A DNA stretch of 64,000 nt, from the NCBI RefSeq assembly GCF_000346465.2, contig NC_034013.1, positions 4,881,791 through 4,945,790 on the forward strand, written 5' to 3'. The position numbers and the translations under genes were made by a program. Within the stretch, counting starts at the first letter, position 1. Every line of letters begins with the position of its first letter. The stretch comes from Prunus persica. Its lineage: Eukaryota > Streptophyta > Magnoliopsida > Rosales > Rosaceae. Shown here in pieces: positions 1 through 64,000 of the stretch. The notes below the pieces were generated by a model. It was not told where the DNA came from and ran no database searches. It saw only the letters and a list, made by a program, of their open reading frames with translations.

Positions 1-875
1 TGAGAAGATCAGATTTCTATTTTTTCTCTATACCTCAATTCTCTCTACAATTTCTTCTAGATTTATAACACAAATTGGATTAGGAGAATGTACCCACAAT
101 CTGGTCAACCACGTTTTGGCCTCAAATCTCCTCCAAATCTGACCTCAAATCGTGCCCCTTCCCTCCCCACCACCACAAACAAAAACAAAAAAACAAAAAA
201 CAAAAAACAAAAAGCTAAAGCCTCTCCAACATTTTTTTTTCGTTGGAACCCTCAATTTTGTGATAATTTGAACTTTACAAATTACTTGGAACCCTCCGTA
301 ATTTGTTGTACATAAAATGTTTATCCTAATTAATTATTAATAAGTTTGGTCTAGAAGAAATGGTATTAATTTATAAACTAATAATCTCATATCCGAAGTC
401 ATATTACACTATGACAGTTTGTGAGTAAACATCCTCCATCATCCTATCCTAACTTTGGCTATAAAAAAATCTCCTCGTTGGGTAGCTTTTCGTTGTGTTG
501 TGCCCATATACGTAATTGCTGCCGTCATCAGCAATAATTCTAAGTCCTTTGGAAAGACCTAAAGTTTGTAAACGAATAAAAAGCAAATTAATAAAAAGCA
601 TAAAGAAAAGTGAAGGTAGTAACTTTTATTTTAAAAAAACACAAACGAAGGGACCGCAGGTGTAGCTAGTGCACCACTGTTGGTCTTGAATAAAATCGAT
701 ATACCACTGATCTATACAAACACTTACTGTTCTATGCACAGGAATTTATATTTTTCTTTCACCAATACGTAAATAATGTTATACACATGTCAACATGTAA
801 TTTGTGTGTTAGAAGAGTAAACAGATGTTCTTTTTCTATATATATGTGTGTGTGCTTGAGGAGTGCATGCAGCAC
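1..875. other. Upstream flank of the RALF-like cluster
   Basis: No gene is seen in the first 580 bases. From about 586 to 875 the sequence resembles the promoter and leader of the downstream RALF-like copies. It shares a 'gtagtaac..tttaat' stretch, 'agggaccgca', a TATA run near 838-846 and the leader words 'gaggagtgcatgcagca'. This is the remnant promoter of copy 1, now cut off from its coding part by the LINE fragment that follows. Confidence 0.55.
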
Positions 876-877
876 AA

Positions 878-1862
878 GAAGCTATGTGCCTTGTCCCCTG
901 TATGCCCCATTTGTGAGCAAGCTGAGGAATCTATTGAACACACTTTATTCCTATGTCCCTGGACTTAACTGGTGTGGTTTGGCTCCCCTCTCAACTATAG
1001 GGTGGACTCCCAAAGGTTTTCAACCATAGACGTGTGGTTTCAAAACGTGGCTAAGGATCTGCCCCGAAGTGAGAAAGAGAGGATTCTTACCATTGTGAGC
1101 TTTTTCCTGTGGGAGATATGGAAAACCCGGTGCAAAGTCATTTTCGAAGGCCAGAAGATTGATCCCCTTATTGTGATTAATAATGCTAATAGGGCTGCTC
1201 TTGAATACCAGGCCTTCACGTTTAAAATCGCTGGACATAGTTATGCTCGCATGGACAGTCGTGCCTCTTGGTGCCCTCCAAGACTGGGATTTATCAAGGT
1301 CAATATCGATGGAGCGTGGGCCGACGCTGCTAGTTCGGCAGGTTTTGGGGTGATCTTGCGTGACTCAACTGGTGCTTTTTGTGGTGGAACAGCGGGTCCT
1401 AACTCTTGTGAGTCGGCCCTTATGTCTGAAGCCGAAGCGGCTCTTTCTGGTTTGAAGCTGGCTGCACAGTTTGGGCATCACAGAATATCTTGGCATCTGA
1501 TTCCAAAGTTTTAGTTGATGGTCTAAATGGAAAGATGGGTAATAGAGCTTGGACTATCTTGCCTATTATCAAGGACATAAGGAAGTTGGCGGCATCTTTT
1601 GTTTCTAGTGAGTGGTGCTGGGCGCCTAGAAGCCAAAATATGGCTGCACATGAAGCTGCAAAGCTTGGTAGAGGTCTGGTGGAAGCGCGATGCTGGCTCA
1701 ATAGAGCTCCACTTGCTCTCATGCACGTTCTCAATTCGGATGGTCTACCTGGTCCACCTTAGTTTGCTTGTGTTTGGGAGGGGTCCCCTTTTGTACTAAA
1801 CTGAGTGTTGGTTTAGTTTTCCGCTCCTCCCTTCAGTATTTGTTTCCTTTGTATCTTGTGCT
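878..1862 (+). mobile_element. LINE 3'-end fragment (zf-RVT and RNase H), broken
   Basis: This is a degenerate piece of a non-LTR retrotransposon ORF2. A zinc-binding block of the zf-RVT type is read near 893-962 (CPICEQAEESIEHTLFLCP). An in-frame TAA follows at 966-968, and the frame then reopens. An RNase H domain of the RVT_3 type covers about 1290-1670, with motifs VNIDGAW, SEAEAAL and ASDSK; the frame shifts near 1485. The end, ALMHVLNSDGLPGP, matches the C-terminus of the larger LINE at 44,746-56,013, so both belong to one family. No poly(A) tail or target duplication is visible here, so the piece may have arrived by rearrangement. It lies between the leader and the coding part of RALF-like copy 1. 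Confidence 0.8.
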
Positions 1863-1867
1863 TGGTC

Positions 1868-2239
1868 ATGGCCCTGCTGACCACCACAAGTCATGGCGTT
1901 AACATCAACGGTAGCGTCGTCAGCGGCGGCGGCTACTCCTCCTCTTCGAGATGTAATGGTCTCACTGCCACTGCCACGGCATGTCGTACTGCATACTCCG
2001 AGTTGGAGTTCATGTTGGACTCAGAATTCAGCATAAGGATCCTCAAGGATATTGGCGATCCCAAAATCACTTATGCCGGATTGAAGAGTGGACCGGTGTC
2101 CTGCGGCCCCCCAGGTGTTGATAAATCTGACCAGTGCCACAAGGAGGAAAACAATATCGTCCCACCAGATTGCAAGCCCAGTGCCCCCACCAATAGGAAT
2201 TGCTACCGCCATGATGAGAGAAACGCTTCCAAAGGATGA
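1868..2239 (+). pseudogene. RALF-like copy 1, 5'-truncated
   Basis: This copy is homologous to the copy at 2997 from the end of the signal peptide onward. It starts MALLTTTSHG, so the MSHSGG start and most of the hydrophobic segment are gone, replaced by LINE-derived sequence. The propeptide (CNGL...ELEFMLDSEFSIRIL) and a RALF-type core (ITYAGLKSGPVSC with four mature cysteines) are intact, giving 123 codons from the first ATG. From about 2022 on it is nearly identical to copy 2. Without a full signal peptide or its own promoter in place, secretion is doubtful. I call it a pseudogene, though it could be read from a chimeric transcript. Confidence 0.7.
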
Positions 2240-2735
2240 TAAATCTGTCAAGTGCCACCGTAACAAAAACCAAAAAGCCAAATTAGATTGCAAGGACCTC
2301 ACCAATAAGAATTGCTACGACCATGATAATAAGTAAGCCAATTACTACTGGATGGATCCATGCATTAGATCGTGTGCAAGCTTATATAAGTGGTGTTATT
2401 TTTTCTGCTTTTTAATTTCTGTGTGTACGTGGAGAGTTTGTATTGGTACGTTTCTGCATTTGGTTCTTCATTTTGTTTTATGTTTTCTTTTAAATAAAGA
2501 AGAGAGATTCGACTTAAAATTACTTCCACAGTGGGACTTGGGAATAATGCCCATTAATTAACAGAGGTCACTAATTCATTTTCTTTTAAAAAGACTTTGA
2601 ACGGATAAAAAGAAAAGGAATAAACATAGATAAAGTAGTAACCTTTAATTAAAACAGAAATGCGCAGGGACCGCAAGCCTAGTGCTTGGATTGGATGCTA
2701 GACTAGCTACTGACTGAGTCGTGAATCTCGTGGTC
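2022..2735 (+). repeat. Recent tandem duplication, unit 1 (pair at 3202-3907)
   Basis: The 3' half of copy 1 with its 3' flank is repeated almost base for base about 1,180 bp downstream. The one clear length difference is a short block, 'tgcccattaattaa' near 2548, absent from the second unit. This near-identity makes it the most recent duplication in the cluster. Confidence 0.85.
2221..2336 (+). other. Out-of-frame second cysteine module after copy 1
   Basis: Just past the TGA of copy 1, another frame encodes DDKSVKCHRNKNQKAK, then LDCKDLTNKNCYDHDNK and a stop at 2336. It parallels the end of the main ORF (DKSDQCHKEENN ... DCKPSAPTNRNCYRHDER), which indicates an internal duplication of the C-terminal cysteine segment. 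The two frames differ by one base at the AAAGGATGATAAA junction. Confidence 0.6.
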
Positions 2736-2849
2736 TATGTATATACATATAATTATTTGTGGGATTCCTTTGCTTTATATGTGACGACGACGAGTCATAT
2801 TTTCTCTCAACCGTAAAGCATATACATTATTAATCAATAATAGCGCAAA

Positions 2850-2946
2850 GAGAAAAGTTTATGGAGGGGCTAGCTGTGCTTTATACATGTGTGCAAGAAG
2901 AGTAAAGAGCCAAAGTACTTTTTCTATGTTATATATATACAGTGTT
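2850..2946 (+). promoter_or_regulatory. Promoter of RALF-like copy 2
   Basis: The block 'atggaggggctagctgtgct' followed by 'gagtaaagagccaaagtact' and a TATA box (ttatatatatac, about 2929-2940) recurs ahead of copies 3 and 5. Conservation between non-adjacent copies, together with the TATA spacing to the shared leader 'gcatgcagcag', supports a core promoter. The transcription start is inferred to lie near 2960. Confidence 0.6.
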
Positions 2947-2996
2947 TGAGGAGTGCATGCAGCAGAACAAGAAAAAAAGAACAAAAAAAACAAAAG

Positions 2997-3419
2997 ATGA
3001 GTCACTCAGGAGGAGCTATGAAGCTGATGATGGTGATGATGGCCATGGCCCTGCTCACCACAAGCCATGGCATTGGCATCCACATCAACACCAGCGTCGT
3101 CACCGGTGGCTACTCTGCCTCCCGTTGCAACGGCCTTACCGACACGGCATGCCGTATTGCTCACTCGGAGTTGGACTTTGACTTGGAGTTCATGTTGGAC
3201 TCAGAATTCAGCATAAGGATCCTCAAGGATATTGGCGATCCCAAAATCACTTATGCCGGATTGAAGAGTGGACCGGTGTCCTGCGGCCCCCCAGGTGTTG
3301 ATAAATCTGACCAGTGCCACAAGGAGGAAAACAATATCGTCCCACCAGATTGCAAGCCCAGTGCCCCCACCAATAGGAATTGCTACCGCCATGATGAGAG
3401 AAACGCTTCCAAAGGATGA
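2997..3419 (+). CDS. RALF-like secreted peptide precursor, copy 2
   Basis: The protein has 140 residues from the ATG shared with copies 3-5 (MSHSGGAMKLMM); an upstream in-frame Met at 2889 has no support in the homologues. A hydrophobic signal peptide spans about residues 7-25. The propeptide holds a cysteine pair (CNGLTDTAC) and an acidic stretch ending DLEFMLDSEFSIRIL, the same layout as the region before the S1P cleavage site of RALF precursors. Here the canonical RRxL is SIRIL, so cleavage may be lost or altered. The mature part begins ITYAGLKSGPVSC, recalling YISYxAL of RALFs, and has four cysteines, but it lacks the usual RALF C-terminal spacing. RALF peptides signal at the cell surface through CrRLK1L receptor kinases and LLG co-receptors. 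The divergent motifs suggest the RALF group lacking RRxL and YISY. The family assignment is mine, from motif order. Confidence 0.75.
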   Translation: MSHSGGAMKLMMVMMAMALLTTSHGIGIHINTSVVTGGYSASRCNGLTDTACRIAHSELDFDLEFMLDSEFSIRILKDIGDPKITYAGLKSGPVSCGPPGVDKSDQCHKEENNIVPPDCKPSAPTNRNCYRHDERNASKG

Positions 3420-3516
3420 TAAATCTGTCAAGTGCCACCGTAACAAAAACAAAAAAGCCAAATCAGATTGCAAGGACCTCACCAATAAGAATTGCTACGA
3501 CCATGATAATAAGTAA
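3401..3516 (+). other. Out-of-frame second cysteine module after copy 2
   Basis: This is the counterpart of the module after copy 1, also out of frame with the main ORF and ending at 3516. The sequence DDKSVKCHRNKNKKAK then SDCKDLTNKNCYDHDNK keeps three cysteines in the same order as the main C-terminus. Because both copies share the same frame break, the break predates their duplication. Confidence 0.6.
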
Positions 3517-3935
3517 GCCAATTACTACTGGATGGATCCATGCATTAGATCGTGTGCAAGCTTATATAAGTGGTGTTATTTTTTCTGCTTTTTAATTTCT
3601 GTGTGTACGTGGAGAGTTTGTATTGGTACGTTTCTGCGTTTGGTTCTTCATTTTGTTTTATGTTTTCTTTTAAATAAAGAAGAGAGATTCGACTTAAAAT
3701 TACTTCCACAGTGGGACTTGGGAATAACAGAGGTCACTAATTCATTTTCTTTTAAAAAGACTTTGAACGGATAAAAAGAAAAGGAATAAACATAGATAAA
3801 GTAGTAACCTTTAATTAAAACACAAATGCGCAGGGACCGCAAGCCTAGTGCTTGGATTGGATGCTAGGCTAGCTACTGACTGAGTCGTGAATCGCGTGGT
3901 CTGTCTGTATATATAATAATAGCGCAAAAAGAAAA

Positions 3936-4006
3936 GTTTATGGAGGGGCCTAGCTGTGCTTTGTATGAAGACTACAGAGCCAAGTACTTCTATTTATAGT
4001 GGCTTT
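3936..4006 (+). promoter_or_regulatory. Promoter of RALF-like copy 3
   Basis: It carries the conserved block 'tatggaggggcctagctgtg', then 'agagccaagtacttc', then a TATA element 'tatttatag' near 3990-3998, with the leader 'gtgcagcagaaaaag' before the ATG. Confidence 0.6.
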
Positions 4007-4047
4007 GAGGACTGTGTGCAGCAGAAAAAGAACAAAAAAAACAAAAG

Positions 4048-4446
4048 ATGAGTCACTCAGGAGGAGCTATGAAGCTGATGATGATGATGATGGCCATGGC
4101 ACTGCTCACCACAAGCCATGGCATTGGCATCCACATCAACACCAGCGTCGTCACCGGTGGCTACTCTGCCTCCCGTTGCAACGGCCTTACCGACACGGCA
4201 TGCCGGATTGCTCACTCGGAGTTGGACTTTGACTTGGAGTTCATGTTGGACTCGGAATTCAGCATAAGGCTCCTCCAGACAAATGACGCTCATCTTTCTC
4301 TGGAGTCGTTAGTTGCAACGAAAGCTGTGTCCTGTAACCGAGTGGGGAATACAGATAGCTGCCATGACAAGGGAAACAAAATACCCATTCCAGACAACTG
4401 CAAGAAGGAACCCACCCTTAAGGGTTGCTACAAACATCCCCCCTAA
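4048..4446 (+). CDS. RALF-like secreted peptide precursor, copy 3
   Basis: The protein has 132 residues. The signal peptide and propeptide are almost the same as in copy 2 (MSHSGGAMKLMM..., CNGLTDTAC, DLEFMLDSEFSIRLL). After SIRLL the mature region diverges sharply: QTNDAHLSLESL replaces the YISY-like stretch, then four cysteines follow in AVSCNRVGNTDSC and DNCKKEPTLKGCYKH. Cysteine number and order are kept while most intervening residues change, the pattern of a fast-evolving secreted peptide. It has its own TATA promoter and is the last member of the tight 1868-4446 group. It probably encodes a working peptide, but its receptor cannot be deduced. Confidence 0.75.
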   Translation: MSHSGGAMKLMMMMMAMALLTTSHGIGIHINTSVVTGGYSASRCNGLTDTACRIAHSELDFDLEFMLDSEFSIRLLQTNDAHLSLESLVATKAVSCNRVGNTDSCHDKGNKIPIPDNCKKEPTLKGCYKHPP

Positions 4447-4479
4447 ACCCTAAATCAGCCGCTACTACTACTACTACTG

Positions 4480-7400
4480 GTGTCTTTTGTTTCGTTCTGC
4501 TTCTTAATTTCTGTGTACGTTTGTGTGCTTTTGATTCTCTCTCTTTTTTTTTTCTTTTTTTCTTTTTTAATTAAGAAAGGGGATTCAGACTTGGGATGTT
4601 TTGTATCATTTAGAAGAACTAGTTGGTTGGTTCTTCAAATATTTGTGTGCTGTAATCGTGTTAACCAATTTCAAGTCTATATGATTTACTCTTTCTTTTC
4701 AATGTCGGAAAAATAAAACATTACAACTTTTTTGTGTATCTGGTACAATCGTACAAATCGGTTTGGGCAAGAGTACATTTCTGTGAAACTTCATGAAAAT
4801 TATTACAAGAGTACATTCTTCGCGAGAAATTATTAAGTGATATTTGATATTGATTAGTCTTTTTTTCATATATGATTTCTGGATTCATTAGTTAACTTGC
4901 TTTAGGATTCTACATTACTTTAGCATATTTCTCTTTATCCTCTTTTTTCACTTTGTCAGACAACAGCAACAAAAGAAAAAGCAAAAGCTATCATGTTGAC
5001 AGTGATTCTTGTAGAATAGTGTAGAAAAAAACCACGTACTATAAAAAAAGAAAAAAATGTCTACCGACCATACTACTTACGCCACGTACAGGCAACTCCT
5101 TGCTTTATAAAAAAAGAAAAAAAAAACCACGTACTTTTATGTTCATTAATTAATTGAAAACACCCACCAAACTTACCGAAAATGTCATGTAGAAATGTCT
5201 ACCTACCATACTATTTACACCACAGCAACTCTAAACACATTAACTCCTCTCCCTTCGCATGTGAAATTCCCCACTGCGAATAGCGAGGCAACTGTGAATG
5301 ATGATGACATTGGAGATCATGATGGCTCATGATTGCCTTGAAAGAGTACCCTAGGCCTATTGATATCTAATAAGGATAACATTATTTTATAATATTAAGT
5401 CAATCATAGTATGTTATGTGTAATAATTTTTTTACTTAGTATATTGTGATTGGTCGGGGAGAGCAAAACAGTGCTATTCCCATTTCACACAAGTTTTTCT
5501 GTCAAGTGAAAGTATTAAATTTTAGAGGATATACAAGTTTCAAGTAGTGTGTCAAACAGAGTTGTGAAGACCAATATGAAAATCGTAAAATTTGATGGAA
5601 AACGAAATGTTATTAACTCATGCCTTATTTGGGGATATAATCATGGGAGATTCACTATTATACCAAATATAAGGGTCCAAATTATAGAAAAAGTATAAAA
5701 TGGACTTTAGGAACACACCCAAAGCCTATTTACAACATAACAAAAAAGCTTTTAACTTTTTATAAATTACAAAACTGCCATCGATTTTTTAAAACAAGCC
5801 CAACCTCAAAACCTCATAAAAAAACCCAAAACACTCAATAGACATCAAAGTAATTTAATAATCAAAATTAAATTCAATAGGGCCAGTTGTCATTTTTGGG
5901 GTTTTTTTTTTGGTTTGTTTATAGAAATTAAATGATGCAGGGTTTATATATAATTGTTTGGGTCTAAGAAATTCCACACGCCAGTCCATTTCTCACAAAG
6001 AGGCCCACAAAACAGAAAAGAAAAGAAGACTGGGCCTTGACTCCGGAAAGTAGCCAATCAACATAAGAGGCCCACGTCTTTTTGAAAGATAGCAGAGTTT
6101 TTAAGAGAAACAAAAATAAATAAATCAAATTACCAATTAAATGGTAATTCATCACCAAGTAGGTCGATAAATTTATAAGAAGAATTGGATTGGACCCAGC
6201 TTCCAAATTCTCACCATTGATCTCGATCCCAGAAACAAAGTCAGCAGATTCTTTTTTTTGGAAAAATCTATTTTCAAAAAACTTATGTGACTACCTGACT
6301 TTGAAGAAAGAAAAATCTCAACTATTACAGAGAAGCTGACAGAGAAGTTAATGAAGGCAAGTATAAAAGAGAGACGTCTCTGAATCTTTTCAGGCAAAAG
6401 ATCAAAATCCTTTTCTATATACAGAAAAATTCTGCATCAGAGCAGGTATCATTTCCAATGGATAAGCAGACTACATTTTCTAAAGAGATAAGTAGGGAGC
6501 AGGGAGTTGTTCATCAGGAAAATCAAACTAACCATCAAACTATAAATATGAGAAGAGATGAACAGATCAAGGATAGCCAAAAATCAATCAAAACAAAAAC
6601 TCTCAAGACCACAATTGACAAAATGATCACTTGATCTCAAAAGCCTTCAAACACTGAAGCAACCTCATTGAGCCATAATAAACAAGTCAGCTATAATTCA
6701 AAATCTCTTATCAGTTTAGTTCAGAGAAATAGTTATACAAAGCGAGACTTCTCTCGTTACAAATTTGGTTCAGCATAAGCCAAGTCAAGCAGAGTCCAGG
6801 TTTTTACAAATATGAAAACCTCAACAAATTTATGGAAAGCCCTGATCAAGCAGAACAGGTACTACAGTGCAGTTCCAGCTCAGTAATCATCAGATCCAGC
6901 TACTTCTACCCCTTTCAGACTGAAGAGTCTCCAATTCTGCCTGTTCAAAAAGCCTCACAGGGCTTGAAATAGATTAAAGCTTTGCCAAACTCGAACGTTG
7001 ATATCAATTTACAACTGAAACTTGACAGTTGAAGGTGTTGATGGTCCAATTTAGCACAGACATACCCAGTCCAGTCCAGATCAAAAGTAGCTATACAGGC
7101 AGAAATTGAAGTCCAACGCTCTTATGTCGTTTTTAGAGTTGGTCTTTTCCTTTCTGAGCTTTGTAAAAGGTAGTTCTGCCTGAAACAATTCACTTTCTTA
7201 TCATTTATTCTGGCCAGAACTATCAGTTTTGTACTGTGAAAATTAGTGAAGTTCTTACCAGTATAAGGCAATAAAAGAACTTACTTGGGAGATATTCATC
7301 ACCCAAATTCACAAATCGCTTGTTTAGAAATTAATAACTTAGGGCGCAAGTTATCTATTTTAAGGGAGTCTGCTAGGATTTTTATTGCTAGCATGACACG

Positions 7401-8135
7401 CTCATACACAAAAGAAAGTTGACTTGTTGACCACAAATGATTTTCAAGCAAATGGGAAACTTTACCCTACCATCACAGGAACAAATCAAAAAATAAGTGA
7501 ATAATAATGCTAAAAATAGATATATGACTAAATATCTCTAAAATCATTTGCCGCAAAAGAAGATGTTTGACATCACACAATATAAAAAAGATGAGTGCAA
7601 TTGTCAGTACATTATCTCTTGAATTGCATACCTGAGCATTTTCTGATTTTTTATGATACCTCTCTTGTGTTTTTTCCTGTTATTGAATCAAGTTAAGGTA
7701 TTTTTTTCAAAAATAAAAATAAAAATCTTTTAAATCGAAAAATAGTGGGGCTCAACAAATTATGCTTAAGAGTCATTTTGATATGAAATACTATAATCCT
7801 AAAGCTACAATCCTCGCCCTCATCTCTTCCACAAGTCTAGCCATCTAACCTTTGGTTTTTGACGCTAGATTCATAACATGTGAACTAAGGTATAGAAAGT
7901 TCCATTTTGAAAGTTGAGGGATTTTCTCAAGTTGATACAAAGTTCAGGACCATAGCTTCTAAAAAGTTTTTGTCAATATATATAGGCACTGTGGTCCAGC
8001 CAAGTTGAGCCCATGCAGAGCGTGACGTGAACTGAGACCATTACGAGAAAAAAAATTGGTCACTCTCATTTCTCACTTCCATTTCTTTCTTGATGGTTCA
8101 TTGTGATAATGCTCTTATTTTGACAAAATATATAC
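4480..8135 (+). repeat. Duplicated flank, block A (pair: block B, 10,130-11,850)
   Basis: The DNA after copy 3 reappears after copy 5 in the same order: the 3' UTR, 'agaagaactagttggttggt', 'ccaccaaacttaccgaaaat', 'tggagatcatgatggctcat', 'gccttatttggggatataat', and 'cacttccatttctttcttga'. Block A holds extra DNA at 4745-5090 and a 1.9-kb insertion at 5645-7541 that block B lacks. No coding sequence is seen in either block. Confidence 0.8.
5645..7541. mobile_element. 1.9-kb insertion in block A, class unknown
   Basis: Block B carries the uninterrupted site 'gggatataatcatttgccg'. Here the same site is split by 1,897 bp, with AATCAT on both sides (5639-5644 and 7542-7547), a 6-bp target-duplication pattern. 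The ends (GGGAGATTCAC... and ...AAATATCTCTA) show only weak inverted similarity. I see no transposase or reverse transcriptase. The 6,100-7,200 part reads, on the minus strand, like non-coding transcript sequence, possibly captured host DNA. The superfamily is undetermined. Confidence 0.65.
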
Positions 8136-8174
8136 AGTGCTTTGATGAGTGCATGCAGCAGAAAAAGAAAAAGG

Positions 8175-8581
8175 ATGAGTCACTCAGGAGGAGCTATGAA
8201 GCTGATGATGGTGATGATGGCCATGGCCCTGCTCACCACAAGCCATGGCATTGGCTACCACATTAACACCAGCGTCGTCACCGGCGGCTATTCTGCCTCC
8301 CTGTGCAACGGCCTCACCTACACGGCGTGCCGGATTGCACACTCTGAGTTGGACTTTGACTTGGAGTTCATATTGGATTTAGAATTCAGCCTAAGGATCC
8401 TCAAGGTCAAGGGTGACAGTTCCAATCCCACTACTATAATCAAAACAACGAGGAAAGGCTGCGTCCTGCAACCGAGTTGGTAACCAAGATCCCTGCCACG
8501 GTAGGTAACGAAAACCAAAATGCCACACCAGAGCACTGCAAGGAGGAACCCACCAATAAGACTTGCTGGAAACATTTCTAA
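8175..8581 (+). pseudogene. RALF-like copy 4, frameshifted
   Basis: The signal peptide and propeptide are intact (MSHSGGAMKLMM..., CNGLTYTAC, DLEFILDLEFSLRIL). Extra bases near 8449-8460, relative to copy 3, then shift the frame to a stop at 8483. The cysteine core AASCNRVGNQDPC is readable in another frame. A second shift at the 'ggtaggtaac' stretch near 8500 is needed to reach EHCKEEPTNKTCWKHF and the stop at 8581. The conserved promoter block of copies 2, 3 and 5 is missing; only a TATA-like 'aaatatatacagtg' and the leader remain. It is probably a dead copy. Confidence 0.8.
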
Positions 8582-9194
8582 ATCAAATATTTGGCCGCTA
8601 CTACCACTGGTGTCCTTTTTTTTTTGTTTGCTTCTTTCTGCTTCTTAGTATTTGGTGCCCTACTCATCAGGGTCAGTTTAATTTCTGTGTACGTTTGTGT
8701 GCTTTTGATTCTCCTTTTAAAAATTATTTGTTTTATTAAGGGAGTGAAAAGATTCGAAATTGGGATCTTTTGTATTATTTAGAAGAACGAGTTGGTTGGT
8801 TCTTCAAATACTCGTGTGCTGTAATCTGTATTAACCAAGTTCAAGTCTATATGAATTACCTTTTTATGAATTTCAAGTCTATTTGGTATCATGAGAGCTT
8901 GAATTCAGACCAATTGAGAGCGCACCAAAAATCTAGACCAATCGAACTAACACCCTATTAGTGATTTTAATACTTTAATTGAGATATTTACATTTAAATG
9001 AAGAAAACATGTACACCTATTATTTTTATATGAGTGATATGCCTAGAAGGATGACACTCCTAAACTCTAAACCCTAAACCCCACTACATAAATAACGAGT
9101 ACTTATTATGGCTTATGAATAAGACGTGTGCCTATGAAGTAACTTGGCTATTATGTAAGTTATATATATATATATATATATATAATATTACTTA
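8582..9194. other. Intergenic, no gene seen
   Basis: It begins with a 3' UTR-like region shared with the other copies (gtgcttttgattctc, then gtgctgtaatc...ttaacca). The rest is AT-rich, with a (TA)n run near 9162-9184. No coding potential is recognised. Confidence 0.5.
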
Positions 9195-9377
9195 CAGTCC
9201 CGATCTCTTGGACCACAGGAGTCCAAGAGATTGTGGTCACCCACCGTTGGATATTAATTCAATGGTTGAAAAAAGTTTTTTAAAATGAGTGCAAGAGTGA
9301 GTGAACCGTTGAATTTACATCCAACGGTGAGTGACCACAAATTTCTTGGACCCCTGTAGTCCAAGAGATCAGGACTG
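9195..9377. mobile_element. MITE, Mutator-like, 183 bp (copy 1)
   Basis: The whole element is a near-palindrome. The terminal inverted repeats begin CAGTCCCGATCTCTTGGACC and run about 46 bp to TGTGGTCAC, and a second inverted pair (CCACCGTTGGAT / ATCCAACGGTGAG) lies inside. A perfect 10-bp direct repeat ATATTACTTA flanks it (9185-9194 and 9378-9387). A 9-11 bp target duplication fits the Mutator superfamily. It has no coding capacity. Confidence 0.85.
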
Positions 9378-9566
9378 ATATTACTTAATACATGTACCTA
9401 TCTTTCTAATAATGTAATTAATTTTTTATTATAAATAATGTATCTATTTTTTTATTTATATAAATGATGAAACTCATAAAGACTGGTTATAACTGTGTTG
9501 TAAGGAGTCATTTTCTCTTAACTGTAAAACATATACATTATTCAATCAATAATAGCTCAAAATGAA

Positions 9567-9645
9567 ATGTTTATGGAGGGGCCTAGCTGTGCTTTGTATG
9601 AAGAGTAAAGATCCAAGTACTTCTTCTCTATATATATAGACGACA
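9567..9645 (+). promoter_or_regulatory. Promoter of RALF-like copy 5
   Basis: It holds the conserved block 'tatggaggggcctagctgtg' and 'gaagagtaaagatccaagta', then the TATA box 'ctatatatataga' near 9628-9640, followed by the leader 'actgcatgcagcagaaaaag'. The match to the copy 2 and 3 promoters is clear. Confidence 0.6.
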
Positions 9646-9698
9646 GTGCTTTTAGGACTGCATGCAGCAGAAAAAGAAAACAAAAACAAAAACAAAAG

Positions 9699-10091
9699 AT
9701 GAGTGACTCAGGAGGAGCTATGAAGCTGATGATGGTGATGATGGCCATGACCATGCTCACCACAAGCCATGGCATTGGCATCCCCATCAACACCAGCGTC
9801 GTCACCGGCGGCTACTCCGCCTCCGGGTGCAATGGCCTCACCGACACGGGGTGCCGTCTTGCACACTCTGAGTTGGACTTTGACTCGGAGTTCATGCTGG
9901 ACTCGGAATTCAACATAAGGCTCCTCCAGACAAATGAATTTCATCCGTCTAAAGGGGCGTTAAATCCAGCAATTTCTCAGGCCTGTAACCGACCGGATCA
10001 TCCAGAAACGTGCAGAGGACCGCCAAACAAAATATCCATTCAAGAGCACTGCACGGATCAACTCAATAGGGCTTGCCACAGATATCCTTGA
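9699..10091 (+). CDS. RALF-like secreted peptide precursor, copy 5
   Basis: The protein has 130 residues. It starts MSDSGGAMKLMM with a hydrophobic signal peptide ending near TTSHGIG. The propeptide carries CNGLTDTGC and DSEFMLDSEFNIRLL. The mature region holds four cysteines in ISQACNRPDHPETC and EHCTDQLNRACHRYP, the same order as copy 3 but with different spacers. As in copy 3, the RRxL cleavage motif and the YISY-like motif are not present in recognisable form. The gene has a complete promoter block and no frame damage, so it is probably expressed. It sits about 1.1 kb after the dead copy 4, and its 3' flank is block B. Confidence 0.75.
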   Translation: MSDSGGAMKLMMVMMAMTMLTTSHGIGIPINTSVVTGGYSASGCNGLTDTGCRLAHSELDFDSEFMLDSEFNIRLLQTNEFHPSKGALNPAISQACNRPDHPETCRGPPNKISIQEHCTDQLNRACHRYP

Positions 10092-10129
10092 GCTCCTAAT
10101 AATCGGCTGCATAATTTCTATGCACTGCT

Positions 10130-11850
10130 ACTGGTGTCTTGTTTTTTTTTTTTTTTTTTGTTTTGTTTCTTTCGGATTCTTAATATTTAGTGCCCTACTC
10201 AATCAGCGTCAGTTTAATTTCTGTGTACGTTTGTGTGCTTTCGATTCTCCCTCTTCCTTTTTTTTTTTTTTTTTTTTTTCGTTTTATTAAAGAAGTGGAT
10301 TCGAACTTAAATGTTTTGTGATATCATTTAGAAGAACCGGTTGGCTGGTTCTTCAAATATTTGTGTGCTGTAATCGTGTTAACCAGTTTCAAGTCTATAT
10401 GAATTAGTCTTTCTTTTCAATGTCGGAAAAATAAAACATTACAATTTTTTGTGTGTGATTCATGTTTGGGGAACTTTATTTCAATCTATTGAAAGGCAAC
10501 TCCTTGCTTTATTAAAAAGATAAAAAAAACACCACGTACTTTTAAGTTCATGAATGAATTGAACAAACCCACCAAACATACCGAAAATGTCTACCTACCA
10601 TACTATTTACACCACAGCAACTTCTAAACACACGAATTCCTCTCCCTTCACATGTGAAATCCCCCACTGCAAATAGCGAGGCAACTATGAATGATGACAT
10701 TGGAGATCATGATGGCTCATGACTACCTTGAGAGAGTACCCTAGTGATATCTACCATGCATTTGTGGATAAACACTTGTGTAAAACGAGAATAACATTGT
10801 TTTACTATACCTGGTCAATCACGGTATGCAATGCTTAATAACTTTTTCACTTAGTATATTGTGATTAATCGAGGATAGCAAAACAATGCTATTCCCGTTT
10901 CACACAAATTTTTCTGTCAAGTGAAAGTATTAAATTTTAGAAGGTATACAAGTTTCAAGTAGGGGATATATCAAACAGAATCGTGAAGACCAATATGAAA
11001 ATCATAAAATTTGATGGAAAACGTAATGTTATTGACCCATGCCTTATTTGGGGATATAATCATTTGCCGCCGAAGAAGGTGTCTGACATCACACAATATA
11101 AAAAAGGTGAGTGCAATTGTCAGTTTATTATCTCTTGAATTGTATACCTGAGCATTTTCTTATTTTTTATGATACCTCTCTTGTGTTTTTTCCTGTTATT
11201 GAATCAAGTTAAGGTATTTTTTTCAAAAAATAAAATAAAAATATTTTAAATCGAAAATAGTGGGGCTCAACAAATTATGCTTAAGAGTCATTTTGATATG
11301 AAATACTACAGTTCTGATCTCTTGGACTACAGGGGTCTAAGAGATTTGTGGTCACTTAGCGTTGGATGTAAATTCAACGGTTCACTCACTCTTGCACTCC
11401 TTTTAAAAATTTTTTTTGAACCATTGGATTAATATCCAACAGTGAGTGACCACAATCTTTTAGACTTCTGTGGTCCAAGAAATCGGGACTGTGAAATACT
11501 ATAATCCTAAAGTTACAAATCCTTACCCTCATCTCTTCCACGAGTCTAGCCATCTAACCTTTGGTTTTTGACACTAGATTCATAATATGTGAATTAAGGT
11601 ATAGAAAGTTCCATTTTGAAAGTTGAGGGATCAAAGCTCAAGTCAATATAAAGTTCAGGGACCACAGCTAATAATATTGTTTTCTTTTTGTCAATATATA
11701 TATGCACTGTGGTCCAGCCAAGTTGAGACCAAACAGAAAGTGACATGAACTGAGCCCCATTACGAGAAAAAATGGAAGGCCACTCTCATTTCTCACTTCC
11801 ATTTCTTTCTTGATGGTTCATGGTGATAATGCTTTGATTTTGACAAAATA
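10130..11850 (+). repeat. Duplicated flank, block B (pair of block A)
   Basis: It is collinear with 4,480-8,135 but lacks the 1.9-kb insertion and carries a 183-bp MITE that block A lacks. It ends at 'gacaaaataaaactttag', where block A continues instead into the leader of copy 4. No coding sequence is seen. Confidence 0.8.
11309..11491. mobile_element. MITE, Mutator-like, 183 bp (copy 2)
   Basis: It belongs to the same family and has the same length as the element at 9195. The ends are CAGTTCTGATCTCTTGGACT and ...AATCGGGACTG. The 10-bp direct repeats TGAAATACTA lie at 11299-11308 and 11492-11501. The paralogous site in block A (about 7782-7800, 'gatatgaaatactataatcc') is empty with a single TGAAATACTA, which proves the insertion and the target duplication. 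Confidence 0.92.
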
Positions 11851-12694
11851 AAACTTTAGTTTCTATCCTTGAAACACTATTTATTTTCAGCCTTGCCCTT
11901 CAAATTTTCTGTACAATACTTGCAAGTTGCAGGACAAGGAACTGCCAACTTGCAACCACATCGTTATGGCCTAAACCAGCAAACATTTCTAATTCTCTCC
12001 TCTCTTCTTTAATAATATTTTTTATTTAACAAGTGATGGCCTAAATTACTCTAAATTAATCCAATTTACGAAAGAGAATTGACTGCATTGGCTGACTCGC
12101 CTAACACCGTACGCAATAATGTTATAGATAAACCACAAGTCAGCTTCCCACTAAGCTCATGTCAGTGTAGACATTGTTGTCCTTTCCATTTAAACAGCAA
12201 TACAAGTAGGACCTACCCAACAGCACCAAAAGGGACCTCAGAATGGATCACAACTTCACAAGACCTTCTATCAGATAAAAAGTTACAAACCCAAGTAGGA
12301 CTTTTTGTGTTTGGAACTATTTACAAGCAGAATTTTCACATGAGGCTGATTCACAGACGTGGCCAACCCTTGGCCATCCCAATCCAATTGTCAACATTCT
12401 GAAAATGACTTTTTCTTTCACTGTGGAGAGTAGGATATGATCAAAGTTTGCTTATTTCAATGTGCCTACATCTGACTATAGTCTCTTGACATGTGGTTTT
12501 TTAGTTGGGATGATGGGCAGTAAGCACATGAAGATCTGGTGGCTCCGAGACCACAATAGACAGCTGGTCCTCACCAATCAAGTGTCTAACACATGCAATA
12601 TTTGACAAAAAAGAACATTTTGCTAAAACATTATGGAGACTTTATTGCCTGAGGACCATACTAGCCTTGTGATCATGATGGGACCCGGTCCACA
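11851..12694. other. Intergenic, 3' flank of APRR2
   Basis: No gene is recognised on either strand. The part nearest 12,694 should hold the 3' UTR of the minus-strand APRR2 gene; no clear poly(A) signal was settled. Confidence 0.45.
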
Positions 12695-15600
12695 TCAGCG
12701 GGTGTTAGAGCGGTTGACGTGAGGAGGGATGTTGCAGATGCCTTGCCTTGATAGCTCATCTAGTACACCTTCAGTGGAAGGAGGCTTAAGGCCCAAAGGA
12801 AGTGGTAGCCATGGCTTGCTTATTGCCTCCTTCACAACCTTGTCAACTACCTCTTCTGCCTGCAAAAGACAGATAGCAAAAGAGATTAAATTTCATGTGC
12901 ATATTTGGAGTTTGGTTGTATGTTACCCTACCACTTAAATTATTTATGACTTGTCTACTTCAAGTAGCAAATTGATCCTATCCAATGTCATTCAATCACA
13001 TTGATACATGAATGACTCCATTGCCGTTCAGTTTGTTTTGCCATACTTTCCCCCTTGTATATACATAATCAATTGGATATGCAATTAATGCAAATCTAAT
13101 TGGATGTCGACATTTGCTCAAGTGAAAGATTGAATCTAAACCACGTATGCTACCATATTGACTCAAATGAAAACGACTGGCACTAGCTAGAAATTCAAGG
13201 TTTTCACATTGCTATACAAAATGAAATTCAATGTCTAAATTTAGAACAATGTACATAAAGGGTTTCTGGTGTTACCGGATGAAGGTCAAACGAATTATCA
13301 ACTACACCGGCGTGAAAACCTGCTGCATTCTGCAATTTAGAAACAAAGTGTGTGAAAGAAGATAGGGTTAAGATGCATGCCTAACATGTATGCGTGGTTG
13401 AAAGAACAATCAACAGATTAAATGACCAATGCATAAACAAAATGTAGAAGTTTTCATTGGCATACTCACTTGAGGATAAGAGGGATAACCACCTTGCAGA
13501 GGTGGCATTACAGGACAACCCCATGCATCAGCTTGCATCTGTAACATTAAAATGGGGCAAATACAAAAGAATCTCCTCAATGAATAATGCTAATGCCACC
13601 ATTCATATATATACTTGGGAAAGATGACAAACTTACCCCTTGATAAGGCTTCCAATGCCAACTTTCTGATGGTTGCCACTGGGGATAGCCAGGTGAACCC
13701 CACATCTGGACACCAGCTGGTTGACTGCCAGGTTGTCCCCACATAGGATAGACTGGTGCCATGGATAAGGAATTATTATAATGATATGGGGGAAAGGCCA
13801 TGATAGGCTTCTGATTCTGAGGATAATAACTCCTTTGAATTGGATCTCTAGGATGTGGCAATCTCCGGTCGTCTTCCTTGGGTAAGATGTGTCTCTTATG
13901 CATGCGATATTTCTGCATGATAACAATTGTCAATTACCCCATTAGGTCAGAATGGGGAAGGGGGATTATCAACTTGTTAGCACTGATCAAAACAAAGACG
14001 GACACTCAGAAAAGAGGATTAACGTAACTGAGATCATAGGATTTCAAACAATAAAAATGCTTGGTAGAAAAAGTTCTCGAAGCAAAATTTTATCTCAGTT
14101 ATGCGAACTGTATAGGATACGGCTTTCGATCATTTGCAACTATGGGGATACACATGCTTCAATTTACGAAGGAGAGCAGCAACAAAGACAGCTTCTTACT
14201 GATTCTCTTTTCTTATGTCTCAGTAATCAACAAATTTAGTATAAAAAGAGTTGTTATGCAATGCAATAGGTTTATCATAAAAACAAGTCTCAACAACATC
14301 TTAAGAGGTTCCAGCAATTATAGTTCCATCATCAAGCAAATGATAACTTGATTTGTTATCAAAGAATAAAATGCCCACCTGGAGATGGCTTGCTACATTA
14401 TGCCTTGTCAAACCTTCGGCTTTCATCAGCTCTAGTATTCGAGAAGGAATGGCTTGATCCACACCCAATTGTTCCACTGCCTGCACAAATTTCTTGTGCA
14501 GTTCAGGCGTCCAATCTACCTGAAACCAAAGACAAAACCCCAAATGCGATAAGATTGTCAAAACAATCATGTGCACTCATAATCCTTTCTAATGAAAACA
14601 AATTAGTACATCATTTTCCGAGAGGACTACTAGTCTACTAAACCTGCAACATGCTTTTAGGTGGACTAGTTTTTTCCATTTTTAAGGACAGCTGACAAGA
14701 CCAGAGCATCTTATTTTTTTGATAATCAAACTAAAAGGCAATGTTGTTTTATCAAGCAGTTGTTCTTCCAAGTCAATGGCAAGCTCAAATTTCGTGATCA
14801 TAGATTAAACTTATGAATATTCATAATCAGAAGAGTCCAGTAAAAATTTGCACCCTTACTTGATGAATATAAAAAAGACTAGGGTACACATGCATGCAAC
14901 CTTTTATTATGCACGCCTGGGGAAAATTGAGAAGCAACCAAATGCTAATGCTTCTCATGAACAGAAAAAACCGATGTTGCCAGCACCAGTATGGGGAACA
15001 ATTGGAAGAGATCAAACAATTTGACATGATTCTGAAATCCAAATTACCTTCATCTTCTTCCGATTAGATTTGCATGAATTATTGGGAGCAGATGCTTTAC
15101 TCAGATTTTCAGCAACACCACCAACGTCATTGGCACTGTTTCTATTATGCGGGTGCTGAGACCCATTAACAGAGTCATTTTCCTCTTTAACCACCCTTTT
15201 CCGAGTCATTTGAGGTTCACTCAGTTGAACTGTCCCTTCATCGATTGGATTGCCACATGTAGTTTCGACTGATTTAGATTCACTGTCATTCTCCCCACTC
15301 TCTTTCTCTGATAAGCAGTTAATTTGATCTTGGCAATCCCCATCAGCGAGTAATCGTGATCCCTGTTTAAGCTGCGGGGTTGAGGGAGCTGGGTACTTAT
15401 CACTTCCTACTGACTGCTCACGGTCACTTTCATGAACCCTGGAAACATTTTCTGTTTCTACTGAAATTTTACATTTCTGCTCTTCAGTTTCCTGTTTGAT
15501 CTGCAGTATGGATACTACAGATTCTTTGACAGGCTTCAGTGATTCAGAGATGGCACTCCCTCCTGCATTGAATGCCTGCTCAGGATTTACAAAATCAGAA

Positions 15601-17566
15601 AATTTCTACTTATGGCATTTGCATAAAACTTTGTGGTAGATCTTGACACAACGTTACCATACTGGACAGACCTTATGAACAACATGCTGCCAAATATTCC
15701 TGAGTTTGTCTTCCGAGAGTGGTTTCCGCAGGAACTCAACTGCACCAAGCTGAAAATAGATTGTCAAATATATGAATGAAATATGATTGACTGGAAAAGC
15801 AGTGTAGAATCTCCAGTTATGATTTGAGCAATAAGATGGTAGACCTAAATCGAAATCACCAAAATTAGCACTCCTTGATCAGGCAGCAGATTTCATAAGG
15901 AGAAGTTCACGGTGTTTGACTATTATTGAAATGAACTCTATGGGGGAAATATACCAGAAATCCAAACAGAGTAGAGCATGTTGCTGTTGCACTTTTGAAT
16001 TAAATAAGAGGTTAGAGCAAATATCTTACCGCTATACACTTCATCATGGTGCTTAGGCAATGAATGTTTGAAGTCACTGTAAAGAAGATTTGGAAGCTTC
16101 ACGTTAGAAATCAAGTAATATATTAGAAGCAACAAAGTTATCATTGACGTTAATGGTTAGTTATGCTTAATGATCTAACAAGTTATTCGAAACTCAGAAA
16201 GATACTAAACAATAAAACACAAAATATTTTTATAAAATGGTTAACATACAAAATCATCAAAGGAACTAAAACAGGAACAAATACAAATCATGAATAAGCA
16301 AAAGAAAAAATACAATTTTGTGTCAAATTTAAAATGGTTCAGGTTTACTTTATAAACTTACTAATGGTCGGCAAGTCCTTAGCAGTTTCGAGAAATTGGA
16401 AAACCCCATGGCCATTGCTTGCATTTACCTGGGACCATAAGTCTTATTAGGATATATCCAGCTACAGGAATGACAGCTAAAGCACTCTGAGACTATACTA
16501 ATCAAGGGAATTGTTCAAAAAGTTCTAGGTGCTGAACTGAGCATCACAATGGTATTAAAATACTGAATAAGATGAAACAGGTTTAGCTGAGAACACATTT
16601 TCTAGAAAATGCTCCACCAAAGAACAGAGTGGGTTCTTTTTTCGTTGGGATGTTCCAAACCAGCTAACAAGAATCAATGCTCCGAAGAAGCACGTCAGAT
16701 TTCTCTGAAAATAACAAAATTGAGTTATAGCTTCATTCAAGTTCAGTACCTCAACAATTGCAACTTGGAAACTTAGAGGATTGCTTGAAAATGCTGATAA
16801 CGCTTCGGTTTCATTGCAAAATGTAGTAACTGCAATAGACATGATGATGTTACCAAAAGAGTGTATACATGAATGCAAAACAGATGTGCGCACAAACTGA
16901 TAGAAAACAAACTTAGAAATTATACTGATAAAACAAAATAAAGATATGCTAGTTAGATCTAAACAGGATAACTTTGGTTTTTCCCCTGCATTCAACTTCT
17001 AATTTTAGTGCAGAGAAAAACATAAGTTTACCTTTAAATTCAAAATAAATATATAAAAAAACTGAAAGCCACTTTTCAACATTTGGATCACAAAAGTATA
17101 AATATGAAATTGGGATTTCAATTTATTTCTTTAGTGGAAAAGAGAAACGAGCTATGGTGATGGTGAGCAAGAAATTGATTCTTTTTCCATGGTCAGGTAC
17201 CTTTCTAACCTCCATATGACTAAAATCCAAAACCACATTCAAACGGAAGCAAGAATCCATCTATATAGAGAAGCATTATAAGTTGCTTTAATGGGAAAAA
17301 CGGGGGACCAGTATACTTATGGAAAATTAATGAAGAAATGGGAAAAGGGTGAAACCAGTATTTCTAGTTCAGGAAAGAAGGTTGTCTAAGAGAAAAAAAA
17401 TGATAAAAACAAAAAGGGAAGATAGAAATTTCTCACCAATATAATCCATGGCCTCAAGCTTTGATTTTATCTCGGCCGCAGAACTGTTGTCTTCATCAAG
17501 GAGAAGAACTTTAAGGCCCTTGGGGAAATCTTTCCACTCTTGCAAATCATTAGCAGTGCAAACCAT
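12695..17566 (-). CDS. APRR2: Two-component response regulator-like APRR2 (pseudo-receiver + GARP)
   Basis: My model has eleven coding exons (high to low): 17566-17437, 16829-16750, 16428-16362, 16076-16030, 15749-15672, 15575-15048, 14519-14379, 13912-13637, 13538-13470, 13329-13276, 12859-12695. Together they make 544 residues, and every junction keeps frame with GT-AG ends. Residues 1-134 form a receiver-like fold (VLLLDEDN near 20-27, FLRKPL near 114-119). The phosphoacceptor Asp is replaced by Glu70 (VAIVEV), so it is a pseudo-receiver. Residues 135-310 are acidic and low in structure. The GARP/Myb-like DNA-binding motif starts [19 protein letters not shown] at 311 and ends SHLQKYR across exons 7-8. 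A Pro/Trp/Tyr-rich C-terminus ends with [19 protein letters not shown], a signature of APRR2/GLK-related factors. Orthologues are nuclear regulators tied to chloroplast development and fruit or rind pigmentation. The exon 5 donor (AAG|GTCTGT) is weak. Confidence 0.93.
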
Positions 17567-18354
17567 AGCTGGTTTGGCATCGTTTCTCAGGCGGTCCTAG
17601 GAAACTGTGTCAGATCACAGCTTATAACCATCCAATGAAGTCTGCAAGATCCACATGAACCACACATCAGAACCATATTTTTGTTAACTTTAAAGATTCC
17701 CAGAACTAAAACATACATATTGGAGAAACCCCATTGCAAATTGAATATGTTTATGCACGATGTAACTGTTAGATCTTATTTCCAGAACTTTGTAATAAGA
17801 AGAACAAAGAGAACCAGATAACCCAAGTTCTCTGTTGGAATAAGCAGAAAGATTTTACCCAAGTGTAAAGATCTTATTTGGTAGTGCTAATTTTGCATAA
17901 CAACACAAATAGACATAAAACCCATGTAAGATCTCCGCCAAAGAACAAAAAAACTTACGAAAGATAAAGGACATCTTTGACCGTCAAAGAGGAAATGAAG
18001 AAAAATCAATAGAGAGTCTGAAACAAAAACTGGGAAATTTCTTCAGAGAGACTAAAAAGACAGACTTCAACCCACAAACGCATGCATGCACATATTGAGC
18101 ACAAAAGCACCCCAAAAAAACCCAGAGTATATAATGTCTCAAAACTAAGTTGCAGCAAGCAAACTAAACATAGACCAACATGATCATTACCTCCAAGAAA
18201 ATGCAGTGAAAGATAAAATCTTTCTTACTGTTTACCAAAACACCAAAAGATAAAATCTTTATCAGCTCCAGTATATGTAAAGATAAGGCTCTCTCTCCCC
18301 TCCTCGGGCTTTCTTCCACTTCTTTGGCTGTATATAGATAGAAAGCTGCTTATA

Positions 18355-18398
<44 letters not shown>

Positions 18399-18400
18399 TT
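17567..18400 (-). promoter_or_regulatory. APRR2 5' leader and promoter region
   Basis: Upstream of the ATG on the minus strand, an AG acceptor-like site ('gatcttgcag') near 17,650 suggests an intron in the 5' UTR. A (GA)n tract at 18,359-18,394 and the TATA-like 'tatctatatacag' near 18,327-18,340 suggest that transcription starts around there. This is inference from composition; no start was proven. Confidence 0.35.
18359..18394. repeat. (GA)n microsatellite
   Basis: About 18 AG repeats lie next to the inferred APRR2 promoter. GA/CT tracts are common in plant 5' leaders and make variable markers. Confidence 0.95.
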
Positions 18401-20135
18401 AAGTGCGTCCTCTGAAGGGTGTCTGTCTGAGACCTGCACAATTACCATCGGTTGTTTACGGACCACAGAATATGCAAAAGGCTCTCTCTTTAAAAGTTCA
18501 GTCAATATAACCTTTCTTCCCCTTTTTTTTTTACACCTACTTTTTTGTGAATATCACAAAAGAAAACTACCCAGAAATCACTTTTCCCTCTCATAAAGTT
18601 ATTTTTCTTTTAATTAAGAAATGATGAAGGGCAATCTCCTCTCCCAAGTTTAAGGATACCCAATGCTCTATCATTAGTATTAAAAGACTCCACATTTTTG
18701 TAAGGATTAAATCCACTTTGTCATATTATTTTATAATAATCTCACATAAGGAAATTTTTCATGATCTCAAGGTCCAAACTTTATATTATTGGAAAATGTT
18801 TTTATGTGCTTTATATTATATATTATTGGACCCAACAGAAGAAAATTATTTTAAGAAAATTATTGTACATCTTTTCGTTTTCTTCTCAGTGTATTATGCT
18901 ATCTGGTTATTGAATGAAATTCCTTTAAATAAAATAAAAAAAATTGTTAGGTCACAATATAGTTTGGACCTTGATAGTTAAGTTAATATTCATAAGGAAA
19001 TAGCTTAGGATATAATCAGAGACACCCAACCGACATTCAATTTAAATTCTTTGAGCCACTTGATTGATACCACAACACTCTTTTGTCTTTTCAACAGAGA
19101 GTGATTAAAGTGTCCTTTATTCTTTGATTTTGCTTTTCCTTTCCATTTGAAGTTTTTGGAAAGCCTAGCTTTTGCTTTGTTGTTTAGAGCCATAGACCCA
19201 CATAATAATATCACATTATTAATTTGAAAGAAAATAAAATGATATCATTCTTTTTTTTATTAATTATGACATCCTTCATTTCACTTCACTCACATGTGAA
19301 TTTTACATGCTTTTTAGCCTCCCACCATAAAAGCCTATGCAGACAACATCTCAATAAATAATGTAGAATGAAACACGTGAGTTTATATAGAACAATAAAA
19401 TTTTCATTTTAATAATAATAAGTAACAATGCCATGAGTGGTTGTTAATGTTGATAATTAATACTAGGATCTTTGACAATTAACCTAGGATAAGATGGAAA
19501 CCCATATATTAAGGCACTTCACTTTTCTTAATGTGTAATGGAAGTATTCCTACTAATCGTTTGGATTTATCAACTTTATTGTACGATCCATAACAAAAAC
19601 AAAAACTAGGGTTTTTACTCTCTTTTAAATAAAATAAAAAATTAAATAAAACATGCATGGTAAACATGTAAAAAAATTTGGGTTGTTTTCCTTTTCATTT
19701 CTTTTTCTATTACTTTATTTGTTTCCTTTTCATTATATTTGTTTGATGTGGGACTACTTTATGTGGGACTTTTGTCCTTGCAGTATCTGAGTTTAATTGT
19801 ATATAGTTCAACTGAATGTAAATAAGTTGAATGATAGTATAAAGTAAAATTGAAGCATTATAATTTATGATAAATATATATTCTTTTTTAAATTGGAAGT
19901 TGGGATGGGTTTGGGAGACTGACCCTCGATGAGGACTAGGACGAGGATTCTATAAAAATTCTTAAGGGATGGGGATGGGTAGGCATGTTGATGGGTCTGA
20001 GATGGAGCGAAGCACCTAAAATCTGACTTGACCCGATTTCAAAAAATTTCGACTCAATCTGGTCCAAAAATTCAACGAATCATTAACAACTAGATCCATA
20101 TAAGATTTGTTGAATTATCCGATAACCCAATCCGA
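18401..20135. other. Intergenic, AT-rich, no gene seen
   Basis: Both strands were read. There are short ORFs only, none with a recognisable motif or plausible exon pair. Confidence 0.5.
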
Positions 20136-20631
20136 ATTCTTTTAGAGATTTTCTATTTAAACCTCACACTTCTCTTAGTTCACCCCTACTTTTAACTTAA
20201 ATTTTCACAATTTCTAAGAAAACCCCACTATCTTCCCAATCTACTCTTAAATACACCCCAATCTGAAAAAATAAGAAATAAAAGAGATTTTCTATTTAAA
20301 CCCCACAATTTTCTTCGTTCATCTCAATACTTAAATCATTAAACAATATTTGTAGTATACATGAGATTTTGTTGTTTTCACAAGCTGTTTTTATCATGTG
20401 ATTAGATCATATGGGAAACTGTAGTTTGTTTGGTTTCGTTTTATGATGACAGTGAAAACCAATGACCACAACATCTTTTTTTATTTTTTACCCAACGGAA
20501 AAGTGACATTTCGCCTACTGAGATAATATGATATAATGAAGTCATTTGCTATTTGAGAACATTGCTACAGTAAAAATGGCATTTAAGATGATAATCGTTA
20601 TATACTTTTCTAAAACTTAATATGAAGAGTG

Positions 20632-20945
20632 TGTTAGTCTACAACCCAAACCGCCAGAATGAATATAACTCATGCTGCACGTGTCTGATAGGATGGTCAC
20701 GTGTCTGTTAGTTAGGATGAGCTGGCTAATGAGCTGGCTGGTTGTTATTGTTGTTAATCTGTTCTTAACTTAATGCACTAGTTAGTTAGCTAGTAGATAT
20801 ATATAAGTCGATTGTAAAACTCTGTATTCACTTAAGAAGAGAAAATCTGTTTGAGAACTCTATTCTGTTTTGCTTTCTCTCTCTCTCTTTCTCAATACTT
20901 CTAGTCTAAAGAAGCTTGATTTGGTTCATCTATGACTCCCATGAA
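20632..20945 (+). repeat. 5' LTR of copia derivative, 3' end deleted
   Basis: It begins TGTTAGTCTACAACCC directly after the target repeat GAGTG (20,627-20,631). It matches the 3' LTR to 20,945 with only a handful of substitutions and one CT-repeat difference. It stops 11 bases short of the LTR end and is joined straight to reverse-transcriptase coding sequence. It carries a TATA-like 'agatatatataag' near 20,796. Confidence 0.9.
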
Positions 20946-22554
20946 TTCTCCAATCATGACTGCTATGGTTGCTCAGAAGGGCACCGTAGCCTCATCACCA
21001 CCTGTTGCTCACGGTGATAATTTTCACTCTGCTATGGTTGATGAGTTTCAGGCTCTTGAAAAGCAGCATACTTGGACTCTTGTTCCTTATCAACCCTTCA
21101 TGAACATTGTTGGTTGTAAATGGGTGTTCAAACTTAAGAAAAATGCTAATGGTTTTATTTCTCGGCACAAGGCTCGATTGGTTGCCAAAGGGTTTCATCA
21201 AGAGGCTGGTCTTGATTATGATGAAACATTCAGTCCTGTTGTCAAGCACTCTACAGTTCGATTGATCCTTGCTTTAACTGCTCAATATCATTGGTCCATT
21301 AAACAACTTGACGTGAAGAATGCTTTTCTTCATGGTGTACTTCATGAAGAAGTTTATATGCAACAGCCCCCTGGTTTTGAAGATTCTGCTCATCCTCATC
21401 ATGTGTGCCGCTTATTGAAGTCCCTTTATGGGTTGAAACAAGCTCCTCGGGCTTGGAATGAGCGTTTCACTACTCACTTGCTCACCCTTGGTTTCGTTCA
21501 ATCCTTGGCTGATACATCTCTGTTTATTCGCGTATCTGGGAGTGATCTTCTTGTTCTCCTCTTATATGTCGATGATATCATCTTGACTGGGAATAATAGT
21601 GTCTTGATTCAGCAGACCATTACAGCTCTCAGTCGTGAATTTGATATGAAGGATCTCGGCCAATTAACCTATTTTCTGGGACTCCAAGTTCAGTATACTT
21701 CCACCGGCATTCATGTTAATCAATCCAAATATGCGGCTGATCTTCTTCTTAAAGCTGGTATGACTCAATGCAAGCCTTGTTCTATACCCTGTTTACCTAC
21801 AGCAAAGTTACTCAAGTTTGATGGCGCCCCTCTTTCGGATCCTACTGTCTATAGAAGTCTAGTGGGAGGGCTTCAATATCTTACCTTCAGCAGACCTGAT
21901 ATTGCTTTTGCCGTGAACACTCTTTGCCAGTTTATGCATACTCCTACAGATTCACATTTTGCTGCTGTCAAACGTGTGCTGCGCTATTTGGCTGGTACTC
22001 TGACTCATGGCATTCATTTCACCTCTGGTGATGTGCATTTGCAAGCATATTCTGATGCAGACTGGGCAGGTGATGTCAATGATCGTCGGTCCACGACAGG
22101 GTATGTTGTCTTTCTCGGCAATAATCCTATCTCTTGGTGTGCTAAGAAGCAGAACACTGTCTCTCGTTCCTCGACTGAGGCAGAATACAGGGCTCTTGCT
22201 ATCACTTCCGCTGAGTTATCCTGGCTTCGCCAACTTCTACATGATCTTCATGTCTTTCTTGATCGTCCCCCTGTTCTTTGGTGTGACAATATTTCGGCTT
22301 TAGCCCTTGCTAGCAATCCTGTGTTTCATGCGCGCACTAAGCACATTGAGATCGACTTCCACTTTATCCGTGAGCGTGTTACTAGGGGCGATATGCTGGT
22401 TTCTCATATTCCTAGTAGTAATCAACTGGCCGATATATTCACTAAAGGGCTGCATACTTCTCAGTTTTCGTATCTTCGAGACAACCTAATGCTTAGTCCC
22501 CCAAGCATTAGCTTGAGGGGGGATGTTAGTCTACAACCCAAACCGCCAGAATGA
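20932..22554 (+). CDS. Ty1-copia reverse transcriptase-RNase H polyprotein fragment
   Basis: It is an uninterrupted ORF of 540 residues. The start ATG lies in the last bases of the 5' LTR (MTPMNSPIMT), which an internal deletion has fused in frame to the RT domain. RT of the RVT_2 type runs from about residue 35 to 290, with TWTLVP, GCKWVFKLK, KARLVAKGF, QLDVKNAFLHG, YGLKQAPRAW and the catalytic YVDD at 212-215. The copia RNase H follows, with YSDADWAG, RRSTTGYVVFLG, SSTEAEYRAL, LWCDNISAL and ARTKHIEIDFHFIRE. Gag, protease and integrase are absent, as is a normal primer-binding site, so the element cannot be autonomous. The stop lies just inside the 3' LTR. Few LTR differences imply a young insertion. 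Confidence 0.93.
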   Translation: MTPMNSPIMTAMVAQKGTVASSPPVAHGDNFHSAMVDEFQALEKQHTWTLVPYQPFMNIVGCKWVFKLKKNANGFISRHKARLVAKGFHQEAGLDYDETFSPVVKHSTVRLILALTAQYHWSIKQLDVKNAFLHGVLHEEVYMQQPPGFEDSAHPHHVCRLLKSLYGLKQAPRAWNERFTTHLLTLGFVQSLADTSLFIRVSGSDLLVLLLYVDDIILTGNNSVLIQQTITALSREFDMKDLGQLTYFLGLQVQYTSTGIHVNQSKYAADLLLKAGMTQCKPCSIPCLPTAKLLKFDGAPLSDPTVYRSLVGGLQYLTFSRPDIAFAVNTLCQFMHTPTDSHFAAVKRVLRYLAGTLTHGIHFTSGDVHLQAYSDADWAGDVNDRRSTTGYVVFLGNNPISWCAKKQNTVSRSSTEAEYRALAITSAELSWLRQLLHDLHVFLDRPPVLWCDNISALALASNPVFHARTKHIEIDFHFIRERVTRGDMLVSHIPSSNQLADIFTKGLHTSQFSYLRDNLMLSPPSISLRGDVSLQPKPPE

Positions 22555-22850
22555 ATATAACTCATGCTGCACGTGTCTGATAGGATGGTCACGTGTCTGT
22601 TAGTTAGGATGAGCTGGCTAATGAGCTGGCTGGTTGTTATTGTTGTTAATCTGTTCTTAACTTAATTCACTAGTTAGTTAGCTAGTAGATATATATAAGT
22701 CGATTGTAAAACTCTGTATTCAATTAAGAAGAGAAAATCTGTTTGAGAACTCTATTCTGTTTTGCTTTCTCTCTCTCTCTCTTTCTCAATACTTCTAGTC
22801 TAAAGAAGCTTGATCTGGTTCATCCATGACTCCCATGAAGAAAGCTTTCA
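22524..22850 (+). repeat. 3' LTR of copia derivative
   Basis: It is a complete 327-bp LTR, TGTTAG...CTTTCA, preceded by the polypurine tract 'gaggggggA' and followed by GAGTG at 22,851-22,855. That repeat matches the 5-bp repeat at 20,627-20,631. TG...CA ends plus a perfect 5-bp duplication define the whole element as 20,632-22,850. Confidence 0.93.
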
Positions 22851-23256
22851 GAGTGGTGGGGTGTATAGGGTGTGTGTATAGATGTACTAGGGTTAAGTAT
22901 TAAGTTAGATGACCTTTTTTGTCTTTTTACACAATAATAAAACTTACAGCTTAATGATTTAAGTATTGGGGTGAACAAAGAGAAGTGTGGGATTTAAATA
23001 GAAAATCTTCTTTTATGTCATATATACAAATAATTGAAAAATATTTTTATTTATTTACAAAAAAATTCACAAGATTGTTACATATGCATATATATATATA
23101 TATATATATATAAACTCAAAAATCATGATTTTTTATTTTTTATTTTTACAAACATGAGTTTTTAAATACTGATTTTAAGATTTAAAAACTTATTTGGTAT
23201 TGAACTCCAAACTATTTTTAAGATCTAAACAAAATTAAAATTAAAATAAGAACCTT

Positions 23257-23942
23257 AGGGGCCGTTCTGTAACGTTTTCAAGGCCCCGTTTTCATTTTCT
23301 TCCAAAAACGCATTTGGTATGTCATTTTCATTTTCACCGGAATTCATTTTATGAAAACAAATTCACACTCATGCACAAAAACTGAAAACAACAAATTTTC
23401 ATTTTCCTTTTTTTGTTTTCATTTTCTACATAATGTATTGGTCTAATTGATTTCTCTTTTCTTTTTTTCTTTTTTTAATTTTTCAATTTGTAGTTTTTTC
23501 TTTCCACTTCATTGTTTTATTTTGCTAAGGATAATATAAACCATCATATATTATTCAATTTCATATTTATTTTAAACTAAAGATAATATAATTTTATTAT
23601 CTAGGTTTTTCTAAAATTAGAAATTTTGTATTATTTTAAGTATACATTATTATTCTCAAATTATACATTTTTCATTGTTTGTAATAATTTTAGCCTTTAA
23701 AATATCAAAATTAATATATATATATATTTGGACAAAAATGAGCAAAAAATATACTTGAAAAATAACTCACATATTATTATTCTTAAATTGTCCTACCAAG
23801 CACGTTTTTACTATTTTTATTTTCTGAATATGTTTTCTAATTAATTTACCAGGAGCATTTTCGAATCCTGAAAATGAAAATTTATTTTCTCGTTTTCATT
23901 TTCATAAAATATTCTAAGAAAACATTCTATAAACTGGCCCTT
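23257..23942. mobile_element. Possible TIR element (MITE-like)
   Basis: The left end reads GGGGCCGTTCTGTAACGTTTTC in two parts (GGGGCCGTTCTG, TAACGTTTTC). The right end, inverted, reads AGGGCCAGTTTATAG then AATGTTTTC. The inner flanks are also inverted (gttttcattttc / gaaaatgaaaa). No matching target duplication was found. The interior is AT-rich and non-coding. Confidence 0.45.
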
Positions 23943-23950
23943 TGATTCCC

Positions 23951-23955
<5 letters not shown>

Positions 23956-24000
<45 letters not shown>
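23956..24000. repeat. (GA)n microsatellite
   Basis: It is a pure AG tract of about 22 units, directly before the SINE. Confidence 0.95.
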
Positions 24001-24003
<3 letters not shown>

Positions 24004-24017
24004 ATTGTAAAACCTCA

Positions 24018-24193
24018 CTTTCTTTTTTTGTACCAGCGATAGTCTAAATTATGGGGATGAAGATTTCTCACACACACATGCAACTATGATGTCATAGGGA
24101 TTCGAACTTGAGACCTCTGACCTGCAAGTCAAGGCCCTTTTATACTGGACTAGACCCACAAGGCCCTTTTATACTAGACTAGACCCAGTTGGC
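24018..24193 (-). mobile_element. tRNA-derived SINE
   Basis: Read on the minus strand it starts GCCAACTGGGTCTAGTC (A-box region). It carries a B-box-like GTCTCAAGTTCGAATCCC and ends GGTACAAAAAAAGAAAG, a tailed 3' end. Near-matching 9-bp flanks (AAAACCTCA at 24,009-24,017; AAAGCCTCA at 24,194-24,202) look like a target duplication. A stretch of about 26 bp around 'aaggcccttttatact' is duplicated inside the 5' part, spoiling the A-box spacing. Confidence 0.65.
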
Positions 24194-24250
24194 AAAGCCT
24201 CAAATTTGTTTTATTTTTTAATAATGGGGATATTTTTGAGTTTTTAAAAA

Positions 24251-24837
24251 GGAGAGTGCTAGCAATTCTCTCTAACCTTCTCTTTTGGACCTTCTCCCTT
24301 CTTCTCATGACAAGTGTCACTTTCCTTAAACTAAAAACAATGTCATTAATGCATCACACAAACTAGTTTTTGTTTTTCAAATTTACCCTTATTAAATGTA
24401 TTAATTTTTTTTAATAACAAGCTAATTTTTTTTATAACTTTCTTACCACCTTGTTAAAAATTAAATAAGAAAATAAAAACTGAAGTTTTTTTAAAATTTT
24501 AATTTTTCCAAAGAGAACGCGTGTTTTGTTAAAAACAAAATAAAGATGATAACAATGCCATGAAACAAACTTTATTTTTATTTTTAAAAAATATGACGTT
24601 TTTATTTTTATTTTTATTTTTTTTAACAATGTGCTAAAGAAGTTATAACAAAATTTAAATAAATTGAAGGAAATATAAAAGCCAATACATTTTAAAAGGG
24701 TAAACTTTGAAAACAAAAACTAAATTGTGTGATGCATTAATGTCATTGTTTTAAGTGTATGGAAAATGACACTTGTCATAAAGAGAAGGGAGAAAGTCTA
24801 AAAGAGAAGGTTAGAGAGAATGTTGCTAGCATTCCTC
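24251..24837. mobile_element. Mutator-like foldback element, 587 bp
   Basis: It has long terminal inverted repeats of about 140 bp. The left end GGAGAGTGCTAGCAATTCTC pairs with the right end ...TTGCTAGCATTCCTC, and the match continues through 'atgacaagtgtcact' and 'aatgcatcacacaa'. Perfect 9-bp direct repeats TTTTAAAAA lie at 24,242-24,250 and 24,838-24,846. The AT-rich centre is non-coding. Confidence 0.85.
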
Positions 24838-24846
24838 TTTTAAAAA

Positions 24847-25870
24847 TGAGCCAACTAAATGGGTTTTTGTAACTTTAGACTTAAAAACTATTTTTGAATT
24901 TATAAAATTAAATCCAAATAGAATACCAAACCAGCCCTAAGTTCCTATCCCCAACATTAATTCCATGTTTTTGGTTCTACATTCCAAGACAACACTCGTT
25001 GTTTTTGCTTGCCATTCAAACTTCTCCATTGAAAATGTGATACATTCCTAGAACTACTTTGTAATCTGAAGCTAACATGGTTTTTTTGGGGTAACAAATG
25101 AAGAAATATATTAAGAAAAGAAAAGGAAAAGAAAAGAGGGAAACAAGCAAGGAGACAAATAGCACCAAAAAGCTGAAAACCGATAATAGTACTTGGGAAA
25201 ACAGGAGCCCATGGTTTTTTTTGGGGTGCTTTTTTAAAGGTCAAATACAGCCTGTGGTTTGCTGATTTCATCCAACAACCAAATCATTAATGCTGGAATG
25301 AAGGGGGATTGAATCATTATTCAAATGATCCTTATCTTTTCTTTTTTTTTTTTAAATTTTTATAATTTTGGCCAATTATTTTATATAGTTGATATGAATG
25401 TTTGATTTTAGTTTTTTTCTATTTTCAATTTTGGCGATTTTATAATTATGGTTCGATACTCATTGCAATTCAACGACACATCCATATCTTTGTTTACACC
25501 ATATATGGGTCCATTTTTGTTGGGCTATTGAGTTTGGCGACCCATTCTGTCCATCCGTTTTTTTCCAGGAAACTCCCGTCTCTCAGCCGAGTTCGAACCC
25601 ATTGGGCTAACTAGCCTAGTGCCATCTTTGACCCGCTATGCTACTGAGCCTAGTGCATCACCAACTCTATCAGTCACCCCACCGTCTCCACAAACGGCCT
25701 TGTTGCTTATGACGTGAACCTTAGGGCTGAGCTATTCCTCTCTCGGCCATAATCGTTCAATGTGAAGTCAGATCTAGGCTTACTTAACCATTCACCACAT
25801 CCACTGTGAGAGTCTTTATTCTTAAAATGTTAATATTTTCTGGTAAGTATTAAATTATAGTAATTATATA
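24847..25870. other. Intergenic, no gene seen
   Basis: It is AT-rich to about 25,500. A 25,500-25,760 stretch of more balanced composition ('gagttcgaacccattgggct') recalls repeat or tRNA-like sequence, but no structure could be completed. Confidence 0.4.
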
Positions 25871-26540
25871 TATGTTTTAGGCTTATTATCACAAAACGTC
25901 CATAAGGTTTATGAAACTATCAGATTGCATCCTTAATTTTTTTTGTGTCATTTGTGGTTCTCAAGGTTAGTGTGCATGATCACAAATGGTCCATGCTGTT
26001 AGGTTCCGTCAAAAACCCCGTTAATTTGCTGACGTGACATATATATATATATATCACAAAACATCCCTGAGGTTTACGCATCTATCACAAATGGTCCTTA
26101 CCAAATTTTTTAATTTTTTAAATTTAAAATTCATAAAATTTTTGTAAATTATTTTAAAATATATATTATATTTTAAATACATGTGACACTATATTATTGT
26201 AGATGTGGGCTCCATATATATGCCACATCAACAAACTAATGGAGTATTTAAAAAATAATTTAAAATTTATAAAATTTTAAATGAAAAAACTAAAGTTTTA
26301 GTGTTCATAAATGGTCCTCAAGATTAAAAATTAAATCTTCTATAAATGGTTTTTTCATTTATAAATAATTTTAAAAAGAAAATAAAAATTTTATGAATTT
26401 TAAATTAAAATAAGGCAAATCGTAGGGACCATTTGTGATAGGTGTGTGAACCTCAGGGATGTTTTGTGATATATATGTATGTCACGTCAGCAAACTAACG
26501 GAGTTTTTGACAGAACCTAACGGCAGGAACCATTTGTGAT

Positions 26541-27315
26541 GAGTTTTTATCAAAAATAGCCAAAATTTACCCCATACTTTCATAAATGTCAGTTTTTATA
26601 AAAACTTTCAAAAATAGCAAAAAAACTCACCTAAAATTACTCAAACGCCCTCGTAAGTAAAAACCCACAAAAACCTTAAAAAAATGCAATCTTTGTTTTC
26701 AATTTGATTTTAAACATATATAAAACACAAAGGTTTGATCCCATGTTATATCATTGGAGGAGTTGGACCATGAATGTGACTTGATTCCTAGCTAGTCCGA
26801 GTACTGCATCCACCCAACATTGAGTTGAAACAAAGCTTTTCTTCTATGATCTCCTTCATCTCCATTATCTAATTACTTAATTATATCTAATAAGCCATGT
26901 ATTTGTATTATATATTTAACAAGACATTCATAGAGTTATTGATTCATCTCCGCAATGTTAAAGTTCATATCGGAATCTAATTAGCAACTTTGAAGTCCAT
27001 ATATGGCTGACAAAGGGTTGTGCATGGCCTCCAATGGTGATAGCATCAACATGGCTGACGACAATTAATAATACCAAAGCTTTGAGCCCAATGACAGAGA
27101 CAATAGATACTAACATAGGGGAGTTTTTATGTTTAAAATCAAATGAAAACATAGATTACAGGTTTCATGTTTTGCTTTTTTAGGTTTTTGTGGGTTTTAG
27201 TTTTGAGGGCATTTGAGTATTTTTAAGTGAGTTTTTGGCTATTTTTAAAAGTTTTTATAAAAGCTGACATTTATGAAAGTAAGAGGTAAATTTTGGCTAT
27301 TTTTGATAAAAACTC
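26541..27315. mobile_element. Mutator-like element nested in the right arm of the outer one
   Basis: It starts GAGTTTTTATCAAAAATAGC and ends ...GGCTATTTTTGATAAAAACTC, with inverted arms of about 130 bp. Perfect 9-bp direct repeats ATTTGTGAT lie at 26,532-26,540 and 27,316-27,324. Removing it restores the outer element's arm. The centre holds unique, less AT-rich sequence with a short ORF on the minus strand. Confidence 0.88.
26958..27116 (-). other. Short ORF with signal-peptide-like start inside the nested element
   Basis: It has 52 codons. MLVSIVSVIGLKALVLLIVV forms a strongly hydrophobic N-terminus and is followed by SHVDAITIGGHAQPFVSH. This is what a captured first exon of a host gene for a secreted protein would look like. 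It is short, so chance cannot be excluded. I do not recognise the protein. Confidence 0.3.
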
Positions 27316-27433
27316 ATTTGTGATTGCACATACTAACCTTGAGAACCATGAGTGACACAAAAAAATGTTAAGGATTCAATCTGATAGTTTCGTACACTTT
27401 ATGGATGTTTTGTGATAATAAGCCTATATTTTA

Positions 27434-29080
27434 TTTTGGAATCTATGATATTAATAATAACTAAGTATTTTATTATTATTCATTTGATATGCACATAATT
27501 CATTTGATATACGCATGCTTATCTTCCTCCAAATTTATTGTGTGGTGTTAAAGGTTTCTATTAGTTATCATGTTTTGCTGTCAAAACATGTGGTGCCTTC
27601 ATATTATATTATTAAGTTAAGTGTGAATAGCAAGAAAGTTGGTATAGCTTTACAAATTGGTCACGTCATGTAAGCAGGAGGTGGAACTTTAAGTTTTCCT
27701 CTTATCGACACATCTTCTAGCATGCAATTGTTTAATAAAGTTTTTGATAGATATTTCAACTTTGGCTTGAACAAAAAGGTTGTTATATTGTTATCCTTGA
27801 GTAAACCGCCAATTACTTCATCCAATAGAAGTAAAGGTGTAGCCGACATTCCTTTAGTATAAATAGGAATGTAATTCTTTCATTTTGAAACGCACGGTTT
27901 GCATGGTTTGCATTGGGAAACCATAAGAGTAAAGAAAGGAAAATACTAGAAAGAGAGAATTTGAGTATGGATGCGGTGGAAATTAGGGAGTCGTCTTACA
28001 ATTCTAGCAAAAGTTTTGGTGTTAAGGTAGGGATTTCTTAGGGACCTTTTGCAAGAATTGATCTAATTAAATTTCGTGAGCTCTATATCATGTGTGATAT
28101 TACTGTTTGATTTACGTTCCTTGTATTGGATATTTACGTACTCTTAACTGTTTGAAAAATGTGGGCATGATTATATGTACATTGGTGGTATTTAAATGAT
28201 TATATTGTTTTTATGAGATATGTGAACAAAAGAACTATATAATGTCATGGAAATTATTTGGAGTTCTGGAGTTGAGAAAATAATGGTGGAAAATAGGGTA
28301 ATGAGAATGATCTTTTGTGTAGTTGAGTCTAACTCTTGGTAGGTACCAGGTCTCAGGGATCCCACAGTGCACATGGTTTTTATTGGGTGATTCGGGACTA
28401 GCGAAAGGGAGTTAAACAAGATGACTAACAAAAGGGGAATTATGGGATGATTGAAATGGGTGTTAGTTCATATAAATGGGCATTCGGGACCAAGTGGTAT
28501 AAGCATGGTATGGGACGTGCAGGTCTGCTTGTTCAGTTATATGAATTAACGAGATTAGATGAAGAGCATTCATACATTAACATTATTAATGTGATATTTG
28601 GTTGTGTGATTGCATGTCACTTAATTTAGTTATATCAATCTATTGTGGTAAGGTTTCATGTCCCTACTGAGCTGTGGTTGCTCACCCATCACCGTATTTA
28701 ATTTTTCAGATGAATTAGTGGGCAAGAAAAGGAATAAACTAGTTGAGGCTGAATTAGATGAGAGTGATAGAACTTTATTTATTGTAAAGTTGTAATATTT
28801 TGGATTTATTTTTATAAGGGAAGTTTATTTCAAACCAATGTTTCTGCTTTTATTTATTTTATTTTATTTTTTATTTTCTCACGCGCTGGGTGCGGAGTTT
28901 CCACCGACCTCCGAGTCCGAGGCGTGACATCCACTCATAAAAAATTGCACTCTAGGCCATCTCGGCCCAAATGTTGGCACGCCCGTACATCGCACCACAC
29001 AAAGCAAGACGTTTGTGTTGACCTCCATCCTCACTGCCTAGCCTGAAAAGATTCATAGGCCAACATTTCTACCATGCCTG
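27434..29080. other. Intergenic; possible decayed LTR sequence at 27,850-28,940
   Basis: Phrases such as 'gagctgtggttgctcaccca' and 'cctccgagtccgaggcgtga' resemble Ty3-gypsy LTR ends seen in plants, from memory. No LTR pair or target duplication was found and no gene is seen. Confidence 0.3.
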
Positions 29081-29580
29081 GTGAGACAAATTATAACTAC
29101 TATTATCACCGGTAGGGCTCTATTAGACTACAGTAACTGTGTTTTATGCCAATTTGGACGAATGTGGTATAATTGTCTTAATGAATATTTGATTAAGGAA
29201 GGCTACATCAATGATCCTATATACCCTTGTGTTTTTATAAAGAAATCAAATTTTGGATTCACAATCGTACTAGTGTATGTCGATGACATGAACTTAATTG
29301 AAACTCTTGACAATCATGTATGAAGGACAATGCAGCGTGTATAGCTCAAATTAAAGAAGAGTTTATCAAGGGTGACAGAACCAAACATATATCACCAAAG
29401 TTCTTCTACACACATGAACTTCAGAAAAGTTAAGAGATTGAAGTCGAACAAATTCATTCCCTAGATAACCTGATAGACCTCTTTACTAAAGCTCTCCGAA
29501 GTCTATATTTCAGAAGTTGGTGTATGGTATCTGGATGCGACGACTTTACAAGCAATTAGACTGTTAAAGATCAGGGGGAG
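29081..29580 (+). pseudogene. Ty1-copia RT and RNase H remnant
   Basis: At 29,138-29,320 there is a readable RT stretch: FGRMWYNCLNEYLIKEGYIN, then PCVFIKKSNFGF and LVYVDDMNLI, the last matching the catalytic YVDD. From 29,340, with frame breaks, the RNase H C-terminus follows: IKEEFIKGDRTKHISPKFFY, THELQKS, DNLIDLFTKALRS. The element is decayed and truncated at the 5' side. It differs from the copia at 20,632. Confidence 0.8.
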
Positions 29581-29845
29581 ATATCAATTAAGGAAGCATC
29601 TCAGTTTTACTACATCGGATGTATGTGCAATGCACTCTTTTTTCCTTTGATCAGGTTTTTATCCCATGTGGCTTTTCCTAACAAGGTTTTTAACTAGCCA
29701 ACATTAGCACGTCCAATATGATGTCAATGATCTAGACCAAGGTGGTACTCTTTTTTCTTCGCTAAGGTTTTGTCCCACTGGGTTTTCTTAGCAAAGATTT
29801 TAACGAGGCAACTATATCATTGTATGGCGGACATCTAAGAGAGAA

Positions 29846-30077
29846 TGTTATAAATCCATAGGTTATAAATACCCACCATAATAGCCACAATTACCCTATC
29901 ATAATACCCTTAATTATATTATATACTAGTAAACCTACCAATTATGAGTGGTAAATAATTTAGGACTCTCTACCTCTATAAATAATAGCACAAAATATGA
30001 ATGGAATACAAGTTGGTTTGAGCAAATTATATTTTCTTTCTCTTCCTCTTATTTCTCCTTACAAATTCTCTTTCAAC
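29846..30077 (+). repeat. Probable LTR of the copia remnant
   Basis: It begins TGTTATAAATCCATAGG after a purine-rich stretch (ctaagagagaa) and ends near 'tctctttcaaca'. A TATA-like 'ctataaataatagc' lies near 29,976. The position, about 260 bp after the RNase H remnant, fits a 3' LTR. No partner LTR was found. Confidence 0.5.
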
Positions 30078-30369
30078 AATAATGAAGATTTTGAGTTTTC
30101 ACACTTTGATTGGTAAGAGCATATATGTGAGAGAATTGTTTTTTGTTTTCTGTAGTTCCAAATCATTCTTCGTGATCTTTTGCTTAAAAAAAAAAATAAA
30201 GTAAAAATAAATGAATGTTAAATAAGAATAAAGTTTCATTTTCATTACCCAAAGGTCATGTTTGGTGGCAAGGTTTAGATTGGATTGGATAACTCACACG
30301 ATCTAAGGTATGTTCATGAAGTAAGAAATGAAGGTAGAGTTGAAGAATTTTCCACTTGTGCTGATTCAA

Positions 30370-32375
30370 ATAAATAAGTTATAAGTGTATTGATATATTG
30401 ATATCCCATTTTATGAGGGTTGAAATTGATAAGTCTTTGTCATGACTAATCTATCTTTCATCTCAAACTTGGACAAAATTTGGAAGTTAAATAGAAGGAT
30501 AGAGTTAGCAAATTTGAAGTCTCAGCAAAATTTTGTCAAAACTCTATCAATTGGATTTTGTCAAAACTCAGATAGCGTCTCTTAAATTCTACAAGACTCT
30601 TTAGAATTTTCTCAAAACTCTATCATTGAATTTTAAAATTCTGAAAAAATCTATCTTTTTAACTATGTGAAGTTTGTGAAAGGCACAGTAAAAATCCATA
30701 AACTCTAGTCTCTCACTTAGAATACTCAAAACTCTGTGAATTTCCATTTTGCAAAGTGACAGTTTAAGAATCAAATTTCGCTAAAAAGTCATTTCACCCC
30801 TCAAAAAAAAAATACAAGGCTTTGCAATCATGATAACATGGCACCTATAAAATCAGACAAAACGCTACCATCTGCAAAGGATTAGATTTTTGTCTCTTCC
30901 TTTTTTTAACCTGTGAGCTAAAGTCTGCCCTTTCCTCCTTTTAGAAATTGACTGAAGAGTTGTCATTTTGTTATGACTTGCCAGCAAGAGAAAAATGGTT
31001 TATTGGTCGCTTAATTATCAGTGAATGCTGAAAAAATTAGCGACTTAAGTGCTTATTTATTATTATTATTATTATTGTTTTGCAATGAATTTTAGTTTTT
31101 ATTCTAATTTATAGCAACAAGACAACTCGCTCACAAATTGATTGCAAATCCTAATTCAACCACTCCCTTCAAGTAATAACATAATTTATTTCTCATACAT
31201 GCATGTTTTCTCTTAGGTTAAATACCTTTTTGATTATTGAGTTTCACACAAAATTTCAATTTGATCAATGTGAAAAGAATTTAGTCAAATTGATCAGTAT
31301 TTCCAAAAGTTGATAATTTGGTTAAATACCCTTTTTATTCTTCTAAATACTTACTGTTAGTTTATGTTAAGTGAATGTGTTCAACACCTTTCTGATTATT
31401 GAATTTTACACGAAATTTTAATTTAGTTATTGATAAATAAATAAATAAATATATATATATATATATATATATATTAGCCAAAAGCCATACAAATGGTATG
31501 CTCTTGCAACTTTGTTTTGAAGTTATTTTTTTTCATCAAATCCATATACTGACTTTGTTTTCATAATGGTTGGGATTATGATTTGAGCTCTTTTAAAGAC
31601 ATGGATTTGCCTTTTGTGAAACAATTGTTGAGATATGAACTTATTTTGGGACGTTATAATTTCTTTTGTTAATCTCTTTGCTATTGTAACAAAAAAAAAA
31701 TTACGGTGGGTAACCTTCGAACAGCTCAATACTAACCTTCGAACTTCGCCATTCACTCTGTCTCCACTCCAACAGTCCACTCCAACTAGTTAGGAAATAC
31801 AAATAAAACTTGCACTTAATGGAAGATAATAGAATGCCTATAAATTGTAAACTTTAGAAAACACAGTGACCAACGAAAAAAATTTCTCAGTGACCAAAAA
31901 AGTATATAACCCTTCTTTTATTAAGAAAATTTCAAAATTGAACTCTTCGATTTTATCACTTTTTTTCTTTTTTCTTTTTTTGGTAGGGCAGCCAGTTAAG
32001 ACAATTTATTTTCCACAGTTGCAGCTAGAAGGGAGCCTTCACCCCTTGCGCTAGGGCAACATTGAGTTTGTCTTTCAAATGATTAAATATTGTAGGGTAC
32101 ATGATATTACTAATCCTTTAATTGGAACATAGAAAATTGATGATCTGGCTGATAAAACTGTGTGACCATGATATTGCTACATCATGTTATTAATCCAAGT
32201 GTTATAACATGGGTGAACAACAAATTTATATTTAGGGTTATTGGTAATAATCTATGAAAAAACTAAATATACACGTATTATATCATAAGTATATTGGCAA
32301 CACCACGTGACTGGGTTATGGTTACACTGAAAAATTTATTGATTCAGATCATCGAACTATAATGCAAACCGGATA
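30370..32375 (+). repeat. 2-kb tandem duplication, unit 1
   Basis: Landmarks recur in the same order about 2,000 bp later: 'gggttgaaattgataag', 'actaatctatctt', 'aacgctaccatctgcaaagg', 'tgcaatgaattttagtt', 'cttgcaactttgttttgaa', 'agccagttaagacaatt' and 'ggtacatgatattact'. The units have many substitutions and indels, so the duplication is old. There is a (TA)n run near 31,449-31,473. No coding potential is recognised. Confidence 0.8.
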
Positions 32376-34371
32376 TGAATAAGTTAATAAGTGTATTGAT
32401 GTTTATATCGATCCTATTATTTTATGGGGGTTGAAATTGATAAGACTTCGTCATGACTAATCTATCTTCTATCTCAAACTTGGACAAAATGTGGAAGTTA
32501 AATAAAAGGATAGAGTTAGCAAATTTGAAGTCTCAGATGGAGTCTTTTAAATTCTACAAGATTCACTGCCCCATAAAAAAAAAAAAACAAACAAGAAACA
32601 AAAAAAAAAAAAAAGTGGTAACTGTCACCATTATTTGATGATATTTAGTGACTAATATGTGGGTGACTAAACAACTCTGTGAAATTCCAATGGTTGCATA
32701 GTTCCCACTTAAATTTTAATTTGGAATCAACTTTCGCTAAAAAGTCATTTCCCAAAAAATAAAATTGGCTTTGCAATCATGATAACATGCCACCTATAAA
32801 AATCAGACAAAACGCTACCATCTGCAAAGGATTAGATCTTGTCTCTTCTTTTTGTTTATCTGCGAACTAAAGTCTCCCCTTTCCTCCTTTTAGAAAATGA
32901 TTGAAGAGTTGTCATTTTGTTATGACTTGCCAAATGAGAAAAATGGTTTATTATTATTATCAGTGAATTCTAAAAAAAATGAGTGATTTAAGTGCTTATT
33001 TATTATGATTATTGCTGTTGTTATTATTATTTTTATCATTGTTTTGCAATGAATTTTAGTTGTTATTCTAATTTATAGCAATAAGACAACTCGCTTCAAA
33101 TTGGTTGCAAAAGCTAATTCAACCACACCCTTCAAGAAATAACATTATTTATTTCTCATGCATGCATGTTTTCTTTTAGGGTTAAATACCTTTTTTAGTA
33201 TTTGATTTTACACAAATTTCAATTTGCTCACTAAAATTATTATTTTTTGCCAAATTTATCAATGTATTACCCAAAGTTTACCCTTTCTAGACTTGCTATT
33301 AGTTTATGTTAAGTGATTGTGTTTAAATACTATTTTGGTCATTGAGTTTTGCACGAAATTACAATTTGGTCATTGATAAAAATAAAAATAAATATGCTCT
33401 TGCAACTTTGTTTTGAACTTATTTTTTTTCATCAAATCCATGTACTGAAATAGTTATGGATTTGATTTTTGTGAATATGTAATGGTTGGGATTAAGATTG
33501 GAAGAGATGGATTTGCCTTTTGTTGAGATATGAACTTATTTTGAGACGATATGTTTTCTTTTTTTAATAATCTCTTTGTTGCTATTGTTCTGTTTGAGGG
33601 AGATTGTTAAACTTTCATTAACATGAATTAGTTAAATCATATTTTTAGCCTTAAGTAATGCTACAACTACGATTAATTTTTAGCCTACAGTCAGCCTATG
33701 CAAGAGCCTATCATTTGCATGGTTTTTGGCTAATTTTTTTTTTTTCTCATTGATCAAATTAAAATTTTATGTAAAACTTAATGATTAAAAGGGTATTTAA
33801 CACAATCACTTGATGAAAATTAATGGCATGTCTATAAATTATAAATTATGGGTAATATAGTGATCAATTTGACCAAATTTTTTTCTCAGTGACCAAAAAA
33901 GTATTTAACCCTTTATTTTATAGAGAAAATTTCAAAATTGAACTCTGCAATTTTATCACTTTTTTTTTTGGGTTGGGCATCCAGTTAAGACAATTAATAT
34001 TCCACAGTTGTAGCTATAAGGGAGCTTTCACCCCCAGCGCTAGGGCGACATTGAGTTTGTCTTTCAAATGATTAAATATTGTAGGGTACATGATATTACT
34101 GATCCTTAACTGAGACATAGAAAATTGATGATCTGGCTGATAAAACTGTGCTACCATAACATTGCTACATAATGTTATTAATCCAAGTGTTATAACATGG
34201 TGAATAACAAATTTATCTTTAGAGTTAGTGGTAATAATCTATCAAAAAACTAAACATACATGTGTTATAACATAAGTAGATTGATAACACCACGCGACGG
34301 AGTTACGGTTACACTGAAAAATTTATTGATTCAGATCATCAACCTATAATGCAAACCGAATCTGACACTGT
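32376..34371 (+). repeat. 2-kb tandem duplication, unit 2
   Basis: This is the second copy of the unit above, ending at 'cctataatgcaaaccgaat', which matches 'aactataatgcaaaccgga' at the end of unit 1. Poly-A and poly-T stretches differ between the units. No gene is seen. Confidence 0.8.
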
Positions 34372-37300
34372 GCACAATGAAAGTGACATGAAACTTGGAC
34401 TCATTTTTATCTTAAATACAGATAGAGAGACTCTAATAATGCAATTTTAGTAGCCCACATTGTATAGTGAAAGAAAGAATAGTCATATATTGATGATAGA
34501 GGGGACCTTTATCCCCATTTTTCTCTTGAGGTAGTGGAAGCCCCACATGATCGTTCTGTAGATCTTTGTCCCCCTCCATCTTTCTCTATTCAAACTGTTC
34601 AATATCGTATTCCACTTTACTTCGTTGCTAGCTAAGCCACATTGCTAAGTAATTATCACACTCCAAATTTGAATTTTCTTTCATTTCTGATTTCTGGTGT
34701 GTTCTCTAGTTGAAATGTAGTGGTTAGCATATTCTTTTCTAATATTGTCTCCAACAGTTGTTGACACCCTTTATTTGGTCGTAATATTAATAAGATTTAT
34801 CCTATAATTTGCTCCCCACATCCAATGAAAAATCTTTGATTAAAAGTTCTTAGAATTAGGTACATATCTCCATCATTCAAAACATTTCTTTCAAAATGCC
34901 GAGGGATTGAAAAGAATGTTTCGTATTAGGCTTGTATTAGACTTCTTTTGATAGGCATTATTGTTGCAGGAGAAAATGAGATCCCTTGCTATTTATGCAT
35001 TATTGCAGGAAAAAATTCCAACTAAACATTAATTTCAATAAATAAAAAAATGGTAAAGGATTAAGGATATACAACTATATCGTCTATATGTAATTATTAA
35101 AATTAAGAATTAAAAGGAAAATAAAGTAATCTTTATATACTAAGGGAGAAGCTCAAAATAGCGATACATTCAAAAACTCAAGAAGTATTCTTAGTAAACT
35201 TAAAAGTTAAAAGGAAAAATAATCTAATCTAAAGCGCAAAATAATAAATAACACATTAGTATTCATTAATATTCTTATGCAAGTAATAAAAATCTAATTG
35301 GCACACACGTGAGCGTGTGTTAACATGCTAATAAAGTTATATAAAACATGTGTACGTAAGTGTGCGAAAGGACTTTTACATGACAATTCATTCACGGAAA
35401 ATATTTATAAATCTTAGTGTTAGGTTGGGTGAAAGATGAAGTATATGCTACATATGCATGCATGCTTTCTTTAGCTTAGAACTGTCTGTTCTAAGATGGG
35501 ATTAATTAATGAGAGCAACAATATATATAAGTGGCATGATGGGATGAAACCCTAGCTTGAAGTGACCTCAATGTCGAAGCCAATGCCAATGTGGTGTCTA
35601 GTCATCAAGGTACAGGATTGTCCAGTTGTGACCACAGGTGGGCCATGGAGGTGGGCCCCAAAGGGGCAGTCAAGTATATCACAATGTGTTCAATTTAATG
35701 GGGCTATAATTCTTCGAACTCAATAATGCTATGCAACCTTTTTATTTTTGGCAAGTTTATGTACGTTTGTCTCCAGCCCACGGTTTTGCTCTGTCTGGAC
35801 TTTCAAGCACCGGATATGATTCGAATCCGACTGACACTATCTTGGGGTCCCCTGTGTGTGAATGATGTGAGCTTGGAATCAATCAGAATGGTTTTTGTTG
35901 TACTATAGCAAGTCATCCACAGTATAGGTTCATGATTTGAACTGTCAATTTAAAAAGCTTAAAAAAAAAATTAATAATTTACCAGAAACTTTCATACATG
36001 ATATCATTTGTATCATGTGGAGAATGAAGTTACTGCATGAGAAAATAGAAACTGCACTCGGAATTATAAAATACTAGGAGGCATTAAACAAAATAAAAGT
36101 TCGGGCGAAAATATGGTATGCGACAGGAAATTATTAGATGGTACGGATATACCGCGTGCATTACAGGTGCCTCATAGAGAAGAAGTTTGCCTAGGTAGGA
36201 ATGGTTGGATTTTGGCCATTATTTAGGAGGGTTCCTATTACATTTTGATAAGAAGTAAGGTATGATATGCATATGTGTGTGGGTAGTATGTCCGTCCTTT
36301 GCATTGAATTCGAATTCTTTTCTTTCTAGAATCTCGCTTTAGTGAAAAAGACAAAAAAAGTCGTAATATTTTGGCCCACCTAACCCTAGATGGCTCAATG
36401 GGAATGAGTTGATCAAGGGAAGTCAGAAATAGAGATAAACTCATAGACCGACCATCAAAGTTTCTTTCCATCTTTTGTGTTGTCAAAGTTATATCACGTG
36501 AATGATCGTTGTAGTTTGTTTCTTGTAGATTAGCCCCAAGAATGTTATGTTATGTAACAATTATAATATCAATTATGTGCCCTTGGACTGGGAGAACCAG
36601 TTTCTAGACTACTGAGATAAGTTTCCGTTTCAACTTATCACATTTTGGGTTGATCCTGCTGCTACTGCTACCTACAGATCTCGAGAGCCTATGAATAGAT
36701 CTCTAGAGGCTAGCTTGAAATCTTGACTACATTGTTGTGACTTGTGAGTCTGAAATTTGGATACATTTAAGTTGAGAGTCTATTTCAAAGCTAGAGCATA
36801 GTGCGTTTGATCCTTCAACTGTAGCCTTTTTCATCTCTTTCGAGGAACGAATTCGAATTAGGTTGGCCCCAATCCAAAGTCAAATACATGGATTATCGAA
36901 TTTGAAAATATCCTCAAATTGAAATGCAAAAGAATGGCATCCAAAGATGTCACATAGGCAATTAACGAGAATTTTACGAAAATCCTAATGCTGGAACCAC
37001 AAAACATTTAATTGTTAAAATTGAGTGCATGGACAAGCATAATGAGTACAACTGCAAGGTGCCGCCATGATTAAAGTGATGATGGGTTGAGCCGGGTCAA
37101 ACTCCGACTGAGTTGGGTTGAATCTCTTGTCATGACAAAGCAAGTTCGTCTAGGCTAGACTTTGCTAGATCTTCAAACAAAGTACATCAATTTTGATCTT
37201 TAGATAGAAAACTGCATAGTTTACTTTGGTCAGAAAGAGAACTGAGAAATATCTTTATAAATTAATTCTGTTGCATTGTGACATTCTTGAACTAATTATT

Positions 37301-37491
37301 CAACATCCCTATAATCCTACTCCCCTGTGAAATCAAGCGAATTAGAAAGTAAATAAATGTTCTATAAATTAAAATTACACACAACTCATCATCCCCAAGG
37401 ATCAGAACACTTTGGTTCCCCAACTATAGAGCAATTTCATAACTGTGGCGCTATTTTCGGTTTTATTCACGGCCAAATGATCACTCCTGGT
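34372..37491. other. Intergenic, no gene seen; 3' flank of PMT
   Basis: Both strands were read. Only short ORFs occur, without recognised motifs. The last few hundred bases before 37,492 should hold the 3' UTR of the minus-strand methyltransferase gene. Confidence 0.45.
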
Positions 37492-40400
37492 TTACTGATC
37501 TTTGGATGTGCTGTTTCTACTGCCGGCAACCCAGTACTGTTTAACGACAACCAATATCTTCTCCGGCACAAGGGGGCCATCCTCATGATCCATAATTTTG
37601 GCATCCCATCTCATGCCCCCGACTATCTTCCTAACCTTGTTCAGGACATCAACTTCATCCCTGAAGATGACGGCACCTTCAGGCCGCAACATGCGGTCCA
37701 TCTCCAGAAGGATGTCTTCCAGGTTGCACCTGCTTAATCCATTCAAATAATCAATCAGCACTCCGGAGGTTGTTAAACGTTTCATGTAACAATGTTGAAC
37801 CTTATACGGAAACTGCAGCTAATCAAAATTAGTTGTTCCATTAGAATCATGCAGAATATCATGACTTGAAATTTTTTTTAGTGGAAAAATAATAGTGACT
37901 TTGTTATGATAACAATAGAGATAGAATTATGCATGAACAAAACCTTTAGTAATACAGGAAGCTCAGTCTTTTCGTATAATTATTATGTTAATTTCCACTT
38001 TATCCCTAAAAATCCACCACTATTTAATCGGCCCTAGAGAAAACAATTGTTACATAAGAGTTTTTGGGTTTAGTGAATCAAATATTCTTACATCTTGCTG
38101 TTAGCCGGCTAAAAGTAAAATTGCATACATTTATATGAATTAAGTCTTAAATATGAAGGTTCATGGCAAAATATTGTATCACGTGATTTGATTGCTATAT
38201 CATAGATCCAAACACTAAGCATGATTTATGGTACACAGGTACACAGGAAGATGATGAGGCTTACTCGTTCTTGTACAAGCTGAACACCCCACTAGCATGA
38301 ATAAGGTCATACGACCTTGGGTACGTGGAGAAGCCTTCACACCTGAAAGAAGATTTACCTTTTTGGTTATGACATGGAATTAGTAACTACCAAGCATCCT
38401 ACTTAGATCTTACTATTGTAAATCTTAATTGAGAAGAAACTGACAGTCTTTGCTTTGCAGGAAAACAAACCCCTTTTAATCTATTTTTCCTTTTGTAAAC
38501 ATTTAAATTCCAATCTTGTTCCAGATGTTGAAGACGGAAAAGCCAAGTTAAAAAATAATAATAAAAAATCATCAAAAAACATAAAGGTTAACAAGCCCTG
38601 GAGGAAACTGATACACTTCCAACAAGGCAAATTTGTGTGTGTGAGAGAGAGAGAGGGGCATACCAGTCATGATAAATGCCAATGAGACCTCTCTCATAAA
38701 TAACACCTAAAGTGTTCTTTGCAATTGTAGGCACAACATTCATAACCCAAGATTTTCGTGATTCAAGGGCTGCTGCAAATCCTCCAAGGCCTGCATTCAT
38801 ATCCATGACATTCCGATATCTGGTAGTGCCAATCAAGTTGTTGATTCTTTTGTAAGTATTTACATGCTTTTTCCAAAGTTTATTATCCTCTTGGTAAGAT
38901 TCAGTAGTAACTCCGTCAACTAAACCATTAGCTATTCGAGGAGGGACTGCATAAAGCCTCGCAGGAAACTTCAACGCCCCCACTGCTACTTCATTTGCAT
39001 TGGTTACCTCAGGAGAGGGGGTTACGCATGTGTCCATTTTCTTGTACCTGAAACATACCAAATAAAACTAAGAATTATGATTGCTGTAACAATCTAACTC
39101 TAGAACTGGAATACATCCTTTCAAAAATGCCCTTATCAGAATTGCATAGGACATGCATGTATCGAGAAAACAAGAAGAAAAAAGGACGGCCAAATGAACT
39201 TGAGCAAGCGAGATAGAAATAGACTGAAACTTCATCACTGATCTAAGGGAACCCGCCTTGTATAATTGCAACACTTGTAGGAAATGAAGCTAATCTTTGC
39301 AATTACTAGAATCATAGAATGACAAAGGGGGAAAAATAACATAAAAGCGAAGTAGAAAAGAGAAAATGTTCACTCTAATAAATGGAATCTAAATTTATAC
39401 AATCATTCTGCTTATATCAATGCATTTAAGGTAATTCTGAACTAGGGGACCAACTCAAACAATAAAAACCCGTCCAACTTCTACTGTCGAGAGATTTATA
39501 TCTTCTAAGACTCCACAGCATTGACTAACATAAAATTCATAAGCACAACATTTTCTTCTAACCAAAGTGTGTGCAAGAACACAATGGGAGGTAGGGGCTT
39601 AATTACCTTGTCTTCCCAAATAAAACAGAATTATTGTCTAGAACAACATAATAACTACAGAAGGACAGGGCACAAGAAAATTCCAGTCTACAAATATAAA
39701 GTAACGAGTGATGCAAGAGGTACAAAGACATTAACTGAAAAACTTTTCACAAACTGGAGGCATGCAACCAGCACATCACGTTTACAGAGGGGCGGGAATG
39801 TGGAATATGCACAACATGCCAATTCGACTACCATGTCTGTCTGTAAAAACTATGTTATATTTAACAATTTCCTAGATAAGTGGACTGGTTTGCTGGTTGA
39901 AACCAAAGTCAGTAACCAATGCACTACTTTTTTTCTCTTTGATTACTTCTTGTTTTGAGAAATATTGACAGGGAAATCCAGCAACAGCTACTTCATATTA
40001 TATAATTTGAGGTTTTCAAAAAGGGTTTCCTTGCATTATCCTGTGACCTGTCACCTGCTGCAAAGTCCTGCGCCTCTTTCCCCTAACTGGGTATGTCTCA
40101 CTTCCGGAAAAATCTACCAAACCTCAAGTCAGAGGCAGGGAGACTTTATCCACAACCATGAGATTATCTTTAAACATGATTAGTGAATATTTAAGAACAA
40201 TAAACAAGGCTCCTCAGCACAGTTCCTGGAACTCACCAGACATCATCAGCATCCTCTGTCTGGCATACATTGACAGACTTGCTTTTGCAGGATTTTGTAT
40301 TAACTTTTTTCTTCCAAATAGCCATATCTCCTTTTTCATACTTTTTCTCCCAGCAAAGACTTTCAGCTAGTGCTTCAATCTGTCTTTGCTCTGTCTGGAC

Positions 40401-42358
40401 ATCCTCCTTAGACCGCTTCCACGTTTTGTAGTATGTCTTCCAATTAATTGGAGGTCCAGACAAGATCCAATATCCACCAGGTCTAAGGACCCGATCAACT
40501 TCTTTTAGGTACATCCCATCTACACACAGCCGTTCAGCATGTGAATCATTTAACTTCCAGCACTTACAGAGATATTCAGTAAATAAACTATTCTTGAATG
40601 TCGAAACATGGAAAACAAAGTTAAAAGATGGGACTACAATCAGAAGCCCTCTTTTATATGGAAGTCAACAGATGAGGATGGATTGAGGAAGTCAATATCA
40701 ACCAAAAGAAAACTTGGGAAAATAAAATTTTAGCAGGGTTGGTAACTAAATTAATGGCCAGATATGTAAGACTTGCAGACAATTTATCACCCTTGTAAGA
40801 CTTATTTACACTTTTTGGCATAAAACCTCATAGAAAACATGAAGTTACATAGAAAAATAGTCTTCAAAATGAAAGTGTGAAAATCAGTAATCATTTATAC
40901 CAATGGAAATCAAGTATAAATGTTTACCAAACGACTCTAAGCTTATTTCAGTGGTCAACCTTGAGAGTCGAGGCAAGATTGTGACAATTAATTTGACCAT
41001 ATGACCTGAGTATGGAAATAGATATAGATATGTTTTTCTACTATCTGTATTCAACTCTAATTTAAAATATATATATATATATATATATAATACAGAAACT
41101 AAGGAAATCAAATGTGATTACTCAAGCTTAATGCTGGTTACATCGAGATCTTACCATTTGCAGTCCATGGAATTAAACACCGAGAGCACTGAGCCATATC
41201 AAAGGCCCTAGATGGGTATGGAAGATGAATTGATCCAAGCACACCGATAACAGCAGGTACACCTCGCTCCAATGCAAACTGCACTTGTGCTTCATGATTA
41301 TCCCGTGGTGCAAAGGACATGGCTAATACATTTCTCTTTAGCAAGTATGCACCCCAACTTGCAACCTGTATCATGGTTGGTCTCATTAGTAAAGAACCAC
41401 ATATGAACAAAAGAACTGTGTGTGAACATGTATACTAGGATAGCTCACTGCTCACATACATACATGATTTAGCTACATATATATAACACAGTATCATTGA
41501 ATGTGCATTTGCATTCACTACATGCACAAGCAAATCTACCTAACATTCTCTGGAGACTGAAAACCCATTGTTGTACTCATAGTCTTGGATTGACTAAAGG
41601 AAGTTAAGTCGCTCAAATTAAATGCAGATGACAGAATGGCAATGTGAAGCAATGAATGTACACATGCAAATGCAAAAATAAGAGCACAAGCATAGTTAAG
41701 AAAACCAACATACACCACAACCAGTATCCAATGCTGTCCTGACAGAGCCATCTGAAATCGGAATAATTGATGCAAGTTCGTCAATATATGCACCAGCGCC
41801 TTGGGGGAACATTGTTCCTCCACCTGGAAATTTGAAAACTTTTCCCTGAAACTGCACCCAGTTCTGAACAGCTTTCTCAACTGTCAGGCTTTTATAAGGG
41901 ACGTTGGCATAGTGGACATAGTCACGGCCTTTAGGCCAGGGGAAAGGAGTCATATATCCTTTCCGTGCTGGAATAAGACAATGCAATTTTTCCTCTTCTG
42001 GTGGACAATGCCTTTCCCTGTATATCATATTTTCCCTGGGGAATTTCATTGCTCGGTCTTGCTCTTGACAAGGAGTATAATCAGCATACTTAACATCACA
42101 AGGCTTGAACACTTTGGCTTTAGGTTCAGAGGGTTCAACTATCTCCTCCATATTGTGATGTGTTTCAAAGTTCAAATTAGTAAAGACATTGCTGCAATCT
42201 GTCTGCTTGGTTACTGGAAATGCTATGCTATCTCTTTTTCCAAAACCACTCTTTTCCCATGCTCCAAGAAGGTAGAAGAAACAACACAGAGCAATAACAA
42301 CGAATATAGATATCGTGCTTCTTGTTCTGTTTCCTGGAGAATTATGCTTAGATTTCAT
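37492..42358 (-). CDS. PMT2-like: Probable S-adenosylmethionine-dependent methyltransferase, PMT2/PMT14 type
   Basis: The model has six coding exons (high to low): 42358-41714, 41365-41155, 40519-40237, 39047-38664, 38342-38265, 37729-37492. They make 612 residues, with all junctions GT-AG and in frame. It is a type II membrane protein with one segment at about residues 15-33 (SISIFVV-like: [19 protein letters not shown]). The lumenal part has the family's conserved blocks: [43 protein letters not shown], and the SAM-binding [15 protein letters not shown] across the exon 1-2 junction. [19 protein letters not shown] and SRCLIPW follow, then a second methyltransferase-like half with [16 protein letters not shown] near 459-475. 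The family (QUASIMODO-like, DUF248) is Golgi-located and linked to pectin methylation and cell adhesion. The substrate of this member is not proven. Confidence 0.93.
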
Positions 42359-42386
42359 GATATTGTTGCAATTAACTCCCTCAACC

Positions 42387-43790
42387 CTGCACTAATAATA
42401 GAAAACTTAGAGTCGATTATTTGAAGTAAATGGTCAATAGTTGAGAACTGACAGAACAAGTATGCTTAAAGAAAAAAAAAAATCATTAGCACATTGCAGT
42501 CTGTTATAAATAAATAACATATCTCAACAACTTGATTAATTGTTCCAAAGTGTGGTTAATTTCTCCTAGCCAAATTTGCAGTCTGATATACATCAGACTT
42601 TTAATCAGCTCAACTTTTGGTAAAATACCTACCTACAGAGGATTTTGCATTCATTCTACTTTCAACCAACGTTGAAAACACAAATTCGCCCTCCGTTTGG
42701 ATGAGGGAAAATAACTTGGAATTTAGCTAAAAGTTGGGAATTTAAGAGGAGAAATTGACAATTCCCTTGTTTGGCAACTTAAGTGCGGAATTTATTAAAT
42801 GACGTGCGGAAAAAATCGTGGAAATTGGGGCATCAAATTCCCAAGTTTAATTTCCGCCAAAATAGGTGTCATTTCACAATTTCCATAGTGTCATTTACAA
42901 AATTCGACATACATAAATCCAAACACTGAAATCTTCAATTGCCAGAAATTAAAGTTATAGAAATCTAAATTCCATAATTTTATAATTCTATGTCATTTTC
43001 AATTCCTTCATCCAAATAGAGGGAAAATACCATCAGATCTGTATCGAGAAGTAACTAATTGACACAAAATTTCCTGGAAGATAATAAAATAAATCCAGAT
43101 GGCATCACCGTTTCAAGATTGAGACATGAGAAACATGACGGATTCCGGATACGGTAAGTTTCTAGAGGCTATGAACTACGCATACATTTATGATTATGGA
43201 CTTTATGAAATAAGCAGCAACTAGATTTGTTGAAGAGAGAGTGAGTTTGCAATCACAGCAGGATTAAATGAACTAATGAAGGAGTGGATTAAATTAAACT
43301 TAGAGACTTTCTGGTATATCTATTGTCCTTGCTATTCCAAAATATGGGATTGCATTAAATTAAGGATTTACATCACCAGTAGGCAAACGTTACATTTTTA
43401 CTAATCTGTAGCTCTTCTCATTTTCTTTCTCAGTTGGGGATCAAGAATTACCACCTCCAGTCCAAAATAGAAAGTTATCAATCATCCATTGCCTTAAATC
43501 AAGCTGCCCTCTTGGATACTAAAATGTTCAATCCCTTGATCTGAAGCCAAGATGTACAAACAATGAAATTTATAACTAAATCTTAAACCTTTTAAGCCAA
43601 AAACAAAAACAAGATCACACTCTTTGTCCACACAGCCCATAAAAGAAAAGGCAAGTGCAAGCACAGATCTTGTGCTATTATACAGTGGGAAGAAAACAAA
43701 AAACCAAAAAATGACATTAAAATGAAGCAAAGAAGAACAATGCATAAAGAGAAAATAGTAAGAGGTGAAAACCGGGATCAAATAGCTAAC
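42387..43790 (-). other. Inferred 5' UTR intron of the PMT gene
   Basis: On the minus strand a donor TTTTCAG|GTTAGC at 43,790 and an acceptor TTAGTGCAG|GGTTGAG ending at 42,387 would remove 1,404 bp. That joins a leader starting near 43,970 to the 28 bases before the ATG. A 5' UTR intron fits the distance between the TATA box and the ATG. Confidence 0.5.
42689..43023. mobile_element. MITE in the PMT 5' UTR intron
   Basis: The ends are inverted: CCCTCCGTTTGGATGAGGGA on the left and TTCCTTCATCCAAATAGAGGG on the right, quoted here as TTCCTTCATCC / AAATAGAGGG. The interior has further inverted words (ggaattt / aaattcc). It is 335 bp and non-coding. No clear target duplication was found, so the superfamily is open. 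Confidence 0.55.
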
Positions 43791-43917
43791 CTGAAAATGG
43801 GAGAGAATGGTGTGAAAGCTTTAGAGAGATGAGCCCTCCAGTGGGTATATGGTATTTGAAGTTCTCTCTCCCTCCACTCCCCCGACAGTGCTAGTTACTA
43901 GTGAGAGAATATGCGAA

Positions 43918-44006
43918 GCAGAGAGAGAGAGAGAGAGAGACTGAAATCACACTGAGTGAGTGAGTGGGAGAGAATTTATGTAGAGCAGAGTGAGAGAGTA
44001 TATAGG
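43918..44006 (-). promoter_or_regulatory. PMT promoter: TATA box and GA/CT tract
   Basis: On the minus strand CCTATATA (44,006-43,999) is followed after about 30-40 bases by pyrimidine-rich leader sequence and a (CT)n tract (43,940-43,918). A TATA box plus a CT-rich leader is a common plant core promoter arrangement, and it precedes the inferred 5' UTR intron. Confidence 0.5.
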
Positions 44007-44733
44007 AAGAGAGTGAGAGGTGGTGGAGGCAATTTAGAAATTTGATGACTTTGGTCTTCAACTCTGCTTTGGAAACTCACTTGGTTGAACTTGAGTTATC
44101 CGCCGACAGAGCAATTATGCCCTACCCTCTGGAGCATGCAATGAGCTGTAGCCCTTCCGAGGACAATTCTAATCCCAAAATAAAACTACATAAAAGAGGT
44201 ATCTATGCCATGCGACTCGTAGTCAGGGTGGAACTAAAAACTTTCATACGGATGAGCTATAAATGTTTCTTTTTCGGTTTAAGTAGATGCAAGGGTTGGA
44301 ATGAGGTGAGTTAATTTTCACTAAATATACTAATTTTTTTTAAAAGTGACACTAATGTTTATTAATTTGTAATTGGATTATGAGGAATTGAATTGAGGAG
44401 GTGTTGGATTGAGGAGAATTAGATTCCAGATTCCTAATGAAGTTGTTTATTAAATATATGGATTTAAGGAAATTAGATTCCGGATTCCTATTGAAGTTGT
44501 TTACTAAACCATATGGAATTAGGGTAGGAGTGGTACTAATTACTAAAATATCCTCGTTGTTGGGTTAAAATAGTTGGCATATTTGGAATTTCAAAAATTG
44601 TGCAAGGATATAATAAGTAAAAAAGATGAATTCATAATGGGTTAATTCTCTAAGAATTATAACACTGGATCCCACCAGAGAATGAATTCCTCCAAAATCA
44701 GGAATTCAATTCCTAATTTGTGTGGGTCCCATT
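44007..44733. other. Intergenic with degenerate short repeats
   Basis: A unit 'aaattagattccggattcct' then 'gaagttgtttactaaa' occurs twice near 44,407-44,510. Related 'aggaattcaattcctaattt' near 44,699 resembles sequence at 56,080 beyond the LINE. No gene is seen. Confidence 0.45.
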
Positions 44734-45026
44734 TACTTTTCAATTCTTTTTTTTTTGGTCGAAATCTGATGTCATTGAACAAGCCAAACGGGAAGGAGCA
44801 ATACAGAGACAAAAGCAGAGCGATACAAACAGAGTTGGATCAAGAAACAGCTAGAACTCAACGCAGCCTAGAACACAGCTTCTAACCCTAACAAAATTGA
44901 ACTAATTAATAGGGGGCATGGGAGCCCATTAGAGACGAGGACATGCATCAGCGATAGAGGTGGTCGATTGACCCAAATTTCCAGTTTCACCGCTCTTGTA
45001 CCTATCGATGTTGCGACGTGGGCAGC

Positions 45027-45869
45027 TCAATTCCTTTTGCAGGGGATCCAGTTCCATTCGATATGGGGGAAGGCATACGAGACCTTCCTAATCTCCTGAA
45101 TGAGGGGATAGATTGTCCAGATTCTATTGCCAACAGCCCCTTTGATCCTATCACACAAAATCTCAGAGTCAGTTTCAAAAAACACACGATCACATTTCAT
45201 TAGTTTTGCTAATGCCAAAGCATGGAGAGCAGCCAACGCCTCAGCCATCAGCACTGAACTACTTCTTGTCGGAAAAGCCATACCACCTCGCAATAAGCCA
45301 TTTGAGCCTCTTGCTACAACTCCCAAGCCAGCCTTATGGGAAGACCAATCCCATGCTGAATCAAAATTAACCTTAATCCAGCCATTTCTGGGAGGCAGCT
45401 AGAGACAATCGTTAGTTTCGCCCACCACAAAGGCAGATGGTCTGGTTGGTTGAATAGATGTAGATAAGAAATTTTCCGCCGCCTCCATATCACTTGAAAT
45501 GACCCTGTGTGGGTCTGGTTGGGTTCATTCAAAGCAGAATTTGCACCTCATTTTCCAGATCCAACATGAAGAAGCAGATGTGAGTAACAAGCCAATCCCT
45601 TTCAACCATCAAAGAGAACTCCCATTGCAGAAGGTCTTTCAGCTAGTTATCAATTGTAGTAATGCATTGGGGATCGACACGGTAAGAAAAAGGGGCTCCA
45701 AACCAAACTGGCAAGGTTCAAGGGCATATCAAAAGCATATGTTCAATAGATTCCTCATGCAGGCAGCAAAATGGGTAGGTGGGGTTGGGAGAGATTTTTT
45801 GTCTAAATAAATTGAGCTTAGTGGGGAGGATGTTTTCCACCATTCTCCAGATAAACAGTTTGATCTTGG
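45027..45869 (-). pseudogene. LINE ORF2 C-terminus: zf-RVT end and RNase H
   Basis: KIKLFIWRMVENILPTKLNL then PFCCLHEESIEHMLLICP is the zinc-binding block just 3' of the solo LTR. RNase H follows in broken frames with GLGVVARGSNGLL, MAEALAALHALALA, FFETDSEILCDRI and HIEWNWIPCKRN. The acidic residues for catalysis are partly visible (E in MAEA, D in ETDSE). Confidence 0.8.
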
Positions 45870-46511
45870 TGATAGGACCCGCCCTGGAATTCCTCGAAAA
45901 CCAGGACGAATCCCGTCTTGTTACCGACATCACCCTATGTCGGGCCTACTTACTAAAAATTGAGACTTTCTACCAAAAATTTGGCAATCTCCCTTGTAAA
46001 TTGAGCAATCCCAAAAATTTCAACCTGCATAAATACATAATATAATCCCAACCAGCAGCATGCATTCAACATTTAACAGTATACACTAAATGGCCTCCGG
46101 TCTCACAAGTAAAACCTAACATGGGCAATAACAGAGCATTTAACGAATTTAGTTTACCAGAACAACCATTTGAGTAGAAGGAAATTACTTGAAACCTAAT
46201 CTACTGACGTTCACGGTTCAGGGCCTCGAACACGGCTTGCAACTTTCCGAAACCCATCAGAGCGACTACTGTTTGGGGGGCGCAAAACAGAAAACATGTG
46301 AGTGGACAAAAACAAAGTTTGCATTCAAAACAACATAATAACCCCACCGTGTAAAAATAATGATCAAAACATGCAGATTCAATAACTTTTATTTAATGAT
46401 CAAAAACATCATTCTCCGAAACCCTTTAAAACTAAACACTCTTTCCATAAACTTTATTCCCACAATTATACTTCTCTTACCAAACCACTGTATATACTTT
46501 AACCGACTTAC

Positions 46512-46514
<3 letters not shown>

Positions 46515-46552
<38 letters not shown>
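46515..46552. repeat. (CA)n microsatellite
   Basis: It is about 19 CA units inside the solo LTR. Confidence 0.95.
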
Positions 46553-46554
<2 letters not shown>

Positions 46555-46711
46555 AGTATAATTATATATCCAAAAATATACATAATATTTATCACACTAC
46601 TTAGGTACCGGGAAACAATCCAACCAGGGGATTGTTTGGCTAGCCCGCAAGATTTCCTGTTGCTATCCTGCGTCTAGGGATGAGCGGTCCAACCGGGGGA
46701 CGAAACTCCAT

Positions 46712-46968
46712 AGCTCACACGCCGAAAATTCCAACGCCACGTGTAGCTCCAATACTAAGTCCTACGCGCACAAACTACATCATCGCCGGAAATTCCAACG
46801 CCACGTGTGATGATTCCTAGCAATTCACATAATCTTCCCATACACTGGAAATTCCAACGCCATGTATAGGAAGTGTCTCACACACCTGAAATTCCAACGC
46901 CACGTGTGAGACTTAATCAACACATGTTCTTCCCACATGTCGGAAATTGCAGCGCCACGTGTGGGAAG
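46712..46968. repeat. Five-unit hairpin array with a shared G-box core
   Basis: Five units share the core GAAATTCCAACGCCACG with few changes, at 46,712-46,748, 46,779-46,814, 46,834-46,873, 46,875-46,912 and 46,929-46,968. Each unit is bounded by its own inverted arms: AGCT(c)ACACG/CGTGTAGCT, ATCATC/GATGAT, CTTCCcATACA/TGTATaGGAAG, GTCTCACAC/GTGTGAGAC, CTTCCCACA/TGTGGGAAG. Arm sequences differ between units but stay complementary within each. Four of the five units contain CACGTG or CACGTGT, a G-box. Confidence 0.85.
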
Positions 46969-48555
46969 CCTAGTAACTAGGGGATGGTATTTACATAATG
47001 TAATCATATAACTTCAACCCATCATACTAAATTCCCAGATCCCCCAAATTTCAACTTTTCCAATCAAAAATCACATTCTCAATTTAATATTACCAACATC
47101 TCAACTTATTAATTTCTCAAACTTTAATCCAAAATATCTATATGTATATAAATAAATCCATTTTATGCATAACCTTCCAATCATATAAAATAATGCATAT
47201 TTAAAATAAATGTCCACTCACAAGCAGTCCCACGCTACCTGACCCTGAGAGAGTCCCGCCTGCTGCGTACGAGAGGCCAGAGCACCTATTTCAAGATACG
47301 AACCCTTAATTAATATAAAATCACTTCGAAATGGAATTCACAAATTAAATACTTATTTTTCCATGTTCCCGATGCGTGTACGTAGAACGAGGTATTCTAA
47401 GGTATGACTACGGGTTTAGGAAACACGTCCTGCAGGTTTGGTCAGAAATGGACAGTTATCGCAAACCATAAACTTCAAGTTATTGAATCGGAACATCCGG
47501 GGGGCTCCGATTCATGATCGACAAATTCCTACACGATTTTAGGAGTATCTAGATCAACATATTTTGATTTGGAAACGATATAATGGTTCAAACCTATCGA
47601 ACCCGGATAACGCACAATAGGCGTAACTCCGTTCGATAGTCAAACGACATTTGAATTAAAATCCGAGCACACCTACGCGCTCGTGACAACATGAGGATCA
47701 CATCATGACAAAAAGTGGCTTCACCACCCTTGCCCACACGCACCGGCAGCGCGTGGGTGTGTAGAGAAATTTTCTACGACGGAAAAACTCCACACTGCAA
47801 TCCACTCTTTCTACCCTAGCTGTAACACCCTATTTGGAGTCACTTTTGCTCTTGAGCCTACCCCAAAAAGTGACCGGAAGTGGCCGAAAACGCGATCCCA
47901 AAACTGGCAAAATTTCAAATAGAAAATTAACTAACCTAGGCTCCAAATTAATGCTACCCAACCATCAGCCTGAGCATGGAAAATAGTCGAAAATCCATAC
48001 CCTACTCGACTAAATTGGTGAGGAATTGAGAGAGAACGAGCGGTTTGAATATTTGGAAAATTCAGCTCGTTTTCTGCAAATTCCATTGGCCTGAGTGCAC
48101 GGTGGAGGCGGCGACGGGGTAGAAATGGACGGGGAAGGAGAGGCAATCCTTTTGGGACCAGTGCCGGCGCAAAGGACGGCCAGAGGTGGCGGCGGTGGCC
48201 TCCAAAGCTATCGATGAACAGTATGAGGGAAGGGGTTTGTCGTGTGAGGGAGGAATCGGGGAGAGAGAGAGAGAGAGAGAGTGAGGAGAGAGAGAAGGAA
48301 TCTGATTTTCATTAAACTCTTTTTACAGTTTTGCCACTGATGATGTTTTGCTCGTAACTTCTTCGTTACAACTCCGATTCAAGCCTACCGCATGTCTGTA
48401 GACTCATCTCAATACAACTTACGTAACCATACCACTTGTTGTCCCAAAATTCTACTGGATAAGAAATGACCAAATTAACCCTAATCCGAGAGTAAATTCG
48501 TAATTTCAATTAAATAATTTAAATGTGGAATTAAATTTGGAGTCGGGGTGTTACA

Positions 48556-48762
48556 TTTGGGGAGAGTTTTAAGTTTCCAAAGCTCCTTCCAAACCACATC
48601 AGCCACTCTATGTGATGAATGGTCACTCCCACTAATGTTTATTTCCATGCCAATATGAGCTCTGTGATACGCCGATCTTACACTATAGAATCCATCAGGA
48701 GTCCATGGCCAAATTCTTCTGTCAGGACAGTCCGTGATGCCAACAGGGACATCAATAATCAA
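48556..48762 (-). pseudogene. LINE ORF2: region before zf-RVT
   Basis: DRRIWPWTPDGFYSVRSAYH and then VWKELWKLKTLPK form the conserved stretch that precedes the zinc-binding block in plant L1-type ORF2. It continues on the other side of the solo LTR at 45,869. Confidence 0.8.
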
Positions 48763-49453
48763 AAAATAAAATCCGGTCTTATGCTTCCTTCTAGAGCATC
48801 AAAATTCCAGGTTCGGTAAGGAAGATCAAGTAGTTGATTAACCATAACAGGGCCAAAGAGAGGAGGGCAGGGCAGAGGGGTATAACCCTCTTGAGAATGT
48901 GGAATCGAGTTGTCTTCCCAAATATTTATACTCCCTCTATCCATAACCAGCATAGCCATATGTTGTTTAAGTAGATCCCGACCATCAAGAAAACTCGCCC
49001 AAATCCATGACGGTCTGTGGCTAATTCCAGCTTGCATAAAATCCACATTTGGGAAATAAAGAGCTTTTAGGATTTTTACCCATAAAGCTTGGGGATTCAT
49101 CAAAATTCTCCAACATTGCTTCCCCAGCAAAGCCACATTGAAGCTATTCAAGTCTCGGAATCCTAAGCCTCCTTTCTCCTTACTAGCTCCCTATAATTTC
49201 CAAGCCTTCCAATGCATCTTAGATCCTGACTAAGAGTTTCCCCGCCAAAATTTAGCAAGGTCGTCGTTAATATCATTGCAAAGACTCTTGGGGAATTTGA
49301 AGCACATCATTGGGTACGTGGGCACTGCAGTTGCCACAGCCTTAATGAGAACCTGTTTGCCAGCCAGAGAGAGAGAGAACTTGCTTTCCATCCTCCGATC
49401 TTCTTCTGCACCCTTTCACGAACATAACTTAAAACACTTTTTTTTTACCTGCC

Positions 49454-50861
49454 CTAATAGGTGGGAAGCCCAAGGTAGGTCCCGAGCTGATTCACATAAG
49501 GAATTCCAAAGGCTTCGTAGACTCGTAGCTTTTCTTCATGTGGTGTATTTGCCCTAAAGACAATACCTGATTTCTCTAAATTAATTCGCTGCCCCGAGGC
49601 ACCACAATATTTGTCAAGCGAGTACTTTAGCTTTCTGCAATTTTCCTCATCAACTCTAATAAAAAAAAATAGGGAATCATCTGCGAAAAAAAGGTGTGAC
49701 AAAACAGGCCCCCTCATGGAAAGTTTAATTCCCTTTAAATCTCCACAACTGATACTCTTCGACAGACAAAGAGATAGAACCTCGCAAATAATCAGAAATA
49801 TGTAGGGGATAAGGGATCCCCTTGTTTAAGGCCACAGGAAGGTTTGAAAAACCTCCCTGGTTTACCATTCAAGACAATAGAGAAAGAGACCGTTATAATA
49901 CAGCTCATCACTAATTTAACCCAAGTATCAGAGAAGCTCATTTTCTTCATGACTGCTTTAAGAAAATTCCAATAGACTCTGTTGTAAGCTTTATTAATAT
50001 CAATTTTCAGGCCTGCCTCAAACTTTTTGCCAGCATTCTTCAATTTTAAGTAGTGGAAAGCTTCTTGGGCAATGATAATATTGTTTTGAATATGTCGATT
50101 CGCAACAAAATTATTTTGATGTTCCGAAACAAAATCAGGCATAAACGTCTTTAATATGTTGGCTAGTATCTTGGAGAGAATTTTGTAAGAGTTGTTGCAA
50201 AGACTGATTGGTCTAAACTGAGTAGTTGTTTTCGGGGCAGGAACCTTTGGTATCAGGGCAATAGAAGTCTCATTCAAAATCTTCATCTGTGTCTTACCTC
50301 TATCGAATGCCTCAGCCGAGAGGGAGACAATGTCCTGGACAATGTTCCAATACTCATGATAAAATAATCTAGAAAAACCATCTGGCCCAGGGGCTTTGAG
50401 AGACCCGAGTTGGTGTGAGGCAAGGTAAATCTCATCAGGAGTGAAAGGTTTAGTTAACTCCAAATCCATAGCTTCAGTGACTGATGGGTTGACATACTCC
50501 AGAATCTCCTGGAAATCAGAGAGGCCAGTAGATAGAATAAGATTAAACGAGTAAGATTGAAAAACATCACGAACCTCTCTTTCTCCTGTGAGCCAATCTC
50601 CAAATTCATTTTTAATCTTAGAACTCTATTTCTTTGTCTCCGCTGGATTGTGGTGAGGTGAAAAAATCTGGTATTGGCATCCCCTTCTTTCAGCCACTGC
50701 ACCCTAGACCGTTGTTTCCAAAAGAGCTCATTTTTTTTCCAAAGTTGATGCAATTCTCCTTTTATTTCTATCTGCCTTCTTGAAGGATCCCCCACCACAG
50801 CACACTTTTGGATCAACTCCAATTCCTCCATCAAAGCAGAAATTTTATGTCTCTCATTCAC
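49454..50861 (-). pseudogene. LINE ORF2: reverse transcriptase domain
   Basis: The reverse transcriptase of non-LTR (RVT_1) type is read in several frames. RSRVQWLKEGDANTRFFHLT comes first, then LKAPGPDGFSRLFYHEYW, IALIPKVPAPKTTTQFRPIS, KIDINKAYNRVYW, CGLKQGDPLSP and the catalytic FFADDSLFF near 49,671-49,691. Between these parts are stops and frameshifts (for example near 50,600 and 49,790), so no functional enzyme is made. Confidence 0.88.
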
Positions 50862-51059
50862 ATTTCCATTCTTACACTAGTTTATTAAGTTGCATTTACA
50901 TCTTCTGAGTTTCCGAACCCATTGCATTGATGAGGAATGAGAATTACCAGTGTTCCAACTAGCTTGAATAATTTCTCTGCATTCAGGATTATTTTTCTAT
51001 TTTGCTTCAAACTTGAAAACCCTCCTTTTTTTAAGATAACTCGGGCAACTATCGAGAGT

Positions 51060-51690
51060 GATAGGACAGTGGTCTGAGCCCATCTTTGTGCAGTGAGTAA
51101 CGCAGCTATTTGGCTAAAGGACTAACCACTCTGGGTTGACTAGACCCCTATCGAGACTCTCAGGAAGGATGATCAAGTCGTCACGAGTGCGTTCATAGGT
51201 GAAACCCAGGCCCTTGAAGCCCAAATAAATTAGATTATTGCTTTCCATAAATTCACGAAGAAATCTTCTTCTTCTGGGGTTCCAGCCAATCCCCCGTTCA
51301 ATTTCGTGTCTCTAAATTACCTCATTTAAATCACCAATAATCAACCATGGTAGACCATCATTCCAATTGAAATTACTCAGACCATTTCAAAAATCTTTCT
51401 TTTCATACCCGTAAGGTGTGCCATACATCCAAGTACAGCGACATTGTAATTGTTGACTTGCCACACCAACTTTTGCATCGATCCAATGTTTACAATAATC
51501 CACAGTCTCCACAATAACTTCTGGTTTCCACCACACATATATGCCACCTGGTTAGCCCGTAGGATTCACCACAAAACCCTTATTATAACCACACTGTTTC
51601 CTTAGCATCAAAATTCTATGATCACACTGATTAGCTCCTTCAAATATAGACCTGTCAAGGGGTTCCCCAAACCTTGATAGTTCCAAACTA
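51060..51690 (-). pseudogene. LINE ORF2: endonuclease domain
   Basis: It is a degenerate AP-type endonuclease. From 51,690 the minus strand reads WNYQGLGNPLTGLYLKELI in a broken frame, then GGIYVWWKPEVIVETVDYC, WLIIGDLNEVI near 51,340 and MGSDHCPITLDS near 51,080, the usual order of the domain's motifs. Several stop codons interrupt it. Confidence 0.75.
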
Positions 51691-51760
51691 GTTGTATCAT
51701 GATTTGTGTGTGGCTGATTTAGGCCAGCCATCATAACCATTGTTTTGAGTACCATTCTCT

Positions 51761-52519
51761 TGCCTCAACTTCTTCAGTTTCTGTTCAGCCTTCACAAGTT
51801 CTTTAGAAGGACTAACGACAACTTCACAAAGGTTACTTTGTTCCTCTATTGCACTTCCGCTTTTGTTGGCATAAATCGTCTTCACCTTGTTCCCCTTCGT
51901 GTTACGGCTCTTTGAGCATCACCTTCCTCTAAATGCCAATTTGAGAAAACCCCCGTGTCTTGGACTTAATGAAACCCTTGTCCTTTTTCCTTTCTTACAA
52001 CTTATAGAGCTGGGGGTTGCAGCCTCTTCCTTTGCCTCACTTATTTCCTCAATGATAATATTGTTGGCACCAAGTCCCATAATATGACGATCCACCCCAG
52101 TCGGCCCATGAATGCTGGCCCTAAGTTGTTGTAAATTGTCGTTACACTCCTTAGGGAAGGCCCATGGTGGAAGAGTATCTGGGTCACACCAGTCTCGTTC
52201 TAAAGAGAGCCCATTAACAACTAAAGTTAAGGTCCCATTTTTGTAATGGGTACCAAAACTCTTTGGGTCTCACAGTCTGCGAATTATAGGCCTACCCAAC
52301 GTTGTAGAGGCAGCATTTGTTGCATGCTGCAGCAATTCAGGTCTGTTTAAAACCTCAGACTGAGGGGGAGCAGCTGCAGAATTTGACTTGTGCTGCAGTG
52401 ATGCAGGTCCATTCAGAGCCTCAGACTGAGAAAAAACAGCTACATAATTTGTCCCGATTTGCTCTCGGGCCTCGCATTCTCCATGATCTCTGGCGAATCC
52501 GTACAGACCTCCTTCTTCT
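51761..52519 (-). other. LINE ORF1-ORF2 linker
   Basis: This low-complexity linker between the zinc knuckle and the endonuclease holds fragments such as ELVKAEQKLKKLRQEN. A direct duplication near 52,318-52,440 ('cagactgagggggagcagct' / 'cagactgagaaaaaacagct') is visible. No separate gene is seen. Confidence 0.55.
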
Positions 52520-53048
52520 CGCTCTCATCGATATCTCCAGTGATTCACGTCGAAACCACTCGTCGGAGCGGTCAGTTTAGCATTGGGGAATAGTAGGGAG
52601 AAGGCCCTAGAGATAGGAGGAGTTCGCATCTCTTCACCATAATGCCAATTTTCTTTAGCCATGCATGGGTTTAGAGGCCATTGACAACCTCTTGTGTGGC
52701 CTAACCTACCATTACCCCGTGGATGGACATGGCATGATGAAACCAAGAGGAAGCAGTTTTGTTTCATCTAGATCGACCCGGATTCTAAAAAATCCTCTGA
52801 ATCCAGCTTGCTCTATATCTTCCACTTCCATAACAGAGCCAACCCTTGCCCCCCAAGACTCTTGCATTCTTACTGGTGCATAGATTCCTTGGAAACCCAT
52901 GGGCTTGAACCCAATAAACAGCCCGGTCTACCGAGATGTCATGAAGAAAGTAATAAATTGGCCAGTGTTTTATCGTAAAAGTAAAACCTTTGATGAACCA
53001 TGGGTTGCCTTCAAGAAGATGACGTGCTATGGCCTCCTCACCTACAGT
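52520..53048 (-). pseudogene. LINE ORF1, C-terminal part
   Basis: From 53,048: ITVGEEAIARHLLEGNPWFI then KGFTFTIKHWPIYYFL (DUF4283-type), a frame change near 52,900, MEVEDIEQAGFRGFFRIRVD, and NGRLGHTRGCQ, the remains of a CCHC zinc knuckle. It continues the ORF that starts at 55,821. Confidence 0.75.
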
Positions 53049-53053
53049 GATAG

Positions 53054-54894
53054 TGTAACAACCCGATCCTAAATTAATAGTTAAATATTAAATTATTCAA
53101 GGAAAAGACAATTTTACCCCGAGAATATTGAAATGATTTAAGAGTTGACTATTATTCGGGAGGTTAAATGATTAAAATAAGAGGAAGTAAATTTACATGA
53201 GAAAATAAAGTGAAATAAACAATAACATAAAATGATTTAAATTAATTTAGGCTTTTGAAAATTAAAGATATTATTTAATATAAAAAGGGGCAAAAATGTC
53301 ATTTTAAGTTCAGGAAGAAATTTAAAAATTTCGATTGTACCGTTGTGTAGGGCACATCGAGATGAGTCCGTAGACACGTACTGGGCTCAGATCCGAGTTG
53401 TAACGAGAGAGATACGATCAAAATTCAAGTTGGGGCAAAATCATAATTGTACCAAACTGGTTTTTCAACCAGAATCTCTCTCTCCCCCCTCTCTGGTGTG
53501 ACAACACCCCTCCCCACCCCAACCCCCAAAACAGTACCTTCGGTTTTTTGCTTGCCATCTCCTCCACTGGCCACCAAATTTCATGATTTTGGTACCAAAA
53601 CGTCAAGCTCACTTCCCTCTTTCCATCTCGACCAACTTCAGCCGCTGGAACCACCGGTGCTGGCCGAAAAATGCAAAAAATTGAGCTGTTTTTGACAGAT
53701 TTTCTCAAGCTTCATTCGAACGATTTCGGGCACCAAATCTTGCGATCTAGATATGCTTTTCCATGTATTCTTCGAGCTCTAGCTGATGGTTGGCTAGGAT
53801 TTGATTGATTTGTATCATAGATAACCGGAAATACGAATTGAAATTTGGCCAATTTTCAAATTGAAATTTCAGCCACTTCCGGCCCTCTTTTGGGTAGGTC
53901 CAAGAACAAAAGTGATTCCAAATAGGGTGTTATACCTAGTATAGGAGTTTGGGCTGGCGGTTTGGAGTATTTTCGGCTGCCAAAAATTGATCAAGCCACC
54001 CACACATTGCCAGCGTATATGGGCGGTGCGTGGGCTGCATAGTGAGGTCACTCTCAGTTCTAAAATGATCCTCGTATTGTCATGAGCGCGTAAGAATTCG
54101 CGGATCTCAATTTGGACAACGTTTGAGCCCCGATCGGATCTCGCATATTGTTCGATTTCTGGGTTTGATACATTTGAACCGTTGGATCGTAGTTATTCTC
54201 ATATATGTCAATCTAGACAATTTCCAAATCGTGTAGGATTCAATGGATTGGGAATCGGAGTCCTGGATACTCCTAAAAGGCCAACCCTAGGGCTAGGTTT
54301 ACGGTAACCGTCTGATCATGAGTAGTCCGACCGTCTGATCGAGACCAAACTCTCGGGACATGTGTCCTTGGCATTTTAAGACCTCTAGGAACTCTCAAAT
54401 TGCAATCTTGAGGTCGTGGACCCCACGGGGTCCCGAGTTGACTTTTTGAGACTTATCGCTTTTTGAGTCCCGAGACACTTCTAGACCGTTCTAATAATTG
54501 GAAATGCTTACATAGGCTTGAGAATGACTTCAAATACAATGCACGCACTTCTAAGAGCCCAGGGCCAAGACTTTGGATTAAATAATGAGGATGAGCTCCA
54601 TAGGATATGGTTGAGCTTATAGAAAGCTCATGTGTGTGCGAGTGTTCATTTGGTTTAGTTATGGTTTTAAGTTCATGATTTTATGTGATTTTGGAATGAG
54701 TATTTAATTATTTTATTTATCACATGTTTTTATATATATATATATATTCATATGGTTAATTGTGTTGTAAGATGATAAATATAATATTGGAATGACATGT
54801 TAATTAAAGATTGAGATGGTTAACAAACTAGCTAAGTATTTAATACATCTATTCAATAGTTGAAACGGATGAATCATAGTCCTTGGCTTTTATC
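53054..54894 (+). repeat. Long LTR (third copy of the family, + strand)
   Basis: It starts TGTAACAACCCGATCC and ends near CTTTTATCA. The first 1.2 kb matches the two solo LTRs in reverse: 'gagatgagtccgtagacac', 'gagttgtaacgag', 'gcaaaatcataa', 'aaatagggtgtta'. The last 0.6 kb differs, which suggests a separate subfamily. It is followed directly by TTTGGTATCAGAGCC, an initiator-Met tRNA primer-binding site. Confidence 0.7.
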
Positions 54895-54895
54895 A

Positions 54896-54970
54896 GTTTG
54901 GTATCAGAGCCACTCTGACGTGTAGTGCGAGTGTGTTGACGAGGATGTTGGGCCCCTAAGGGGGGTGGAT
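54896..54970 (+). other. Primer-binding site to polypurine tract, + orientation
   Basis: TTTGGTATCAGAGCCACTCT begins it and GCCCCTAAGGGGGGTGGAT ends it. The same segment occurs inverted at 55,247-55,320 between the Cassandra LTRs. Here it is not followed by a forward LTR but by an inverted Cassandra LTR. Confidence 0.75.
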
Positions 54971-54977
54971 TCTAAAT

Positions 54978-55246
54978 TGTCACATCCTAGGATCGGCTCC
55001 GCCGTAGCACGATATTGTCCACTTTGGTCTCCCTCTCTGCCCTCACGGTTTTGTTTCTGGGAACTCACGAGCAACTTCCCAGTGGGTTACCCATCCTGGG
55101 ATTGCTCTAGTCCCAACTCGCTTAACTTCGGAGTTCCCATGATTCCGAAGCCAGTAAGCTCCCAAAAGGCCTCAGGTTAGATGGAGGCGGGCATGTACAT
55201 ATAAGGCATATCACCCCATCTCCGTTGGTCAATGTGAGATGTTACA
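54978..55246 (-). repeat. Cassandra TRIM, 3' LTR (minus orientation)
   Basis: It is 269 bp, TGTCACATCC...GATGTTACA on the + strand. It carries a 5S rRNA-like segment at 55,059-55,152 ('gggttacccatcctgggatt' and 'acttcggagttcccatgatt', each complementary to 5S-type sequence). A 5S-like promoter in the LTR is the hallmark of Cassandra elements. It closely matches the LTR at 55,321. Confidence 0.85.
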
Positions 55247-55320
55247 ATCCACCTCCTTAGGGGCTCGACGTCCTCGTCGGCACACTCACACCACACGGCA
55301 GAGTGACTCTGATACCAAAT

Positions 55321-55590
55321 TGTCACATCCTGAGATCGGCGTCGCCGTAGCACGATATTATCTGCTTTGGGCCCCCCTCTTTGCCTTCATGGTTTTGTTT
55401 TTGGGAACTCACGAGCAACTTCCCAGTGGGTCACCCATCCTAGGATTGCTCTAGCCCCAACTCACTTAACTTCAGAGTTCCCATGACTCCGAAGCCAGCG
55501 AGCTCCCAAAAGGCCTCAGGTTAGATGGAGGCGGGCATGCACATATAAGGCACATCGCCCCCTCTCCGTTGGTTGATGTGGAATGTTACA
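55321..55590 (-). repeat. Cassandra TRIM, 5' LTR (minus orientation)
   Basis: This 270-bp LTR has its 5S-like segment at 55,403-55,496. Read on the minus strand: GGCTTCGGAGTCATGGGAAC, AAGTTAAGTGAGTTGGG, and CCTAGGATGGGTGACC, matching the 5S internal promoter and terminal domain. Between the two LTRs lie only 74 bp: the primer site ATTTGGTATCAGAGTCACTC and the polypurine stretch CCCCTAAGGAGGTGG. There is no protein coding, as expected for a TRIM. Confidence 0.88.
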
Positions 55591-55595
55591 GATAG

Positions 55596-55821
55596 CATAC
55601 ACTTTCTCCTTGGCTTTGGTCACCTTTACTGCACCCATATTGTTCCATATGGCTCGAAGAATCTCTTTAACAACTGATTGTGGCGGCTCATACTCAGCGA
55701 TGAGGAGTCCCACCAAGGTAATCTTGTTCTCCGGTCATTCTTGTAAGTCTAGAATATCTTCAAATTGTATGGCTAGCTCATCCTCGTATGGAATACCATC
55801 TTCATCCGGGAACGTTGCCAT
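55596..55821 (-). pseudogene. LINE ORF1, N-terminal part
   Basis: It starts MATFPDEDGIPYEDELAIQF and carries an in-frame TGA at 55,737-55,735. It then reads ITLVGLLIAEYEPPQSVVKE and ILRAIWNNMGAVKVTKAKEK (DUF4283-like) up to VYAI at the insertion site of the composite element. Confidence 0.75.
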
Positions 55822-56025
55822 CACGGGAAGAAAGATGAGATGGCTAACAGGATAGAAACAAGTATGACAGGAACTAACTCAAGGACTTTCTCGAGAGAAA
55901 GCAACACCTAAAACCTTAGGGATACACCAAAGCCATTGCAGCTCACATCAGACCATAAAGGCCACAGCTGCTAGTGTTTCATGTTTCCATCAAAATATTA
56001 GTTGAAATTTGTATACTTTTCAATT

Positions 56026-56287
56026 TCTTGATGTGAAGTAAACACAAGAATCCTCCATAGGTGGAATTCAATTTCTAATGAGAATTCCAATTCCTGATTA
56101 GTAAACACACAATAAATTCTTATTCATCTAATTATTTGGATTGGGCTGAAGCCCACTCTAGTCTAAGGGTGGTTTTTGCCCTTACTAAGTGGCTAAAAAT
56201 ACTTACATCTACATTCGAGCTCACAGTATTTTGACTGGAACTTTTAAAAATAACATGAACACCATTACTACTTAAATGTTTTTCTCT
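56026..56287. other. Short intergenic stretch between the LINE and the hAT element
   Basis: No gene is seen. 'ggtggaattcaatttctaat' and 'gaattccaattcctgattag' resemble the sequence left of the LINE at 44,690-44,710, consistent with one older locus split by the LINE. Confidence 0.4.
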
Positions 56288-56295
56288 TACATATT

Positions 56296-56864
56296 CAATG
56301 GCGGAGCCTTGTTTAGGCCTGAAGGGGCCTGGGCCCCCCCCCCCCCCCCAAATTTTTAACTCCATTTAATTTTTGCTTTTGCTTTCCTACACATTTAGGA
56401 AGTCTATATAATAATAGTTTAATAATAAACTGTTTGTGGCCCCCTCACAAAAGAAAAGATACGTTTCTCTCTCTTTGCAAGTAAAAGAGTAAGTGATTTC
56501 AAATAGAAAGACTAAGTAATTTTGGGCCCACCAATATATTAATAAAAATAAAAAGTAGCCAATCAAATAAAGTTTCGAAAAATCTCTTTTATCAAATAAG
56601 AAATAGACTTTTACTCAAATAAAAAAGGATTGAGATTTAAATTTTTGTTCTTATATGAAGCAAAGTTTAGCATTGACTCAATTACATATAGTTTTCGAGA
56701 TATTAAAGAACGACGAGTGTTATTTAGATACCTAATTGAATAAACAATTGTTTTGTGCCCTTTATTTTAACATACATTGTTAAGGTTGAAAATTTGAATT
56801 TTTTAATGTCTTATTTGGTTTATATGTTGGCCCCCCAGCACATAACTTCCTGGCTCCGCCACTG
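56296..56864. mobile_element. Non-autonomous hAT-type element, 569 bp
   Basis: The ends are inverted, CAATGGCGGAGCC... and ...GGCTCCGCCACTG. A perfect 8-bp direct repeat TACATATT lies at 56,288-56,295 and 56,865-56,872. An 8-bp target duplication is typical of hAT elements. The interior is AT-rich without transposase. A (C)n run near 56,334-56,349 sits by the left end. Confidence 0.88.
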
Positions 56865-56872
56865 TACATATT

Positions 56873-58413
56873 ACATGTGAAAAATAATACGCAAAACAAA
56901 AGAAACTAATACACACATAAGTCGAAGAAAAATCAATCAGATGTATTCCAATTTTATGACGTGACCTCTCCACATTCTCTAAAAATATACATTAAAATCA
57001 TATACTGTTTCTTTAAAAATATAAATTAATGAATACATGTTTTGGCACCACTACCTAACTTAGCACCACTGCAGACCATCGGTGGAAACAATTAGTTAAA
57101 TCGAAAATGCAAACAATAAGTTAAATTGGAACTCAATTAATCAACTAATTATCATTATTATTATTTCAATGTTTTTATACGAAAATAATGTGATCATCTA
57201 TTTATTTGATAGCCCTTACTATTCAGACTAATTTAATTCAACAGATTATTACGTGTCATTCTAAAATGTCCTTCAATTTTCAACCTGTTTTTTATTTTAT
57301 TTTATGGAATTAATTAACAAGCAACAGATAACTGAACTGCATTTTTTGTGTTGAAATCCTAATTTTAATTTGTCCTATCCACCAGAAAGAAGAAGCTAGC
57401 GGACCTAGAAATTTTTTAACGGAGGTGCAATATTGACTAAGTATGAAAAATGGTTTTTCGGAAATCATTTTCTCAAGATAATTTTTGGCGGCTTTTATTC
57501 CTTACACGTCAAATAAGAAAATTTGATTTTATGGGATTTTAATATGAAGTATATATTGACTTAATGAGCCATCATTTTTAGCCAAAATCGTATTTGGCAC
57601 TAAAACCGATTTTTCATATTTTGATTTGGTGGGAATTTAATTTTCTAGTATTTTTATTTGAATCCAAATGGGGGGTACTTCCTTATTTACATTGTAACTT
57701 AAGTAAATGGAGTAGTATTAAAAGAAAAAAGAAGAAGTAAAATTACAAAGACATTTACTTAAATGTTGAAAATGGAAATAAGGTAACCTGTACACTAGTT
57801 GAGGAAATGGGTAATTTGAAGCACCTACAATAGTTTTTCAGAGTGAGAGAAGGTGCAGCTGCACCTTCTTGCGCCTTAATAGGTCCACCCATTGTTTGTT
57901 TATTCTTTTTCCTAACATACATACTATAAAATTTAATATAAAAATATTGAAATGAGTTTTTAACCGCAATGATCCTTAAATTTATACCAAGGGTGGGGAA
58001 TCCAACATGTAAATACTTCATCACAAAGTAATTACAAATTCCTTAGTTTTCTAAGGTCATTTAAATTTGGATGAACATATCAAATTGTTGTAAAGTGAGA
58101 GATGAAGCCCACATGAAGGATGTATTAGTCAAAAGCTTAATGATGATGTTGGAAGCTTAGTTAAAAGCTTAATGATGATGTTGGTTAATGAAGCCATCCA
58201 ATTTGTCTATAAATAGGCTTGCTCATTCAATTGTAGAACAGACCAAAGGAGAAGAGAGGAAAGAAAGGAAGAGAAGAAATGAAGAGTGAGAGGAAACAAA
58301 AGAGAGTGAGTTCTATCAGAGAGGAAATTATGTCAGTGTAAACATCACAAGAGCAAATATAATTCTACTCCCAAGATTCAGTGGTACTTTTCATACTTTA
58401 TTATTTTATTTTT
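56873..58413. other. Intergenic; right part is probable retroelement LTR
   Basis: No gene is seen. From about 58,080 there are LTR-like features: a repeated 'aaaagcttaatgatgatgtt', a TATA box 'tctataaatagg' near 58,208 and a purine-rich leader. Together they suggest the promoter of the element whose internal region follows. Confidence 0.4.
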
Positions 58414-58432
58414 ATAACACGTTATCAGCACG
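58414..58432 (+). other. LTR/internal junction motif
   Basis: The motif 'taacacgttatcagcacga' is, from memory, found at the end of the LTR and start of the internal region of a plant copia group. It follows the TATA box by about 200 bp, which suits a 5' LTR end. Confidence 0.4.
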
Positions 58433-58619
58433 ATAGTCTCTCTCCTTTACTTCTAAATTTTCTCAACTCAACACTATGTGGTTATTTCTTTTTCTCTTCT
58501 CTATCATATATTATATTTATTGCTCTTGTATTACTAACCACTAATAAAAATGGACCCTTGGTAATACTGAACATATTATCAATGGAAGGCTGTTAATAAT
58601 ACTAACACTTTTCTTATTT

Positions 58620-58807
58620 TATTCAGTGGTGGTTTTATCCCCACATTTACTTTATTTATTGTATAGTGTAGGTTTATTACTCATATAATTTATTTACTGT
58701 ATGGTGTAGGTTTATTACTCATACAATTTATTTACTGTATGGTGTAGTTTTATTACCCATATAACAGTATTTATTTGAAAGTGTGGTGCGGGTTTATCGT
58801 CCACACT
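58620..58807 (+). repeat. Tandem repeats, left part
   Basis: Units of about 45-60 bp read 'tatttactgtatggtgtagg' then 'tttattactcatataattta', becoming 'agtgtggtgcgggtttatcg' and 'tccacac' at the right edge. They continue on the far side of the solo LTR. Confidence 0.75.
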
Positions 58808-58812
58808 ACTGC

Positions 58813-61215
58813 TGACAGGACCCACCCCGGATTCCTCGAAACCCGGGACGAATCCCATCTTAATTCTGACATCAACCCGATGCCGGGCCCACTTATTAAA
58901 AACCGAGACTTTCTACCAAAAATTTGGCAGAGTCTCCCATGTAAATTGAACATTTCCCAAAATTTCAGCATGCTCAAAATTCATAATTTAAAATCCCAAC
59001 CAGCAACATGCTTTAAAGCGAATAAACAGTTTACGACAAAGGCCTCCGGCCTCATAAATCAAACCCTAGCACGGGCGATAACAGAGCATATCTAAGAAAT
59101 TCGATTTACAACAAAAACAAAGTTCAATGAGAATTAAATGATGAAAGATTCCTACGAAGGCTCAAGATTTGGAAGCATATGAACCGGCTCGGCTACGGAG
59201 CTTAGTCAATTACTGGCTGGGGGTGCAAAACAGAAAAGTGTGAGTGGACAAAAATAAGATTCAATTCAATGTAAACCAACATAATATAACCCCACCGTTT
59301 AGAAAACCATGCAAGAAATCCAAATGCATCCCAAAACCATCATAATCAAGTATACATATATATTTATATCAAGTTAAATCAATACCGGATGCCAAGTCCG
59401 AAATCCATAAAGAACACTTTACAAACCCACTATTCAAATATTATAAATCTCGAAACTAAACTTTCGAAAGCGTACCCATTGGCACGACCGGCAAGGAAGT
59501 ATCCTCACTAAACTCTCGAAAGCATACCTAATGGTTTTATATATATATATATATGACAATCACCTAGTTGTACCAGGGAAACAATCCAACTGGGGGATTG
59601 TTTGACTAGTCCACATGGAAGAGCCCGCATAAAAAAGAAATTCCTCAATTGACCATGTGGCTAGGGAACCAACCGTCCAACTGGAGGACTAACTCTCAGC
59701 CAGCACGTATAGTCGACACTCTCAAAACTTGTATGCCTGAAACCAGTCCTACGTGCACAGACTACCCGTCAAAGATGCCCCGGGTTCCGACATTTTCAAG
59801 TATCTCAAGTTTCCATATCCAAGTTCCAAATCCGAGGAGGTACATAGGGTAATGCTTATAGCACTCCAAACTGACATTCTGTACTCAAATCTTTCCACAA
59901 TCTCATCTCAACAACCCAAGTACCCCACACATAGACAATTATAGATAGAATTTCTCAAAATCCATAAATACATACTCAAGATACTCAAATATGTCAAAAC
60001 CCAAAATATATTGCCAATGCATCATAAAAATATCAATTTTAACAATTGAATAAATAATATATCCAAAACACCATTAAAATATTATGCATAATTTTTTCCA
60101 TCATAAAACCATGCATAAGATTTGAAAACAAAGTCCACTCACAGGAAGTCCCACGCTGCTTGACCCTGAGAGGGTCCCGCCTACTGCGTATGCGTGGTCG
60201 GAGTACCTATTTCGGAATATGAACACGAGATTAACACAAAGTGTTTAGAACGAGAACTTTGAATTAACATCCTAGTTTTCCGGATTTCTAGTGAGTGTAC
60301 GAGGAACGAGACAATTTGAAAATTCTTAAGGGTTCCACAAGGTTTAGGATACAAGTCTTGTAAGTTTGGTCCGAAACGGACGGTCAAATTGCTCACGCTC
60401 ACACAATCGGAAGGTTATCGTAAAAACCCAAACTTTAAGTTATTGAATCGGAACATCCGGGGTTCCGATTCACGATTCGCGAAATTCCTACACGATCCTA
60501 AGAATGTCTAAAGTAACGTATATTGGAATGAGGTCAATTCAACGGTCCGAACATGTCGAACACGGATAACGCACAGTAGGAGTAAATTCGTTCGATAGTC
60601 AAATGATATCCGAATTGAAATCTGAGCACACCTACGCGCTCATGAGGACTAGGAGAACACATTGGGATAAAATGCACATTTGCTATAGTGCCCACGCGCA
60701 GCCACATACGCCAGCAGCCCAGGGTGTCCAAAGCAATAACGCTTCTCCGGAAAATCTCAACATCTCAGTTCAACACTCCTACCCTGGATGTAACACCCTA
60801 ATTGGAGTCATTTTTGTTCTTCCGCCTACCCCAAAAAGTGACAAGAAGTGGCTGAAAACGCGGTCCCAAAATCGGCAGAATTTCAAATCGAAAATCAACT
60901 AACCTAGGCTCAAAATTAATGAAATCTCACCTAACCATCAGCTAGATCATGAAAAATAGGTGGAAATCCATACCTTACACGTCAAATTTGGTGGCGGGAG
61001 GAGAGAGAACGAACAACGAGAAGTTTTGAACTAAACCGGCCTGTTTTCGTGAGAATCTGTCAGCTACGATGGCTGCCGGCGTCAGAGGTAGGGGGAACGG
61101 AAGGAGGAGGACGTGGCGGTCCTTTTGGGACCGGTGCCGGTGAAAATGGAGGTCGGACGTGGCAGTGGTGGGGTGAAAACCAATCGGCTGTTTTGAGAGG
61201 AAGGGGGATGTTTGC

Positions 61216-61260
<45 letters not shown>

Positions 61261-61524
61261 TTCATATTTTTATCAAACTCTTATGATTTTGCCATAGGTG
61301 ATGTTTTGCTCATAACTTCTTCGTTACAACTCCGAATCGAGTCTACTACGTATCTACGGTCTCATCTCAGTACGATCTACCTAAAAATATTATTTGTTAC
61401 CCCAAAATCTCTCTGAAGAAGAAAATGACCAAAATACCCCTACCCCAAGGGTAAATTCTTAATTTCATATTTAATTGAATTAAATAATTTAAACATGGAA
61501 TTTAATTGGAGTCGAGGTGTTGCA
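58813..61524 (-). mobile_element. Solo LTR, 2.7 kb (second copy)
   Basis: On the + strand it runs from TGACAGGACCC to GAGGTGTTGCA, with perfect target repeats ACTGC at 58,808-58,812 and 61,525-61,529. It is collinear with the solo LTR at 45,870-48,555 over most of its length but lacks the five-hairpin array and the (CA)n tract. It keeps two small hairpins, AACAATCC/GGATTGTT near 59,580-59,602 and CCACATGG/CCATGTGG at 59,611-59,660, the latter with a GAAATTCC core in its loop. A (GA)n tract lies at 61,219-61,255. Confidence 0.9.
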
Positions 61525-61529
61525 ACTGC

Positions 61530-61915
61530 CTTTATTCTTATTTTAAAGTATGGAGTAGAATTAGTGCCCATACAAGCACATTTACATTATCGCACATTTA
61601 CTTTATTATTTAAAGTGTGGTGCAGAATTAAAGTCCATACATGAGGCAATTTAATTTATGAATTTACTTTATCGCACATTTACTTTCATTTAAAGAATGG
61701 GGTGGGATTAACGTCCATATAGCAAGCAATTTACTTTATGAATTTACTTTACGGCATATTCACATTTATTTAAAGTATGGTGTGGGTTTATCGTCCATAC
61801 CAGCAATTTATTTACAAGCAATTTAATTTATGAATCTATTTTATCGCACATTTACATTTATTTAAAGTATGGTGCGGGTTTATCGTCCATACCAGCAATT
61901 TATTTTATGGATTAA
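61530..61915 (+). repeat. Tandem repeats, right part
   Basis: At least five units of the form 'tttaaagtatggtgcgggtt' 'tatcgtccataccagcaatt' 'tattt' are seen, with spacing of about 60-90 bp. They are clearly the continuation of 58,620-58,807, interrupted by the solo LTR. Confidence 0.75.
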
Positions 61916-61929
61916 TTGTGCGGTATGAT

Positions 61930-63143
61930 GAGTTTTTACAGTATACAAATCAGGACCAGAAGCTCCTTGATTCTCATCATACAACTACATCAGGACTTGA
62001 AGATCCTTGATGATGATATTGATATGAGAGTTGGCAGTCTCTTCGGTACTATATTTGTAAACAGGTGATCGGACTTGAAGATCATTGATCCTTGACATGT
62101 AAATAAGGACATGGAGTTCTTTGATGATGTAATAATACCGTATTTGTTAATAGTGTCGTACACATGAATAGTAACTATACTGGCAAATGTACTATATGCA
62201 TGAATAGACACAAATTCCATGACTTGATGAATAGTACCGTATACATGAATAGTGGCGTATGCATAAATATTAACCATTTTGGGTAAACTGTCACTATATA
62301 CAAAAGGGAACATGCAATTCCTTAAACTCATGGATAAGCAATTAAATGAGATGCCAGAAGTTCCTCAAAACATGGACAATTATGTAAGGGCCTAAAGTTT
62401 TGAAATATATACAAGAAATTATAAAAATGTCCATACTTTGAGAATATGTGATTTTGCCCCGAAGTTCAAAATTAGACAATATTGAGAACATGAAAGTTCC
62501 AACAGTTAAATGGACAACCCTTAAGGTATTATTGCAAATTGTGGTACACCACTATTTCTTTGGCATAAGAAAATGATGAATTTAATAAAGTTCGATTTTG
62601 TTACAATCGACACCTCAAGAAAGAAATATATTTTGTGAATTCCGGTTGTTAAGAATACACGGTGAAATGGATAATATCAGGATAAACCTCAAATGATGAA
62701 TTGAGGCTCCCTATATATTTTGTTATATTATATGATATGGGATGGAAGCCCATGGATCCAAATATATGAGAGATCCCGAACCTAAAGTTTTGGGTACATA
62801 GTAGTTAATTCTCTTTACTACTATATTGCAATATTATCATGGCTTTTACTCAATTTATATTTCATGCCCATTTGAAAAGGGCAAATAAATTATGAGGTCG
62901 TGTTTAGCCCGGGCCAGAAGTTCTGGACTCACATGCATTGAAATATATAATTTTGAGAGATTTGATGTTGTTATTTGAATCTATAAGGCACAAGGTTACA
63001 AACCGTCATTTTGAAAAGACGTAAAAATCACAGGTGCAAGTTTAAGAATTTGCGCAATTATTATAACAGGAAAGAAGGTATACAACAGATAGATTTTTCC
63101 ACCTACAAGGAAAAGCAGGCTCTGCAAAATCTATAAAATTAAA
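61930..63143 (+). other. Probable retroelement internal region, no intact ORF
   Basis: Short repeats occur at the left ('acttgaagatccttgatgat', 'accgtatacatgaatagt'). Further on is low-coding sequence with stops in all frames. It is likely the decayed internal region of the element that starts before 58,432. No gene is recognised. Confidence 0.4.
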
Positions 63144-63695
63144 TTATGTTCTGGAGGCCTCTGAAGGAAGATGACGGCTCCTCTTAAGCTTAGCCATGAG
63201 CCTCTCGTGGTCTCCCAAAATCTTTTCATTGGAAACTTGCAGCATGTCTAGCCTTCTCAGCGTATCAACGGAGTACGAAGTCACCAGTTTCAACAAGGCA
63301 TTATTTTCTTCTGTAAGTTTCTCAACCTCCTATTGAGATTCATGAAGCATTCTCTGGAGAGATGAATTTTCAGTGATCAGCTCCTGAACCTCGTTTGCTC
63401 TAGCACACAAACGATTAGCCATGTTAGAAATAGAAGCAGCACTCTGAATGCTAAAAGCCATTGAGTCATCAATAGCCTCTTCATCAGACCTCACTAATAA
63501 CAGCATTTCATCCATTGGAATAAGGAAATTCCTAGCTACTATGACAGTAATCGCATCATTCATCATCGCAGAATCATTAACCGTGAGATGACGATTTTGG
63601 GATACCAAGGATGGACGCCAAACTTTGGCGTCACGAGTTGTGTTGGGAGGAACATTTAAATCAAGATGGTTTGGGCAAGAAGAAGAGGAAGCCAT
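63144..63695 (-). pseudogene. Coiled-coil protein ORF with an in-frame stop, probably transposon-associated
   Basis: The first ORF runs from 63,695 to a TAG at 63,332-63,330 (121 residues). The same frame continues open for another 61 codons to TAA at 63,146-63,144. It starts MASSSSCPNHLDLNVPP, holds IVARNFLIPMDEMLLLVRSD, then DDSMAFSIQSAASISNMANR and a heptad-rich coiled coil (ANEVQELITENSSLQRML; after the stop EVEKLTEENNALLKLV and LRRLDMLQVSNEKIL). From memory, similar proteins are common near retrotransposons in Rosaceae. The function is unknown. The stop may be a mutation in a dead copy. Confidence 0.55.
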
Positions 63696-64000
63696 TTTAA
63701 GAAGGTTTCGAAGAAAGTCTTAGAAAAACTGAAGTTTCAGAAAATGAAGGAAGTTTAGTTTAAACGTAGTTGCTCCAATCAAGTTTTGCAGAGGCAATAT
63801 CTATAGGCGGAAATATGGCTACGGTTTTCAGGATCCCAATATTATCTCGGATTCCCATATTCTCTTTTTCTTTCCTAGATTCCAAAACTTCAAGCGGCCT
63901 CCATTAATGTTTGTCGGCACTTTCGGCGTTCTCAAGTATTATTTTCGTCAAAGCTGATCTTGCAATCAATGTCACAATTTTTGTATATTTTCTTTCTTTT
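63696..64000. other. Flank of the coiled-coil ORF, no gene seen
   Basis: This is the upstream side of the minus-strand ORF. No TATA box or further exon was identified before the window ends. Confidence 0.4.

What the first reader, a model, noticed from the sequence alone, without database searches (positions are those of the whole stretch)
53049..55595. Composite retroelement with ends from two families and one shared target repeat
GATAG flanks a block whose left end is the long-LTR family and whose right end is an inverted Cassandra LTR. Between them a + oriented primer-site/polypurine segment abuts an inverted Cassandra LTR. One target repeat for the whole block suggests that a chimeric, partly inverted cDNA was integrated by TGTAACA...TGTTACA end recognition. 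I know of no standard element with this layout.
Basis: partly seen in the sequence, partly recalled or inferred. Interest (0 to 1): 0.76.

Follow-up and report, generated by a model that had tools for sequence, protein, structure and literature searches.

The report
Hybrid of two plant jumping genes
A piece of plant DNA that looks like one insertion is built from two different kinds of jumping gene, one of them backwards, and similar fusions elsewhere in the same genome hint at which element family helps the helpless 'Cassandra' element to move.

Summary
GATAG at 53049-53053 and 55591-55595 brackets one block: the first 1.84 kb of a ~3.3-kb LTR, then a Cassandra primer site/internal domain/polypurine tract on the + strand, then a complete Cassandra (LTR-internal-LTR) on the - strand. 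Both outer ends are U3 ends (TGTAACA...TGTTACA). A paralogue of the interrupted sequence on C4 is continuous across the site, so the block behaves as one insertion.

The fusion itself is not a lone accident. Five other places match a long-LTR-type 3' end joined at the shared primer site to Cassandra's internal domain. In 3 of 3 that I could read, a Cassandra LTR follows; only 18-20 bases of the long-LTR side were read there. The window's left junction reads best as such a fusion that lost ~1.46 kb of its LTR.

Template-switch complexes and inverted TRIM arrays are in print. Recurrent Cassandra/long-LTR fusion was not found in seven literature searches. It bears on Cassandra's unidentified helper: a lead, not proof. 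New variant of a known kind.

The parts
53049..53053 (.). left copy of the 5-bp target-site duplication GATAG
   Evidence: with one GATAG the joined flanks align without a gap to the C4 paralogue
53054..54895 (+). first ~1.84 kb (U3 side) of a ~3.3-kb LTR of a Ty3-type-looking family; starts TGTAACAACCCG, stops mid-LTR at ...TTTTATCA
   Evidence: full-length relatives start at the same place and continue further to GGGTCCTGTCA or close to it
54893..54898 (+). junction J1: TCA (common to ...TTTTATCA and ...CCTGTCA) followed by spacer GTT, the same spacer as in the fusion at C2:13690148
   Evidence: the deletion reading is inference
54899..54970 (+). Cassandra internal domain in + orientation: primer-binding site TGGTATCAGAGCC, internal part, polypurine tract AAGGGGGGTGGAT (72 nt)
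   Evidence: 88-92% identical to the 7 other copies compared (L060, L061, L062, L003-L006)
54971..54977 (.). junction J2 (TCTAAAT): reads as the first bases of a U3 end (TGTAA, one mismatch) running into the AAT tail that lies between Cassandra's LTR end and its primer site
   Evidence: interpretation is inference
54978..55246 (-). Cassandra LTR (3' LTR of the inverted element)
   Evidence: 5S-like stretch 55056-55165
55247..55320 (-). Cassandra polypurine tract, internal domain, primer-binding site and ATT spacer, inverted
55321..55590 (-). Cassandra LTR (5' LTR of the inverted element), whose U3 end TGTAACA forms the right end of the block (TGTTACA on +)
   Evidence: 5S-like stretch 55400-55509
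55591..55595 (.). right copy of the target-site duplication GATAG

Best explanation
The block is one insertion of an aberrant reverse-transcription product made where RNA or cDNA of a long-LTR, Ty3-type-looking element and of Cassandra met, most likely in one virus-like particle. Steps: (1, inferred from recurrence) plus-strand strong-stop DNA of the long-LTR element moved, at plus-strand transfer, onto Cassandra minus-strand DNA through the tRNA-iMet-type primer site that both share, giving long LTR - primer site - Cassandra internal domain. (2, inferred) About 1.46 kb of the long LTR was lost through a TCA microhomology, before or after integration. (3, inferred) At the polypurine tract/U3 border the strand was joined to, or copied onto, the U5 end of a complete Cassandra cDNA in reverse, so that the molecule had a U3 end at both sides. 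(4, well supported) An integrase joined the long-LTR U3 end and the Cassandra U3 end to a 5-bp staggered cut, leaving GATAG on both sides.
For: One 5-bp repeat around the whole block with both ends exact; chance agreement of two 5-mers 0.0012. The C4 paralogue of both flanks aligns with one GATAG-equivalent and no gap at the site. The long LTR and Cassandra share the primer site TGGTATCAGAGC and 20-22 of 25 bases at the polypurine tract/U3 border (one long-LTR copy, L037, against 7 Cassandra copies). Five other genome places carry a long-LTR-type 3' end, spacer, primer site and Cassandra-type internal domain at 0-1 mismatch, reversed-pattern control 0. 3 of 3 read continue into a Cassandra LTR, with different LTR ends and with spacers GTT, ACT and GCT rather than Cassandra's usual ATT, so the crossover lies inside the shared primer site, the acceptor site of plus-strand transfer. 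J1 carries spacer GTT. J2 retains an AAT tail that an integrated outer U5 end would lack (inference). Private divergence is similar: left piece 0.043-0.049, half of the Cassandra LTR-pair distance of 0.121.
Against: J1 and J2 rest on few bases and each can be read more than one way. J1 is found only here (one search scored 40 of 488 candidates), so step 2 is not seen elsewhere. At the other fusions only 18-20 bases of the long-LTR side were read: 19 of 20 like the window's family in L061, but best 17 of 19 (L060) and 16 of 18 (L062) to a sister solo LTR. Of the two unread fusions one (C4:17818406) has the spacer ATT and is uninformative on the crossover. The block's two Cassandra LTRs are not resolved as sisters and share only one exclusive state in the LTR alignment, so origin in one reverse-transcription cycle is not shown. 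Target repeats of the other fusions were not checked. No RT or integrase was tested for the long-LTR family. No assembly reads were available.
Confidence: 0.67

Rival explanations
1. An ordinary inverted Cassandra inserted first (GATAG on both sides). Later a double-strand break at its left edge was repaired with filler copied from elsewhere, including a long LTR and a Cassandra internal domain.
For: Filler capture in plant break repair is known (recalled). J1 and J2 show only short microhomology.
Against: The filler would have to begin exactly at the first base of an LTR and abut the target repeat exactly. The fusion at the primer site recurs at five other places, which break repair does not predict. 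J2 keeps an AAT tail that an integrated outer LTR end lacks.
Confidence: 0.13
2. A tandem fusion (long LTR - internal - Cassandra LTR - internal - Cassandra LTR) inserted as one piece, and its terminal Cassandra LTR-internal-LTR was flipped afterwards by recombination between the short inverted repeats at the Cassandra LTR ends (TGTAACATCC / TGTCACATCC).
For: A second Cassandra LTR/primer-site match lies about 670 bases beyond the fusion at C1:16301546, as a tandem would give (coordinates). A polypurine tract joined to a flipped LTR without extra bases is seen by pattern at C6:9798822 and 9799104 and by letters in L002.
Against: A clean flip leaves GGAT|TGTCACATCC; the window has seven extra bases (54971-54977).
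Confidence: 0.12
3. Two separate insertions (long LTR and Cassandra) were later fused by recombination that deleted the DNA between them.
For: [quoted passage not shown]
Against: It predicts unequal outer repeats and loss of target DNA. Observed are equal repeats and a paralogue that aligns across the site without a gap.
Confidence: 0.04
4. Assembly error at J1 or J2.
For: Both elements are high-copy repeats (469 Cassandra LTR-end/primer-site matches); no reads were seen.
Against: Equal target repeats and exact ends are not expected from a mis-join. J1 carries a non-Cassandra spacer and J2 a short filler. The fusion type recurs.
Confidence: 0.04

Closest known systems
Template-switching complex LTR retrotransposons (Sabot and Schulman 2007, PMC1950507; main text read in both parts)
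   Same: Complex element formed before integration and bracketed by one 5-bp target repeat; co-packaged RNAs proposed.
   Different: Theirs carry a third LTR in direct orientation and very similar outer LTRs. Here the outer ends belong to two families, one part is inverted, and the fusion point is the primer site.
Tandemly arrayed TRIMs, including one array with two inverted TRIMs and one target repeat in maize (Gao et al. 2016, PMC4717578; section 8 with the Fig. 2 legend, and passages)
   Same: Short LTR elements joined in inverted orientation inside one target repeat.
   Different: Single family (Zma-SMART) in that figure; no fusion with a long-LTR element in the passages read.
Cassandra TRIM elements (PMC7215508, PMC10853983, PMC10886601; passages read)
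   Same: 5S-bearing LTRs of ~270 bp, Met primer site, short internal domain, tandem forms.
   Different: No fusion with another family was in the passages read. PMC10886601 says there is no indication of the autonomous family responsible for Cassandra mobilisation; PMC7215508 calls the partners unknown.
Dasheng/RIRE2 in rice (recalled; only a search listing seen)
   Same: Chimeras between a non-autonomous element and its presumed autonomous partner were used as evidence of partnership (recalled).
   Different: Those share LTR sequence (recalled); here the LTRs look unrelated and only primer site, polypurine tract and U3 terminus are alike.

Membership tests
Cassandra TRIM (right half and + internal domain) | 5S rRNA-derived sequence in the LTR | tested here: met
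   Rfam RF00001 on the - strand at 55056-55165 (E 0.00043, 32.2 bits) and 55400-55509 (E 0.016, 26.2 bits); both are below the gathering score of 38
Cassandra TRIM (right half and + internal domain) | short LTRs around a short non-coding internal domain with Met primer site and polypurine tract | tested here: met
   LTRs 269 and 270 bp, internal domain about 72 bp, TGGTATCAGAG, AAGG(A/G)GGTGGAT-like tract
Long-LTR retroelement (left half) | family copies with TG...CA ends and 5-bp target repeats | tested here: met
   One search prints nine copies; L050 has an internal domain on both sides. Of the other eight, by eye: 3 exact (L052 ACATG, L049 GTGAG, L057 ATAAA), 2 agree in 4 of 5 (L047, L051), 3 do not agree (L048, L054, L056)
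Long-LTR retroelement (left half) | complete LTR in the window | tested here: not met
   only the first 1.84 of ~3.3 kb
Ty3/gypsy superfamily (long-LTR family) | RT, RNase H and integrase of Ty3 type in an autonomous member | not tested
   The internal domain at L050:2198-3020 has no long open frame; no autonomous member was sought. The Ty3 label rests on a recalled polypurine-tract context
Template-switching complex (PMC1950507) | common 5-bp target repeat around the complex | tested here: met
Template-switching complex (PMC1950507) | highly similar outermost LTRs | tested here: not met
   the outer LTRs belong to different families; TGTAACA is common to both ends
Template-switching complex (PMC1950507) | formation before integration | tested here: inconclusive
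   favoured by the target repeat, the empty paralogous site and the retained AAT tail; not directly observable

The most novel reading that the evidence does not exclude
The long-LTR, Ty3-type-looking superfamily is the helper of Cassandra. The two RNAs are packaged together and reverse-transcribed by the same enzyme, so that plus-strand transfer repeatedly crosses between them at the shared primer site, and the same integrase inserts molecules with one long-LTR end and one Cassandra end. The genome then keeps a fossil record of particle sharing that identifies the partner of a non-autonomous element even when their LTRs are unrelated.
Probability: 0.4. Interest if true: 0.8.

Novelty: new variant of a known kind. 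Interest (0 to 1): 0.6.

Why it matters
The element that mobilises Cassandra, a very widespread plant TRIM, is stated to be unknown (PMC7215508, PMC10886601; passages read). Fusions whose crossover lies in the primer site are expected if two RNAs share a particle and a strand transfer goes astray, so they nominate a partner without needing LTR similarity. The window's copy adds that one integrase seems to have accepted an end of each family in a single event. Both claims can be checked in Rosaceae genomes with a simple scan, and the same scan could nominate partners for other orphan TRIMs.

Tried and rejected
C6:16743214 was taken as a second polypurine-tract/inverted-LTR junction; its letters (L059) show an ordinary Cassandra, so it was dropped. 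One search gave 6 matches against 3 for the reversed-pattern control. C1:5253621, C2:7263778 and C1:41236719 from it were set aside on their matched letters alone. Of the 18 matches (control 0), the 16 with 2-3 mismatches were read, from their matched letters alone, as ordinary outer LTR ends and not counted. Of the 10 matches (control 0), the five with 3 mismatches carry GTGACAATT, an ordinary Cassandra end, and were not counted.

My own first reading of J1, as a direct switch from mid-LTR to Cassandra's primer site at a GGTAT microhomology, was given second place: the spacer GTT is not Cassandra's usual ATT and equals that of the C2 fusion. The LTR tree was meant to test whether the block's two Cassandra LTRs are sisters; it is unresolved. 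Three partial LTR matches (two in L002, one in L003) were dropped as short before that tree. In the internal-domain comparison, L059 was looked for but not matched by the search expression, and L002, L007 and L008 were not given. The possible reciprocal fusion (Cassandra LTR with the other internal domain, 9 matches, control 0; C1:39141286 the most Cassandra-like) could not be read.

My first empty-site alignment had left out two bases of GATAG when joining the flanks and showed a 2-base gap there; repeated with one full GATAG it has no gap.

Papers: PMC4079214 (Cassandra in pear) and PMC7750724 (Cassandra in beet) are not held, so reports there of inverted or fused forms cannot be excluded. 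That fusion of Cassandra with a long-LTR family is not in print rests only on searches and on the passages read.

Full report
WHERE IT IS. The window is G000:C5:4881791-4945790 of a 227.5-Mb genome in 192 contigs. The sizes of the large contigs match peach as I recall them; no call names the species. 'Cassandra' and 'Ty3-type' are names from recall, tested only as far as stated below.

THE BLOCK. GATAG stands at 53049-53053 and 55591-55595, directly outside TGTAACAACCCG (53054) and ...TGTTACA (55590). Two random 5-mers of the flank composition agree with probability 0.0012. Both flanks have a diverged paralogue: C4:14575385-14575710 (left, 68%) and C4:14575256-14575381 (right, 71%), both on the - strand. 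Joining the flanks with one GATAG gives an alignment to that locus without a gap in the 55 columns around the site (the earlier version had left out two bases of GATAG). The paralogue reads TATGG where the window has GATAG. The interrupted sequence reads on the - strand as a DUF4283-like fragment (PF14111, E 1.3e-5, 25.4 bits against a cut-off of 27.2; one of three pieces matched). So the 2.5 kb behaves as one insertion, and two separate insertions with loss of the DNA between them are unlikely.

LEFT PART. The query 53052-54893 gave 77 matches from the 40 candidates scored of 2271. Of 29 relatives examined at the J1 position, two aligned too weakly to judge and none of the other 27 shows a primer site there. 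The nine copies laid out have LTRs of 3.2-3.9 kb ending GGGTCCTGTCA or close to it. Of the eight that are not followed by an internal domain, three have exact 5-bp target repeats, two agree in 4 of 5 and three do not agree (by eye). One locus, L050, shows the end of an LTR - ACT - TGGTATCAGAGCA - about 0.82 kb internal domain - AAGGGGGTAGAT - a full LTR - ACT - primer site and internal domain again. The three forward frames of the internal domain have no long open frame; one ends NFENEIFIRG before a stop, which I recall as typical of the end of Ty3-type pol. No RT or integrase was tested. The internal domain is rare: 46 matches from 40 scored of 510 candidates, of which only the query itself and C8:8789950 cover nearly all of it.

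MIDDLE AND RIGHT PARTS. 54899-54970 is a Cassandra internal domain in + orientation, 88-92% identical to the seven other copies compared and 84% to the block's own inverted internal domain. 54978-55590 is a complete Cassandra on the - strand: LTR 55321-55590, spacer and internal domain 55247-55320, LTR 54978-55246. Both LTRs match 5S rRNA, below Rfam's gathering score (E 0.00043 and 0.016). The genome has 469 matches (up to 3 mismatches, control 0) to the Cassandra LTR-end/primer-site junction.

JUNCTION J1 AND THE RECURRENT FUSIONS. The 25-base J1 pattern with up to 3 mismatches occurs once in the genome, in the window; among the 40 of 488 candidates scored with a DNA query across it, only the window spans both sides. 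Taken alone this looked like a single accident. However, a pattern joining the complete long-LTR 3' end to Cassandra's internal domain at the primer site found ten matches, control zero. Five have 0-1 mismatches: C2:13690148, C6:16000069, C1:13975788, C1:16301546 and C4:17818406. The other five have 3 mismatches and carry the ordinary Cassandra end. I could read three of the five. All three continue through a Cassandra internal domain and polypurine tract into a Cassandra LTR. On the long-LTR side only 18-20 bases were read, and 11 of these were asked for by the pattern. L061 agrees with the window's family in 19 of 20; L060 and L062 agree best with a sister solo LTR of this window (17 of 19 and 16 of 18). 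Their spacers are ACT, GTT and GCT, not Cassandra's usual ATT; of the two unread ones C1:13975788 has GCT and C4:17818406 has ATT, which is uninformative. In the three read, the crossover therefore lies within the 12 bases TGGTATCAGAGC that both families share. That is the primer-binding site, where plus-strand strong-stop DNA is passed to the minus strand in every reverse-transcription cycle (established knowledge of LTR elements). Fusions with different LTR ends at that point are what stray plus-strand transfer between co-packaged templates predicts.

The window's J1 reads ...TTTTATCA|GTT|TGGTATCAGAGCC. It carries the spacer GTT, and the best match of its internal domain among the candidates scored is the C2 fusion (92%). 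The simplest reading is a fusion of this kind that lost ~1.46 kb of its LTR between TCA and TCA. A direct switch from mid-LTR to the primer site is the alternative; it needs one chance substitution in the spacer.

JUNCTION J2. After the polypurine tract GGTGGAT come TCTAAAT and then the inverted LTR end TGTCACATCC. TCTAA fits the first bases of a U3 end (TGTAA, one mismatch), and AAT fits the tail between Cassandra's LTR and its primer site. That tail is expected on unprocessed linear cDNA and lies inside an element, but not outside an integrated LTR end. This favours joining at the cDNA stage; it rests on few bases. Joins of a polypurine tract to a flipped LTR without such extra bases are seen by pattern at C6:9798822 and 9799104 (letters not read) and by letters in L002, so inversions at this border recur in Cassandra.

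AGE. The Cassandra LTR pair of the block differs by K2P 0.121, about 0.06 per copy. The left piece has a private branch of 0.043-0.049 over 1627 columns against three relatives. The values are compatible with one event, but both families look star-like, so the test is weak. The LTR tree (15 rows) does not resolve the two LTRs as sisters, and they share one exclusive state.

MECHANISM. The best-supported account is: heterologous plus-strand transfer at the shared primer site; loss of part of the long LTR; joining or copying onto a reversed Cassandra cDNA at the polypurine tract/U3 border; and concerted integration using two U3 ends, one from each family. The last step is well supported by sequence, the first by recurrence; the other two are inferred. 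The elements are alike where a reverse transcriptase and an integrase act: primer site, 20-22 of 25 bases across polypurine tract and U3 start (one long-LTR copy against seven Cassandra copies), and TGTAACA at the outer ends.

WHAT IS KNOWN. Sabot and Schulman (PMC1950507, main text read) use a common target repeat to recognise complexes formed by template switching. Gao et al. (PMC4717578, section 8 and passages) show an inverted tandem TRIM with one target repeat. Kalendar et al. (PMC7215508, passages) offer template switching as one origin of Cassandra arrays and call the partners unknown. Kojima (PMC10886601, passages) states there is no indication of the family responsible for Cassandra mobilisation. 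Fusions of Cassandra with a long-LTR family at the primer site were not found in searches; two relevant papers are not held.

LIMITS. The target repeats of the other fusions, two of the five fusion sequences, all but 18-20 bases of their long LTRs, and the possible reciprocal fusion at C1:39141286 are unread. iMet primer sites are common in plant LTR elements (recalled), so the shared primer site alone is weak evidence. A scan against other iMet families is the missing control.

Noticed in passing
window 45870-48555 (-): Solo LTR of a sister long-LTR family (TGTAACACCCCG...GGGTCCTATCA), flanks CCAAA/CCAAG (4 of 5).
   Followed up: partly
window 58813-61524 (-): Second solo LTR of a sister long-LTR family, with exact 5-bp target repeat GCAGT.
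   Followed up: partly
window 58644-58757: Three 38-bp direct repeat units head to tail, about 55 bases outside the solo LTR at 58813-61524.
   Followed up: no
L002 1225-2155 (C3:27136688-27139831): Cassandra array with LTR - internal - partial inverted LTR - LTR end - internal - LTR: a second polypurine-tract-to-flipped-LTR join.
   Followed up: partly
   Followed up: no
G000:C1:39141286 (+): Cassandra LTR end and primer site followed by CTTTAGG, like the other family's internal domain: possible reciprocal fusion; unread.
   Followed up: no
G000:C1:16301546 and C1:16300881 (-): A second Cassandra LTR/primer-site match about 670 bases beyond a long-LTR/Cassandra fusion, as a fused tandem array would give.
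   Followed up: no
L050 2121-7385 (C8:6580000-6589900): Long-LTR element in the order LTR end - internal - LTR - internal: a tandem form of the long-LTR family itself.
   Followed up: no
window 52500-53053 and 55591-55900 (-): The insertion interrupts a DUF4283-like sequence whose translated frames also hold stop codons.
   Followed up: partly
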